Shown: positions 1 to 64,000 of the stretch, in pieces | Layout: every line of letters begins with the position of its first letter | Position numbering within the stretch: position 1 is the stretch's first letter | Source of the DNA: Gracilariopsis chorda | Taxonomy: Eukaryota; Rhodophyta; Florideophyceae; Gracilariales; Gracilariaceae | DNA: 64,000 bases | Reading direction: 5' to 3' | Assembly: GCA_003194525.1 (NCBI GenBank) | Contig: NBIV01000128.1 | Span: forward strand, 124,001-188,000 | Translations under genes and position numbers: made by a program | Notes under the pieces: model-generated | What the model was told of the DNA's origin: nothing | Seen by the model: the letters and a program-made list of their open reading frames with translations, nothing else | The model's database searches: none

Positions 1-730
1 ACGGTGGCTCTCCAATGAGTATTACACTACCGGCAAAGACAGGTATGTCTCTTTTAAGCCAAATAGCTGCTTCTTGATCATTAGAGTTGCGTGTAGCTCG
101 CACTGTTGTTGCCGGTAGTTCACTGGCAGGAGCGCAATCAATACTACTTGCGTCAGCAGATAGATCAATCATCTTACATATTGTTGCAAGGCTCACCTTC
201 CGTTGTACCATTTTGCTTGTCAATAGACTGCGTTTGGTGGTAAGTTTTGCATTTTGTCCGCCAATGACGTTCAAAAACTTAAAGGTCAGTTTGCAATGAT
301 TGTTATCGAAAGGAAATTGCTCCAATGTTTTGATACTGCTTTGTATAGTTGTTCGTATCAATACAGAATTTTCTGCAGTTGTAATTGCGTCGTCGGTGTT
401 AAATGGTGTTTTACTTGTCCTCAGGGTATTGAGCTGCGGTAAGGCCGCCATTGAAGGCTGCACTAATCGTCGCAAGTAGAGCGCTGTTGCGAAAACTGGG
501 CTAATGTTAAACGGTGGAAGAGAACGGGTTATGCATTACGGTAAGAAAATGGAAAAGCAGTTTTCGTTTAGCGATTACTGCGGCAGCTGGAAGGCTGCAA
601 GTGGAAACAGAAAGTGTGTACTGACGTATGCAATGTGTCATCCTCTGATTCGATGTCCTCGGTCTACTTGATTTAGAGTTTTGATTTCGTCAAGTCGTGG
701 AACGGCCCTTAGAAAAGTAGACTCGTTGAG
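1..730. other. no recognisable gene
   Basis: Only short open frames without family resemblance are present. I see no RNA gene and no terminal repeat here. It may be decayed transposon or intergenic DNA belonging to the APH-like relics downstream. Confidence 0.4.
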
Positions 731-1258
731 CTACTTGCCTTTGTGTGCGAAAGAACTCGATACTCGAGCAGAGTACCGATAAGCAAAGAAAGGTATCCCA
801 ATAAAAGAGCTTCCCCAATCATAAAAGCAACATGCAACAGATCCTGTTCTGCAATCATTGTTTCCAAAGTATAGATCCCCATGGACCAGCGTAAGAGAAA
901 TTTCGTAGGCATACAACTCAGCACACAGCTGTTCTACAACCGTAGTGGCAGCACAAAGCTCTCTTACTTTTACTGAACTCCCAATGATGGCAATTGTGCT
1001 TTTAATTCGGACCCTTTCCACTGCTCTCGAAACCCCCAACATGTCAATCTGCTCAGCACCTAACATTCACAGGCGATGGAGATGGGCAATATATCTCCGT
1101 TGTAAACCTGCCAAGTTTATGATACTCACTTCCAGATTTTTGTTCTCAGTGTCATAGCTTCGACCGCCCATTTGTAAAAAAGCATTTAACTGGACATTGA
1201 CATCTAGAACAGAGGGTACGTACGCAGAACTTGAGGCAATGAAATTCGTCAGGGGCAC
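731..1258 (-). pseudogene. APH-fold kinase-like fragment, copy 1
   Basis: The reverse strand encodes a stretch with the aminoglycoside phosphotransferase/choline kinase-like catalytic signature: LVHGDLYFGN (the HxDxxxxN catalytic loop) followed by FYDWGSSF, where the Asp would bind metal as in the DFG-equivalent position. The frame from 1258 runs in register into the frame from 1066, but a TGA lies between them at 1067-1069. Further N-terminal sequence is scattered over other frames up to about 1400. The family phosphorylates small molecules with ATP; the substrate here is unknown. The in-frame stop and missing N-lobe suggest a decayed gene, although an unrecognised intron cannot be excluded. 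A second, more damaged copy lies just upstream (1929-3017). Confidence 0.45.
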
Positions 1259-1403
1259 CTACACAGAATCCATTTTCGCAGTCAGTCTTGACGTAGAGCA
1301 CAATGGGAGTGTTGTTGCCAGCCAATGGAATGCCTCCTGATACCCGATATTGCAAAATGTTGGACCGTGCGTTACAATGAACTTGGAGCACGGGTCCATT
1401 CAG

Positions 1404-1757
1404 CTAAATGGCCTTTTGCTTCAACACAAAATGAACCCAACTTGAAACCTTCGAAAACCAACCGACATTTCGCCGGGGACAAAAAAAACTATCAGCCCCT
1501 CGTTCAGATGAGTTGGGACCAAGAATTTCATCTACAAGGGATGAAATAAGACCGCCACATATGAGCCCTTTCTTTTCAAAGCTCCTGATATCCTTCCGTG
1601 ATTCCCATTTGTACATGGCATCAATAATCTTCTCTCGCCTTCTCAGATCCATAACAAGAACTAAACGTTGATTATTAGTTTCGCCCTGCATTTGTACAAA
1701 TTTCGATTCCGAAAAGATCAAATCCATTCCAGTTGACTCCAGCACACTTCTACTCAC
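1404..1757 (-). other. unidentified open frame between the two APH-like copies
   Basis: A 117-codon reverse-strand frame includes a basic stretch VLVMDLRRREKIIDAMYKW. I do not recognise the family. It could be the C-terminal extension of copy 2 or the N-terminal part of copy 1. Its position and strand are compatible with either. Confidence 0.25.
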
Positions 1758-1928
1758 GGCTTCTGGATTGTTTTCCCAAAAATCCTCTCTGCAGTCCCTA
1801 CTCTGTTCTTAAACCGAGATATGGACATGAGGTAGCATGTACTTCTCCTTACCGCTTTGCAGAAGAACCATGATTTCATTCTGGCTAGCAATGATGAAAT
1901 GAGCAGGTTTCTCATCACATAGTGCTTT

Positions 1929-3017
1929 TTATCTTAGAGTGATGCCACGAAACTTTTTTATCCAGCTTACGATGTCCGGAAGAATTGCTTCACAAGCCCA
2001 AATCGTTTCTTCTTGCTCCGCAACATTGCGTTTATCATAATGTTCTAGTTCGAGGTATAAAATTATGATTTCCACTAGCAGATGGGACACTAAGCAGACT
2101 TCTTTTAACTTTTCTTTAGGTAAGCATTTTGACCACATTTCGAAATGTGTATTTCTGGCTGCTTCGTCGGTGAGAGCATCGAATCTGTTTTCAGTAATTG
2201 TAATATAGTTGAAGAAGGGAATGCCCAAGAACATTTGAGACCAGGCCAGCACGCAAGGGCACCGTTGTGGTACCACATTTGTTTACATGTTATCCATCGT
2301 GAAACATCCGTTGACGAGTGCACTGGAAATGCCATATGAAGCAAAGGTGGTACAACGGTTACCAAATTCATTCGAAAAGACCTGTAATTGCAACAAGTAT
2401 GTAGAAAGAGGACGTTCTAGAAGATGTCGTAGTATTGTAGATGCTCTTGACGCCAACCAGGAAGTTGCTAGGATGGGAAGCCACGTTTGTCGAAGTTAAT
2501 CAACAACACCAACAGACTTGACCTGAAATTTAACAAGGGAGCTCAGTATGAACACATCAAGTCCTTTGTATAACGAAAGAGATCCAAGGTGTAACAGCAG
2601 GCTTAGGTCATCGTCGACGTGAATAAATTTCGGCAGAAACGTAGTGCCAAACGTGTGGACTAATTTCGCCACCAGCTTCGGTTCACAGAATTATGGCAAA
2701 CATATCTTCAAGAAAACACATGTGTCCTGACGCTCTTGGAGTACTGCGGTTACCATTGCGCTCAATGCATGGGACGGTTCTTCAACACGAAGCAAAGTGT
2801 AGTGCCACATATTTGAAACCTGCCTCAAGCTTCCAGGAACAAGGTAAATCTCTTTGGATGCGAGAAATTCATGCACTGAAGTTGACAAATGACGAAGCCA
2901 GCCACGCCCCCACCATGAAACTTTGGCTTTGTATGTACCTACACCTAAGAACTCCGAATGGACGCCAGTTGGAAGATTTGCGACATCAAACGTAGAGTGC
3001 ACTGGAAACCAATCCAT
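1929..3017 (-). pseudogene. APH-fold kinase-like fragment, copy 2 (catalytic residues lost)
   Basis: The frame at 1929-2276 aligns with copy 1 around the metal-binding loop: CVLAWSQMFLGIPFF here against CFYDWGSSFIGIPFF there, so the Asp before Trp has become Ala. Just upstream, another frame reads LVNGCFTMDN where copy 1 has LVHGDLYFGN, so the catalytic His and Asp are Asn and Cys and a frameshift separates the two parts. The frame at 2691-3017 may supply the N-terminal region. The copies are tandem and in the same orientation. I read this as a duplicated kinase-like gene in which this copy has lost activity and reading frame. Confidence 0.4.
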
Positions 3018-3569
3018 GGCTGCAAGGCTGTCGCTTCCTGCCCAGTGATATCTGCTTAGGATACTCGACAGGTGCTCACCATCGAATATAATAACTACAT
3101 CGTTGTATTAAGGTGGAGTATCGGGGTTGAACAAGACAAGATTTTGGGCGTAACCAAAAAGGGAAAGAGAGCGGGTCAGCGCTTCGCAAAGGTCGTCGAG
3201 TTGTGTGCTCTATGACTCAGTCCACGGGACTTTACCAGTTTTAGGTGGGCACACTTGTGGCAGCATGTACCTTTCGCCAACTTTTGCCACAAGCAGAAAA
3301 CATCTTTTGGCAGCTCGAATGAGCAGGCGAAACACATTAGGTGCTCCGCCATGATTCGCCTCGTGCTACAGTGGGTTGGAAAGGTGGGTGGTGGTTGCCA
3401 CCTCCAGTTTCACATTTTGACTTGCAGACTGCAAGTTGAGTTGAGCTCATGCAGTTGCGGGTGCGCAGTATCCATTGTCACACGTGTTACGTGTGCGCAA
3501 CCATGTCATGCGACACGTGACCCCGCACTGCGTGGCTTCAGAGAGGGGCGTCATTGAATGGCTAGCGAG
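3018..3569. other. non-coding stretch, no feature recognised
   Basis: No frame shows family resemblance. The right part is rich in CACGTG-like words and leads into the tandem repeat at 3570. Confidence 0.35.
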
Positions 3570-3727
3570 GACGAGCACCAGTGTTGAGGGTATAACCACA
3601 ACCTTAACTCGTTCATATACGTGACACACACGTATTACGTGAACGTTCGACGACGAGCACCAGTGTCGAGGGTGTGCCCACACCTTTAACACGTTTACAT
3701 AGGTGTCACACACGTATTACGTGAACG
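3570..3727. repeat. tandem duplication, two units of about 80 bp
   Basis: Unit 1 (3570-3651) and unit 2 (from 3652) both begin GACGAGCACCAGTGT and end ACACACGTATTACGTGAACG, with scattered substitutions between them. Both units contain CACACGTATTACGTG, a short near-palindrome. Confidence 0.8.
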
Positions 3728-3764
3728 CGTTTGGTAGCTATCTGGACGTTCTTCTTAGCTAGCT

Positions 3765-4017
3765 GTTAGCGCTGCAAAAGAGCAGCGCCAAGAATTTTTA
3801 TTGTTGTGTCTGTGTGTTCCTTTTTTTTGCTTTCAAGTTCATTGTGTAACCGAGGGCAGTGAAGCAAACTTACTTATATGCTTCTCGGTTGTAACAGAAC
3901 TCTTACACGTGGCAAGCAGCTGGAGGTTTACTTGCCATGATACTGAATAGAATACAGAATAGCAATGTCGTTGCTAACCTATGTCATTGCTGCCTTACAC
4001 GTGTTTCACACGTATGA
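3765..4017. repeat. interspersed repeat, uninterrupted copy (empty site)
   Basis: About 250 bp from GCGCTGCAAAAGAGC to TTTCACACGTATGA. The same sequence recurs at 8634-8737 and 10992-11133, where it is split by a 2.25-kb DNA transposon. The unoccupied target here reads GCAAACTTACTTATATGC. The repeat may be a solo LTR or MITE-like unit; I could not fix its termini. Confidence 0.85.
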
Positions 4018-4182
4018 AACGATCCCCTCCCCCGCGCATGCCACGGGTTCCGCACTTGAACTCTACATAAACTGTAGTCAACCTCTTCAAGTTGTCTCTC
4101 GTAGCTTGTGTGATATAGAATCGCCTTCCGACTGTTTTTCAACTTCTGATAAACGGTCGAAAGTCAATGTTCGCGGATTCCT

Positions 4183-5238
4183 TTGTACAGGATCAGAGTT
4201 GCAACTGCGGGTGGCCGACTCAACATAGGTTCACAGTTTAGTCTGTGCGCTCTTTTAGCTACAATGCAAAGTCGGAATCCCCCAAAAGAGCGTACACCAC
4301 ATTTTGCTCGACTGCAGCCAAGCAATCCTCCAATATGTCGTTCTTTGCGTTATCGTCCCCCTTATTCAAAGTAGTTCCACTGCGATCAACCATTTACTCC
4401 TCGTGCTGATACTGCGGATATGTTTCATGAACTCTTAAAAGAAAGTGGAACTTTAGATTCAAACTCTGCCGGCACTTCTACGTACGCTTCTTTTTCTTCA
4501 TCAGGTGGTAATCGGCAATCTTCTTCGAGTAGTTCGTCTTCTCTACGTTCTTCTCATATTTCTGCAGGTGGATCATCTTCGAATTCTGTTCAAACGTCAC
4601 GCGATGAGTTGGCCATTGAAAAGCTATTGGTTTAAGATGGAACCAGTCTTGGAAACAAAATGTTTCGACACGGAATGGTTTATGCATGTGCGTCGTCTCC
4701 AGGTGGCATTGATCAATTTCATGAGATTGATATCAACTCAATTTCACTTTTCAATGAAGACGGGGACTCTGTGTCCCGAACCATGATTGCTGACACTCCA
4801 CATGCACGGCGCCAAAATCCGCAGAAGAAATTTCGTGTTCGCTTAGGTGTTTCGTCATCTTCTACTCCTGGTAGACAGGGGTATACCCAAAGGATATTGG
4901 ATGCCATTCGGAGATATACAGGATGTAGCATCATTATTGGAAAACCTGCTGCTCGTTCACCTGTCCCTGGCCTACGACACTTTCATGATCCCCACTGTCA
5001 CAGGCCATTCCAGCACCAGAATAGCGGCAATATTTTTCTTGCTGCTGCTACGAACTGCGCCTATCAGATGGCTCTGTACCATTATAGGTTGAGCACGAAA
5101 GCTGCAGAGTTTGCAGGTCGACTGGAGAATGCAATGTTTCAGTTTACTCATGTACTGGCAAGTGTTGCTAGTGCATCAAATGCAATTCAAACTTCTGGTC
5201 TCGGGCTTGACCTTCGACGTATACGAAACTACATGTAA
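4183..5238 (+). pseudogene. unidentified open frame with two in-frame stops
   Basis: One reading frame stays open from 4183 to 5238 apart from a TAG at 4372-4374 and a TAA at 4633-4635. The middle part is a Ser/Gly-rich low-complexity tract (runs of eight or more Ser around 4520-4560); the last 190 codons have mixed composition with a basic segment around codon 40 of that part. I recognise no domain. It may be a decayed host gene or a transposon-borne ORF. The following gypsy relic is on the opposite strand. Confidence 0.3.
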
Positions 5239-5558
5239 ACTTTGGTTTCTTAGCTTGTTTCCCTGGTCTTCGTTGGTACCTGGTTCGTTTTCGCAAGAAT
5301 TCTGGAATAGACCATGTCATTTTCATTGATTCTCTGAAAGGGATCATATTCGACAGTGCCGATTCCCGTCATCTTAGACTGTCTATGGCTTCTTTGAAAC
5401 TTTTTGGTAGAAGTGAGTGGCGCAATCCTCGCGTCGCGGAAGTAAGAGAGATGTAATTCACACATTAGCAATAGCAAATAATCATATTGAAACATGCAAA
5501 ATGCTTAGATACGCACATGCAGTACTCATGAGTTTTCAATAAATCACATGCTTCTTTC
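5239..5558. other. spacer next to gypsy relic 1
   Basis: No gene was recognised. It may hold the remains of the 3-prime LTR of the reverse-strand gypsy element, but I found no matching copy upstream of that element near 8.1-8.6 kb. Confidence 0.25.
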
Positions 5559-8013
5559 TTAATGTTCTAGCAGCAATGGGCGTCGGTGATACAGATTTAA
5601 CTTTCTTGCATGAACAGGTTGTCTTGTCACTCTACCATGCGTACTCTTCGGTTCATAGTGAGGGTGAATGGCGCTAGTCACACGGCATGGGCCGAAATAC
5701 TTGTATGTAAAGGCCGGCCATTTTTTAGCGGGATTAAGTGCTTTGCCTTTGCAGATGAGCGCCTCATCACCAACGTTAAATGTGATAACTCGCATATGTC
5801 TATTCTTCGGTTGAGATTGATCTTCAATTCTCTTGAATCTTCTCGAAATCAAAGTATCTAGTTCCAATTTCCGATGAGCTTCAGCGGCACCTAGAAGTAA
5901 TGGGGTGGCGTCATCATTAGTGATTCGGGGAGGAATTCCGTAGAAGTGTTCAAAAGGTGAACTGCCTCCTAGAAGTGAATGGTGCCGATATCCGTATAGG
6001 ATACCGGGAATTGCTTCATCCCAAGAAGTCTGAGACTCTAAAACCGTTTTCCTCATAGCATTCTTCAAAGTTCCAATCATCTTCTCAGCTCTTCCATTTG
6101 AAATTGGAGCATAGGCCAATACGGTTTTCCAGACAATGCCATGCTCACTCATAAAGCTCGTTAAAGTGCTTGCGGTAAAGCAAGTAGCATTGTCAGATAT
6201 GATCAGATGAGGAGGCCCAAAGGAATAGATTACTTCCTTCTGCACAAAGTCGACAACGACTTGAGCTATGGCATTTTGTGTAGCCCAAGCAAGAGGCCAT
6301 CCAGGTATATGCTCAACTGCGACTACCATGAACCTATTTTCTAAAGTTGTGGCTGGAAATGGTCCGGAAAAGTCAATTGAAAGTATGTGAAACAAGCCCG
6401 TGAGAGGATACTGCAGTGTCGTCCTGTATGTTGGTATGGACACAGCTGGTTGACATCCGTGACAACAGATCACATAATCAATGATATCACGATGAACGTT
6501 CGGCCACCAGTACCTGTCCTAAAAAAATTTCTTAGTACATTGAACATCCCAGTGCCCAATATCATCATGAAATGTTTCCAGAATTAACGTTCTTGAAGAA
6601 AGTGGAGGGATTCTTCGGAGGCCCTCGGAGCTACTTCTCATCAGTCTATCATTCCAAACAGCAAACATCTTTGCGTTTTGGCGGATATTTCCTCCACTTC
6701 TGGGGTTTTTCTCCAAGATGTCTTTACCGTTGAGGTGTCTCAGAGTATTTTCCAAATGATTCTCCATTCTCAATGAATACACGTTTCCCATAACGATACA
6801 GCTCGCATCATGATAATGTTCTTCGATATCATCAATCATAATTCATGACAAATAGTTGGCCGCTTGGTTCTTCTTCCCTGAGCGGTACTGAATCTTGAAA
6901 TCGTATTTGGCTAGAAAATCCATCCATCTCGCAATTCTTCCGTGTATACTTTCTTCTTAAATGCGTACTGCAGCGTTTGGTGGTCAGTTATCAATGTAGA
7001 GGGAAGGACTGAGTTCAAGTACACCCTGAACTTCTTCAGCGCAAATATGACTGCAAGTGCTTCACGTTCGCATGCTGAATAGTTTCTTTCTGCCGATGTC
7101 ATAGTCTGACTTGGATATTGTATGGGGAGCAGCTTGTTATCTTCTTTTCTCTGAGCAAGATCAGCACCAAGCGAAACAGAAGAGGCATCTGTTTCTACAA
7201 CAAATGGCGATTTGAAGTCAGGAAATGAGAGCAGAGGTGGTGTAATATCCCCTTCATAACAGATGAGGTTCCACAGCCACCGTTATCTTTCTAGTGGTAG
7301 ATTCTGGAGATAAGCCAAGTCCTTCTGCAAATGAAAGAGAAATAAGACTCGGTACTCCTCCCGACTCCTATAATTCTGCAACAGGCGTTCCATAAACCTT
7401 CACTGAGATAAGTTTTAGTCTTCTAGTCGGTGAATCTGTCTACGTAGCAGTCATTGCTCGAGGTGCAACATTCCTCAAGAATAACTTCTTAATTTGCTTC
7501 TTGGCTTCATCAGCGTCTCCGCGGAAAAGTTTTCCCAACGTGAGGCCACATGAGGCATTCAAAAGTTCAACCAACACGTTGTACATCCCAACATGACCCG
7601 GTATGTATGATTTGCGTTTAGTTGAAGCTTTCTTCTTTTTCGCTGTTCTTCGAGTGGAAGTTCTCTTCCGAATGGAGGGGAGTCGCATAGGCTCTTTCTA
7701 CCCGACTTTCATAGGAACGGGCTGTATTGGATTCAGCAAGGGCGGAAGATCGGCTTCTGATGCCTTATGCTGCTTCGGCTGAGCCTGGAAATCCAGAACT
7801 CGTTTGGTAGTATTTACAATGTCTATTTCTTGATCTTCTGTAAAAAGGAATTCTGTGTAGGTGTTTGGGGCACCTTGAGGCTCCATAACCGAGGTTCTTG
7901 CAATAAGAACAGTTGCGAATCCTACTCTCTTGTGTTGGCTTACTCTGTGATTTATTCACTAAAAGAGAGAGTTGTGATATCTGCTCAGTCAGATCCTCCA
8001 CCTTACTTTCCAA
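5559..8013 (-). mobile_element. degenerate Ty3/gypsy retrotransposon 1
   Basis: Read on the reverse strand, pieces follow the gypsy order. A gag zinc knuckle CSYCKNLGYGASRCPKH lies near 7900. A retropepsin around 7250-7440 has its active site changed to ESG and several stops. The RT-RNase H hinge and RNase H (SAERNYSACEREALAVIFAL, near 7040-7100) come next, then the zinc-binding part of integrase (6519-6839) and a long integrase frame (5559-6473). The integrase keeps D (IDFSGPF), D (ISDNATCF) and E (NGRAEKMIGTLK). The RT palm domain is missing: protease sequence runs almost directly into the end of RT. No LTR pair or target duplication was seen. Confidence 0.85.
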
Positions 8014-8633
8014 GGACTAGACGGACTGTTCTAAACGAAGCGTGAACTTCTTTCGGTTCATATCCACGAGATGATGAACCGTAAGCAAATGAATATGAAG
8101 ACTGGAAGGACTTCAAACAAGTAAAATCGTCTTAACCGCCTTCTTGGAAGGCTCCTAATCATCCACTTCTCTCAGCAGAATGCACTGAGTAAGATCCATA
8201 TGCTCCACGACAGCACTTCGAAGAAACCCATACTTGGGTTGTTCGATGTAACCTACCTTCTCAAAACACTGATCCATTTCGTTTAAATAATCATAAAGTT
8301 CCAGTTTTCGAAGTTGACATGCCATTGCCTTCCTGATAAGCTCTTGCAGTTCCTAAAAAACCGAAAACCGTTCGACTAGCGAACATTTTATTTCAGAGTA
8401 TTTCAGAGCATATTAAAACAAAGCGCAAGCGCTTGAATTCGTATCATATTGAGAGGCAAATGCTTTACCATAAAGATATCTGATATTTTTTGACGTTCTC
8501 TTTTCATATGACTTTTTTTCATAATGATATTTTCATAGTAGAAGAAAAATTTGACGACATCATCTTGTGAACTGTCGTGGAAAACGTATATGCGAGAGCT
8601 GCACTAGAGGCGTCGGCCCTCCTCCAGAATACA
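8014..8633. other. no gene recognised
   Basis: Probably remnant gag or leader sequence of the adjacent reverse-strand gypsy relic on the left, and AT-rich spacer on the right. No open frame has family resemblance. Confidence 0.3.
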
Positions 8634-8739
8634 ATGTTTGCGCTGCAAAAGAGCGGCGCCGAGAATTTTTATTGTGTCTGTGTGTGTCTTTTTTTTCTTT
8701 CAAGTTCATTGTGCAACCGAGGGCAGTGAAGCAAACCTA

Positions 8740-10989
8740 AAGGGGAAGGGAAAGGAATAATTGGACAAAATCCAAACAAACGGCTGTATCTCCACAACAA
8801 ATAGACTTTGGAATCCCTAATTAGTATCATTGACACCGTGACAGTTTTCAAATTCCTGTGCCAGAAAACTAGATTCAAAGGCTACCAAACGAATGAGTCC
8901 TCGTGAAAATAGTTCACGGTCCCGATTCAGACAAAACATTGCGTATGATCGGACACTCACGGCGCTTTGGCCCAATAAACAATCTTTATTTGAAACTCAA
9001 GCACCCTGAAACGTCACCCAAACCTCTGCTTCCTGCTCGTCGTTCGACGCCGCGCAATGGCGCGTTTGAGAGACATCGGGCGCTGATGGTCCTTGAAGCG
9101 CTCGATGCTCATGCGAGCAAGAAGAGCTCGCACGCGTTTGCGGTCCGTTCTAAAGCGCTCTGCTGCCTGTATCTGCAGCTGTAGTCTTTGATCAGCAGCA
9201 CGAGAACGAGCAAGCTGCTTTTCTCGCTCTTCGGACTTCTTTGCTACGTCGCGCGCTCGTTTAGCCCTCGCCATCTCCAGCACAGTTTCTGACGTCATAA
9301 CACAGCCATTTGTAGTGTCCACAAATCCACAGTCTAGCACACGCGCATCTGCGCCCAGTATCTTGTCCTTGTATTCTACACAGCGTTGTCGAAACAACTC
9401 TTCCAGTTCGTCCACGGACAGAATGCGATCAACAGCGCACGACGCCGGACGCGGTACATTCAGCAGACGCCCCGAATTAACAGGCCATAATCCGGCCCTA
9501 CGAAAGCCTGCCTGAATAACTTCTCTTGTAAATGCACAATCATAACCTTCTCGAAGTAGTGCCATAAATGAAAACATATCTACACCCTTGTTCCTAGCAC
9601 TGAACGTAAATTCACAGCTGATCCTATTCAAATGCGCTTTAAAAGCAGAAAATGTCACGACGTCTAGAGGTTGAGTTTTCCCAGATGTATGCGCCGGCAA
9701 CACGTACACAATTATGTCGTTTTAGAAAAGCATTTCCAGAACTTCCAAAGAGATGTGGGCCCTGTATGCATCGTAAACCAACAGAACCTTTCGGCCGTTT
9801 GCAGTCAGGTCCTTGACATGGTCGACAAACCGTTCCGCCCAGGACCGAAAATTAGCGCTGTCAACGCCCCCTGTTTCCGCTCTTGTAGCAATGACAGACC
9901 CTCGTGGCAAGTTTACGGCCGGTGTTTCTTGATACGGAATTCCGTTACGCATCACAGTCCGGTACGGAATACGGGTGCCTTTGACGACGACCAACAAACG
10001 TCCGATTTCCCCTGCAGCGTTAACAACGGGCATCATCGTCACTCTGTGTTTGTAGCTGTAGTCGTTCATCACCATATCTCTAGACCCACCTCTTGCAAAT
10101 AGACGCCTAGAAGACGTCCTCCCTGAAACAACCTTGTCTGGCGTGACTCCCACTTCATCAAGGTTAAAGATGCGCGAGGCGTCAATGTTGTTCTCTTCGA
10201 CAAGTTTGCCGACAGTAGCGAAATGATGAGTTAAAGTCTCGGCATTTACCGCTTTGAATCGTTTGTTTTCTTGAGCCAGCGGCCTCACAAAACGTATTCT
10301 CTCGTCATGTCTCCTGCGAAAGCTACGAAAAAAATAGTCGGAGACATTGGTGTAGTTAAACGGTAAATTTTCCAAGAGTTCTGGGGAAAGCGTTTTGCAA
10401 AAGATTTGAATCGCTTCTCGCAAATGGTTCTGGGTTAGGGGCGTAACTCATTCGGCAAACCGCAAAAGAAGCTGAACAATACATTCTTCATCCTCATCGG
10501 GTAGTCCTTGACGCCTTCCAGGACGAGCATTGCGGTAGTATTTTAAACGGTAGTGAAGTGTGGATCTTGTCATGCCATATTCTTGTTCTACGGTACGGTA
10601 TGGTCGTCCTGCTGCGAGGGCTGTTAGTGCTTTCTGAAAGAGTGACTCTCGCAACTCTTTGGACTAGTTGACCATGGTCGCTTGGCAAGAGTTGCGGGAG
10701 ATCAGTCGGAGAAGGCCGTCGAGCTTCAGTGCCCAATAAGAGACATTTGCATACAGTTGCAGAATGTCTCATTTGAATCGGCCAGAAAGCCCGCCAAAAT
10801 GGTTTACAGGGTCGCAAAATTGAATGAGAAGGTCTATTTTGGATTTTATCCACAGGTTTTTAAGATATCGCTGAGTTTTGTCCCAGAATCTTCAATTGGA
10901 TCGTTGAAAATTGGGAAATCTTTAATTTTGGATATAATATTGTCGTTCAAGTAATGGCTTCGCGTTCAAATATTGCTACGCCCCCCCTT
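8740..10989 (-). mobile_element. pogo/jerky-type (Tc1-mariner superfamily) DNA transposon
   Basis: The element is flanked by TA on both sides (8738-8739 and 10990-10991), the usual target duplication of this superfamily. Its ends are short imperfect inverted repeats starting AAGGGG (left AAGGGGAAGGG; right, on the reverse strand, AAGGGGGGG). It contains one transposase gene on the reverse strand. The empty target at 3765-4017 confirms both boundaries independently. Confidence 0.85.
9014..10675 (-). pseudogene. DDE_1 (pogo/jerky/CENP-B-like) transposase with three in-frame stops
   Basis: A single frame runs from an ATG at 10675 to 9014. The N-terminal part has a Psq-type helix-turn-helix (RPYRTVEQEYGMTRSTLHYR). 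The central part is a DDE_1 catalytic domain with first Asp in IFNLDEVGVTP, second Asp in LLVYDAYRAH, and the downstream VLPAHTSGKTQPLDV typical of the family. A C-terminal basic coiled region follows. The frame is broken by TAG at codon 4, TGA at 10448-10450 and TAA at 9722-9724, with no frameshift. This indicates point-mutational inactivation of a fairly young copy. Confidence 0.85.
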
Positions 10990-11133
10990 TACTTCTATGC
11001 TTCTCGGTTGTAACAGAAATCTTACATGTGGCAAGTTGCTGGAGGGCTACTTGCCATGCTACCCAGTAGAATACAGAATAGCAATGTCATTGCTGTCTTA
11101 CACGTGTTTCACACGTATGACAATAGCCTCAAC

Positions 11134-11433
11134 GGTTTGAACGTTTTGAGACTAATACGTTGAAATTTTTTACTTGAAAAGGGCCAATCCGGAACAAATG
11201 GCAAACACAACAAATCGTCCTCACATATCATGATCGTCACCGTCACGTTTTCTGCTCTCACATCTGTTCAAGGAAGATGCATTTGTGAACACGTTCTTCT
11301 TCTAAAGTAGCAGAACTGCAAGTTTCACATTTTGTCCCAGAAAGAAGCACTTCACGTTTCATACTTGTTCTTACGGAATCTCCCGCCGAAGCAAGCGTGA
11401 TGCGCCAGAAGACTGCGAGAATCGGTACCATCG
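11134..11433. other. upstream region of the longin-like gene
   Basis: This is a 300-bp non-coding stretch between the transposon-bearing repeat and the ATG at 11434. It presumably contains the promoter, but I saw no clear TATA box. Confidence 0.3.
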
Positions 11434-12490
11434 ATGTTGCACAGTGTCATGATAATCACTGGGCGGGGTGGGATTCTTTTATACCGACGAAGCATATCGA
11501 AACCACTAAATCAACCTAGAATGATTGCTGGTTTGGTCACGGCGATGTGTGAATTCTCGATGGGAGCTATATCATTGCCAGTAGCTACAGTCGAACTTGA
11601 AGACACATGTCTCTCGCTTGTAGAGCTTCCCGTAGATGATCTTCACAGAGACAAGGAATTCCTTCGCGCCGTAGTGTTCCACGATTCGAGTGATGTGCGT
11701 GATTTTCATCATCTCTTGTGCGCAACGAAGGATTGGGCGTGTGAGGAGCAAAATGCAACCTGTACTAACTGTTGTCCGTCTCTGCAGGGCCCTTCTTATG
11801 GACATGTGCTAGGGTTGGAATTGCTCACCATGTTTAAAGCGGAATACGGAGAGCGTCTGCTTAATATGCAACTCGGTAACGAAGAATATGTTGAGCACGT
11901 GTTCAAACCGTTCAACGCAAAAGTGCGCACGGCAGTTATCTCGTCGGTGAAACCACTCATGAGGGCACGTAAGTCAAGGCACGAGACCATTATCCTCGAA
12001 TGAGCATCTGCAGGAATCGTCATATTCTAACGTAGCGCATACGCAGTGGAAGCAGAACCTGGAGTGAAACAAGTGTTTCTTCTCCAACACAATCCAGATG
12101 ACACCTTCAGCAAGTCGTTATACCGAATCTGGTATTCGTCGTCTCCTGTAGGGGGCGGCACTTTGCTTGCAGATCTCCAAGCATTGCTGTCAGCAGGGGA
12201 TGATGTGCTGGCGAAACAAGGAGATGAAAGTTCGGTCATCACTCTGGGCAATAATGTACGAATTGAGCGATTGGAAGCTGCGACAATGCTGGTATTAACG
12301 CATCCGTCAAGTTCATGCGCATCGGTACAAAACGCGATTATCAGTTGTACAAGAGTACTCGCAAACTGTAAGTATAGCTTCTTTTTTCGTTTCGCGGCGA
12401 CTAAACTGAGATTGGATGAGACGTTGACTAACTGCGAACGCAGTGTTCTCACTGATGCGAGGGCTTAAGGGTTCACATGGACAGCACTAG
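11434..12490 (+). CDS. longin-like domain protein, three exons
   Basis: Gene model: exons 11434-11968, 12047-12367 and 12444-12490, with introns of 78 and 76 nt. Both introns start GTAAGT and end in CAG, with branch-like TTCTAAC and TGACTAAC. Joining them keeps the frame and ends at TAG 12488-12490. The N-terminus (MLHSVMIITGRGGILLYRR, then a hydrophobic strand SLVELPV) has the alternating pattern of a longin fold, as in trafficking proteins of the Mon1/Ccz1/HPS or adaptor/SRX type. I cannot name the family with confidence. The later part is mixed alpha/beta with no recognised motif. The last exon overlaps the end of the convergent APH-1 gene. A role in vesicle trafficking is an inference from fold alone. 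Confidence 0.7.
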
Positions 12491-13280
12491 TAGTAGGGAC
12501 TGGGCGGTTGGGACGAGATTCTCCAAAGAGAGGGGAATCAACGTCAAAACGACCACGGTTATTGAGGCCGACGTTAGGTCGAAGTCTGTGCTTGGTGAGA
12601 CCAATGGTGAGACAGAAGAGTATGGCATCAATAGACCAAACAGCTATGAGACCGCGTATACAACCATTTTGGCGTCGGTTGAGCAGGGTGACTTCCGAAG
12701 CACCCAAATGCAAACCGTAGATAACGAACATGGTCAACCATCCCATCTCAACATAGTAAGCCGGCCACACAAGAATGGCCAAGAGAAGATGCAAAATATA
12801 AAAGGCCAGCGCGAACAAGCTGCCAGCAACGACAAAGTTAACGGGGCAGTGTTCGACGTAGATTCCGGTGTCATCTGACAACTCACTCGCCACTATGGAA
12901 TAGAAATTGACGGCGATGGACATGAACCCGAAACCTGCACCGACAGCCGCACTCGTACGAAATTGATTCTTGACTCCCGGTCGGAGAAAAGCCTTTACAT
13001 TATCGCCCAGCCGACCCAGAGTACGGAAACCATAGCTAAGTGCAAATCGCGCAAGTTCTTGCATTGTGACTGATAGAAACAACACCCAGGGGTAGGTCTT
13101 CTTGAGCGGAGGTACAGCTAACCAGAACGCGGCGGCGAGCATCAGCGCTATACACCAGGCGAATGCAGATAGGATTGCGATGACGAGGAGATGAGCGCGG
13201 CGTTGAAGAATTACAAGCCATAGCGCAAAGAAGGGACCAGTGGATAGGAAAAGTACACCGAAAGCGACCATAGTAACCAT
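12465..13280 (-). CDS. APH1: APH-1-like gamma-secretase subunit
   Basis: A 271-aa single-exon protein with about seven hydrophobic segments. The order matches APH-1, the scaffold that stabilises presenilin and nicastrin in the gamma-secretase intramembrane protease. The N-terminus VAFGVLFLSTGPFFALWL resembles the family start (FGCTFVAFGPAFALF). A GxxxG pair (G114, G118) lies in the fourth segment, and the two conserved intramembrane His residues appear as H164 (YILHLLL) and H191 (YGLHLGASEVTLLN). The tail is hydrophilic. The start is the ATG at 13280. Its 3-prime end overlaps the last exon of the longin-like gene. Upstream it faces the DnaJ zinc-finger gene across about 460 bp, so the promoter may be shared. 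Confidence 0.85.
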   Translation of the reverse strand: MVTMVAFGVLFLSTGPFFALWLVILQRRAHLLVIAILSAFAWCIALMLAAAFWLAVPPLKKTYPWVLFLSVTMQELARFALSYGFRTLGRLGDNVKAFLRPGVKNQFRTSAAVGAGFGFMSIAVNFYSIVASELSDDTGIYVEHCPVNFVVAGSLFALAFYILHLLLAILVWPAYYVEMGWLTMFVIYGLHLGASEVTLLNRRQNGCIRGLIAVWSIDAILFCLTIGLTKHRLRPNVGLNNRGRFDVDSPLFGESRPNRPVPTTSAVHVNP

Positions 13281-13447
13281 TATTGGTAGTTGTTGGTGTA
13301 TTGCTCAACGAGTACTGAGGGAAGGGCGCTTCGCAGGCGAGCGCGTATCGTAGATACACCGAGCACTCGGAAAGAAAAGGCGAGGATCAGCGCGGAACGG
13401 CGGACATGAGTGCGGCGCGTAGTGTTTCGGTCCGCGGCTTACGGAAT

Positions 13448-13506
13448 GAATGCGCAGACTGGTAGATAGTAGATAGCGAATGCGCAGACTATCGTAGTCT
13501 ATATAG
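13448..13506 (+). promoter_or_regulatory. direct repeat and TATA-like element in divergent promoter
   Basis: GAATGCGCAGACT occurs twice (13448-13460 and 13478-13490), 30 bp apart, followed by TATATAG at 13500-13506. The site lies between divergent APH-1 and the DnaJ zinc-finger gene, about 240 bp before the latter's ATG. A promoter role is an inference. Confidence 0.4.
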
Positions 13507-13741
13507 CAGATAGGATGAGTTCAACCAACAGCGTCCGACAGTCCAACAGCCAGCAGTACAGTAGCCGAAAGATACTGTACCCTCCGACAAGGAGATCACA
13601 GTAACCGATGTGAGCGCATCCCTCAAGCAACACATCAATTCAAGCAATATCTCGCCCAAGCGCTTCTCCTTCGTTCTGGCCTATTCTCGCCCTCGTTGCG
13701 GCTCTGAACGGAGGCTCCAAATCGACCTCCCAAGAGGCACG

Positions 13742-14389
13742 ATGCAAACGTGCGCGCTTCGAGTGGGTATACTTCCAGGCGCGGCTTTGGGCGGTTTTCT
13801 GGGAGGCGTCATCGTGACTCGATTAACGGGGAGACTATCGCGGACGCGAGAACGGACGAGCCTTTTTGTGAGAAGAAGGGCACGGAGGCGATGCCCCCGT
13901 TGTGCCGGTTTCGGCATTTCGCGATGCACTCTTTGCGACGGCGAAGGTATTTGTGTACGTTTCAATTGTGCGATTGGAGTGATTCAGGGCGCAGATTGCT
14001 AACGATGTTTGCGCGCACCCCCTTTGTTCTTTTTATTACAGAGTTATACGGTGAAGGTTACGCGATTTCTGCCGTGCCCTTTATGCGTGATGCGCCGATA
14101 CATCCCGTGTTCCATGTGCAATGGATCTGGAGTACGTCCCTCGGGCGGGTTGAGGCTGCATTTCGACACGGCCATCATAGCAATTCGTCGATGTTTCGAT
14201 CAAGCGCGCAGCGCTTTACTACTATCCGCAGTAGTAGCGCACGAAGCGTACCTACCGAAAATGCGTGTGGTCCCTCAGGCGCAACGCGCACAGCACATGC
14301 TGCAGTCGACGTTGCAGGGCAGCCACACCAGCAGCGCTTTGTTTCCGAAACAAGGTCCATTCGTACCCGATATGAAAAGCGACTGCTGA
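13742..14389 (+). CDS. DnaJ-type (CxxCxGxG) zinc-finger protein, possibly organellar
   Basis: The start is the first in-frame ATG, at 13742. Exon 1 ends at 13954. An 87-nt intron (GTACGT, branch TTGCTAAC, ends TTACAG) leads to exon 2 at 14042. The spliced product has four cysteine pairs of the DnaJ zinc-finger kind: CPRCAGFG, CTLCDGEG, CPLCVMRR and CSMCNGSG. Plastid chaperones such as BSD2 carry similar modules without a J domain. Before them is a glycine-rich hydrophobic stretch (GILPGAALGGFLGGVIV) that could be membrane-inserted or part of a targeting region. Open reading continues to TGA at 14389. However, a second GTACGT right after the last motif (14132) with a possible acceptor at 14231 would end the protein at 14234 and avoid overlap with the convergent neighbour. 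Confidence 0.65.
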
Positions 14390-14701
14390 AGCAAAACCCA
14401 CGCCAACCATGACGCCGCAGAAGGCGCCTACAATGGTTCCGTCATGTGCGAAGGGAGTTGATGAAAGTGACGGGGTCACAACGGCACTTTTTCTGCCGAA
14501 TGGACGCATGTGACCTATGCCCACTGCGAGACCGTAGCCAGCGCCCGCGAAACAGCCGATGGAGAGTCCTGCGGCGGCGCGCGGTTTGGCGGTAGGTTTC
14601 TTTGAAGTTGTTTTGATGGTGAAGCGATTGGGGGACGGGGTGAGTTGCGGATGTAATGAGTCGCCCATTCTTGTCGGTATCTTTAGCAGTGTTAAGCGCA
14701 T
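14252..14701 (-). CDS. glycine-rich putative membrane protein
   Basis: A 149-aa frame opens with ATG at 14701; a second Met is 11 codons later. Two glycine/alanine-rich hydrophobic segments (AAAGLSIGCFAGAGYGLAVG and TIVGAFCGVMVGVGFASAVA) look like paired transmembrane helices with small-residue packing. The N-terminal 45 residues are basic and Ser/Thr/Pro-rich, which could be organelle targeting. I do not recognise a named family. It converges on the DnaJ zinc-finger gene, with 138 bp of overlap unless that gene has a second intron. It diverges from NSA2. Confidence 0.55.
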   Translation of the reverse strand: MRLTLLKIPTRMGDSLHPQLTPSPNRFTIKTTSKKPTAKPRAAAGLSIGCFAGAGYGLAVGIGHMRPFGRKSAVVTPSLSSTPFAHDGTIVGAFCGVMVGVGFASAVAFHIGYEWTLFRKQSAAGVAALQRRLQHVLCALRLRDHTHFR

Positions 14702-15018
14702 AAAGGAGACGACGGGGGTTAGGTGAGCTTGTTGTGCTGGAGTTATCTACCCTTCGGTAATTGGTGGCGCAAGTGCTCAATCTGTGCTGTTCAGCGCCAG
14801 CCTCATTTTGGCACGGTTGCCCGTCCACGTGTTCCACGTTGGTATCCACCGTCGACGACGTCGGTACTACCAACGTAGACGAGCGACCCAAATGCTGGGG
14901 CTGTGCAGACCACCAAACACGGACGCGCCGCATAGCTGCTATCGTCAACGGTACGAAGCGAGGACGGCAAAAGAAACGTGAATCGCCACGAGTTACTTAG
15001 AGTGGGAAGCAGTGCGAG
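14702..15018. other. divergent intergenic region before NSA2
   Basis: This 317-bp spacer separates the glycine-rich protein gene (reverse) from NSA2 (forward) and must contain both promoters. No TATA box is obvious. Short open frames here have no coding support. Confidence 0.4.
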
Positions 15019-15807
15019 ATGGCGCAGGGAGAGTACATCGAGCTACACCGCAAGCGGTATGGCGTGCGCATGGACACGCACGAGCGGCAGCGCAAGCGCA
15101 ACGCAAGAGAAGCGCGTCGGCGAGCGGCACAAGCGCGCAACCTGACCGGCATCAAAGCGAAACTGTTTAATAAGCAGCGATTCAAGGAGAAGGCGGCGAT
15201 GAAGAAGGCAATCAACCAGCACTTTGAAAACGACAAACAAAGCTCCAGACCGCGCGACGACTCAGTGCAGGACGGCGCGCTGCCGGCGTACCTGTTGGAC
15301 AGAGAGCAGCAGGCACGAAGCAAAGTGCTGAGCAACACGCTGAAGCAAAAGCGGAAGGAAAAGGGCGGAAAATGGGATGTGCCGCTGCCAAAGGTGCGCG
15401 CCATTGCGGAGGATGAGATGTTCAAGGTGATTAAGACGGGCAAAAGGCAGAAGAAACAGTGGAAGAGAATGGTGACTAAGGTTACCTACGTGGGAGAAGC
15501 GTTTACTAGGAAGGCGCCAAAGTATGAACGATTCATTCGTCCGATGGGGCTGCGCTTCAAAAAGGCGCACGTTACGCACCCGGAGCTGAAGACGACGTTC
15601 TGTCTGGGTATCATTGGCGTGAAGAAAAACCCCAGCAGCGCCATGTTCACGCAGCTGGGCGTCATCACGCGCGGAACCATCATCGAGGTGAACGTGTCGG
15701 AACTGGGGCTGGTCACCAACTCGGGCAAGGTGGTGTGGGGCAAGTACGCGCAGGTGACCAACAACCCGGAGAACGACGGATGTATCAACGCTGTGCTATG
15801 TGTATGA
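15019..15807 (+). CDS. NSA2: ribosome biogenesis protein NSA2
   Basis: A 262-aa intronless protein, close to the usual length of about 260. It matches NSA2/TINP1 end to end. The N-terminal [18 protein letters not shown] begins a long basic helical region. The middle has [18 protein letters not shown] and [11 protein letters not shown], and the C-terminal S8e-like beta domain includes [18 protein letters not shown]-type sequence and [12 protein letters not shown] at the end. NSA2 is a nucleolar factor of pre-60S particles needed for maturation of 27S pre-rRNA. The start ATG at 15019 fits the family N-terminus. Codon usage is GC-rich compared with the flanking transposons. Confidence 0.97.
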
Positions 15808-15834
15808 GTGTATGACGTGTCGCGATGGCGCAAC

Positions 15835-15879
15835 TGTCACGTTGACAAGTGTCACGTTGACAAGTGCCACGTCGACAGC
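15835..15879 (+). repeat. three tandem 15-mers after NSA2
   Basis: TGTCACGTTGACAAG occurs twice in tandem (15835-15849, 15850-15864), followed by a diverged third unit TGCCACGTCGACAGC. It lies 28 bp after the NSA2 stop, probably in the 3-prime UTR. Each unit has a GTCACGTTGAC near-palindrome. Confidence 0.8.
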
Positions 15880-16317
15880 TTCATGTGGCGCCGATGCTTA
15901 CGTTTTCGTGCTGCGCGCGTGCAACGCACTCACCGTTTGCTCCGGCACGCGTCTTGTAAGCGCGCGCGTCTTTTCCATTCACTTTTTGGACACCTGCGCG
16001 CCGCCCGTTGATGCAATGCCATCATTTGGAACGCGACGCGCTTCCCGCGCAGACGCGAGACCCGCCCTCTTCTTTCGCTTTAAAAGTAGAGGCGGTACGC
16101 TGCATCCTTCTCACAGCCCGCCCTCACTCGTCTTCACCGTAGCCTGCTGTCCCCGCTTCCCGTTCTTGTTCTACTCTCCCCCTTTCTCAACCTTGTGCCT
16201 GGCTTAAAAAAGTGCGCTTGCTCACTTGTCGTTTGTTCGCTTCTCCTTCCTTCTGTTCGCCACACACTTGAGACTGCTGCTCGCTCAACTTGAGTCGTCA
16301 CACCTGCGTTTTGAGAC
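15880..16317. other. promoter region of BAR-like gene 1
   Basis: A pyrimidine-rich non-coding stretch before the ATG at 16318. CTTTAAAAG near 16077-16084 is a possible TATA-like element. The C/T-rich sequence after it would be the 5-prime UTR. Confidence 0.35.
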
Positions 16318-17319
16318 ATGGCTGGAATTAAACACGCTACTAAGAAGAAATTCGCAAAGTCTACCACCCGCAAAAAGACCATTCAGTCCGGTATCAGTGC
16401 CGAGTTCACCAATCTGCGCAAGCAGCTCAGCTCGGTTGGCACCGCCGTCAAATCGCTCATTGCTAACATTGGCACGGCGCGTGACTCATGGCTGGCCATC
16501 TCAAAAGAGCAAACCAACTTTGCTGAGACTATTTACGCCGCCGTGTCAACGGAGGGCGAGGTGCGTTCGCATGCGAAGGAAGTGCAGGCTGCGCTGCATC
16601 AACTGCAGCAAAAGCTGCTTGCTACGGAGGGTGCCAACAGTCCGCATCGAAAGGTCACCGCCGTGCTCGACGGCTACTTGAAGAATGTTCAAGATGTTGA
16701 AGCGGATGGTTCACATGTGCAGGATAGCTATTCAGAAGTGCTGCGCTACCAGAAGAAGGTGGATCGTTTGCAGAAGAAACCTGGAAAGAGACAATCTCAA
16801 TTACAGCGCAATCTTGAGAAACTCACTGTGGCCAGAAATGCATATCAGGCCAAGCTGGACGAGAATGTTGCTCGTATGAAGGAGGTGTTTGAAAAACATG
16901 AGGTGGTGCTTCAATGTGCGCACCACGCTTTCTGGATTGCGCAGCAGGGCTATTTCACCGCCGTTGATGAAGTCACCAGGGAGGTTCGCTGGGAGAGTGT
17001 TTCGGTACAGGAACGAGTTATGGACGTTGACATTAATCGAAATGCAAAGCTGGCGCTGATTCCCCGCGCGTTGGCTATTATGCCGCCTGTCACGGCTAGT
17101 GAAGTGGGATCTAGTGTGGCTGGTAGCTCGCCGAGTGCTAAGGTGCCGCGTATCACGGCGGCTTCGTCTGTTAAGAGTGTTGGGGAAGGTAAGAAGGAAG
17201 AGAGTGACAAGAAGGACGGGGTGGACACTGAGGTTGCCACTACTCCCCAATGCACTCCTAAGAAAGCACCTGAGTCTGAACCAGTCACTCCTGAAGTGAA
17301 GCCCGTAGAAACACACTAA
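16318..17319 (+). CDS. BAR-like coiled-coil protein 1
   Basis: A 333-aa intronless protein. Residues about 25-240 form long amphipathic helices with heptad pattern, resembling BAR-domain proteins that bind and bend membranes as dimers. The N-terminus (AGIKHATKKKFAKSTTRKK) is strongly basic and could contact lipid. After about residue 260 the chain is low-complexity, rich in Ser, Lys, Thr and Pro, ending in a run of TP motifs that look like phosphorylation sites. It is clearly related to the protein encoded at 39597-40325: both share the layout EFxxxxxQLSxVxTA near the start and similar helix lengths. Assignment to BAR is by pattern, not by invariant residues. Its end lies 86 bp from the convergent SRP14 gene. 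Confidence 0.65.
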   Translation: MAGIKHATKKKFAKSTTRKKTIQSGISAEFTNLRKQLSSVGTAVKSLIANIGTARDSWLAISKEQTNFAETIYAAVSTEGEVRSHAKEVQAALHQLQQKLLATEGANSPHRKVTAVLDGYLKNVQDVEADGSHVQDSYSEVLRYQKKVDRLQKKPGKRQSQLQRNLEKLTVARNAYQAKLDENVARMKEVFEKHEVVLQCAHHAFWIAQQGYFTAVDEVTREVRWESVSVQERVMDVDINRNAKLALIPRALAIMPPVTASEVGSSVAGSSPSAKVPRITAASSVKSVGEGKKEESDKKDGVDTEVATTPQCTPKKAPESEPVTPEVKPVETH

Positions 17320-17404
17320 GAAAAGTTCAAGCTTGTAATGCATAAAAGGGATTTCGTTTGTCGTTTTAAACGTAGCCATATGTAGTGCGTTGTGTTGCTT
17401 TCGG

Positions 17405-17790
17405 TTAGGTGGCGGTGTTACCGGACTTGCGCGCTCGCTTGGGTTTTTGCAAGTTGGTGGTGTTGGCCTTGATAATGGTGAAAAGATCCATGTGAAAACG
17501 CACGTGTTCGTGGGCAGACACGGAGCAGGCGATCTTTCGTTTTCCGTCTGTGGCGCGAACGAGACAGACGGGAGCTGGGGTGGCCTGCGTTTGTCTGCCC
17601 GTGTTGATGGGGCGCGTGACGCGCTTCATCGAGATCCATACGGAACCTTTTGCCTTACTGCGGGGGTGGGAGGTTTGTTCTTTGGGGTTAGCGTGCGGAT
17701 TTGCGTCGGGCGTTGCGCTTTGTGCACTTACTTTTGGGTGTAGAGCTTTGATAGCTCGGTCATGAAGGCGTTTTGGTCTAGGAAGACCAT
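17405..17790 (-). CDS. SRP14: signal recognition particle subunit SRP14, two exons
   Basis: Exon 1 is 17732-17790 (MVFLDQNAFMTELSKLYTQ), then a 74-nt intron (GTAAGT, CGCAG acceptor), then exon 2 at 17405-17657. The joined protein has 103 residues, near the usual core length. It matches SRP14 throughout: FMTELSKLY, KGSVWISMKR, and CLVRATDGKRKIACSVS followed by FHMDLFTIIKAN and a basic tail. With SRP9, SRP14 binds the Alu domain of SRP RNA and pauses translation elongation while the ribosome is brought to the ER. Exon 1 is only 59 nt and was located by its match to the family N-terminus plus splice signals and frame. Confidence 0.93.
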
Positions 17791-18206
17791 TAGTGCGAGA
17801 CTGGGGGGTCGTGCACGGCGATCAGATGTGAGGCGTGGGGCCGGAGGCGCGACGGCGGGATGAATTACCTTCTACGACAGGGTAAAGTCGAACATCGGTG
17901 GAACATTGATTTACGGCGGTAATTAGCCTTCAATTCTTTTTCCACAGGGCCGGAGCACAAATACGGTAGGATTGCTAAATGGTTAAAACCGTTGGGATCA
18001 TCAAGCGAACTACCCTTTGTAAATCAAAATGCGCTACAGCTCATAGAACTCCCCTTAGCTAAATAATTAGCGAACCATTAGCAGCTTTACACAGCTGTAT
18101 CTACTCATGCATGTGGTGGTTGATATACGTGTACCAGCTGCGACTATCATCAGTTCACACCGGACATGTGGCCTAGTCGTTTTGACTATGACAATGCAGA
18201 CGTATG
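17791..18206. other. SRP14 upstream region
   Basis: No gene was recognised. It should carry the SRP14 promoter on the reverse strand. The right edge, GTATG at 18202-18206, is the target duplication of the adjacent Copia element. Confidence 0.4.
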
Positions 18207-18338
18207 TGTGACGAGCCTTACAACTGTCACCAGTGTCCACACGACACGCACACGATTAACGACGACAGTGCCCTTGAAATAGAGTCACCTTCCTGAGTAA
18301 ACAGACCTCCATGAGGGAGGCATGCTTTCAGCGTCACA
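18207..18338 (+). repeat. 5-prime LTR of deleted Copia element (132 bp)
   Basis: TGTGACGAGCCTTACAA continues directly into CTGTCACCAGTG and ends at GCGTCACA. It lacks a 48-nt block present in the 3-prime LTR. Confidence 0.88.
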
Positions 18339-18939
18339 GGTTATGGGCACCCACGCTACCACACATGCCTAAGCCCACCACATCCAACCCCAATAGATAC
18401 CCAAGCGAACGACACAAAACAACAGGCCACAACGCTACCAAAATTATATCTCCACACCTACTAGGACGCAGACCACGCAGGTGACACTACGGATCGCAAA
18501 TCTATGTCAGGCACAGTACACTGCTTCAACGGAACTCCATTTATGTGGTACTCCAAAAAACAACACATCACTGCTCTCTCTACTTGTGAAGCCGAGTAAG
18601 TCGCCTCCTGCTCCGCAGCACAACAAATCCAATGGATAAGGCGACTCCTCTTTGACATGGGATGCACAACAACGACGCCAACCACGTTGCACATCGATAA
18701 CACATCGGCGATTGACGTAGCTAATAACAAGGCACCGACAAAGAAACGGAAGTACATCGATCTACGACGACACTACATCCAAGACCACATACGCAAGAGA
18801 CACATCAAACTCAAACACATACCAACCACGCACATGCTTGCGGACATTATGACCAAGGCTTTGAAGCGACAATTATTCGTGCGCATGATCCGCGCACTAC
18901 ATATACGACTTCACGAAGCTTACCCCAACTCCAGGGGAG

Positions 18940-19119
18940 TGTGACGAGCCTTACAAACACACAAAGAGTTGGGGCAACCTCCGTTCACGCTCAGAGCCTT
19001 ACAACTGTCGCCAGTGTCCACACGACACGCACACGATTAACAAAGACGGTGCCCTTGAAATAGAGTCACCTTCCTGAGTAAACAGACCTCCATGAGGGAG
19101 GCATGCTTTCAGCGTCACA
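18940..19119 (+). repeat. 3-prime LTR of deleted Copia element (180 bp)
   Basis: It begins TGTGACGAGCCTTACAA, then has 48 extra nt ending in a second GAGCCTTACAA, and from there matches the 5-prime LTR to the end with a few substitutions. Confidence 0.88.
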
Positions 19120-19124
19120 GTATG

Positions 19125-19829
19125 AAAATCGAAAACATGATGCAGGAAGGCGGCCCATATCGATGGTCAGCAGCTAGACCTTTCGACGTAAAGAGTAGCT
19201 GAACCTTTACTGTCTTGCAGCTTATGTAAAGAGCAGCAGCAGTCAATCGTCGCTGACCTATCCACGCTAGTGGATTCAACGGAGACGTGTAGCTCACTTG
19301 TCTCCCCTGGCGAAACACCCGAATAAAGAAACTCTTTCCCTTGTTCGACCTTTGATGAAAGTGAAAACGCCACAAGAGTGAAGTTCAAAGCTGAAAATAC
19401 AGGCGCCCTGCGTAACACAGCTAAAAGCCGTCCATGATATTGTACACTTTCGAGCCTTAACTGGAACCATCCGTCAATTCCTTAGGTCTTGCAAGGGCAA
19501 TACCTCCACATTGGTTTCCTGTTGCACAACGGCAGCTATCATAAGCAATATTCAATGTCTTCGCACACCTTTCTCCGCATTTTCTTTCAATGCTTTTTGT
19601 GACTGCTTTTCGTGCAGCTTTTTTGCCTTGTCTGCTGCGTATCTGCCGATAGCTACAAAAGCAATACCACCAACGGTAATTAGATCAACAGGAATTTGAA
19701 TAGCAGTTTCACGTAGGTTTAGAAGGTTACGAGTTAGCAGTGCTACCTCTCAAAGTGACAGTGAAGCAAAAGTCAACGATTCAGAGAGCAGTGACGAAAA
19801 TCAAATGTCTGACGTTTGTTCATGGCAAA
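19125..19829. other. no gene recognised
   Basis: A reverse-strand frame of 83 codons (19167-19418) has no family resemblance and no splice support. The stretch ends at the LTR of gypsy relic 2. Confidence 0.3.
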
Positions 19830-20018
19830 TGCAACAACTGGGATGAACTTGAGGAAGATTTGTTCTTCTGACAGATCGAAGACCGTCATATCTTGAGGCA
19901 AGACAAGAGAGCTCTCGCGTTATATACGCTACTGATTTTCATAATTGCCACCTTTCCCCTACTCTGCAACCCTTTACAGCCTTGGCTCTTCAATTGTCAG
20001 TGCCAGACAGAGTGCTCG
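19830..20018 (-). repeat. 3-prime LTR of gypsy relic 2
   Basis: About 189 bp similar to 24477-24665, including TCATATCTTGAGGCAAGACA and CTCTTCAATTGTCAG. The right boundary is uncertain because the copies diverge. Confidence 0.75.
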
Positions 20019-23000
20019 TTGCACTATTGTCATCACGCTTCGTATTGACGTCCGCGTCAATGCAATCAATTTAAATCAGCAAGCAACTTATTGTGAACAA
20101 TATAGTTGCGAAACGCCTCTGTCAATGTCCGATCATTATCGACAAAATCCTGCGTAGGTTGCCATTGTGCCTAGTGCATACTCGAATGTTTCATGAGCGT
20201 TAAGCATTGATAACCCTGACCTCTTCGGCGGTGCGCAAGATTACGATAAACATCAAAAAATAGCACACCAGCTATAGAGTCTACAGGGACAGCATTATAT
20301 CGCATTATCCGAGCAAGAAGAGCAGGTTGCTCCCTGTGCGGCTTTGTGTGCGAGAAATTTACTCGGGATAAGTACGAATATGAGATGGAAGCTTCAGACG
20401 AATGGCATTTCTCCCAACCTATGCCACGATCTTAAACGGACCATATCTTCTAGCTGATAACTTACAAGAATGCTGCACAATGCTGTAAGAGTCTTTGAAC
20501 AGCTTTTGGGATATCCAAACAAGATCTCTCACCTTATGCGACGGCTTGCGAAAATGAACGCTAGATTCCGCAATCGGTTTTGCTTTTCGGTGTCGGTGAG
20601 CATATTGGGCATCTTCCATCACGCATTGTAGGCGTTTAAAAAATCAGAAAAGGATTCCAGCTTACTTTTCTTGCCAACGACCATATCCAGCGGGCTTCTT
20701 GGTTTCTATCCCAAATCGACCTCAAAAGGGCAGAGCCCCAGGTCCTCGGGCACCGCTGAATTACAAGCAAACTCGGCACAAGAAAGAAAAAGGTCCCAGT
20801 CATTCTGTTCATAGTTGCAGAAACAACGAATGTAGTTCTCGACCATTCTGTTAATCACATCTGTAGCACCATCAGTATGTGGATGCTTAACCGACGACAT
20901 GCGAAGCTTAACGGCATAATTTTTCATAATTTCCTCCCAGAACTGGGATGTAAACTTCGGATCTCGATCAGAAATGAGATCATCCGGAAGTCAATGATGG
21001 GGGAGAATGTGGATGAAGAAGGAGTGTGCCATATCACAAGCTTTGTCTGTGTCCTTACAAGCAATAAAGCGGACCCGTCGAGATAACCGGTTTACCCAAA
21101 TCGAAATAGCATCGTAACCACGTGGAGCTCAGGAGAGCTTGACAATAAAATCTGTTGCTATCAGACCCCATCGACGGGTAGAAACTGGAAGAGCCGCATG
21201 GTCATTCAACATCTGGTCATGAAACTCTTTCTGCTGCTGACACACCGAACAACCATCACCATACTGACGGACCTGTTCAGTCTTATATTTCCAATGAAAC
21301 TCACTAAGCCGGGATAGAGGTTTGGCGAACGCAAAGTGACCGGCCAGCTTGGAATCGTGGGTGAGCTCAAGGACCAACTTTCGCGCATGAGAGGTAACAC
21401 ATAGCTTTCCTTTGTAGAACAGTTTTGAGTCCCTCATAGAGAACCAGGGTAGCAGCTCCTCAATCTTTGGTTGCTGCTTACAATCCTCAGGCCAAGTTTC
21501 ATTCAAAGGGGACATAATAGCCCCAAATTGCTGGTCCTCTTCATAATGGCAAAGAACCTGCGACGGCCCAAAAAAGACGGCGTGCGGCACTGCACCTGTT
21601 CGATGCACAGGCGGTTCGGGACTCGAGAAAAAGAATCTCCGAGGACATGAATATTCCCGCGGACTAGATTAATCTCTCGAATGATAAAGGAAGCAATAGT
21701 ATCCATCCAGCGTGGTTCACGCCGATTGAGGGACTTCTTGGTCAGTAAATGCTTCAAAATCTGATTATCGGTCAGAACCTCGAACGTAGAACCTTCCACG
21801 TAGCACCTAAACCGTTGAAGCGACGAAATACGAGCCAAAAGGTCTCTCTTACTGGCTGTTTAGTTCTCCTCTGCTGCAGTAAGCTTCTTCGATTTGTAGG
21901 ATATAGCTCTATCACGACCGTTTGAGTCCATTTCCGTTAATGTGGCCCTCAACAGCTATTCTGAAGGCATCGATATGCACGCGAAATGGCTTGGACCAGT
22001 CTGGAGGAATCAGTACAGGAGCAGTAATCAGCGCTGAGTTCAAGTCTTCAAATGCGTCTTGAGCACAATCGTCCCAATTGCGTAGACCCGAACGTTGCTG
22101 TAAAAAGCCGTTGAGGAGCTGCGCGAGCAGAAAAGATAAAAATGAAACGGCGGAAGAACTGCACCAACCCCAGGAAGCCACAAAGCTCTGTCCGCTTGAT
22201 TGGACGAGGCCAGTTTCAGATGACATCGAATTTGCGAGGATGAGTGTGTAGGCCATCGCAGCCAACGACAAGACCCAGAAACTCCGTTGTCTCATTCATA
22301 AACGCGCATTTCTCAGGTGGTGCATAGAGCTTATGCTCCTTCAAACGGCTCAGAACCAAGCGAATATGCTACACATGTTCCTCTCTGGCATTGCTGTATA
22401 TTAGGATATCGTCAATATACACAAGCAAGAACCGATGAATGCAATCGTGGAAAACAAGGATCATCAACGATTGAAATGTTGCAGGTGCGTTACACGAACC
22501 TATGGGCATGACCAGGTTCTCGAAGTGACCGTATTTTGAATTAAAGGCCGTCTTCTCGATATATGAAGGCCGTAGGTGGATATGATGAAAGCCGGTCTTC
22601 AGATCTTAATTAGAAAAATAGCGCGCCTTACCTAACCGGGCAAACATTTCATCACAACGTGGCAAAGATGCATTGTGGCGCTTTGTGATACGGTTGAGGC
22701 CACGATAGTCAGCCACACCCCACAGGGGACGTCCCGGCTCCTCCACAAAGAACAGAAGACAACTATATGGTGATCAACTTGGACGTATCTTACCAGACCA
22801 CAGCAGCTTGTCCACGTAATCTACGGCAGTGACCAACTCTGTAGGCGATAGTTTATACAACGGGCGATGCGGTGTAGATCTGCCAGGTAAGATTTCAATA
22901 GCATGATCCAGGTCACGTTTAGGTGGTAAGCCGTCACGTAGTTCCTCTTGAAAGACCTCCTCAAATTTCGTAAGCAATACACGCAGTTTAGAATCGCCTT

Positions 23001-24476
23001 CATTCAATAAGTCTGCTTTGGCTCCAGAAGACGGAGTCATCTGAGAGGAACAAACTTCGGCGACACGAAGCACCTCTAGGCCCTGCTTCAGACGACGCAA
23101 TAGACGCCTGAAACGTTTTACTTACAGGTTGCTAACCGCCAGGTAAGAAGAGCGTGCGACAATAGTAGCGCGCAGCAACTGATCTTGCAAGGGCGCTGTG
23201 CGCTCGACGAAGTCAGCAGGTGGACGTTCATCCACGTCCCAGGGAATTCCCAGTAGCACATCATAGCGACAGTCCGCAACAACTCAGTTTCCAGTTTAGA
23301 AATATGTGCCAATACGGATGGTTCCTTTCACAATCATCTCCGTTGAAATTTCATTGGCCCCTCGCTTTGAGTGATTGACGTGGACCAAAGCTAGTGAAAA
23401 AGTCAATTGATGTTGGTCTGCTCTCGCAAACACCCGAGAAACTACGTTGGCAGTACAACCACCATCTTTCAATACCCCAGCAGGAATATCATTCAATGTT
23501 CCATCCATGACTAACAATAGAACACACTTCAACTCGGCAGAACCTCCAGTAGAATGATTCTGCAACGACACGTCTGATTGAAAACATCCTTCTAACGTGG
23601 TCTTATTCATTCCGGTAAGACCTTTTAGTATTCCGAGCTATCAGAATCTGCATTACCATCATGCTCTTCTGATGCTAAAGCTGACTCAATATTGGCCACT
23701 GAAACCTGCCCTGCATTTCCACTCTTAAGATGTTTCCATGGACGAAAAACCTCTTTATTGCACATAAATCACGCATTGTTTCGAATATTATTCAAGCGTT
23801 GCTTCCCGCGCGTAATGTTGCTGAGTTGTCCGTTACCGATTTCCATGGAAGTGGGAGAGGTTGCACTTTCCGGCGGAGATGAAATACCACCAGCAGCAGA
23901 CGGTAGTGATATTCCAGAAAACGCTGCTTCAACACGCATGGCGATCTTCGTTGCTTCTTCAATGTCTTGATAGTTGGCCTTTCTTACCTCGAATTTAATC
24001 TCCGACTTCAGCCCACTGAAAAATTGGTCCCACTTCTCGCTCGAACGAATATCAGGATTGGTAAGAACAATATTGCGGAAGCACGAAAGGTAATCCGCCA
24101 CGGATCCTGTCTGCTTGCAAGAACGCAGAGCGTCGCGCGCTCGCCACTCATGATCTTCCGGAACGAACTCCTTACGGATGGCACTAACGAAATCTTCCCA
24201 GGCTTGAGGACCTGCACCAAGTTTCAAAACTGTATACTCCAGATGGCCGCAGTGTTTTAGAATAAGGTGATGGCATATGAGATTCGACTCTCATCCGACA
24301 AATTAACATTTTCATTCGCAAGCTGGATAAGATTAAAGTAATGTTCAACTTTATACAGCCACGTGTTAACAACAAGAAAGTCTCGTGCTCCACTGAAGAC
24401 TTGCGGCTTGTTCGGCTTCGGGTTGATCGACACAGAAGAGTTCGGGTTATCCGTGGCGAATGCTACCAGCTACCAG

Positions 24477-24665
24477 TGCAACAACTGGGATGAACTTTAT
24501 GATGATTTGGTCTTCTGAGAGGTCAATGAACGTCATATCTTGAGGCAAGACAAGAGAACTCTCGTGTTACATACGCTACCGATTTTCATAATTGCGACCT
24601 TTCCCCTACACCGCGCCCTTCACAGACTTTGCTCTTCAATTGTCAGCGCCAGACAGAGTGCCCGC
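24477..24665 (-). repeat. 5-prime LTR of gypsy relic 2
   Basis: Partner of the repeat at 19830-20018. Indels and substitutions between the two copies show an old insertion. Confidence 0.75.
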
Positions 24666-26215
24666 TATAGCAAACCTCGTACGGAAACGGCGAGTGATGC
24701 CCGAGTGACCAAGCCGACTGCGTGCAGTTGATGGGGCCTGAGTTTATATAGGCCGCCCATGATGGGCTCTACATGACGTTGCAACCGATCATGATCTACT
24801 GCACTTTTATTTAGAATCTCATGTAGTTTGATTAGGATTGCAGCTGTATATCAGCCATCAAACAGCCAGTGGAAAAGAGAATGAAGAAAGAAGTACACAT
24901 GTAGCGGCTGTCTTGTTTTGTTGCTTGCTTGCAACTGGGCGCTTGATACTATCAATTTGGTAGTGTTTGATTACTCCGCTCAGTGTCGAGACTTGGCTTA
25001 ACCATTGGCAATACACGGATAGGTGTGCGTGTGTTTGCGGGTAAGTACCTCTAATTTCGAGGCAGCGGTATTAACTTTCTAGACGAAGTAAAAGGCTAAC
25101 TCTGTATTCGATGGCTAAATTCCCCTTATAGACCCAATAGCATATCCATTTGGCTTCTGGCGTAACTTCAGTGTTTTGCAGCCTGTTTCGGAAGGTCAGC
25201 ACACCTCGACGGGCGGAACTGCATGTGCCCTTAGCAGGACTCGCCAGTAACCCTCTACCTTGCAGTGATCCTTCGCAACAGCATGCATCCAGCGCTAAGA
25301 GATTTAGCATCGTGGTTTTATGCAGACTACGACAGCTTTAACGCCCATAGTACACGAATATTTCAAGATTTCTTCTTCTTTATTGTGCTTAACACATTCA
25401 GATTATTAAGCTGAAGGAGAGCTTTCACTAAACAATTTCGCTTTTCAGGATATTCTGTGGCTACACAGATATTGGCGGACCTAGTAGCTGTGGTACAGAG
25501 TCCCTTGGGAAAAGTCATCGTCATGCCCTTACTTTTCAATCTCACGAAATATCCATAAATCTATAATTTAAAGTACAACTTTGGGACTATTCCTCACTTC
25601 ACATTCTTCTTTCTAGAGAAAATGTTGCTCTACAGAAAGAAGTAATGCAGCCGTTCTCCTAAGGCGTACAGAAAGCACAATGTTCATGACAAATGATTTT
25701 GAATGGACGCTTGAAACGTAGCACTGCTTTGTACTATTGACTAAGCGATTTCCAAGAAGGCTCATGCAAACTTGACATTAAAGCAAGTCAAATACATTCA
25801 ATATCAAGCGAAAAGGTAAAGAAGCAATGCATTTGTTGACTACTGCAATGCTCTTACGCTACTATTTTAGTTTCAATACGCTGCTTGGGCTGTCAAGAAG
25901 CAATACTGCGTTACAGAGTTTGCCAAATTGAGCCCATGACTTGAATCGAGCATGTTGTCGGAATGTCCAATTCGGTTGAAAAACTATTGAAATTCTACCA
26001 TTCTCTAATCGTGCCAAATTGAGCCCGTCTGAGGATTAGCTAACCCTTAGCAGAGTTAGATGTACAGGCCCTGAAGACAAATCATTGGTTTACCAAAGAA
26101 CAAAGATATCCGCTTAGTGCGTGCATATCATAAACGTCACGAACATATCGCCCAACTGCAAAGAGAATAGACATGATGTAATGCCGGCAAAATAGAGAGA
26201 GGGAGAGGAGAGTGG
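24666..26215. other. 1.5 kb without recognisable gene
   Basis: This is AT-rich sequence with frequent stops in all frames, and no repeat pair or domain was seen. TTTATATAGG at about 24740 could be a core promoter, possibly part of the gypsy LTR. Confidence 0.35.
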
Positions 26216-26341
26216 GAAGAGAAATAGACATGCCAGGAGGCAGAGCCACAGCGACGCACTGCCTGCTCGCACTGAAGCGCGGTCAGCAGCGCACTGATGC
26301 AGTCAGCATGCTCGGCAGAGCTCACAGTGACAGTAAAGCAC

Positions 26342-26404
26342 ACTGTATAGCCGCTCACTACTTCCCGGACCGTCTTCACAGGTATACACGGGTGTACACA
26401 CAGC
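26342..26404 (+). repeat. segment shared with the SEN34 upstream region
   Basis: ACTGTATAGCCGCTCACTAC through ACACACAGCG matches 38168-38230 with one mismatch. It directly abuts the left terminal repeat of the DIRS-like element. Confidence 0.85.
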
Positions 26405-26743
26405 GAAGACCCAAACAAAACCCGGGGACGTGCACATTCAGCGAAGATGCGCGAAGAACCACTCCCAATCCTGCGTACGAGATATCCTGCTGTCGTAGTA
26501 CACCTGAAATATGCCCTCAAATGACCAGTCCAGACGATGCATGATGAAGACGCAGGAGAACTACATCGCACTAAGCTCATTAAACGATCCGATTCTCGCG
26601 CTGTGAGAACCGTAGTAGTATCCACCCGGAGCGATTATGCCGAGATAATGAAGGATAACCTTGAGCGCTGACCCCATATCAGCTTTTCCTAGTTTGTCCT
26701 GTGCGCTCAGGTTAAAGAATCCTGCGCTCTTTGGTCGCATTGA

Positions 26744-27517
26744 CTACCACCTTGCCAGCAACAGATGCCGTCCAGTCCCGTCCTCCCACTCGGACGACAG
26801 CGGGTAGATGAGCAGCAATGGGAGCGATGCCCGTTTCGCCTTCTGGTACACCAGCTTCGCCCGGATTCCTAGCGTGTCGGACACTTTGAGATCGGTCAGA
26901 GTGACATGTATCACCGTCGCCGAGCGGCACTGGAAGACGAAAGCGAATAAAAGCATTGCACACGAACATACCACCTCTCTGTCGTCAGAATCAAGGACCA
27001 AAGCCACGATCCTTCGAATTACACCTGCATCCAGACCAGCTCTTGCCAGCTTCTCTGATGCAAACCTGTCCACCATCTTCTCATAGGCTTTGAGGAGCCG
27101 AAGCACCAGTCGGGTCTTTGTGGGTGAGTCATACCCCGCATCCTCGTGATACCTAGAGACAGTGGTGACGTAGTGCCGTGCTGAAGTAGGCCACACTCTT
27201 CCTTCTAGAGATAGGTACCCCACGTAGGCCATGAATTCCCCTTCCCCTGCGGGCAGAGCAGGGCGCCCTTCTTCGTCAAAAAAAAATAACCACTTGTGCA
27301 ACTGACTAACCCGATTCTTCCACTTCTCGTCCGTCCAACCGTACTCGGCTAGCAACTCAGCCGCTCGCTCCTTCGCCCCTGTCCCTGTAGTAGCTTCCAG
27401 TGACGCAGACGTCTTAGACAGCATAACCGCCCTTATTCCTTCAGCCCACTCTTCCCGCCACCGATATCCCCAACCACTATCCCCCAGCCGTCGTTGATGC
27501 GGCGCTCTCCCTCCCAC
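26744..27517 (-). pseudogene. DIRS-like element: tyrosine recombinase, truncated
   Basis: The N-terminal core-binding region (RVSQLHKWLFFFDEEGRPAL, ARHYVTTVSRYH) and the start of the catalytic domain with its first Arg (FQCRSATVIHVTLTDL) are present. The HxxR and catalytic Tyr expected further on are not in this frame. The product would be unable to recombine DNA. Confidence 0.72.
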
Positions 27518-28338
27518 GGACCGAGCTCTGTGCTGTTCGGAACGAGACGGACCATCGCCGAGTCAAACGGGCGAAAACGCTCGAAGCAAGGCTGCGCCGG
27601 CCAGTTTGGTGCCAGAAGGACGCCACGGCCCTTCTCTTGCTCCAGCTTTCGAATGACGAGCGGCAACATGTCCACGGGTGAGATATAGAGGCGTGCTCTC
27701 CCGTCTCCCCAATCTTCTTCCACCTGCGGCCGAATGAACTTCTGTCGGGCAGCCAAAGGTTTCCCCAAGGGCCGAGCCCCAAAGGGCATTTCGTCGAGTC
27801 CGTCCTGCTCCTTGATCGACTTCATCATCGCCTCTGTCGCCATCATGTCCTCGGGGTCCCACGTACGCGACAATGCGTCGGCAAACCGATTCACGGCAGA
27901 AGGTATCCACAGTGCCTCCAAGCGTACCCCCATCACCCTGAGCAGGACCTTAAGCTTACGGAGCTCGACCATCATCGTCCTCGACGCCGACACCATAGCG
28001 TTGAGTACGTAGATCACCGCCTTGTTGCCTCCTGAAACAACACTCGCCGCACGCGGGGGTCGGATACGTAGGCGAGGAAATTTCGGTAGAGGAGGAGGCG
28101 CACTGCCCGTAGCTCCGGCAAAGAATGGATTCCGCGCGCTCGCTCGCCGTTCAGAAAGCCTTTCCCCTCCCACAAACCGTGGGACTCCTGCTCCTCGCCG
28201 AAGCCCAACATCCCTCCTTAGTTCACGTAGGCCGCATCGCTGTGTACCATCTTGTCTGGGGACAGACGCCACAGATTGTGTCCCTCTCCCCGCGTTAGCG
28301 AAAGCCAGTATGCCAGGTCTCGTAGTGACTGGAGGCAC
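27433..28338 (-). pseudogene. DIRS-like element: RNase H and downstream region
   Basis: RNase H-like sequence ends with WIPSAVNRFADALSRTWDP, the NxxADxLSR pattern typical of DIRS RNase H. About 150 residues of linker leading towards the recombinase follow. The N-terminal third is out of frame. Confidence 0.7.
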
Positions 28339-28377
28339 AGCCGCACGCGCCGAGTGCCCCAGCCTCGGCCCCCCGTA

Positions 28378-29187
28378 CTAGACCGCCGCTGCCGACAGAG
28401 GGGGAGGTTTAATGCGCTCCCAGCCGAGGCAGGAGTGCCGCCAGCTGAGCTTGCCAAGCACTCTCGCCCCTTTTTCTTTTCCTCCACCTCTTTTTCTCTT
28501 CTCTCCTCCTTCCTCGCCTCCCTCTCTCCTTCTTTGCCCTCCGCCAGTGACATGTCGAAGTACATCGCGCGCATGGAGAACTGCGCGAGCGGCAGCGCCA
28601 GCGACAGCGCCACGCACACGCCGCAGAAACTGCGTACCAATTTGAGTGAGACCAGCCCACGATTCCTTTGCGCTAACATCAGGATATTCTTCGCCACGCA
28701 CCCGCCGCACCCTCCGATCCGTCACGAACACAATCATCGCCTTGGTGTCTATCTGCACACCCAGATGGTCTACATGCATCACCCCCTCCCACTCTCCCTT
28801 CTCCGGTTGCCGGACAATGCCCAGCAACTTGAACACCCTCTCCATCTGTCCCCTCGGGCGCGCACAGTCCACCTCGGTAGCCGCTTGCCCAGGCGGCGAC
28901 GGCGCCAACAAGAAGTAGTCGATGTAAGACAGCACGCTGTACCCCATCGTCTCTCTTATGTACCGTACGAGCAGCCAGAGCAGTTTCGTGAACCAAAGCA
29001 CCGAGCGCCCCCACCCGAATGATAGAGCCAGGCATCGATAAAAACTCCCATCGTACCGGAACAAGAAGTAATCCCGGACGCTGGGGTGTAGGTAGAAATG
29101 GCCATACCCACTTTTGATGTCCCATGACATCAACCGATCCCCCTCCTCCAGCTGTGTAGCAAAACTGGGTACCGTCTCCATCTTCAC
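28378..29187 (-). pseudogene. DIRS-like element: reverse transcriptase
   Basis: RT motifs are visible: LMSWDIKSGYGHFYLHP (motif A with the first Asp), a palm region FYRCLALSFGWGRS, and motif C YIDYFLLAP. Motif C should read xxDD; the second catalytic Asp is Tyr, so polymerase activity is not expected. After about residue 165 the frame drifts into Arg/Lys-rich low-complexity sequence, indicating a frameshift before RNase H. Confidence 0.78.
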
Positions 29188-29499
29188 GCTCTCCCGCGGC
29201 CAATGCTTGCTCTGCTGACGGAATTACACGACAAACCTCCCCTTCCTTTCCGTCCCCTCTCCTTGCCACACCACAAACGACGATGAGATCATCATGCCTC
29301 CTCGTACCAACTCGTGCACCTCCCCGACGCCAACCCTCTCGTAGATCTTCTCTCGCAACCCCTTCTCCAGATCTTCCAGCCCAAACTGCCTGTACTCCTC
29401 CGACTGTGGTATCTCCGTCATCAAAACAGCTTCGGTAAAGGGCACTGTCGGCATGTCCCTGATGCCATAACGTACAGCCCTCACAGCATACTCCGACGC

Positions 29500-30124
29500 T
29501 CCCAAAACAGTCCGCCATGCGTCTGCCCTGCGCGCGGTCCTCCGCCACAATGGCTCTGTCAAACGAAACACAGATGCCTCCTCGGTTCCCTCCTTGGACA
29601 TTATGCTTCTCCGGCAGCGCCTCCTGTGCCGCCACCACGGTTGCCACTGCCACTGGTTTTCTAAATTCGGGCCTTGGCCAGCTGCTTAACTGCCTCTTGC
29701 TCCATGCCGTAAGTGCGGTACGCACTGTACGGCACGACTCCGAGAACACCGCATCCTCTCCTTGTTCGACGAGAAACGCCATCTGCCTCGCAGCCTCCCC
29801 CCCTTGGTCCGTAATGTCTCGAAAGTACTGGGCCCTCAAGCACAGCACCTCCAATACCGCGCCCACTGCCGTCTCGGCCAACTTGAGCAATCTCCCCGTC
29901 CCTTCAAGACCTTCATCCCCAGTCCTTGCGGTCTCCATGGCCATCGCGGCCACATCAGTCCAAACCCCTGCTGCGTTGATATACTCCCATTCCTTAGCGG
30001 ATGGTCGATCCTTGTTCTTGAGCTTGGTAAGGAAGGCATCAGTAGGTGGCTTAAAGTAACCCATATTGGTGATAAGAACGTGTGGCTTCCTCTCGAAAAC
30101 CCCTCCCTTGCCGTGCAACTTCAA
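29500..30124 (-). pseudogene. DIRS-like element: gag-like region
   Basis: A reverse-strand frame starts without a clear ATG (the first start-like codon is TTG). About 190 residues are helical and charged, followed by sequence where the frame is probably shifted. Order in the element, not sequence motif, supports a gag role. Confidence 0.5.
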
Positions 30125-30435
30125 AGCGTTGAGCTCAGTGACGACCTTGCCGTAGTCGTGGCAACTCGGCCCCAGCGTAGCCCATGCAGCTCGGAAGCGG
30201 GCCGCTGCATCAGATGATCTTGCGTCGGTTATGCTCCGAAGGCACTTTGGTTGTGCTGGTTAGAAGATGTCGCCGCCCAAAGGATTTGGGGGAATTTCTA
30301 TTACGAAGAGAAATACACATGCCAGGAGGCAGGACAACAGCGACGCACTTCCCGCTCGCAGTCAAGTGCGGTCAGCAGCGCACAACTGCAGTCAGGAGGT
30401 TCGGCACAGCTCACAGTGTCAGTCAATCACACTAG

Positions 30436-30903
30436 GACGTATGCGCAAATTAATGAGTCGAGCGCAGATACTTCCTCTGCCATAAGATACTACTGTGCAT
30501 CATATGGCAGAGGGGATATCTGCGCAGCTAGAAAAAGCAACCGCACTGGAGTAAGGCCTATGAAAAACTAAGATTATGTCTGCAAAATTCTATCATTAGG
30601 GATAAACTACGTAACTGCAGTGAAACACATAAAAACCGTAGTAGACTATAATAGACATAAATTTACAGACTCTTGTACGTTTTCTACAGACCTCCCTATC
30701 TCCAACCACCGTCGTGGCCAACATTTCGCCTTCTGACGCTACGAACGCTTAACTTGCTAGCTGAAGCAACCTTGCAACACCAGCAAGAAATTGACGTTGC
30801 GCCGAGCACTCTCGCCCATTCCGATAGTGACGAAGATTCGGGCTCCTAAAGCCCAATCTTCGACACTTTCTACCAGCCCGAAGGGTCGAAAACCTTTCTT
30901 CAA
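30436..30903. other. spacer between DIRS element and DDE_Tnp_4 relic
   Basis: No gene was recognised. It may contain the 5-prime end of the DDE_Tnp_4 element, but no terminal inverted repeat was identified. Confidence 0.3.
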
Positions 30904-31604
30904 ATGACGAGTTTTAATGAATCAGAATTTCAACAGGCCTGAAATTTCTTGTCGAATTTTATTCTTGAAAACTGGAACACTGGCCGTGGAAAGAAATTTT
31001 CAGTTTCTGGGAAAGATGTTTTATTTGTGATGCTGACTGTCGTTAAAGACGGTAGTAAATGGGACTTTCTGGCAAATATTTTCAAAACGAAAACGACTAC
31101 TTTTGAGCTTGTAGTCAACAAAATTATCGATATGATTGCAAATCACGTGTACGAATAGTTCGTTTTAGAAATCAACGTCCATTGGTCTATGCACAAAAAA
31201 CCATCGAGAATAACAAGAAATGTGAATATTTAAGTATGCACGCTACGCCACTGATGTTACTTTTCAGCAATCCTACTGTCCATCCGGAAGTTTTAAAGAA
31301 GGGAAAAAATATTTTAGTGGAAAGCATAAGCTTTAAGGATTTAAGGTTGAGGAGTCTGTGGTATCGAGTGGTTTGACAACTGAATACTCTATTCATTACC
31401 CTGGATCAGTAGCGGATGTTGATATTCTGCGTAAATATTTTGAAAACTTTCACGTTTTTGCTTTAAAAAAGAGAACTTTAAAGTGGAGTATTACTGAAAT
31501 TGGATTTGTATCTCATGAGTACAAAAGTTACTGCGCTGTACTCTTGCAGAAGGGATATCAGGCAGCAAAGGATTTTTAAAGGGCTATATATCCCAAAAAG
31601 AAGC

Positions 31605-32225
31605 TGATGGTATGTCGTGCCGGCGTCAATCGTTGAACGTCTGGACGCAATATCAAAGGTAGCATAGAACGTAAGTCAAACCCGATACCTCGAAACGAAA
31701 AACACTCGAGCGTACTGCGTCCGGGCACAAGTCGAGGGACCAGAATAAAATCCTGGACGCGGTTACCTGTCCAGACAAAAAGTCTGTACACTCTTTTTCG
31801 GGGAACGGAAAACGTCCGGGAGGAAATGCTTTCACAGTCCAGTTCTCCGGGTGGTCGCGCAACCGGCAAGGTATTGGGCACACCGCTCTGGGTCCCCTCT
31901 GCCTTCTCGCACTCGCGCTCAAAGTTGGCAGAGTATTTATTAGCTGTGTTAGCAGCTGCAACCCGATTTTCTACACAGGTAAATCAAATCAGAACTGTGT
32001 TCTGTGAATTATAGGCACAACGTGGCCTCATAATTCAAGGTCCCACCTATCAAAGATAGATATAGATTAGTCTCAGCGAAGTGTCCGCGGGACCTGCTAA
32101 ACCAAGTCCGCACATCCGCCACCAGACTAATCTCCTGATCTCATCAACTGGATTGAACGCCAGCGGGCCTTCTCCGGTACATACGTAGCGTCCCTCTACG
32201 CAGAGATCGGTGGAGCCTTACATCA
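31605..32225 (-). repeat. 3-prime LTR of gypsy 3
   Basis: 621 bp, identical to 36966-37586 by direct comparison. It lies 52 bp after the polyprotein stop. The preceding bases (TTGGAGCAA) are not a clear polypurine tract. Confidence 0.95.
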
Positions 32226-32277
32226 TTGCTCCAAGAACTTATCTGCGAAAGCAGGATTTGGTTCTGTTTGGAAGAGG

Positions 32278-35200
32278 TTACACCGACGCTGCAACGCGCT
32301 GTTGGCGACGGGTTCCAGCCTTCCGTATCTCTTCGAGGAACTCTTTCACGAGAGTAGGAACGTCTTCCTGCATCAGCTCGAGAGATACCCAATCGTTTTC
32401 GGTTTCGTCGAAACCTTTCCAGCTTGTCAAAAGCTGCACAGTTCCGTCGCGGACCTTTATGTCCTGGAACTCTTTGACCACCAGGAGCTCATTCTCCTGG
32501 TACGCCAGTTGGTTGCGGACCTCTTCCGTTATCTCGAAGTCCTTGTTTCTGAAAAACTTGAGGCGGCGTCCATGGACCTCACTGCGCGCTCCCGTCAGTA
32601 GGTCCTCGACCTCGAAGATGTATTCCGTCAGACAAGCAGTTACGCGGTACGGTCCTCTCCAGCGGACCGACGGCTTGCGTCCACGATCCTTGCGGTAGAC
32701 TCCACGAAGTACGTAGTCTCCTTCTGTGAAGTTGATGGGGCGAACGTTAGTGCGGTTGTTGTGTCTGCGAACTTCGTCCTCGCGTTTCTTTGATGTTGTC
32801 CGAACCACATCACGGTGCATGTCGTCCAATGCGCTGTGCAAATCCTCAATAGTCATCAACTGCTTGGCCCTAATCTCTTCTATGGTCTTGATCAGAATTT
32901 TGTTCTGGACACTGGATTTGACGGATAAAAGGGGATTGTTCTGAGGTAGACCCGTGAACACATTTAACGGACAGCGATTACCGAGCCGAGTTAAAGGAGA
33001 ATTGTTGAGCACAGATTGTACCAGCGGTACGACCGACGGCCATGAACGTTGTGGGAGTTGGAACTCGGACAGTAGTGCCCGCATCGCTCGAAGTAGCTCG
33101 CGGCAAACGACCTCTACTGTTCCGTTGCTCCATGGGCAATAGGCCAGCGTGAAATGGTGCGAACCGTTGGTTTGTTCACGGAGAGCGCGGACGACTTCAT
33201 TCTTGAAATGCGTGCCCCTGTCAGAGACCCACTGTACCACGGTGCCAAATGACGCAAACCATGACAATAGCGCATTTGCTGTGGATACAGCATCGGCTTC
33301 GGTGGTTGGCACGAGCCAAACGTACCCGCTGAAGTCGTCCTTGATGACGAGCACGTAACAGAATTCATCTTCGCCTTTTGAAATGTAGCAGTAGTCGAAG
33401 TGAATCATCTCATTGGGTTTCCCGGCGTGGAGAGCGTGGCCGAGCGGTCTCGGGACGGTTTCTCCAGTTTCGGTTGCGAGACAATGTAGGCAAGAGCGAA
33501 CAAAGGTTTCCACATCCTTCGTAATGGAGGTCCACCAGAAGTGAGCTTTCACGGTAGTCAGCGTCGTACGCCAACCTCTGTGTCCACCTAATCCAGTGTG
33601 AGCCGCGATCAATATACGTAGCTGCAGCAACTGATCTTCTTCCGGAATCCAAACAACACCGTTCTCGTTGACCAGAATTTCGTTCTGTTCAGAAAAAGAT
33701 TTGCGTGCACTTTCCTTGTGCTTGCGTTGAGATTTCTTGATATCTTCAGGCCTTGGCCAATCGAGTTTCGGATCCAAATGCGGCGAAACTGGCGCCAGCA
33801 TGAGTGACTTCAACCTGCGAAACCTGGCAACGCGGACGGTTGACTTTCCTTGCACTGCCCATCGAGTTAACATATCAGCCCACACATTCCGTTCACCAGC
33901 TAGATGCTCAATGACGTACCTGAACGCGCTGAGCTTTACCGCCCATCTCATCAGTTTGCAAGCGGTATGTCTGGCCATACCCGGATTCTGACCGTACGGG
34001 TCGAAAAGGTAGACCAGGTTGGCGTGGTCGGTAAAGATGGCTACTGTTCTGCCCATGATGATGTAGTCTAGCCGACACATGGCTTCGACGACAGGGAACG
34101 CTTCTTTTTCCGGCACACTCCAGCTGCGTGCAGGACCAGTGAAGGCGCCTGAGAGGAATGAGAGAGGCTCGTGGTCCTGCTTCTCTACTTCCTTCTTGAT
34201 ATCTTCCCGGGATACCTGAGTAAGAATGGCTGACCAATGTGTCTCCGAGGCATCTGTGAATAAGCACAGACAACTATTCTGCTTCGGGTGGGCAAGTTCC
34301 GTGGAGCGAGCTAATCTTTGCTTGATGATAGCGAAAGCAGAATCATGTTCTGCACCCCATAGGCTTGCGAGAGGGATCTTGGACACCTTGCGTTTCGTTC
34401 GTCCTCCTGCCTGCTGGTATACGGATTCCATCAGTTCATGTAGCGGTGCTACAATATTGGCATAGGAAGGGATAGATGTGCGCATCCAGTTTGTAGCGCA
34501 AAGAAACTGTTGGAGATCACCTCCCAATGTTGGCGTGCGCATCTGGATAAGAGCATCCAGTTGGCGCGGATCGAAACGTACACCAGAGGCAGAGATGGTG
34601 CGTCCGCAGAACTTCGCCTCCTTCAGGAAGAGTTGAGATTTCTCGGCATGAATCTTGAATCCGTACTTTTCACAGACGGCGAAGAAAGCTTCCAAAACAT
34701 CAAGGAGCTCTTCTTCGGAAATAGCATGAAGGAGAAAATCATCAAGCCATTGGAGGAAACGCTTGACCTTTTCTTGAAAAGCAGAATGAGTGACTGCTTG
34801 ATAGTGGTTTCCTGCATCCGTGCTGCCCTGCAACAGACGCGTTGAAGAGTAGACACCCAGCGGGGTCTGTATTGACATCATCTCTTGGGATTCGGTGGCA
34901 ATCGGGATCTGCCAGTAGGCATGTGCCATGTCAACTTTAGCGAAGCATGTGCTACCCTGTACGGTTTGGAGCTGTGACTCCAGATGAGGCATAGCCGAAA
35001 CTATTGGCTCCGTTTGAGAATTCGGTCCTCTCAAGTCCACAGTGAATCGAAACCCTTCGCTGCCCGGCTTAGGCACAGCTAAGGCAGGGCTCGCCCAACG
35101 GGCTGTCGGATTCTTGAAAACAGCGCCAACCTTCTCGAGTTTACGAATGGTGCTTGCGATGAAAGCTGTCTGCGGCGGAGCGTATCTTCGCTGAGGTGAG

Positions 35201-36888
35201 CGGAAAGGAGCGGCGTTTGCCTTGGGTAAGATGGTGAGAGGTGTCACCTTGGCTGGAGGATCAGGACCAAGTTGGATACGGAAAACTTTCCTGTACCGAT
35301 TCAAAGATGTCGAAAGCATGGCACAGCCTTTCTCGGACATCCCATTCTCTTTCGCTTCCTTTAGCATTCTATTGAAAGCTTTGTCGATGTCTTCCTTCTT
35401 GTCGACACCGATGTTTGCACCTGCAGCCTCTGGCAAATCAATGGGATCATCATCGACTGAATTGTATCGCATTCCGTTGTATGCAGCTCGCGCTATCTTC
35501 ACCTCCGATCCATCGAGTTCGTCGAAACTTTTTCCGTGCAGCGTCTGTCCGACGTTCTCAAGGTGGGACTTCAGGTTAAAACCCATCTTCTTCAGCAACG
35601 GGCGTCCCAGCAGGACCTCGTCCATGGCTTGGTCGACAACCAGGAAAGGAATATGGTGAATTCGAATCGGCAAATTTGTATTTGGAAGCATTATGGTCAC
35701 AGATAGCTTCACTCTGCGTGAGGCCGTGAACGTGATCGGGTTTTCGTGGGACCCACGGATTGCGGGGCAAAGTGATACCTTCTCAGGAAGTGCTTCGTAC
35801 TGTAGATCCGGGACGGCAGCAATCAACTTCTCGAACTGGACGAGAGACAGTGCACTTTCGTCAGAGCCGTAGTCGCCTAAGGCCACAAATGGTACTGAGT
35901 CCTCAATCATTACCTTGTAACGGCCCTCTTCTTCATCGGTATGATCTTCACCTTGTGCACGGACGCTTTTGAAACGGGCAGGACTCGGCTTCCTCTTTCC
36001 AGCGCGGTACTCGTCGAGCAACTCCTTCTTCCGTTCCTCACTCGAGTTTGGACACTCCATGACCCGGTGAATACCGTCACAGTCCGGGTTGAGACAAGGC
36101 TTGTCCCAGGTGGAGCGAGACTTGTCGCTAGCCCTGGCCTTCGGATAGTTTTGGCGCGGATTGGGAGTCGTTTTCTGCTTCCTTCTGGGACCAGAATATT
36201 TTTCTGTTCCCTCAGCATCGAAAACACGCTTGCCTTTGCGTGGTGTACGCTTGTTCAACCTGCCGCGGGCAATTTCACCCTGAGCTACCTCAACCGCTAT
36301 GGCACTGACACGAGTCTGGAAGAAGGACAAGCTAGACTTCTGTTCACCAGTCCAACAGTCCCTAGCGGAGCGGATGCGTTCGCGAAGCTCTGGCGGTTCG
36401 AGCTTCTGCACGAGTTTCCAAATGAGGGACTTGCAAGTCTCCTTGTCATCGATTACTTCAGAAGCGTTGTTTTTGTCGAGGGCGCTCACGATTTTGACGA
36501 TGAAACTTAGCGCGGCTCCACTGGGGTCTTGCTTGTTCACCTCATACTTGACGGTCTCTAGGGCAGAGCGCACGCGTTCAGTCAAATCCTCCGGAGCGGT
36601 TTCTAGTCTGGTATCAAACCAGGCCTTCACACTTGTGTCAGTAGACTGGCCGGCGTTAGATGCGCCCTCGATTTGCCGAAGTAGACACAGGCTCTGCAGT
36701 AGCACAGGGTCGAGGCACTGTCGAATGGTTGCAGGAACAATCTGGCGAGAGGCATCGCGTGTGCGATTAAGATCGTTGACTTTTTCCTTGTACGCAGTGT
36801 ACTCAATGTCAAATTTGATAAGGTCGGGCTGTGTGACATCCTTCAGAACAGGAGCATTCAGTGTTGATACAACTCCGAACGAAGACAT
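32278..36888 (-). CDS. gypsy 3 gag-pol polyprotein (1536 aa)
   Basis: ATG at 36888. Domains in order: a gag-like helical region (1-240); a zinc knuckle CLNPDCDGIHRVMEC (about 265-279, CX4CX3HX4C); and a retropepsin with active site DYGSDES (about 339-345, Tyr replacing Ser/Thr). RT runs over about 560-760, with VDMAHAYW and the active-site triplet LDD in FLQWLDDFLLHA near 716. RNase H covers about 870-1010 (FTDASETHW, EKEAF, FTDHANL, RNVWADMLTRW). Integrase has an HHCC region (AHTGLGGH ... CLHC, about 1096-1137) and D, D, E at about 1165, 1223 and 1259. A chromodomain-like end (LLTSWKGFDETENDWVSLE, about 1487-1505) follows, which in related elements can bind histone marks to guide insertion. 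Gag and pol are fused without a frameshift. All catalytic residues I can locate are present, apart from the Tyr in the protease signature. Confidence 0.95.
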   Translation of the reverse strand: MSSFGVVSTLNAPVLKDVTQPDLIKFDIEYTAYKEKVNDLNRTRDASRQIVPATIRQCLDPVLLQSLCLLRQIEGASNAGQSTDTSVKAWFDTRLETAPEDLTERVRSALETVKYEVNKQDPSGAALSFIVKIVSALDKNNASEVIDDKETCKSLIWKLVQKLEPPELRERIRSARDCWTGEQKSSLSFFQTRVSAIAVEVAQGEIARGRLNKRTPRKGKRVFDAEGTEKYSGPRRKQKTTPNPRQNYPKARASDKSRSTWDKPCLNPDCDGIHRVMECPNSSEERKKELLDEYRAGKRKPSPARFKSVRAQGEDHTDEEEGRYKVMIEDSVPFVALGDYGSDESALSLVQFEKLIAAVPDLQYEALPEKVSLCPAIRGSHENPITFTASRRVKLSVTIMLPNTNLPIRIHHIPFLVVDQAMDEVLLGRPLLKKMGFNLKSHLENVGQTLHGKSFDELDGSEVKIARAAYNGMRYNSVDDDPIDLPEAAGANIGVDKKEDIDKAFNRMLKEAKENGMSEKGCAMLSTSLNRYRKVFRIQLGPDPPAKVTPLTILPKANAAPFRSPQRRYAPPQTAFIASTIRKLEKVGAVFKNPTARWASPALAVPKPGSEGFRFTVDLRGPNSQTEPIVSAMPHLESQLQTVQGSTCFAKVDMAHAYWQIPIATESQEMMSIQTPLGVYSSTRLLQGSTDAGNHYQAVTHSAFQEKVKRFLQWLDDFLLHAISEEELLDVLEAFFAVCEKYGFKIHAEKSQLFLKEAKFCGRTISASGVRFDPRQLDALIQMRTPTLGGDLQQFLCATNWMRTSIPSYANIVAPLHELMESVYQQAGGRTKRKVSKIPLASLWGAEHDSAFAIIKQRLARSTELAHPKQNSCLCLFTDASETHWSAILTQVSREDIKKEVEKQDHEPLSFLSGAFTGPARSWSVPEKEAFPVVEAMCRLDYIIMGRTVAIFTDHANLVYLFDPYGQNPGMARHTACKLMRWAVKLSAFRYVIEHLAGERNVWADMLTRWAVQGKSTVRVARFRRLKSLMLAPVSPHLDPKLDWPRPEDIKKSQRKHKESARKSFSEQNEILVNENGVVWIPEEDQLLQLRILIAAHTGLGGHRGWRTTLTTVKAHFWWTSITKDVETFVRSCLHCLATETGETVPRPLGHALHAGKPNEMIHFDYCYISKGEDEFCYVLVIKDDFSGYVWLVPTTEADAVSTANALLSWFASFGTVVQWVSDRGTHFKNEVVRALREQTNGSHHFTLAYCPWSNGTVEVVCRELLRAMRALLSEFQLPQRSWPSVVPLVQSVLNNSPLTRLGNRCPLNVFTGLPQNNPLLSVKSSVQNKILIKTIEEIRAKQLMTIEDLHSALDDMHRDVVRTTSKKREDEVRRHNNRTNVRPINFTEGDYVLRGVYRKDRGRKPSVRWRGPYRVTACLTEYIFEVEDLLTGARSEVHGRRLKFFRNKDFEITEEVRNQLAYQENELLVVKEFQDIKVRDGTVQLLTSWKGFDETENDWVSLELMQEDVPTLVKEFLEEIRKAGTRRQQRVAASV

Positions 36889-36965
36889 TGCACCTGTGGT
36901 TGGTCACTCACGCTCTTAGATATCAGCACGGCACCGACAAAATACTCTTTAGAGACAAAGCGCTT

Positions 36966-37586
36966 TGATGGTATGTCGTGCCGGCGTCAATCGTTGAACG
37001 TCTGGACGCAATATCAAAGGTAGCATAGAACGTAAGTCAAACCCGATACCTCGAAACGAAAAACACTCGAGCGTACTGCGTCCGGGCACAAGTCGAGGGA
37101 CCAGAATAAAATCCTGGACGCGGTTACCTGTCCAGACAAAAAGTCTGTACACTCTTTTTCGGGGAACGGAAAACGTCCGGGAGGAAATGCTTTCACAGTC
37201 CAGTTCTCCGGGTGGTCGCGCAACCGGCAAGGTATTGGGCACACCGCTCTGGGTCCCCTCTGCCTTCTCGCACTCGCGCTCAAAGTTGGCAGAGTATTTA
37301 TTAGCTGTGTTAGCAGCTGCAACCCGATTTTCTACACAGGTAAATCAAATCAGAACTGTGTTCTGTGAATTATAGGCACAACGTGGCCTCATAATTCAAG
37401 GTCCCACCTATCAAAGATAGATATAGATTAGTCTCAGCGAAGTGTCCGCGGGACCTGCTAAACCAAGTCCGCACATCCGCCACCAGACTAATCTCCTGAT
37501 CTCATCAACTGGATTGAACGCCAGCGGGCCTTCTCCGGTACATACGTAGCGTCCCTCTACGCAGAGATCGGTGGAGCCTTACATCA
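36966..37586 (-). repeat. 5-prime LTR of gypsy 3
   Basis: Partner of 31605-32225. The sequence inside it (AAGCGCTTTGTCTCTAAAG) does not start with TGG, so the usual tRNA primer-binding site is not evident. Confidence 0.95.
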
Positions 37587-37975
37587 GAAGCCAAGGAATG
37601 ACTTGCTTAGTTTGGATGAGAAAAGTGAAAATAGGAAAATTTCATCGGATCGGATTTTCTTTGAAAATTCATTCGGTCGCTTGTGCAATTTTCGGTCTAT
37701 TTTATCTTTTTAATTTAGGTTGAACGAAGAATTGTATGACAAAGTTTTAAATTTTGTCTTGGAATGACAAACATACATTTAACTTTGCATATGCTCCAAA
37801 AAATGGATGGAGAATTTTATTTGCGTATCATGAACAAAAAAGTATGCTATTGGGGAGAAAATTGGTAAAAAGGAGATTGGCTATTCATAAATGTCACGAA
37901 AAGTGGCAGCGTTGCTTGAAAGTTCATTTTCGTAACGTTGCGAGCGATGAAGAGACACTAGATCCGTGTTGTTGA

Positions 37976-38329
37976 TTTGCGAGTACGTAATTTGTAGTTT
38001 TACTGGTGTGTTGAGCTAACAACGCTAGTATTACACTCTATGATAAGTTTATGAGTAAATGAATTGTTTGCATTATATGTGGTGCTGTGCGCTACCTGCG
38101 CATTAACTGGATATTAACGCAAATCCAAGCTCTTTGCGCTTCAGTAGAGTAACTGCTTTGTAGTCTTACTGTATAGCCGCTCACTACTTCCCGGACCGTC
38201 TTCACACGTATACACGGGTGTACACACAGCGTACATCTGAAACTGTACTACAGGGTACGGTGACGAGTGCGGGCCCTGCAGTGCTCAAATGTGTCATCGC
38301 CTGCTGCTGCATACCGGCGGCGAGACGCA
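37976..38329. other. SEN34 upstream region
   Basis: Non-coding. It includes the 63-bp segment (38168-38230) shared with the DIRS flank at 26342-26404. No TATA box is evident. Confidence 0.45.
38168..38230 (+). repeat. segment shared with the DIRS element flank
   Basis: One mismatch to 26342-26404 over 63 bp. It ends 99 bp before the SEN34 ATG, so it probably lies in the promoter or 5-prime UTR. Confidence 0.85.
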
Positions 38330-39280
38330 ATGGCAACTTCTTCGCAAAGCAGCATCTCGCTTCCCATACAGGTATTCCAAACGCAAACAAGCCGCACCCG
38401 CGGTGCGTACTCCTCAGTATGGGACGCCGAACACGCCATGCACATCCGCAACAAGCTGCGAATTCTAGGCGATTTGTGCGGCACGCTTCCGAAACACATT
38501 GCGCAAAACCAGTATCTATCGCTACCGCTGCTGCTGTCGTACGAGGAAACGATGCTTGGAGTGAACAGAGGCTATTTTACACTGGTGAGTGATAATGGCT
38601 CGGATTATACGCAACTGGGTGACGCTCACGTGCGCTTCTGGGATCGGCGCGCTCGCGAGGCGGAACGACAGGCCGTTGAGGCCGCCAAAGAGCGCGCCAG
38701 GGAACGCGCACGAAGGACGGGGAGAAAGCGCGCCAGGGAGGAGCGCGACGATGACGAGGAAGGTGTCGTTCGAAAGGCGGCGCGTTTCGTATGGCAATGG
38801 GTTTCAAAACGGGTCGGCTGGGCGCGTGCCGAGGAAGAAGACCAAAGAGAAGCGCAAGAGCAGACGCCAGCGGCGGTCGACATCAGCGAGGCGGCATCAG
38901 CGCGAGGCCAAACACTGGTTGAAACCTCCACGAAAGCGCGCGCAGAAGAGGGCGCGAGACGCGCTTCACGACGGCTCGAAAGCTGCAGCAAGCGCGTGCT
39001 GGAGCGCATAAGCGTGCTGGAAGACCTGCATGAGCGCGGATACTACGTGTCGTGCGGCGCCAAGTTCGGCGCGGATTTCCTCGCGTACGCGTCCAGCCCG
39101 CTCGTGGTGCACGCCGCTCTGGCCGTCGTCGTCGTGCGCGCGGCTGAGAAGCTGCACGCGCGGCGGCTGGTGGCGGTGGGCAGACTTGGCGACGCCACCC
39201 GGAAGAGGGCGTTGCTCGCGACAGTTTCAGGGGGCAAGGTCAGCTATGTGGGCGTGCAGTGGGAGGAGACGCTTCCGTAG
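38330..39280 (+). CDS. SEN34: tRNA-splicing endonuclease subunit SEN34
   Basis: A 316-aa intronless protein. The ATG at 38330 is chosen; the longer open frame upstream would begin with GTG. The N-terminal domain (residues 1-110) is followed by a very basic and acidic linker (Arg/Glu-rich, about 110-205). The C-terminal nuclease domain includes DLHERGYYVSCGAKFGADFL, VAVGRLGDATRKRALL and VSYVGVQWEE. The catalytic triad is visible as Y253, H261 and K292, with the same spacing (8 and 31 residues) as the human triad. SEN34 cuts the 3-prime splice site of pre-tRNA introns within the SEN2/SEN15/SEN34/SEN54 complex. The gene lies 300 bp before BAR-like gene 2 on the same strand. Confidence 0.93.
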   Translation: MATSSQSSISLPIQVFQTQTSRTRGAYSSVWDAEHAMHIRNKLRILGDLCGTLPKHIAQNQYLSLPLLLSYEETMLGVNRGYFTLVSDNGSDYTQLGDAHVRFWDRRAREAERQAVEAAKERARERARRTGRKRAREERDDDEEGVVRKAARFVWQWVSKRVGWARAEEEDQREAQEQTPAAVDISEAASARGQTLVETSTKARAEEGARRASRRLESCSKRVLERISVLEDLHERGYYVSCGAKFGADFLAYASSPLVVHAALAVVVVRAAEKLHARRLVAVGRLGDATRKRALLATVSGGKVSYVGVQWEETLP

Positions 39281-39596
39281 CCAAGATCGTCATACAGAGG
39301 GTTACCTGCACACGTGTCGCGATTTGATCTTCTTCTCACCGTGCAGATTGTGTAACGGTCGGACCCCCCACCACCCTTTTGCGAACGGATTGTTCTTCCC
39401 TCCACACGCGCGCGCGTTGCTAGTCGTTACTTTAAAGGGAAGTCATGGCCGTGCATTGGCGTCGTCAGAGGGCGTGTTATGCCGTGTTGCACGAACTTTC
39501 CGTACGCTTCTCGTCTTGTCCTTCTTCTTCAACCCGCCCCCCTCCGCAGTCAACTATTACGCTTCGATCCTCGTTCTGCGCACACTCGGCCACAAC

Positions 39597-40325
39597 ATGT
39601 CTTGGATGAGAAAGTTAGCCCCGCTGGCCATTCGCCGCGACCGCTCCCACGACCCAGAATTCCACAAGGTGAAGACTCAACTCAGCAATGTTGCAACCGC
39701 ATTAGAAGCCTGTGTACACGGCTTGGAAGCTTTGCAACGAGATTACGATCGCTTATATTCAGGAGTTCGCAAATTCGCCAACGATTTTTACTCGCTTTAT
39801 CCCTCCAATGATGAGGTGCGTCGACTCGGTGAATCCACCGTTAATAGCGCCGACGCCCTGTTACAAGACGTGCAAACAAGAATGAATGCGCCTGAAAATG
39901 GAACCATTCATATCATTGACAGACAGATCAAGGCGTATCTGCAGGAGATTCGTAACTTGCAAAAGGAGTTTAAGAACGTTGCGAATCAGCGTGCCGACTT
40001 TGAAGCGGAGAGGGACCGCTATGACCGGTATGAGAGACGTGGAATGGATGAGGACAAACGCGCTATTTTGAGGGAACAGATGAATGCTAAGAAGACTTTG
40101 TACGAAGCTACCCTTAGGGGACTCACCCATCGATTGGGATCCACTTACAACAAGCATGCCCAGGTGTTTCAGGCCGCTTGGACCGCTTATGTGCTCAGGT
40201 TGGATGAGGGAAAAAGTCTTCTGGATAAGCATTTGAGATCGCATCGTTCGTATGCCAAACGGCTTGAGAAGGACGTGCTTCGTATGCAGCTGGGCACACT
40301 TGAGAACTTTTCGTTGGAAAATTGA
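39597..40325 (+). CDS. BAR-like coiled-coil protein 2
   Basis: A 242-aa intronless protein. The ATG at 39597 is chosen because the frame upstream lacks ATG and overlaps SEN34. Long amphipathic helices run from about residue 20 to 235, with basic clusters at both ends (RKLAPLAIRRDR; RSHRSYAKRLEK). EFHKVKTQLSNVATALEAC near the start parallels EFTNLRKQLSSVGTAVKSL in the protein at 16318-17319, so the two are paralogues. This copy lacks the Ser/Thr/Pro-rich tail. A BAR-type membrane-bending role is inferred from length and helix pattern only. The two paralogues sit 22 kb apart, with transposons between. Confidence 0.65.
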   Translation: MSWMRKLAPLAIRRDRSHDPEFHKVKTQLSNVATALEACVHGLEALQRDYDRLYSGVRKFANDFYSLYPSNDEVRRLGESTVNSADALLQDVQTRMNAPENGTIHIIDRQIKAYLQEIRNLQKEFKNVANQRADFEAERDRYDRYERRGMDEDKRAILREQMNAKKTLYEATLRGLTHRLGSTYNKHAQVFQAAWTAYVLRLDEGKSLLDKHLRSHRSYAKRLEKDVLRMQLGTLENFSLEN

Positions 40326-40953
40326 TCTATGCAACGTCCGTCTTGTAGCCCTGGAAGCTGTTGTCATTTTGCACTCTACTGTAACAGTGGGTTGTTTTCT
40401 TTTTGTGGAGCGTGAAGCACTCATGCGATGTCATTCACGAGCAACTCCTTTTCGGCATCTTGGTTGTCTAAGGTGATCTCGTTTCGTACGTTTGGGCGCC
40501 ATCTCGTGCAGGTTTCTTTCTTGTTTCTGTGTGTGCCATGAGCGAGTGTTGCGCGTCTCTTGTGGTTTGCTCATGTCATTCGTTGTGTTTTTGCTTGCGC
40601 CTGTACTGCTGTGCACTTTTTCTACTTTTCCGTCTTGATTGTGCATTGTAGAGTCTTATATATATATGTGTGTGTATGTGCCCTTGGCGTACGTGGGCCT
40701 TTCCTGCCCATCTCTTAGTTTTGTTTGATTCACTTCCGAGTCTTTGCACTTTTGAAACCACCCCGTCAGAAACCAGTTTTCCTCTTGCAGCTCGTGCGGA
40801 AGAGACATGTTTGTCCTTGTGCGGATGCCCTATCCATTTGGGAATGCTACATGGGATCCCGAGTAGTTGGACAAGGCATCTATTTGACAGCTTTCCCTCA
40901 TTTCAAGGGGTGAGAGTTATGCCAAAACAGATGGCCTTCTTTCTGGCGTTCAT
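40326..40953. other. BAR-like gene 2 downstream region
   Basis: No gene was recognised. TATATATATGTGTGTGTATG at about 40659-40678 is a short microsatellite. The convergent gene at 40954-41400 ends at its right edge. Confidence 0.4.
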
Positions 40954-41400
40954 TCAGTTCGTAGCCTCTTCGTGCGCCCGCTTGGGTCTTGGAAGCTCTT
41001 GAACGTACGGGCCGTGGGAGGTGCCGGCCCCTAATGCAGACAAAAAGAAATCCTGGCCGTCGAAGGATAACTTAACAGGTGGCGGAAGATCCACAACCTC
41101 GACCGATGGTTCGGACCGACCCGATGAACACCAGTCCTCGCGGGACTCCGGCTTAACGCCGTTTAGGAAATCCGCGTAAGAGTTAGCAAGATCTATATCA
41201 GGTTGCTCCAGCGGCGCATTTGTGGCCGTCTCAATTCTCTGTCGACAACTTTCTATAGTGAAAAGTTCTTCATTTACATTTACGAGATCCGCGCGAATCG
41301 CGGAGGCTTTCGTGATGAGAGCCCAGAGGCGGTATTCGGTTTATGCCCCAATGTCCTGTTGGGCTTTGTCTTCGGTGTGGAACCGGAAGGTGGATGCCAT
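40954..41400 (-). pseudogene. unidentified small protein gene with one in-frame stop
   Basis: From ATG at 41400 a frame of 149 codons runs to TGA at 40954, broken only by TAA at codon 20 (41341-41343). Both sides of the stop look coding: GC-rich third positions, and an amphipathic helix after the stop (YRLWALITKASAIRADLVN, then VNEELFTIESCRQRIETATN). It has a hydrophilic C-terminus with PPPVKLSFDGQDFFLSALG. I do not recognise the family; the helical core vaguely recalls small Mediator or kinetochore subunits. It may be a true pseudogene, a strain-specific nonsense allele, a sequencing error, or a gene with an intron I cannot place. Confidence 0.45.
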
Positions 41401-42433
41401 TGCGATTCAGCTGAGCATAGTCGACACTTGTAGTGTTCTCTGCACGCTGTCTTTCGTTGTCCGAAGCTGCGTTTTGCCGTAGCTTGCTGGTGGCCTCTTC
41501 TGTCGAAAGAATACCGTGCGAAGAATGGCAACAGCAGCGCACACGAATACCGGAAGGAACTCGGCGCAGTTCCTGCTAGTCGGCATCTTGTAATAATTCG
41601 CAAACTATGGATAACAATCAACAGGAGGCTAAGAATTTGAGAGAGATTTCGGGAAGGAACAGGTTGAACGATTTCTGTGTCACTTCAATTGCTCGCATTC
41701 ACGCCGGGCAAAGCAATGCTTACGGACATTGAATGCGGTTTCAATAGGACCATGGACATGTCCCTTCCATCACGCTCAGTGTCGATTACCTGCTTTACCT
41801 ATTTGTGTCGCTACTGGTACGATATTGCCACGAAAACAAATGTCTCTTGTACTGCTCTAGTGCGCCGTTCTTGGAGGTTGAACGCTGCCTCTTACGCTAA
41901 TATGTTTTCCGAACCGGTAGCCCAATCGTGCCACAGCCGCCGCTATTCGTGCCTACTACACAACGGCCACGAAATGAAGACCATGATCTCAACGTCACGA
42001 CACTTTGCGTTGCGAGCTCATCAAGATCTTCTCCAACGAATATCTGTTGTCCCTCTCTGTTCCAAACCAAGATTGGACGTTCCATTTCGAATTTTGTCTC
42101 TCTCAGGAAGCCCATCATAGCAGAAACGCATTTATACATACGTCGAGTACTGTTCCAATCGTCAGTCTTGTCCCAAACCGAGGCTGCCTTCGCTCAGTAC
42201 CGTGTGAGTGAACATAGGGTTCCAGCTTCTAATTAGTTTCATTTGCGAAGCGTATCAAAGCAAGAATGCATCGTAGTTCGAGTGCTGTCCGAATTATCAG
42301 TCGTTTGTCTGTGCTGGAAGCTGAGGCCACCTGCTTCTGGTTTCGTCAGCGAAACTAATGTTCTAGCCTGTAATTGGAATTCATCAAGACGTACGGAACT
42401 GTTATCCATATCTTTCGTGTCCGGTTCCGCGGC
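41401..42433. other. 1 kb without recognised gene
   Basis: No frame has family resemblance. Around 42135-42170 and 42263-42300 are weakly similar stretches (CGAGTACTGTTCCAATCGTC against CGAGTGCTGTCCGAATTATC), perhaps an old duplication. The right end is the promoter of the gene at 42556. Confidence 0.3.
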
Positions 42434-42440
42434 TATATAA
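42434..42440 (+). promoter_or_regulatory. TATA box
   Basis: TATATAA in the context CGGCTATATAAGCG, 116 bp before the ATG at 42556. This leaves room for a start site about 30 bp downstream and a 5-prime UTR of roughly 85 nt. Confidence 0.55.
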
Positions 42441-42555
42441 GCGAAGTCTCTCGAAGCATTGCAATAGCGTGGTTGCAGTTCAACAGCACACATCGTTCCA
42501 CCGTTCTTGCTGTTCAAGTTTTTCACTAACGTCAAGTTCCCAGAACAACTAGGAA

Positions 42556-43158
42556 ATGTTGAGGCAGTGTTTGGAAGTCGTTATTGGGCTGTATGCCAAC
42601 CTGTTGTTCATGGGGAGAGGGCCAGGGGCAACGGGAACCGAGGGGGTACCGGCGGACTCATTTGATTATCCAATGCTCATCTCCAAGGAGTATGAGCTGC
42701 AGCCGAAGCCCGTAACGGAATTCATTGCCACAGTAAGGCGTTCCTACGGACCCACTGACGGAAAGATAAAGAAGAGGAGATTCATCAAGAGCTTAAAGAG
42801 GTTTTCATGGTTTCGAAACAGCACAGTTATGTTTCAGAAAGAATCCGAAACCCAACCTCCTCGCATTGGCAATCAATGCGCAAAGCCCTCTTCGAAAGAG
42901 AAAAGTGTTGCTAGCGATAGCGCATTTTGGCTCGACCTCCGGCCGTTCATTCAAAAGAGCCGCTCCGCATCCCAGCATAATGATGCCCGGAGTCGTGCTT
43001 GGGTCCAGCCTTACAACCCGGACATTGAAGTGGCCCCTAGGACATGGATGATACAGGAGCTTGACAAGAACGAAGCCAAGCGGCACAAAGTACGGAAGCT
43101 GCCAATCCCCCCTACGAAGGCGCTCGGGATCGGGCACTGGGAGGATCGCGGTAAATAA
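42556..43158 (+). CDS. unidentified 200-aa protein
   Basis: An ATG-started intronless frame of 200 codons preceded by a good TATA box. The N-terminal 20 residues (LRQCLEVVIGLYANLLFMG) are hydrophobic and could be a signal peptide or anchor. The rest is hydrophilic and basic, with KIKKRRFIKSLKRF in the middle and a Pro/Trp-containing tail (RTWMIQELDKNEAKRHKVRK). I recognise no domain. Support comes from the promoter, the length and the absence of repeats. It converges with the reverse-strand gene ending at 43339. Confidence 0.5.
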   Translation: MLRQCLEVVIGLYANLLFMGRGPGATGTEGVPADSFDYPMLISKEYELQPKPVTEFIATVRRSYGPTDGKIKKRRFIKSLKRFSWFRNSTVMFQKESETQPPRIGNQCAKPSSKEKSVASDSAFWLDLRPFIQKSRSASQHNDARSRAWVQPYNPDIEVAPRTWMIQELDKNEAKRHKVRKLPIPPTKALGIGHWEDRGK

Positions 43159-43338
43159 ACAAGATACTTTCGTTTGAAATAGCGCCCTGTGTGAGCATTG
43201 TTTGTGCGGACTTCTCTCTCTCTCTTTTACGAACACGCATACATCAATTCCTCGTACCGCCGGGGTTTGCTAAGAACCCCAACAACCTATAATACTCACT
43301 TCTATACCGTAGCCACGAACTACAAACCAGCAGCCGTG

Positions 43339-43845
43339 CTACACTCGCTGGCCTACATATGATACAAAGAAATTATTAGGTCCCGTAGGTGCCTTCAACC
43401 GCTGAAGCGTTTCGTTTCCGACGACTACCGCCTTCTTCTCTGCACCTCTTCGTTCAAACTCTAGAGATCGTCGGTTAAGGGGCACATCACGACAAGGCGC
43501 TTCGCACGTACCACGTTGGCCGCCGTAGAAACCACTGACGACGTCGTTTCTCCCAATCCTCATATCGTCGGCGAGATCAGACAAAAGAACCGGCGCGTGG
43601 CTGTCATCATCATCCGACCCAAGCGTAGTTCTCCGAGAAAACCCTGGAAAAGCCCCGTCCAGAGGCTCCTTTGGAGCTCTTCCTTCGGAGGAAAAATATT
43701 CTGGGAAACGGCGGTTGGAGCTTCTTCTGACAACAGGCTTGTCACCAACTGCGTGCGTGCAGTTGGACGGGGGAGACGGGGGCCTTTTCACGACTTTCCA
43801 CCCAGGTCCGCGACCCGCAAGCTGACCGATCGCCTGGACGAGTTT
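43339..43845 (-). CDS. unidentified protein, 3-prime exon only
   Basis: An open frame of 169 codons with no ATG. It begins at a probable splice acceptor (CTAATACAAG at 43855-43846, reading backwards). Its first residues KLVQAIGQLAGRGPGWK look like an ordered helix. The remainder is Pro/Ser/Arg-rich with an acidic patch GSDDDDSHAPVLLSDLADD. I could not locate the upstream exon. The coding claim rests on composition and frame length, so the call is tentative. Confidence 0.4.
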   Translation of the reverse strand, partial: KLVQAIGQLAGRGPGWKVVKRPPSPPSNCTHAVGDKPVVRRSSNRRFPEYFSSEGRAPKEPLDGAFPGFSRRTTLGSDDDDSHAPVLLSDLADDMRIGRNDVVSGFYGGQRGTCEAPCRDVPLNRRSLEFERRGAEKKAVVVGNETLQRLKAPTGPNNFFVSYVGQRV

Positions 43846-44745
43846 CTTGTATTAGATAGTGGAAAGCGAGACAGTCAAAAAGTCCTCGCACTGCTGAATG
43901 TAAGAAACAGCGGCGATATCGAATGAAGATATCGACACAAGAAGAAGGACAGTGAGAAGGGCTTTCTAAGCTCAGATTAGCTCCAACATCATTTTCCTTC
44001 CATGCATCTTGCGAAAAACTCAGAGAATGTGAAATAGAAAAATCACAGTGGTTGCGGGCATACCGAAAGCGAGCACCCACTAAACCTATGCATTGACCCG
44101 GAGAGCAATGCTCTGAACGTAGTTTTCATTTTGAAGGTCTAGGTGCAGCCCGGTCTTATTCAGAATAGTACACGTCCGACGTCTTTAAGCTTCATGAAAT
44201 TACGGGTCATCTGGAATGCGATCGCTGGGTACGGCAGGTACGGGCAGGTGGACTTGTGTAGGTCACTTTTCTTTGACCACACCGGTGAACTCGTTTGCAT
44301 GAAGGCCAGGAAATTGACGCATGTCGACACCGCATGATATTGTACTACTAGTGCTCATCGTACTGATTACGTTCAGTTGCACTAAGAGAATGAAGCCCTT
44401 TGAAGCATGAGTGTTGCTGGATATTGCAACACGAAGCTGCAAACGAACGTTTTTGAGCCTAATGTCAAGCCATCGGTACGCGGTGGAAAAGTGGATATAT
44501 TGCTATGGCCATACGCTTGAAAAATCAAATTTAAAATCTTTCAAACATCTCCCGTTCTATGTGCGAAAGCTTCCCGCCAACCCTTACCTCTCTTCGTTCG
44601 AAACCCCTCTGTTGCCTTTCTTAGTCGTCTTCTCAGAGTGCCCTCTCATCATCACCTCCAAGTTCATCCTGCTCCCTGAGTTTCCAGTTCGTATCAGTGC
44701 TATCTTCTGTATTCAGCTACCGAGCCTCTACCATCTGGTTTCAAA
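43846..44745. other. divergent region upstream of SKA1
   Basis: It should hold the missing first exon of the reverse-strand gene ending at 43845 and the SKA1 promoter. The last 180 bp are pyrimidine-rich, as expected for a 5-prime UTR. No further gene was recognised. Confidence 0.35.
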
Positions 44746-45663
44746 ATGACATCACATCCCCCAAACACACTCTCGCCAATCGACGAATGGCATTCCAACT
44801 TCAACCAACAAGTTTCTGCGCTGCGGCAGCTTCTTCCTCTGCGTTCGGCTTCTCAATCAGATATGGAAGACGAGGAATTGCGTGCAGCGTTCAATGCTAC
44901 ATCTTCTTCGCTGGCAGACGTTGATCACTTGTTCGCTTCTTTGTTGCAGTACATCGAACACGAAGAAACCGAGCTTTCCCAACTCTCTAAACTGCTCGAA
45001 AGGCTGCAAAGGGTTTCGACCCAGATGCGTTACATCGAAAAACAAATGCCCGCCGAACTTCGAGACTCCATCAGTGCTCAGACCCCCAAAAACACAGCCA
45101 CTACGCCAAAGCTGAAGCAGAGCTCAAGTGGAAAAACCCCGAAACATAGCCCTGTGAACAAAACCACACCCGAGGTATCCCGCACAGGCCGTCGGACAAA
45201 GCAGCCTACCGGCAAAAGCCTATCGAAACCAAACACAAAAACATCTCAGGCCAAGCACAAAGAAGACACTCGTAACAGAAAGGTGTGCGATACGCCTCAG
45301 ATTCGCCATGTGTCACAGGAAGAGCTCGACGAAGCCCCACAATACGTCAAAGGACGTCTCAACGTTGAGAAAATCAGTGTTGTTGTTGATAAGCTGAACG
45401 AAGTCCTTGATAAGAAGTACGCCCTCCTCAACAAACCATTTCGGGAACTTAGCTCACAGGAAATGACCAAATACGAAGATCTTCGAGACGCATTTTGTCC
45501 TGAGGTGAAGGGAAAAGATTTCATCACAGACAATGAGATTAAAGGTTTTGGGGGCTGTCGCATGGACGCTACCGTGAAGTCTGTCATTAATATTCTCAGA
45601 CATGTCGGGGCTATGAAGGAAGTCCGTGGCAAGAACAGGTCACGCATTTTTATCATCAACTAG
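44746..45663 (+). CDS. SKA1: spindle and kinetochore-associated protein SKA1
   Basis: A 305-aa intronless protein. Residues about 1-105 form an N-terminal helical region like the coiled coil that assembles with SKA2/SKA3. Residues 110-180 are a Thr/Lys/Pro-rich linker with TPK-type sites. Residues about 185-305 match the SKA1 winged-helix microtubule-binding domain: APQYVKGRLNVEKISVVVDK, LNEVLDKKYALL, then VKSVINILRHVGAMKEVRG, with RIFII at the end. The family motif is PKYMKGRLTYDQIN in human. SKA couples kinetochores to depolymerising microtubules in mitosis. A SWIB-type winged helix was considered and rejected because the YxKGRL motif is diagnostic. The stop overlaps the convergent TPK gene by 8 bp. 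Confidence 0.93.
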   Translation: MTSHPPNTLSPIDEWHSNFNQQVSALRQLLPLRSASQSDMEDEELRAAFNATSSSLADVDHLFASLLQYIEHEETELSQLSKLLERLQRVSTQMRYIEKQMPAELRDSISAQTPKNTATTPKLKQSSSGKTPKHSPVNKTTPEVSRTGRRTKQPTGKSLSKPNTKTSQAKHKEDTRNRKVCDTPQIRHVSQEELDEAPQYVKGRLNVEKISVVVDKLNEVLDKKYALLNKPFRELSSQEMTKYEDLRDAFCPEVKGKDFITDNEIKGFGGCRMDATVKSVINILRHVGAMKEVRGKNRSRIFIIN

Positions 45664-46458
45664 CCTCGCCATTCAGTGTCAACTGTACCGTGAATATTAA
45701 CGGATCTGAGCATTCAATGACAACAAGTTCTTCGCGAAGCTCGTTTGATGTACTGATAAGCCCGTCTTTCCCGAACGACATGGGCCCGTCCACATTCCAT
45801 TTCAATCCCTCTGTGCGCACTCGCTGAACTTTTCGCCCGATAGGTATCAACCCGCAAATCGGTCCTTCCACGCTAGGATCAACGCAGACATGATGTGTTC
45901 CTGTCGGGAGTGCGGTTATTGCATTGGTCGCATCGAGCCATGTTACGACCCTGCCCACCTCCGCAGTTGAAAACAAGGTGTTTAGATTGCCTAAAGTTTG
46001 ATCGAACCGTCCACCATGACCTCCCACAACAATGATTGGGTCTGATGAGGTCTGTTGCATCGCAATGCGCATCGCCTTCTGGAAATCGTTGAAGTCTTGA
46101 GATTCATCCTTGACAATGATGGTACCCTTGGCCTTGTAATGAGATTGGATATGCGGGTGGATTGAGTCCAAGTCTCCAACGATATGCGTCGGCTTCCGAT
46201 CCGAGGCGGTTGCATGAAGCAAATTTGCTGCTCCGTCTGCACATATGACAGGAACTCTTTGGGGCCAGACAGCTGCAAGAAGTTGGTGATGAAAAGCGGT
46301 ACCGTTTAACAGAACCAAGGCGGCTATTGCACGTGGCGGGTTCAAGATATCATGCTAGTAAATCAGGTTACTACGGGATTATCGCACAACTCTGCCGCGG
46401 AACCGGAACAACACTTGCAACTTACAAGTCGATGGCGCATAACGATAGGACTAGTCAT
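45656..46458 (-). CDS. TPK1: thiamine pyrophosphokinase, two exons
   Basis: Exon 1 is 46426-46458 (11 codons, MTSPIVMRHRL) and exon 2 is 45656-46354. The 71-nt intron has GTAAGT, branch TAGTAACC and acceptor TTACTAG, phase 0. Without the intron exon 2 has no ATG. The 243-aa protein matches TPK, which transfers pyrophosphate from ATP to thiamine to make ThDP. Motifs: CADGAANLLH and VGDLDS (ATP/Mg site), DESQDFNDFQKA, GGHGGRFDQTLGNLN, and in the thiamine-binding domain GLKWNVDGPMSFGKDGLIS. It shares a divergent promoter region with the ketopantoate reductase-like gene. Confidence 0.93.
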
Positions 46459-47173
46459 TGCTACTAATCTGTTACGTTCGCGTTCACGTCGCTTAGAACG
46501 TGCTAAGTACTGCGCTTGGTAAAGCACGAACAACTTCGTCAGCTCGCGTAAAGCAGGATCAGGTATTGTTGTACTTGAACTGGGTGCTTCGCTTAAATTG
46601 TGAAGGGATGTAGCTTCCCTCGACAAGACTGAATGAACGACAAACAAAGTAGCCTTCCAACTAAGGCTGGATTCTTTGGAGAGAAGAACGCGTCCGCACG
46701 ACGTGTCAGGCTGCTTATTGCACTGGAGCTACGAAACAAGCCAAACCGTACGTTCGCTAGCTAGATATGTTTTGTTGACATCAGGATGAACTCGCATCAG
46801 TCAATGCAGGCCCTAAACTGCAGGGAGAATAGAGTTCAGATTTGTCATAGAATTCCCACAAAAGCCATGTGCACGCAGATGGCTGGTGCGTTGCCAATTG
46901 AATTGCACTGATTCGCTGTTCTGTCATCCGATTTGATCTCAACTCCGGTGATACAGTGCACCCAATCTGGCGCAGGGTCCCTAGAATGGCCGGTTTTTAC
47001 TCTTGTTGGCCTCCAGGGAGCTCGCCGCGAAGAGCTACATCTACACGCGCCTCTTTCTGTCCAGACCAAGACACCTTCGTCCTGCTGCGAATCCTGTCTT
47101 ATCTCGAGTTCCACCCCCGTTGAGCACAAACTCCAGTTCCTGTCAACAAGTGTTCTTGCATTGCGCTTTAGAG
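46459..47173. other. divergent promoter region TPK / ketopantoate reductase-like gene
   Basis: 715 bp with no supported gene. The TPK frame stays open upstream of the chosen ATG to about 46650, but without an ATG. Confidence 0.4.
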
Positions 47174-48121
47174 ATGGCTTTTGTGAACTCCGTTCCCTTG
47201 ACTTCGTCACTGAAATGCCTTAGCGGACATTATCGTTGCAGATCGACGAGTCGCAGAATTGCCCGCTCTCGTTCAGTTGTACGGATGCAAACGTGGAGTG
47301 ACCCTGCAGTAACAAAGGAATACATGGACTATCTGTCTGGTATCGACCAACGCGAAGAAAAGTCAGACTGCCAGTCTACTATAGTAGGGCTTGGTCGTAT
47401 TGGAGATTTTCTACGGTCCCAGGGCGATGGGACCGACCTTGTAATACTACGCGGTGAACAGATTCCACCTGACGCTCCGGGTCCCGTGTACCTTTGCACT
47501 CGAAACGACGATTTGGAAGACATAATCAAAAACTGTCCACCAGAGAAGAAAGATGATCTTGTGTTTCTTCAAAACGGCATGTTGGAGCGTTTTCTGAGGA
47601 AGTATGATTGTTCCACAAACACTCGTGCCAACCTATATTTTTCAGTTACCAAGAAGGGAGCGGATCCTATTGATGGGATTACAGAGACAGATCCAGAGGG
47701 GCTTACGACCGTATGCGGTAAGTGGGAAGGTGCGTTTGCAGAGAGGTTGGAGAAGGCAGGTCTCACATGCAAGGTTCTCAAGGAAAGAGATTTTAGACGT
47801 AGTCAGCTTGAGAAACTCATATGGATATCAGTATTCAATCTATTAGGAGCAGTTCATGGCAAGATTCCTGTCGGCGAGGTAGCCCGCATGCATGTCAAGG
47901 AGGTCACGGAAATGGGTGTAGAGCTCGCAACCATGATTCGCTTCACACTCACAGTTGGGATGATGCCTAATATCGAGAAAAGGTTGATAGCTTATGGGAA
48001 TTGCGTTAAGGACTTCCCTACGGCTCTGAAGGAATTCAAATGGCGCAACGGTTTCTTCTATGATTACTCCATGCTAGCAAAGAGAAATGGGTTGCCAGAT
48101 CCTACTCCAATGCATACGTAA
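47174..48121 (+). CDS. ketopantoate reductase (ApbA/PanE)-like protein, probably plastid-targeted
   Basis: A 315-aa intronless protein. The start is ATG 47174; a longer upstream frame would begin with TTG. The first 40 residues are rich in Ser, Arg and hydrophobics with few acids (RCRSTSRRIARSRSVVR), like a transit peptide. The mature part has a Rossmann start (STIVGLGRIGDFL, a GxGxxG-like loop), LVFLQNGMLERFL, and the C-terminal helical dehydrogenase domain with FRRSQLEKLIWISVFNLLGA, where the Lys corresponds to the family's catalytic Lys. PanE reduces ketopantoate to pantoate with NADPH for CoA synthesis. This member is divergent, as in related algal proteins, so the substrate is uncertain. 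It converges with the uL15 gene. Confidence 0.8.
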   Translation: MAFVNSVPLTSSLKCLSGHYRCRSTSRRIARSRSVVRMQTWSDPAVTKEYMDYLSGIDQREEKSDCQSTIVGLGRIGDFLRSQGDGTDLVILRGEQIPPDAPGPVYLCTRNDDLEDIIKNCPPEKKDDLVFLQNGMLERFLRKYDCSTNTRANLYFSVTKKGADPIDGITETDPEGLTTVCGKWEGAFAERLEKAGLTCKVLKERDFRRSQLEKLIWISVFNLLGAVHGKIPVGEVARMHVKEVTEMGVELATMIRFTLTVGMMPNIEKRLIAYGNCVKDFPTALKEFKWRNGFFYDYSMLAKRNGLPDPTPMHT

Positions 48122-48528
48122 GTTACAGCTCTGTGTTACCCGATTGCGCAAAACTTGACACCCTCGCGGCGTACCTTAGCACTAACACTTCACCCTTTCT
48201 TACCATGATGAATCTTGTCTGGCGTTTGACAGTGGATACTTGGAAGACGGAAAAAGCATGGGGCTTATCGACTGGTAGCAACCATAAAACGGAAATTCGA
48301 TTCGCCAGAACCATCCCAAAGGATGATCTTTTCTCCAGAGACTACGCTCTGACACTCAGTCGTGGTATCTCTTCACACGAGATTAAACCTCAGAATCATT
48401 TTGTCTGTCGCATACTTAGAAGATGCCGTTCTGTAAGTGTTAAGTCCAGATTCGGATCAAATTCTTGATATATTGATGAGCACCTGTTGTTTCCCCTTTG
48501 CTCTATGGTGAGATGATGCCCGTCACCT
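48122..48528. other. convergent intergenic region
   Basis: This holds the 3-prime ends of the ketopantoate reductase-like and uL15 genes. The open frame on the forward strand lacks an ATG start and family resemblance. Confidence 0.45.
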
Positions 48529-49332
48529 TCAGTAACGTGCTTTTGCTTCTCTTTGATGCACTGGCCTCGGCCATTCGTTGGTCATCACCTCAATGTCTTT
48601 GCGATGCTTCAAAATCCTGATTGGTACGCCATCATCATCCCTATCGGGATAGCGGTGTTCAACTTTAGGGGGAGGCCTAGCGAAGCGTGGTAAAGGGAGC
48701 CCCTGATCGGTCCATTTGAAAGGTTTAACTGTAGCGCGAATACCCAGCTTGTTATACCATGCTAAACAAACTTGACCGCCCTTTTCAACAACCCGCTCTG
48801 CCGCAACTGGAGAACACTCTGTCACCCTGACACGCAAGCTCGAACAAGATCCGGGTCCGCCTTCAACTAAACGTAATCCATCCTTGATTCTTCGCACACA
48901 CCCGCTATCCACCAGCTGTTTCAGACCGATCTCAGCATTCGCGTCTAAGCGCCCCGTATCCACAAAGCGTTGTATCCTGCCAAGCGTAACATCTATGATG
49001 TCCTTCGCAAAAGGGTCATATGTTCGAACCTTTGGAAAGCGCTTCTGCAGAGGTGTTTGTCCACCTTCAAATCCGAGTCTAACAGAGTTACGTGCCCTTT
49101 GACCCTTTTGACCTCGACCAGAGGTTTTGCCACATCCTGAACCCCGACCGCGCCCTAACCGCACTTCTTTCTTGCGCGCACCAGGGTTGTCTTGAATATC
49201 GGATAGACTTAGAGCTGAAGGCCGAAGATGCTTCGTGAGGTCTTTGATCCGGGGTTCATTCGCAGATCTGAAGTAATCCCGCCGAAAGATCAGCGCTTTG
49301 ATTATGTTGAATCGAGCTGAATATTGTTGCAT
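48529..49332 (-). CDS. MRPL15: organellar (probably mitochondrial) ribosomal protein uL15
   Basis: A 267-aa intronless protein with ATG at 49332. After about 35 residues of basic, acid-poor leader (QQYSARFNIIKALIFRRDYF) comes the bacterial-type L15 N-terminal signature: LSLSDIQDNPGARKKEVRLG, then the glycine/arginine-rich segment GRGSGCGKTSGRGQKGQRAR, followed by GFEGGQTPLQKRFPK. The central L15 fold has CVRRIKDGLRLVEGG. The C-terminal extension of about 80 residues (KVEHRYPDRDDDGVPIRIL) is typical of mitochondrial L15 rather than plastid L15. It binds 23S-type rRNA in the large subunit. Confidence 0.92.
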   Translation of the reverse strand: MQQYSARFNIIKALIFRRDYFRSANEPRIKDLTKHLRPSALSLSDIQDNPGARKKEVRLGRGRGSGCGKTSGRGQKGQRARNSVRLGFEGGQTPLQKRFPKVRTYDPFAKDIIDVTLGRIQRFVDTGRLDANAEIGLKQLVDSGCVRRIKDGLRLVEGGPGSCSSLRVRVTECSPVAAERVVEKGGQVCLAWYNKLGIRATVKPFKWTDQGLPLPRFARPPPKVEHRYPDRDDDGVPIRILKHRKDIEVMTNEWPRPVHQREAKARY

Positions 49333-51029
49333 TGTGAACGTCTGCAGCTCACAACTTCGTACTGTGATCTGTCCTCACAACTATGAAGGGAGTCCGGTTA
49401 GAGTATGGAGTAATATGCGAACCTAGAACAACTGTGTATCACCAGCGTGATGACCTGGGTGATGGCACAACTTAAACCAGATAGCAATCAAACCGCATGC
49501 TGAACAAGATCAAGAGTTGAAGACGCTTATGTTGCGCACAGTGAAATTCGCACCACGCAAAGTCTAGAAGGCTGAAAGGTTAGCTGCGCTGCTAGCCGTT
49601 CTATGACTTCATTCACTAGTCTAAGCGATAACTGATTTCATCCAATAGGTGTATGACGCAGTTGCAACATCATTGTGAGAGGGCTCCCCAGGAGAATACA
49701 AAAATTTTGGTCATGAAACGGGGTCAATTTTCCCATTCACAGTGGAAAAATAAGGTCAGATGGCTGAAAAAGTCCACTGTTCCACACCTCATTTCTTGGT
49801 TTTCGAAAGCATACTTCAAAAACATAATTTTCAAAACTTCACTCAATTTTGGACGAAGTCTTTTCAATGGTTTGCCACCACTTCTCAGAGCATAATCACT
49901 GATGCGCAGACCTGTCTTTCTCTTCAGATCGAAAGCACATCTTCTAGAATTGCTTCACTTCGACTTAGCGAGGTACGTTTTCCTCTTCAAACAATATCAA
50001 CCAAGACACTGACATCCCACTTAGCTCTACCTGCAATCTGTCGCACCGTTCTTCATCATCATCGCGACACTATCGGCAAATTCAAACACTAAATTCAAAA
50101 AAGAGTAACCACTCTTTTTTATTCAACATCATGCGTCGGATACTTGGATAGCTCGACTTTTAAATCTCCTTTTTGAAGGGTTTATGAATATTGTTCTAAT
50201 CTCTGGAACCAAGCATGTAAAAATAGCAGTCATTCTCTCTGTTGGGCCATTTAACCACTCATACAAACACTTGTTGAAATAAATGACCATTTCTTACTTG
50301 AAGACCTTTGTCAGCTCATTACGTGCGTTCAAGAACATTCAACTATACGCTAGTTTTTAAGAAACTTACAGGCACGGTTTTAACCTAGTGGTTTTTTTGA
50401 CAACAACAATTGACTTTAGTACGAAGCTAAAACATTTAAGAAACAGTGCGAAGCATCAGCACGCGCCTCCATCCATCAATGAGCTTGAACCAATTTCTAT
50501 GCTTCTTGAACCCATGCAACTCTTTCTTACACATCCAAACCTTTGACCGTAACCGTGGCAACAATTCTACACAAAAACGGGCTTCGATCGGTGATTTACT
50601 ACTAAAACTACTCCGAAATGCCCGTAAGCATGACTTTCGTCTTCCACCTTTTAGTTCCCTGGTACACTCATAACACGAAAAGAAGATCCTCTAGACGCCT
50701 AGCCCAATTTGGCAATGTTAGGTTGAAAAGAGGTAGTGCATTGGTAGGTACTGCCTCAAACCGATTACTTTGCCTTATAATGAGTGCATTCAAGTCAAGT
50801 TCTAGTCTATGGGGATATGTATATAACTTGAAATTCTTGTCACTCTTCCATTGGCCTCGGTATTTGATTTCCCGATCCCCGGGTCTTTTAAAAAGCTTGT
50901 TCGTTCTTGCCACACAACACTGCAACATAAGTGGCATCACTTCAAAAGGCAACTTTAATCGCCTAGAAGAGCGTTGCAGCATAGCTCGAAACCGGGCAGG
51001 AGCGTATGGAAAGAAACTGTGGTGCAATG
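49333..51029. other. 1.7 kb without recognised gene
   Basis: AT-rich sequence with short frames and no domain. The last few hundred bases, where GC content rises, may belong to the structured element that follows. Confidence 0.35.
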
Positions 51030-51635
51030 CCCCAAAGGGGAAAAACACCGAAAGACGTTCGGGATCTTCCTCTCACGAGGTGAGCCCAGTTGGGTAGAGC
51101 CCTCTCAGAGGTGTCACGGCGAAGCCGGTTTGTAAGACCAGGGACACCTGTCGCGACTCGCGCAGGGAGGTGAAGGCGAAGAATCGGTATCCGCGTGAGC
51201 GGGGTGTGATCCTCAGTAGAGGTATTTTTCCACGTAAGTGGGGGTGTGTGAGCGGATGCGCACACGAGGGCCGCGGATAGCGGGAGGTGCTACCCTAAAA
51301 AGGGGGAAAAGGAAGGGCGAAGAGGAGGAAGAGAGGACGATGTGAGTCGCGAGAGCGACGAACAGATACGGCGATGCCGGTAACAATATCCGTATACAGG
51401 GCGAAACACCAATATGATTGGAACAATTGTACTCCCAAGGATGGGCTTCTTTAGATGTGCAAGGGGGTTAGATGTCCCGTGGTTTACGGCGTTTCCCTCC
51501 AAGGAGGAGTAGAGTACGCGCGCAAGCGGCAACAACTAGAGCCAATTCCCCAGGTTGGGGTCCCTTGTTGGGGAAGGTTTACTGGTGCGACGGCAGTGCG
51601 CCGTCGCACTAAGTACTAGCTTCCCAGAAATGGGT
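51030..51635 (+). ncRNA. candidate large structured RNA (group II intron-like or unknown)
   Basis: A purine-rich 0.6-kb segment packed with short perfect hairpins, many capped by GNRA loops: CCGC-GTGA-GCGG (51191-51202), CCAC-GTAA-GTGG (51230-51241), GTCGC-GAGA-GCGAC (51346-51359), CGC-GCAA-GCG (51519-51528) and CCCA-GAAA-TGGG (51623-51634). A three-way junction is closed by AGGTGTC/GACACCT (51109-51115 with 51143-51149), and a 10-bp stem lies at 51585-51609. GTGAGCCCAGTTGGGT at 51080 resembles the 5-prime end of group II introns (GUGxGCCCAGxUxGGGU). I did not find a canonical domain V or an intron-encoded protein. The strand is set by the GNRA loops. An organelle-derived insertion is possible. 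Confidence 0.45.
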
Positions 51636-52627
51636 GTGAAAATAATACATAATATTAACTATAATACTCCACATTTCGTGGCAACATCCACTACTGTGGC
51701 CAACCGCCAATTGACCCAAAACCGTGTCCCACGTGTCCATATCCACCATAGTGGGGCGTAGTTCATATACACACTACACAACCGATAATATCGGGAAAGC
51801 GTTCAAGTACCAAGAATCCCTCCCTGAGGGCGTTGCACTTCAGAAACCTCTGCACTGAACCAATTTTTCGACGCTCTACCAGTCTGTTCATAAGCCTTAC
51901 TATGGCATGGAGTTGAATTGTCACCGTTTTGTTCCGACCCGTTTTTCCGATAGTAATACTCATCGCTGAATAGTGTGATTTTCGGCTTCAGACACCCCAA
52001 AATACGATATGACCAGCCTTTAGCTGTATTAAGTCTCCTACTATTAGATACCCTTCAAAATGCAATAAAAAAGCAATTTCAACAACCGCTTGGCCATTGC
52101 TGACCACTTCAACTGCAATGGCATACACGATTATTTCAAGGCACACACCATGGTGCGACCTACGCTTAATCACGCCTCATCCACGCAGACATAGCTCAGA
52201 AAGAGTCATTTTTCGTTGCAAATGCGCCATATAGAATTCCAAAGCACATTTCCTCTGAACTGGCCCCGATAACTTTAAATCAAGATTTTGGTTGTAGCGG
52301 TACACAAATTATCTTGTGAACAACCGATGGATATCTCCATCAGTGGCAAACTGCTGTTTCGATTCGCTTAAGGTCTCTCTCAGGCATTTCCCATCCTTTT
52401 CTTGGCAATAAATGAGATGAGCGAGAGAGGCAGTCTGTATGAGATTTAATCTCATTTCAGAGTCACCCGTTCTCGCCTGTTTCCACTGCAAATGCACCTG
52501 CCAACACCTAGCGCCTCCACGGAAGAGAGCGACGTTCGCCGTCACTCGAATGCGGCCGCGCGGAGGCTGGCTCGTCTTACTCGCCTCTCACTCTCGATTT
52601 CGCTCACTCATGCTGCGAGCGATGTGA
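51636..52627. other. no gene recognised
   Basis: The left 120 bp still contain small hairpins (CCAC-TACT-GTGG near 51690, CCAC-CATA-GTGG near 51746). Beyond that no structure or frame stands out. Confidence 0.3.
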
Positions 52628-53244
52628 CTATAAGCGACGGAGTGCCTCCCTATGCAGCATCTCATGCTCCAAACAGCGTTTACTACCCTTCAGCGCCGCC
52701 ACTGCCCACGCAGCTCCTCGTTGTGCCAACCAGCTCACAGCACTCCGCCCCGCCCCCAAACCGTATCCCAGTGAGCCCTGCACCGCCATAGAGAATACTA
52801 TTTGGGCACGACGGAAGGAGGGATTGTCTAGATGGGTGCTGACTAAAGGTAGAAGCAGATGCAGTGGAGCAACGTTGTTCAAACCGCAACAGTTCGCCGC
52901 CAATACCAGGCCATGCAATAGTCCACGCACATGTAAAGTGGGGGCATGGGCGATCATATTGTTGACCTTGGTATACTGGATTTCCATCTTGGTCTCATAT
53001 TCAGATATGCGACGCATTATTTCTTCCAACTTCACTAGTAAATTTTTGCACCATAAACCCCCCTGATGCTGGAAGGTATTCCATCGCTAGCATCTTGTGC
53101 AGTAGTTTCCGGCATGACTGGATGCGTGTCCTCGAACTCCCCAGCGTCCATATCAATGAACGGGTAGTATGGAAAGGAATGATGTGACAAACTAGAATCA
53201 TCTGTCATCTCGCGAGTGATAGAGGTTGCAACTGGCTGTGCCAT
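52628..53244 (-). CDS. unidentified protein, frame broken or spliced
   Basis: ATG at 53244 opens 69 codons of hydrophilic, Ser/Pro/acid-rich sequence (REMTDDSSLSHHSFPYYPF). The frame then stops at 53035. A second frame from about 53035 to 52628 continues with a helical segment KLEEIMRRISEYETKMEIQY and a hydrophobic Leu/Ala-rich part. A small intron or a frameshift must join them, but the only donor nearby (GTTTAT) gives an implausibly short intron. A TATA box 53 bp upstream of the ATG supports transcription. No family was recognised. Confidence 0.3.
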
Positions 53245-53296
53245 CCTGTGGTTGCTGGAAGAAGAGTATTGAAGCTGAGCAGTGCCATCGAAGGGT

Positions 53297-53304
53297 ATTA
53301 TATA
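53297..53304 (-). promoter_or_regulatory. TATA box, reverse strand
   Basis: TATATAAT on the reverse strand, 53 bp before the ATG at 53244. The spacing fits a short 5-prime UTR. Confidence 0.45.
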
Positions 53305-54143
53305 GACACAAGATACCCCAAAACGGACAGTGCCTTTGGCAACCTGGTTTTTTTCATGGCAGGAAAGTGTCCCCTTACAGGTAGGTATGAGCTATTACCT
53401 AGACCTAGTATGCTGAACTAGAGAATATTCGTATAGAACAATTGTCTAGAAAAGCCCGAATTGTGTGGCCTCCAAGCCAACTCGGGGCAGACCTCCTCTC
53501 CTTACTTTTGGGACCCCCACCTTCTCTTAGAGCTGTCTACTCCTCCCTTTCTCCAAACCTTCCAACACTACTCTACCCCCCTTATCCTCCATAACCGTGC
53601 ATCTTGGTCTGCTGCACATCGTGAGTGACTCGGCTGTCTCGGTCTGTTACGAGATCAGCGGACGTATTAGTTTGCTTCAAGCCATGCTCTAGACCTAATG
53701 CTTTGGTTGTGCGTGTTCAGTGAATACGTTCCTATACATACTGTACTAGGCCTAAGGTTTTAGTCTCGCATCTGTTGTCACCATTGTTCTTCTCTACCGC
53801 TGTTAGTGGGCCATTGCCCTGTGTACGCTTTCATCATCATCTATTTCCGCCTTGCCTTAGTCGAGGCCATGCATTTCTTGTGCCTGCCGCCGCAGTACGC
53901 ACGTTGCTATTAATCCTTTTCGGTCTACTATTTATAAGCATTGCACAACAGTGCTGGTACTCTCGAGCTACGAATATATTTTCAAGCTACTCTCCGGCAG
54001 CGAAGGGTACAAAAAGGGCTGTTGTCGTCCATTGTCGTGAAATCGTGCAACATGACACTCACAGTCTCAAGCCACGTCAAGAATTTTTGCATTTTTTTTT
54101 GTAATTGAGCAGCTTGGACGCCTTCAATCGCTTGTAAACAAGC
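53305..54143. other. no gene recognised
   Basis: Pyrimidine-rich in the middle. The open frame at 53775-54104 has no family resemblance. Confidence 0.3.
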
Positions 54144-55384
54144 TCATACAACCCGCAAGGGCCCGTCAGACGCATTGGCATCGCTTGGGATATAAATACA
54201 ATCCAAGTACAAATTGCCCGCAAAGAGTAAAGCTGCTGCACGACGACACACTCGATTAAAGCCCACAAAACTGCTACGCCCTTCAAGAACAGCACCAATC
54301 AGAGCCTGATTATCAAGAAAAACCATCACTCGTGTGCTAAAATGTTTTTGTTTCCGAAGCATCCATCACAGTCATAGAAGCAGAGCTTCGCCTTCGAGAA
54401 GATGAATTGGCATCCCTTTGCGCCAACGGTGCCTGATGGCGAGCTTCCATGGTTGATTGGAGACCCATTGCCATTGTTGTTCTACTGATTGGGAAAGCAG
54501 TAGCAGCACGTCTTCACACGGACTGTATACCACTCCACCACCACAAAGGCTTGCATCGGTTCAAAAAGCGTGGACGCAAAAGGGCGTAGAGATACAAGTG
54601 CGTATCAACCCAGATAGCTCGAAACGAAGAGTGCGTACCTGTCTTGTAACCTTGTTAGGCTGAACTTTACAGCAGCGAGACTGCCTCAACTTATACATGC
54701 TTTGCAACACCGAAAAGAGGGGTCGACGCAAGAGAACAAACCACGCCCACTTTCCCAGCTCGCGCACTTTCCAGCGTATTCCCTTCAGAAAGCTCGCCGT
54801 ACTTCACATAATATGTCGCATCTTTCCGCCTTCGGCAAGAGTAACCCATTGTCGTGACCTTCGATGACCAGAACCTCGGTGAAGTACATTGTCCCGGGCC
54901 ATAAAACGTTTCGTGATTGAGACGGCAACCCACATCGCTCAGATTCCCGTATAACCGCCTTCACAGTGTTAATTGCCTTTTCCATATGAGCGCCGAGGGA
55001 GAAGTAATCATCGACAAAAGCCACATAGCATATACCCGAAAAGTCAAAAATCCCCGTTGTCCAGCGTCTCGACGATAGTCCAGCAAACTCAAGCAGTTTT
55101 CGGTGAATGGCTTGTGCCGCAAACACGGAGGGGGACCCCATGGGCATGAACCACGCAAGAGGGTATATCTGCGAATCACGCTGGTTTGTCGGAGGCAGGC
55201 CCAAATATGGACACGTAAATCCTGGATTATTAATCCGATGAAACTGATTGTCCAGATCCGATTTTCCAACGCACAGTTTCCGCCCCGAGGGCATCCATAA
55301 ACGCAATAAGTGACCAGGATTAGGTTGGCCAATCTGAGCAGGTGCTATGAAAACGGTTTTTGCCTTACGCGCGTCAATGATCAA
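54144..55384 (-). pseudogene. reverse transcriptase / RNase H relic of a second retroelement family
   Basis: The reverse strand at 54785-55384 encodes RT motifs: RKLCVGKSDLDNQFHRI (motif A), FMPMGSPSVFAAQAIHRKLL (motif B) and YVAFVDDYFSLG (motif C with an intact DD). At 54144-54362 an RNase H-like end follows, with VMVFLDNQALIGAVLEGRSS and YIPSDANASDGP, the PSxxNxxD pattern seen in DIRS/YR elements. The part between has stops. It is not close to the DIRS element at 26-30 kb. No terminal repeats were seen. Confidence 0.7.
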
Positions 55385-56589
55385 CCTCTGACTTCTTTTT
55401 TTACTCTTCGGTACCGCAAGAATTCCATTTATTACCTTCGGTTGTCCTTAAGTCAGCCAAACGAGCCCGACCTTTCGCAGTTTTTCGACCAACGTGACAT
55501 AATCTTGATTTGGGTCATAACCAAAACTAGTGTCTTCTTCGTCTAGGATCTTTGTGACAAAACGCAGACCATTTTTCTTACAATACGCATGGCGTTGAAA
55601 AGAATCTTTGACGATGAAGAGGTCCGCACATTAAGAGGACTGTGATTCCAATTAGTATCTTCAATGTGATCAATAAAGTCTTGTTTTGAATTTAAAAAAA
55701 GTCGTCATATCGTTTCACAACTACGTCTGAGAGTGCTTCACGAGAAACACGAAGTTCAATTCCCGCATGGTTGAGTTCTGCACTGCACACTTTGGAAAAT
55801 GCATTTCGATACCATGGGTTCTCTTGCAGCAATACCAATGAACAAGCGACCTCATCCAGCAAAACTTTTGGTGTACCAGCACCACATTGAACATGGAGCT
55901 CTCATTGTTTTTCTTAACTGACGGAAGAGACTGCAAAAATCTTGGTTTTTCGAATGGATTTACCATATGAAATAGGGACTGTATTTTGGGCAGTTAGTAC
56001 CAAGTTTGAGAGTTCTTGACCAAATTGTCAACCCAAACATATCAGTCGTTTCACGTTCTGTTTCAATTTAACAACTTGTTAAATGAAGTGCCTTTTTTTT
56101 TCCGTATACATATGAAGCAAGCAGCGTTATGTAAGTTCGCTTTTGGACGGAAAAAGAAATTCTTTTCAATTCGAATGACGTACAGTGAGACCGTTCCAAG
56201 GTTTTTTGTGTTGCTTTCAGCATTTGGGCACTGTTTGCGTGGGCTACCTACGGAAAATATGTTTTCTTGAACGCGATGAAAACTGCTGGATTAACATCTT
56301 AAGGTGAAAGAAATACTACACAAAACTCAATAGCGATGTTTAAGGATGTAGATTGAGATATGTTGGCTTTTTTTGGGTTCGATTGACCACAAATACGCCA
56401 GGACCTGGAACATTGTTTTGTGATCAATTTTGTTGCTCATTACAAACATGGAATACTTTTTCGTGAAGAGAAAATGGCAAACCTGGCTACACACTTGTAT
56501 CAAACTCAACCATCAGGGAGCAAGCAAGATTAGTTATTGCTGTGCGAAGTGGGTGCGATGCGGGAGGTCGTTAAAAATGTGAAGGACAA
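55385..56589. other. 1.2 kb without recognised gene
   Basis: AT-rich, with short frames only. The left part may belong to the RT relic. The right edge (GACAA) is the putative target duplication of Copia element 2. Confidence 0.3.
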
Positions 56590-56684
56590 TGTCAAACATT
56601 TCTGTACAGTAACCACAGAACAGATACATAAGCCCAGGGGCAACGAGCTCCATGTAAACTGACTAGTTATTGCCTTCACTCACA
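56590..56684 (+). repeat. 5-prime LTR of Copia 2 (95 bp)
   Basis: TGTCAAACATTTCTGTACAG through TTCACTCACA. It lacks a block of about 45 nt that is present in the 3-prime LTR. Confidence 0.82.
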
Positions 56685-59191
56685 GGTTATGGACCCTACG
56701 CTCACGCGGAAAAAGCCAAACCATCCCCACACATAACTTCGAACATACTGAACGTCAACCACACCCATTACACACAACGGCGCCCCACCCATCGCGCCTC
56801 GCTCGCTGCCATGGTCGCGAGCTACGACAACAACCCTACATCCAAGAATTATTCGAAAACGCCATTCTGAACCACAGAGACAACCACGAACCCCAAGATA
56901 CAACACAAGCCACCATCATAGCCACAGAAGAAATCCAGTCTAGCTCAGTTACACACCCCCACCAACTAAACTCCGTCCACCCTATCATGGACATCGAAAA
57001 TTTTCCCAAACTGCCCCAACTCGACCGTACCAACTACGCACCATGGTTTCTAGCCCTGCAGATCTATGCAGCTACCATTAAGGCGTTGAACCACCTTGAC
57101 TGCAATCCGTCGACACCAACGGACCCCCACGTCGTCAAGACGTACTTCGATGGCAAAAAGATGCTCCAATCTGCGGTTCTTAGCAGTGTACCCTCGGAAA
57201 TATTAGAAGTGCACATCCTGCCACAAGGCCGACCTACACCACATGAACTAGTAGCCAAAATCATTACCCACATAAACCGCCCCTCCAAATTAGATCATCA
57301 ATACTTGGAAACCGAAGCTCAGAGTACTGCCTTCAAAGATGAGGAAGATATCGACGATTTCATTAAAACTCACAAAGAAATCCGACAAAAAATGGAAGCT
57401 ACCCCAACATCGACGACGAGGAAACGACTGTTGATTTCATGATCGCAGGAATACGTCGAAACACCATCAGCACACCCATTCTCGACCATATCCTCACGCA
57501 CAAACCCTACACAAGCAAAGATTTCACTCGAAAGTTCAAGGATTTATACAACCTATATCAACCTCATACAACACGGCTGCAACAACCGCAAAACATTCTC
57601 GGTGACTATGGACTTCCCCAACGTGGATTCACAGGGTATTTCCAGTTCACTCCAACCCCATACCGATACCGAACTCCACAGACGCAGTTCTGCCACCAGT
57701 ACAACCGACGACCAACCCCTCCCCAGCGATGAGTCCCACCTCACCAACTTTGCACTTTCCATATCAATATCAGATTATTCTGCAACCACACTGACCAGGA
57801 ATGCAGAGATTCACAACACCCCAAATTCATCAAGCCACAGGCTCACTACGGTCAGGGCGGTCCTGCTTACATCCCACACTCTTACTATCACCAAGCCTTA
57901 CCACCATCACACTAATATCAACAACAACACTCCGTCCCATCTACCCCATTGCACGCCGAGTCACCATCCGAAATGGACGCTGAAGCCAAGAGTACGTATA
58001 TACTTGACAGCGGAGATTATCCAACTTACGTCCCGAAACCGACAGCTCACATGACCTCACTTAAAAGCCCCACCCTACCTGACGCCACTGCCTTCCAGCT
58101 CACACGTTGCACACACCATGAAACCCTCCGCCTCCACCCGCCAGCGAGTAACCACCTCATCTGCACAGACAGTGTAGTGAAACCTCACATGCGACATAGA
58201 TTACTCTCAGTTCACGACTTAGCCGAACGATATGGCCTATTAACATTCACCCGTAAAGCTGGCTACATTGTAAACACGAAGAAGCCACATCACAAGATCT
58301 TACCCATGGCCCCATGCAGAAACAACCAATTGTAACTCCAAGCAACAACCTTAGGAACAACGAAGGCAAACAGAGTACGAATCTTCGCACATAATCCCAA
58401 TAAGAGTCCCAGAGCATACGCCACCCCACGCCCCCAACCTCCCACTCACAAAACACTCCAGCAACAATCATCCCTTCATAAACCAACACTAACGATAACT
58501 GGACAGGTCCTATCACTGACAGCCTGTCCTGAGGTACCAGAACTCTGTCGCAGCTTAAAAACACCACGACAGTCCCACCCAGTGCGCCCCTCAGACAGAC
58601 AGCTTTCAAATGGCACCTTCGACTGAACCATGCACATCCCAAAGAACTATCCCTCACCGCGCACAGGGACCTCATCCCCACCATGCCCACCTCCCTCCCA
58701 TCCCGTATAGAGATCACATGCAGCGCATGCAGTCACGGCAAACTACACCCTGCTCCCCACAAACGCACCACACACCATTATGAACCAAAAGCCTTGGTAA
58801 ACTCAGATACCTGCGGCCCGATCAAACCCACTTCCCGCCAGGGCGAGAACACGTTCTCATCATCATATGCGCCGCCTCTCGCTTCGTCATCGCACACTTC
58901 ATACGGGACAGGAAAGACATCCCAAAATACATCTAGCACGCACTCCAGTATCTATGACATCGGGTGCAACTCCCACAAACCGATTTCCAAAGCGAAAATG
59001 CACTTGAGTATACCTCTCAAAGAATGCAAAGCATTTTTCGACACCACAACATCACACATCACCTCCGCACATAACAACAACCTCAAGAGAACTCAATTGC
59101 GGAACGGTTTAACCACACAGTTATGGAAGCCTCCTGTGCCCTCTGTAGAGCAATGCGTGCGCGCATACCCTGTAGACGAGGTGGATCATAA

Positions 59192-60158
59192 ACGATGCAA
59201 TACCCACGTGGCATCGGTTCAACTCAGGTATGAGTGGACCCTCGGAAATATTGCGTGAAAATCGATATGAACTTTGATTAACATTTTTAGAACCTTTGTA
59301 GGTGATTTCTGTGGTATCTGGAACAGATGGACACATGGCGAGCGTACGGATATTATTCAAGGTTTACATGATTCACACGTGTCTTGTTGCGCAGTGGCTG
59401 GCAGTGTTGCCAAGTGACACAAGAGTGTGGACTACAACTGTGGCACACTACAGCAGTAGTATTCGTAGATTGTTGTGACCCAATAGTACTTAAGGGAAAA
59501 CGGCCTTGCCGTTTCAACCTGAATTAAAGACAGGCTCTGAATGGGCTCTGAGTTTATCGCCTGTGCGAATTGATCAACTTCTACTGGAGTTTCACAGCGT
59601 TCGATCTCGTTATATTCACCCGCACAGTATCAATAGGGACCACTGATCTGTCTTACCCCGTGGGTTCGCCCGGTGTTCATTGTTTTAACCGTTTTGGTTA
59701 CTTTCTATTGTGGGAACAGATAGCCGTTCGACTCTGTATTGAGTTTGGCAATGCTGGCTGAACAAGCAACACCTCTCACCGCCAGGTCTCTTTCGGCTTT
59801 CCGTACGACCCGCCCGGCTGTACCTTCCCTTTTGGTTTCTCCCCTTTTTTTCTTTGCCTGTTCTGGATTCTCCGTGGAGCGGAACGCCGCTCACACGAAT
59901 CTGTGCACTACGCTGACCAGCTGGATACCCGATGTTTGGTATCACCTCCGTCGTTATAGCCGGAAGCCACCTCACTTTTACACCCAAACACCAAGTGGTA
60001 CGGAGGGCCCTGTCTCTGTGCCTACGTCACAAGAGAGCAACGATGCGAACACCTTGGGAGGATTTCCCGCCTAGGGATATTGCTCCTCCCGCTCCTGAAC
60101 ACCACAAGACTTGATGACGCCTTCTGAGAAGATGCAGCTCTAGATGCGATATTCAAGT
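59192..60158. mobile_element. unclassified 0.97-kb insertion inside Copia 2 integrase
   Basis: Integrase coding stops after the codons for RRGGS and resumes as LHHAAIETSPYTKW about 970 bp later. ATAA flanks both sides (59188-59191 and 60159-60162). The insert encodes no recognised protein and has no clear inverted repeats. Its middle (near 59480-59520) has TTAAGGGAAAACGGCCTTGC and could be a solo LTR or a non-autonomous element. Boundaries are inferred from the integrase break and are approximate. Confidence 0.55.
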
Positions 60159-62069
60159 ATAACCTACTACACCATGCCGCAATAGAAACATCACCTTACA
60201 CCAAATGGTGTCACACCACCTCAACAATCATACACATCTATGACTTCGGCCAGTTCGGCACGATACCTGTATATACACCAAAGGCAAAACTTCAGCCTCG
60301 AGCCGAGCATGTACGTTACATGTACCCCGCCTCTCTCACCCACATAGTGGTATACAACCTGAAGGCACACCAGTACCAACCAATACGCGTTACCGATTTT
60401 GAGCAGTACCACAGTCACACTGACTGCACAGCCGTCGCCCATATGGCACTTACGGATAGCGCATATAGCAAACTCCCCATACCCACCTCCATAGATGTCG
60501 ATACCCCACCCTTACCAATCTCAGACAAGCTCAATTGTACCGTGACGCCAATCAATGGAAAACAGCCCACGATGAAGAGCTCGCCAACATCGACCAACAA
60601 AACAGCATAAAATGGCTCCACCAAAACTTCGTAGCCCCCACAGACGCCATCATACAATTGACAATGATTTACAGGTACAATATATCAGACGATAGATAGT
60701 TTCACAACGGAAAGCGAGATGGAACCTCAGAGGCGACCTAATGAAACCGGGCATCCACTACGTCCCACAATATACTACCACATACACAGCAGACAGAACA
60801 ACACAGCCCATCCTCCTAGACCTCCATGTCCACGAAAACTTACCAATCGAACACTTCGACATAACATCCGCATACCTGCATGAAACATAACAACAAGATA
60901 AACTAGTGTGTGTCTCCCAGATGCCCTTATTCAAAGGAAAGTACAAACAACCAGGTAAATACGGATTGATCCGCGGAAATCTATACGGATCTCCTCCGCC
61001 AGCATATTACTATAACAACGCTCTTGGCATCTTCCTAGCACATCTCAAATTCACGCCATCAGAACATGACCCATGCCTATACCTCAAAGTCACACCCCAC
61101 GGCTACATAGTAATCATTGAAGAAATACACCAACAACTTTTGACCAAGTACCAAATCAAACGATTGAGCCGACCAACCCACTTTGTCAGTTGGCACATTG
61201 ATTACCATCAAAACAGCAGCATTCATGTCTCTCAACCAGATGCCATAGCAGCTCTCCTTAAGCAAAACAACATGTCAGAATGCAACCCAGCACTTACCCC
61301 GTATAGCTCACTCACACCTATTGATCAGACATCGCTCACAACCCCCTTAACGCCAGAAAACTCAACAAAACACCGCCCAATACTAGGGACAATACGCCAT
61401 ATCACCAACAGCACCCGCCCGGAGCTTAGATATGCGACTAACCGTCTTGCTAAGCACATGGCAGCACCCCAGAAGAACCATTTGCAGGCAATGAAGACAC
61501 TGCTACGGTACATAAAAGGCACGAAGACTCACGGAATCCTCTTCAAAATAGCACCGATGCCCAATTCACAACGACAGTTAGCATCATATAGTGATGTAGA
61601 TTATGCAAACTTGAAGAACCGAAAATCTATCACCGGCAGTATTCAAACAATTGCGAGCAAGCCACTGTCATGGCTTTCAAAACGGCAATCAATAGTTGCA
61701 CTGTCCACAACAGAGGCGGAATACATTGCCGTTACGCAAGCCAAACAACATACACAACGGTTACGCAAACCCCCGCTCTCTGCAAACGTTAAGCAACAAA
61801 CAGCTCCGCACTACATTGACAACCGCAGCGCTATATTGATAGCATCAAACCAGACACCAACGAAACGCCACAAATACATCGACATCCACCATCACTACTT
61901 AGAACACCATGTGGAAGACAAAACCATACAACTACACCGAATCTCGACGAACGACATGCTGGCAGACATCTTAATTAAACCATTACCTTGCGATCATTTC
62001 CGAGAACTTCTTCAACGACTTCACATCACAGCCCCACCTTACTTAAAATACAATGAACCAGACGGGGAC

Positions 62070-62217
62070 TGTCAAACATTCAACTGAATTTTGCTGCATT
62101 GCATTTCCTGCAGAAGTCAAACATTGCTGTACAGTAACCACAGAGCAGATAAATAAGCCCTCGGGCAACGAGCTCCAAGTAAACTGAGGAGGTAGCAATC
62201 TAGTGCCTTTATTCACA
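62070..62217 (+). repeat. 3-prime LTR of Copia 2 (148 bp)
   Basis: TGTCAAACAT, then about 45 extra nt ending in a second GTCAAACAT, then sequence matching the 5-prime LTR (CTGTACAGTAACCACAGA) to TTCACA. Confidence 0.82.
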
Positions 62218-63257
62218 GAAAACACAGTCGTGGTGTTCGAGAAACCATGTTCGTCTTTGCGCTCCAGAATTCTGGGGTCAAAATTCATGAGAGAGGTCCT
62301 CGGAATTCAAATAATAGTGCAATGCTTACAGGCTTGAGCTGTTTAATAAAAGTTACGGGGCGCACGTAAGTGGGGCAATGCTTCGTAGCCAGTCACTAGA
62401 ACACACGTTCCCGTTCAAGCATCCATGCATAATCTCCAACGATTGTCAACAGATAGAACGGCTCTTACTATGAATTTATTTGTGTGGAAACAATGAACGT
62501 AAAATCTGAAGATGTCCAGTACAACAACAGCACGTTGCAAAACCTGGAAGCCAAATTTTGTTTCCTTCTGCACCTCGAAAGTTTCCATAGTCATATGAAG
62601 AAGACCTTAAATCTTGTGAGAGTAAACGCGAATGTCTGCAAGTGTATGCGTTAGCCAGACATATTATAGGATAACTAAAGATCCAAGCGAGAAACCAATG
62701 GCTCCAAAATTGCCAAGTACTTCTCTTCGCCTTAGTTATACTACTATAGAACTAAAAAATAGCCTATGCTAATTGGCTGACGTCGATAACTGAGAAACTC
62801 TACTCCCATTAGTTCAAGAAGCGTGGCAATACTTTCATCGCCATAGAAGTGTGATTGCAGAGCTCCACAGATTTCTTAAGCGAGTTCATGAGCTATGCAT
62901 CTTAAATGGTAAATCGACGACCAAAATGGACGAAAGAGATGTAATTCGTATACTGAAAATTTCATGCCGTTGCACTATATAGGCGTTTTGGAATGGGCAA
63001 AACTACGTCCAGAACTAGTGAACAATACGGTCATGTGTACCACAAAAGTATTCAACTGTACGCCGCTCCACCTACGATCACATCACAATACAATGATGAT
63101 ACTTGTAGCAGTGTAGGTGACTGCACCTCCGACGGAGCTGTAGAAGTGCATTTACAACGAGAAGATGATAAAAACGTCGATGTTTTAGGACTTCGGTGTG
63201 TCGAGCAGCAAACACTATTAAAAAAAGTTCCCTTCTGTTTGAAATGGAGCAAGGAAT
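62218..63257. other. 1 kb without recognised gene
   Basis: A forward frame at 62993-63274 (93 codons, acidic, with DDTCSSVGDCTSDGAVEVHL) lies just before the piggyBac fragment and may be its N-terminal part. Nothing else was recognised. Confidence 0.35.
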
Positions 63258-63614
63258 GTGGTTTACTCCTTTGAAAGTCAGAGCTTAATAAAATGTTCAT
63301 ATGCTCATAGGCCAGAACATTTATTGAATCGTTTTATAAATCGTTCCTATGTTGAGTGTGTTCGACCACGGACAAGTAAAGAATTAGTACGGACAAGGGG
63401 AAGAAACATTGTAGTTCGCATGAATGAGCTTTCAGCGTATATAGGACACGAGCTGGCAGCATTTAATCATTGCCTGAACCGAATCCGAGATTACTGGTGT
63501 CAATCGAAAGTGATAGAGATACCATTTTTCAGAAACAAAATGACCAGGGATGACTTCCTATGCATCAGGGCAACTCTAAGTTGTATGCCATATACAATCT
63601 TGATCTTGCAGTAG
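63258..63614 (+). pseudogene. piggyBac-like transposase fragment
   Basis: A forward frame resembles the start of the DDE_Tnp_1_7 (piggyBac) domain: helical VRMNELSAYIGHELAAFNHC, then IRDYW, then IPFFRNKMTRDDFLCIRATL, which parallels the family IRDYW...PFF..MSRDRF..I...L. It ends without the catalytic Asp residues. Later sequence to the window end has stops. It could be a truncated copy or continue in another frame beyond the window. Confidence 0.6.
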
Positions 63615-64000
63615 CAGATCCGCTCTAGCATAGCCGTCAAATAATGGGAAATTTTACGCACAATGCGGTTAAACTTACTGTCCCGGTTGGGGTGAGTTCC
63701 CTTGATGAGCGAGAATACGATACAGTGCAAGGGACGAACTGCAGCTCAAAAATACATGAAATCATAGCCAGTGAAGTTTGGGATACGATTTTGTGCTGTT
63801 GGTAGGTGGTTCCATGCATATTTGCATAGTTTCCAGGACAATGGGTCAGAGATAAATCAGGCCACATGGCGGTGCAGAGGAACACTAACTTGTTTTGGGG
63901 CATTCATGTTGCAGTTGAAAGCTTGCACTTCAACTGTTTATTTTGAGTGATGGAGAGTGCAAACTTCTGGGAACTGTATGGTTCAGTAAAGTGGACGACA
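63615..64000. other. window end, no gene recognised
   Basis: This may hold shifted remains of the piggyBac-like element. No motif was seen. Confidence 0.3.

Follow-up and report, generated by a model that had tools for sequence, protein, structure and literature searches.

Retrozymes and other ribozyme-bearing LTRs hold structured elements inside their LTRs, and GORS is a property of folding energy. In the available part of the respective sources, GORS is described as structure that spans a whole genome, coding part included (PMC9784701), and RNA viruses such as MS2 are described as having many dispersed, exchangeable stem-loops in a genome that goes with a coat-type protein (PMC6281560). Here, we describe an array of small hairpins in an LTR retrotransposon, found through one LTR copy in the window, the 64-kb stretch of DNA analyzed in this study. 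Like retrozymes, this element has structured elements inside its LTRs; however, the window copy has no match to an Rfam ribozyme, and the full-length copy codes for gag-pol domains. As in GORS, to judge from the same part of that source, the array covers the whole element including its coding part (PMC9784701), but the gain in folding energy is small in the window segment and the excess consists of one narrow class of hairpins. With the dispersed packaging signals of MS2, as the available part of the source presents them, it shares members that are many and exchangeable (PMC6281560). Unlike in these signals, no shared loop motif was found in the present hairpins, size and a basal C-G pair being common instead, and they are far denser, at about 30 per kb, their binding by a protein being putative. 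Because no loop motif is shared and the effect is not mainly one of energy, we place the array under neither packaging signals nor GORS. In the literature titles and abstracts searched, whose coverage leaves out most subscription journals, there was no precedent for such a hairpin array in a retrotransposon. The novelty would lie in the array, the LTR and the element as such being ordinary additions to known kinds.

A hairpin-dense segment is part of a solo LTR

An earlier note, made from the sequence alone, had described positions 51030-51635 of the window as denser in hairpins than expected by chance. Counting non-overlapping, perfect hairpins with a stem of at least 4 bp, a loop of 3-5 nt and at least two G/C in the arm, we found 21 on the plus strand against 4.55 ± 1.85 in 200 dinucleotide shuffles, in good agreement with that claim, and 20 on the minus strand against 4.49 ± 1.83 (200 dinucleotide shuffles). 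The 10-bp stem that it reported is present (Table 1), as is the purine bias (59.6%), and ORFs of 50-159 aa overlap the segment. The five GNRA loops that it listed were also recovered, all on the plus strand (GTGA at 51191, GTAA at 51230, GAGA at 51346, GCAA at 51519 and GAAA at 51623), the GCAA loop on a stem of just 3 bp. On stems of at least 4 bp, four GNRA loops were observed against a mean of 0.1 and a maximum of 2 in 300 shuffles. The sense strand of the element is the minus strand of the window, and there the named loops are not GNRA. Folding energy, which had been proposed as a check, was better than that of shuffled controls, but modestly so (z of -2.9 on the plus and -4.0 on the minus strand, 20 shuffles each); across eight 140-nt pieces, z ranged from -0.1 to -4.9 (200 shuffles each) and fell below -2 in two. 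This segment stands out by how many small perfect hairpins it has and not by its overall stability.

The genome to which the window belongs, probably that of a red alga (91.3 Mb in 1081 contigs), was searched with 801 bases around the segment, and the best 40 of 1888 candidates were scored. The 39 non-window matches among these best 40 had an identity of 97-99% and started at query positions 111-120. The opposite edge was fixed by a second query, for which the best 40 of 1660 candidates were scored. Together, the two queries define a unit that begins with TG, ends with CA and is flanked by GAAAC on either side (Table 1). The region is hairpin dense as described, but the limits of 51030 and 51635 were too narrow, the feature being the whole LTR.

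A single copy with a 5-bp duplication was found at six further loci (L016, L020, L023, L024, L034 and L036), and other LTR copies form same-strand pairs 8-11 kb apart. Since the window copy is a single LTR with TG..CA ends and a short direct target duplication, as against the paired copies elsewhere, we conclude that it is a solo LTR. Its solo state and intact duplication indicate that it is probably a relic of LTR-LTR recombination. The nuclear setting assumed by the earlier note fits such a dispersed repeat in a genome of this size.

Table 1. Features at the window locus (positions count from the first base of the window)
Feature	Position	Strand	Basis
Solo LTR, 825 bp, TG..CA, subfamily A of a Ty3/gypsy chromovirus	51018..51842	-	Edges: repeated copies and 5-bp duplication; strand: PPT and PBS in paired copies
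Target-site duplication GAAAC, first copy	51013..51017	.	
Target-site duplication GAAAC, second copy	51843..51847	.	
Array of 28 perfect hairpins (stem at least 4 bp, loop 3-5 nt), 24 of them C-first	51030..51830	., same positions on both strands	Hairpin list
10-bp hairpin that starts with G and so departs from the C-first rule	51585..51609	.	

The Rfam searches lent no support to the group II intron 5' end that had been suggested at 51080. No match reached the gathering score in the whole 64 kb, and up to E = 10 no intron family matched within the 1.7 kb from 50500 to 52200, where only two weak non-intron matches appeared (pemK, E 0.11; CAESAR, E 4.5). Around the segment and up to E 10, we thus rejected a group II intron (no match to an intron family or to domain V) as well as a group I intron (no match to a family model). 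This check, which the earlier note had itself proposed, speaks against its reading of an intron or intron remnant, and so does the finding of a solo LTR, complete with target-site duplication, to which the segment belongs. A retrozyme was rejected too, the LTR of the window copy having no match to an Rfam hammerhead ribozyme. A plasmid collection gave no match; the viral contigs, searched with an RT piece of 160 aa, yielded one stretch that matched a pattern and no relative.

The LTR belongs to a Ty3/gypsy chromovirus

In the paired copies, a G-run (PPT) stands just before the LTR, and 3 nt past it lies a PBS that matches the 3' end of a host tRNA plus CCA over 21 nt, both on the strand that corresponds to the minus strand of the window. 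A 19-letter pattern of the tRNA end occurs at 513 places in the genome (at most two mismatches), compared to 3 for the reversed pattern. The tRNA gene that matches the PBS (L040) has an intron; it reads by eye as tRNA-Tyr(GUA), but ARAGORN is inconsistent, calling Leu in one run and Asn in another. This gene (1435-1520) and a second one (L039, about 1430-1521) have a common 3' end, with the extra sequence placed differently. Both look like intron-bearing tRNA-Tyr genes, one intron being perhaps in the D arm; ARAGORN gave the two no consistent name.

A full copy of 9,909 bp (L049/L050) was read frame by frame. Its frames match the Pfam families RVT_1, RT_RNaseH_2, Integrase_H2C2, rve and chromodomain in the order RT, RNase H, integrase, as in chromoviruses, and the chromodomain (PF00385, E 2.9e-10) lies in the last frame, after the integrase. 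One CCHC zinc knuckle is present in the gag frame and an LDTGA motif in the next frame (two copies), and the gag frames had no match to a gag family in Pfam up to E 10. The Pfam domains together with the CCHC and LDTGA motifs identify the element as a Ty3/gypsy chromovirus. It has the RT, RNase H, H2C2 and rve integrase domains, the chromodomain, the CCHC knuckle, the LTRs with a 5-bp duplication, the tRNA-primed PBS and the PPT in common with this group. It differs in that its PBS pairs with the intron-bearing tRNA, a tRNA-Tyr by eye on which ARAGORN was inconsistent, and in the array of size-limited, mostly C-first hairpins throughout, which is absent from a distant gypsy piece of the same genome (L088).

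At 2259-5148 of locus L051 (contig G000:C257), three A LTRs stand in tandem, with two identical spacers of 208 bp between them; the spacers have 95% identity to part of the gag/protease region in the full copy (2990-3197 in L049). On contig G000:C3, three PBS places of the C lineage (L042, L043 and L044, at about 105010, 113821 and 122634) lie 8.8 kb apart and look like a tandem LTR-internal array.

The hairpin array covers the whole element

After dropping matches that ended before base 820, started after base 300, held N or were identical, we kept 74 LTRs, namely 41 of subfamily A, 26 of B and 7 of C. BLAST identity to the window copy, a member of A, is about 71-76% for B and about 60-62% for C. 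In the window LTR, C-first hairpins of 11-13 nt number 24, compared to 1.64 expected (200 shuffles, maximum 6), and there are 19 in B LTRs (expected, 1.55) and 12 in C LTRs (expected, 1.52). The two 618-nt flanks of the window LTR contain 3 and 1 such hairpins, with about 1 expected in each, indicating that the excess stops at the LTR edges.

In the full 9.9-kb copy, the array extends over the LTRs, gag, pol and the chromodomain, with about 30 hairpins per kb. All 16 full 500-nt intervals of the internal region showed an excess (12-19 hairpins against 3.8-5.4, z 3.6-10.9), and the count was not significant in its two short end pieces (37 and 223 nt). In 500 nt of internal sequence next to 5' LTRs, hairpins number 11-16 in B copies and 10-13 in C copies. 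The excess is also present over synonymous-codon shuffles: hairpins were 2.3-3.3 times as numerous in six of six frames of the A copy, and a stretch of the C lineage that is open over 3,498 nt had 104 hairpins against 38.9 ± 5.4. We conclude that the array is written largely via synonymous choice.

Elsewhere in the window, 126 intervals of 500 nt off the LTR had a mean of 3.5 hairpins and a mean z of 0.25, the highest z being 3.5, at 59000. The stretch from 57000 to 62100 has strong GC and AT skew and lies beside a weak copia RT match at 60906-62087. On the minus strand at 32278-36888, the window holds an open gypsy frame of 1536 aa with RT, RNase H and integrase domains and without the C-first array. 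It contains 60 hairpins against 46.7 (z 2.3), with C-first (21 against 12.1) and G-first (20 against 12.2) alike, and no excess of C-first hairpins of 11-13 nt over synonymous shuffles (13 against 10.3). The other window frames tested had a hairpin z between -1.7 and 1.9. Two copia RT pieces (L084 and L085) and the distant gypsy RT piece, all of the same genome, had hairpins at expectation.

The hairpins form one narrow class with a preferred spacing

In the A copy, the array is one narrow class of hairpins of 11-13 nt, with a stem of 4-5 bp, a loop of 3-5 nt and C as first base, mostly CC..GG. C-first hairpins with stem 5 and loop 3 number 68 against 2.3, those with stem 4 and loop 4 number 99 against 10.1, and those with stem 4 and loop 3 number 46 against 10.1. 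Stems of 3 bp are at background, stems of 6 bp and longer are few, and loops of at least 7 nt are not enriched in this copy. The excess in its two internal parts is one of C-first hairpins (106 against 14.6 and 85 against 12.3), as compared to G-first (17 against 14.0 and 9 against 11.8), A-first (10 against 8.7 and 10 against 6.4) and T-first ones (16 against 9.8 and 6 against 6.6). Across eight pieces taken from A, B, C and E, we counted 89 cases of CC-N9-GG whose three inner pairs are Watson-Crick, against 2.5 expected.

In 3.5 kb of the C lineage, C-first hairpins number 68 against 10.8 and G-first ones 5 against 10.3, and A-first (16 against 7.0) and T-first ones (15 against 8.1) are in excess too. 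In 1.6 kb of E, there are 29 C-first hairpins against 4.3. In 2 kb of D, the total is 55 against 19.3, with C, A, T and G first in 21, 13, 12 and 9 cases (expected, 6.0, 3.9, 4.3 and 5.1) and CC, AC and TC as the commonest starts; the second base in D is thus preferentially C, after A, C or T. These counts show that A, B, C and E follow the C-first rule, which is looser in D.

We found no loop motif common across the parts of the element, and we rejected GNRA as the organizing loop, since it accounts for 0 of 8 C-first sense tetraloops in the A LTR, 0 of 9 in B LTRs and 1 of 8 in C LTRs. In the internal region of A, 10 of 81 C-first sense tetraloops are GNRA, with 2.7 expected; in the A LTR, all 8 C-first tetraloops start with T.

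Neighboring C-first hairpins of the A copy (234 gaps) are rarely less than 5 nt apart (7 gaps against 37 expected) and commonly 5-11 nt apart (78 against 42). The median centre spacing over the whole copy is 24-25.5 nt. Centre distances have a period of 20-20.5 nt with a z of 6.3, the 95% level of the null's best z being 3.3-3.5; a further test gave a z of 5.8, with 0 of 300 null runs as high and a block bootstrap range of 19.95-22.5, and a second copy of the A family, which is not independent, gave 6.4. Distances below 70 nt show this periodicity strongly and longer ones weakly. The first internal part (z 6.7) contributes most of it, and neither the last internal part (z 1.3) nor the LTR alone (z 0.6) reaches significance. 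The C lineage has a neighbor peak at 20-23 nt and a lattice that is not significant, and no significant lattice was found in B, D or E.

Stems show signs of constraint and single hairpins turn over

For covariation, hairpins were called on one subfamily and scored on another, with 1000 shuffles per test, using the LTRs and 33 internal pieces of at least 600 nt with the PBS present (16 A, 9 B and 8 C). Between A and B, the two directed tests on the LTR gave 6 and 7 two-sided Watson-Crick changes, where 0.89 and 1.57 were expected; on the first 1.48 kb of the interior, they gave 7 and 9, where 1.28 and 2.21 were expected. In each of these four tests, 0 of 1000 shuffles reached the observed count. 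In eight directed tests of A or B with C, there was no excess of paired changes, and C does not retain the hairpin positions. When the structure was predicted from A only, there were 4 paired changes from A to B against 0.36 (0 of 2000) and none from A to C.

For the variant test, duplicates or suspected segmental duplicates were dropped (L011, L013, L027, L043, L044, L059 and L076), which reduced the A LTRs from 41 to 39, the B LTRs from 26 to 24 and the internal pieces from 16 to 15 (A), 9 to 8 (B) and 8 to 6 (C). In the 39 A LTRs, 83 of 230 singleton variants fell in stems, compared to 20 of 102 variants shared by two or more copies (p 0.003), 4 of 54 shared by three or more (p 1.3e-5) and 1 of 42 shared by four or more (p 1.1e-6). 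When the stem mask was rolled along the A LTR, 3 of 2000 shifts were as low (1/43, before duplicate removal). Control arms with loops of 8-20 nt showed no such lack, with 10 shared and 21 single variants on 82 sites, the comparison sites having 45 and 127 on 477. Shared variants did not significantly avoid stems in B LTRs or in internal pieces of A, B and C. C-first stems of B had the opposite lean at the lowest threshold (46/121 shared against 115/411 single, p 0.042); a like lean in internal C pieces (p 0.039) was gone after tandem duplicates were removed (5/17, 34/113). What is borne out of the earlier note's reading is a sequence shaped by small hairpins, on the evidence of the shuffle excess, the compensatory changes between A and B and the stem-avoiding shared variants in A. 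Taken as a whole, its observation is partly confirmed and its interpretation partly supported.

In 24 directed lineage comparisons, 163 hairpins were kept with all pairs Watson-Crick, 104 had one pair broken and 300 had two or more broken, and a further 129 were unscorable. A common 840-nt stretch of RT contains 29, 22, 18 and 15 hairpins in A, C, E and D, respectively, against 7.4-8.7 expected, that is, densities of 34.5, 26.2, 21.4 and 17.9 per kb against about 9-10. Here, 11 of 12 directed comparisons lay above the null mean, most of them within two standard deviations. The remoter lineages thus keep density, not positions. Sense G-U pairs were not favored over A-C (30 against 48, p 0.054, in one count; 19 against 32 in the lineage comparisons), so that minus-strand cDNA or DNA stay candidates for the acting strand beside sense RNA. 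An early hint in B (5-6 G-U against 0 A-C) failed in the later counts, and we rejected wobble asymmetry as proof of sense RNA.

Distributed protein-binding sites as a possible explanation

Lineages A, B, C and E, and more weakly D with its looser base rule, bear tiny hairpins over coding and non-coding parts alike. Starting from the chromovirus solo LTR and this narrow class of hairpins, we infer both binding and its reader, and tentatively propose, at somewhat less than even likelihood, that the array consists of distributed protein-binding sites, with the element's Gag as the most likely reader. The size window, the basal-pair rule and the preferred spacing suggest recognition by a protein and not folding for its own sake. 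One protein would recognize hairpin size and basal pair, the candidate being the Gag nucleocapsid with its one CCHC zinc knuckle, and each hairpin of the genomic RNA or of its cDNA would be one site, serving selective packaging and condensation. If the sites were many and exchangeable, single hairpins could turn over while density and geometry stay steady. Several findings sit uneasily with binding by Gag: the lack of preference for sense G-U, of which a role in sense RNA predicts an excess; the lack of a shared loop motif and of positions conserved to C; stem avoidance that is significant in A LTRs only; a 20-nt lattice carried by the first internal part of A; and some A- and T-first excess in C and D.

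A GORS-like structure that shields the element from silencing would fit the element-wide cover and the median centre spacing over the whole copy, and GORS is linked to persistence and shielding in the available part of the source (PMC9784701). We nevertheless consider such a shield unlikely, as it leaves the C-first rule and the upper limit on stem length unexplained, the gain in folding energy is small, and the two copia pieces and the distant gypsy piece of the same genome lack the array. A role for the hairpins in steps such as reverse transcription, integration or DNA packing, played in duplex DNA or in minus-strand cDNA while it is single-stranded, is likewise improbable. Hairpin pairing is strictly Watson-Crick without a preference for sense G-U, the slight lean is to A-C, the wobble of the other strand, and the arms read alike on both strands; yet we know of no DNA or cDNA step that needs hundreds of such hairpins, and short stems may simply tolerate no G-U pair.

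Template switching in hairpins during reverse transcription, which perfects imperfect ones, could produce perfect pairing without wobble as well as turnover. It would also make paired changes and erase inherited stem variants, which are indeed fewer than singleton ones in A LTRs. However, such correction should lengthen stems, whereas stems of 6 bp and longer are few, and it predicts neither the C-first rule nor the size window nor the spacing, which makes a mutational origin distinctly unlikely. A remnant of a group I or group II intron, or another known structured RNA, would account for several GNRA loops on the plus strand, but in view of the Rfam results (nothing at gathering score, two weak non-intron matches up to E 10) and of edges that coincide with those of the LTR, we give it almost no credence.

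Returning to protein-binding sites, we consider it nearly an even question whether the whole retrotransposon carries a second, protein-read code, made of several hundred interchangeable hairpins of fixed size and preferred basal pair, about 20 nt apart where dense and written largely in synonymous codons, whose preferred basal pair can change from one lineage to the next, as though code and reader co-evolved. If so, a distributed structural code, and not translation alone, would govern which codons a mobile element uses, and the graded strength among lineages of one genome would be a natural experiment on the origin of such a code and its upkeep by turnover. Should Gag be the reader, the array would represent a testable packaging code in an LTR retrotransposon.

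Other features of the genome and the window

On contig G000:C383, copia RT matches recur on one strand about every 2.7 kb between 36202 and 50459 (six seen), in what looks like a tandem array of copia pieces. In the window itself, the plus strand at 44746-45663 holds a gene for the kinetochore protein SKA1 (Pfam E 7.3e-41).
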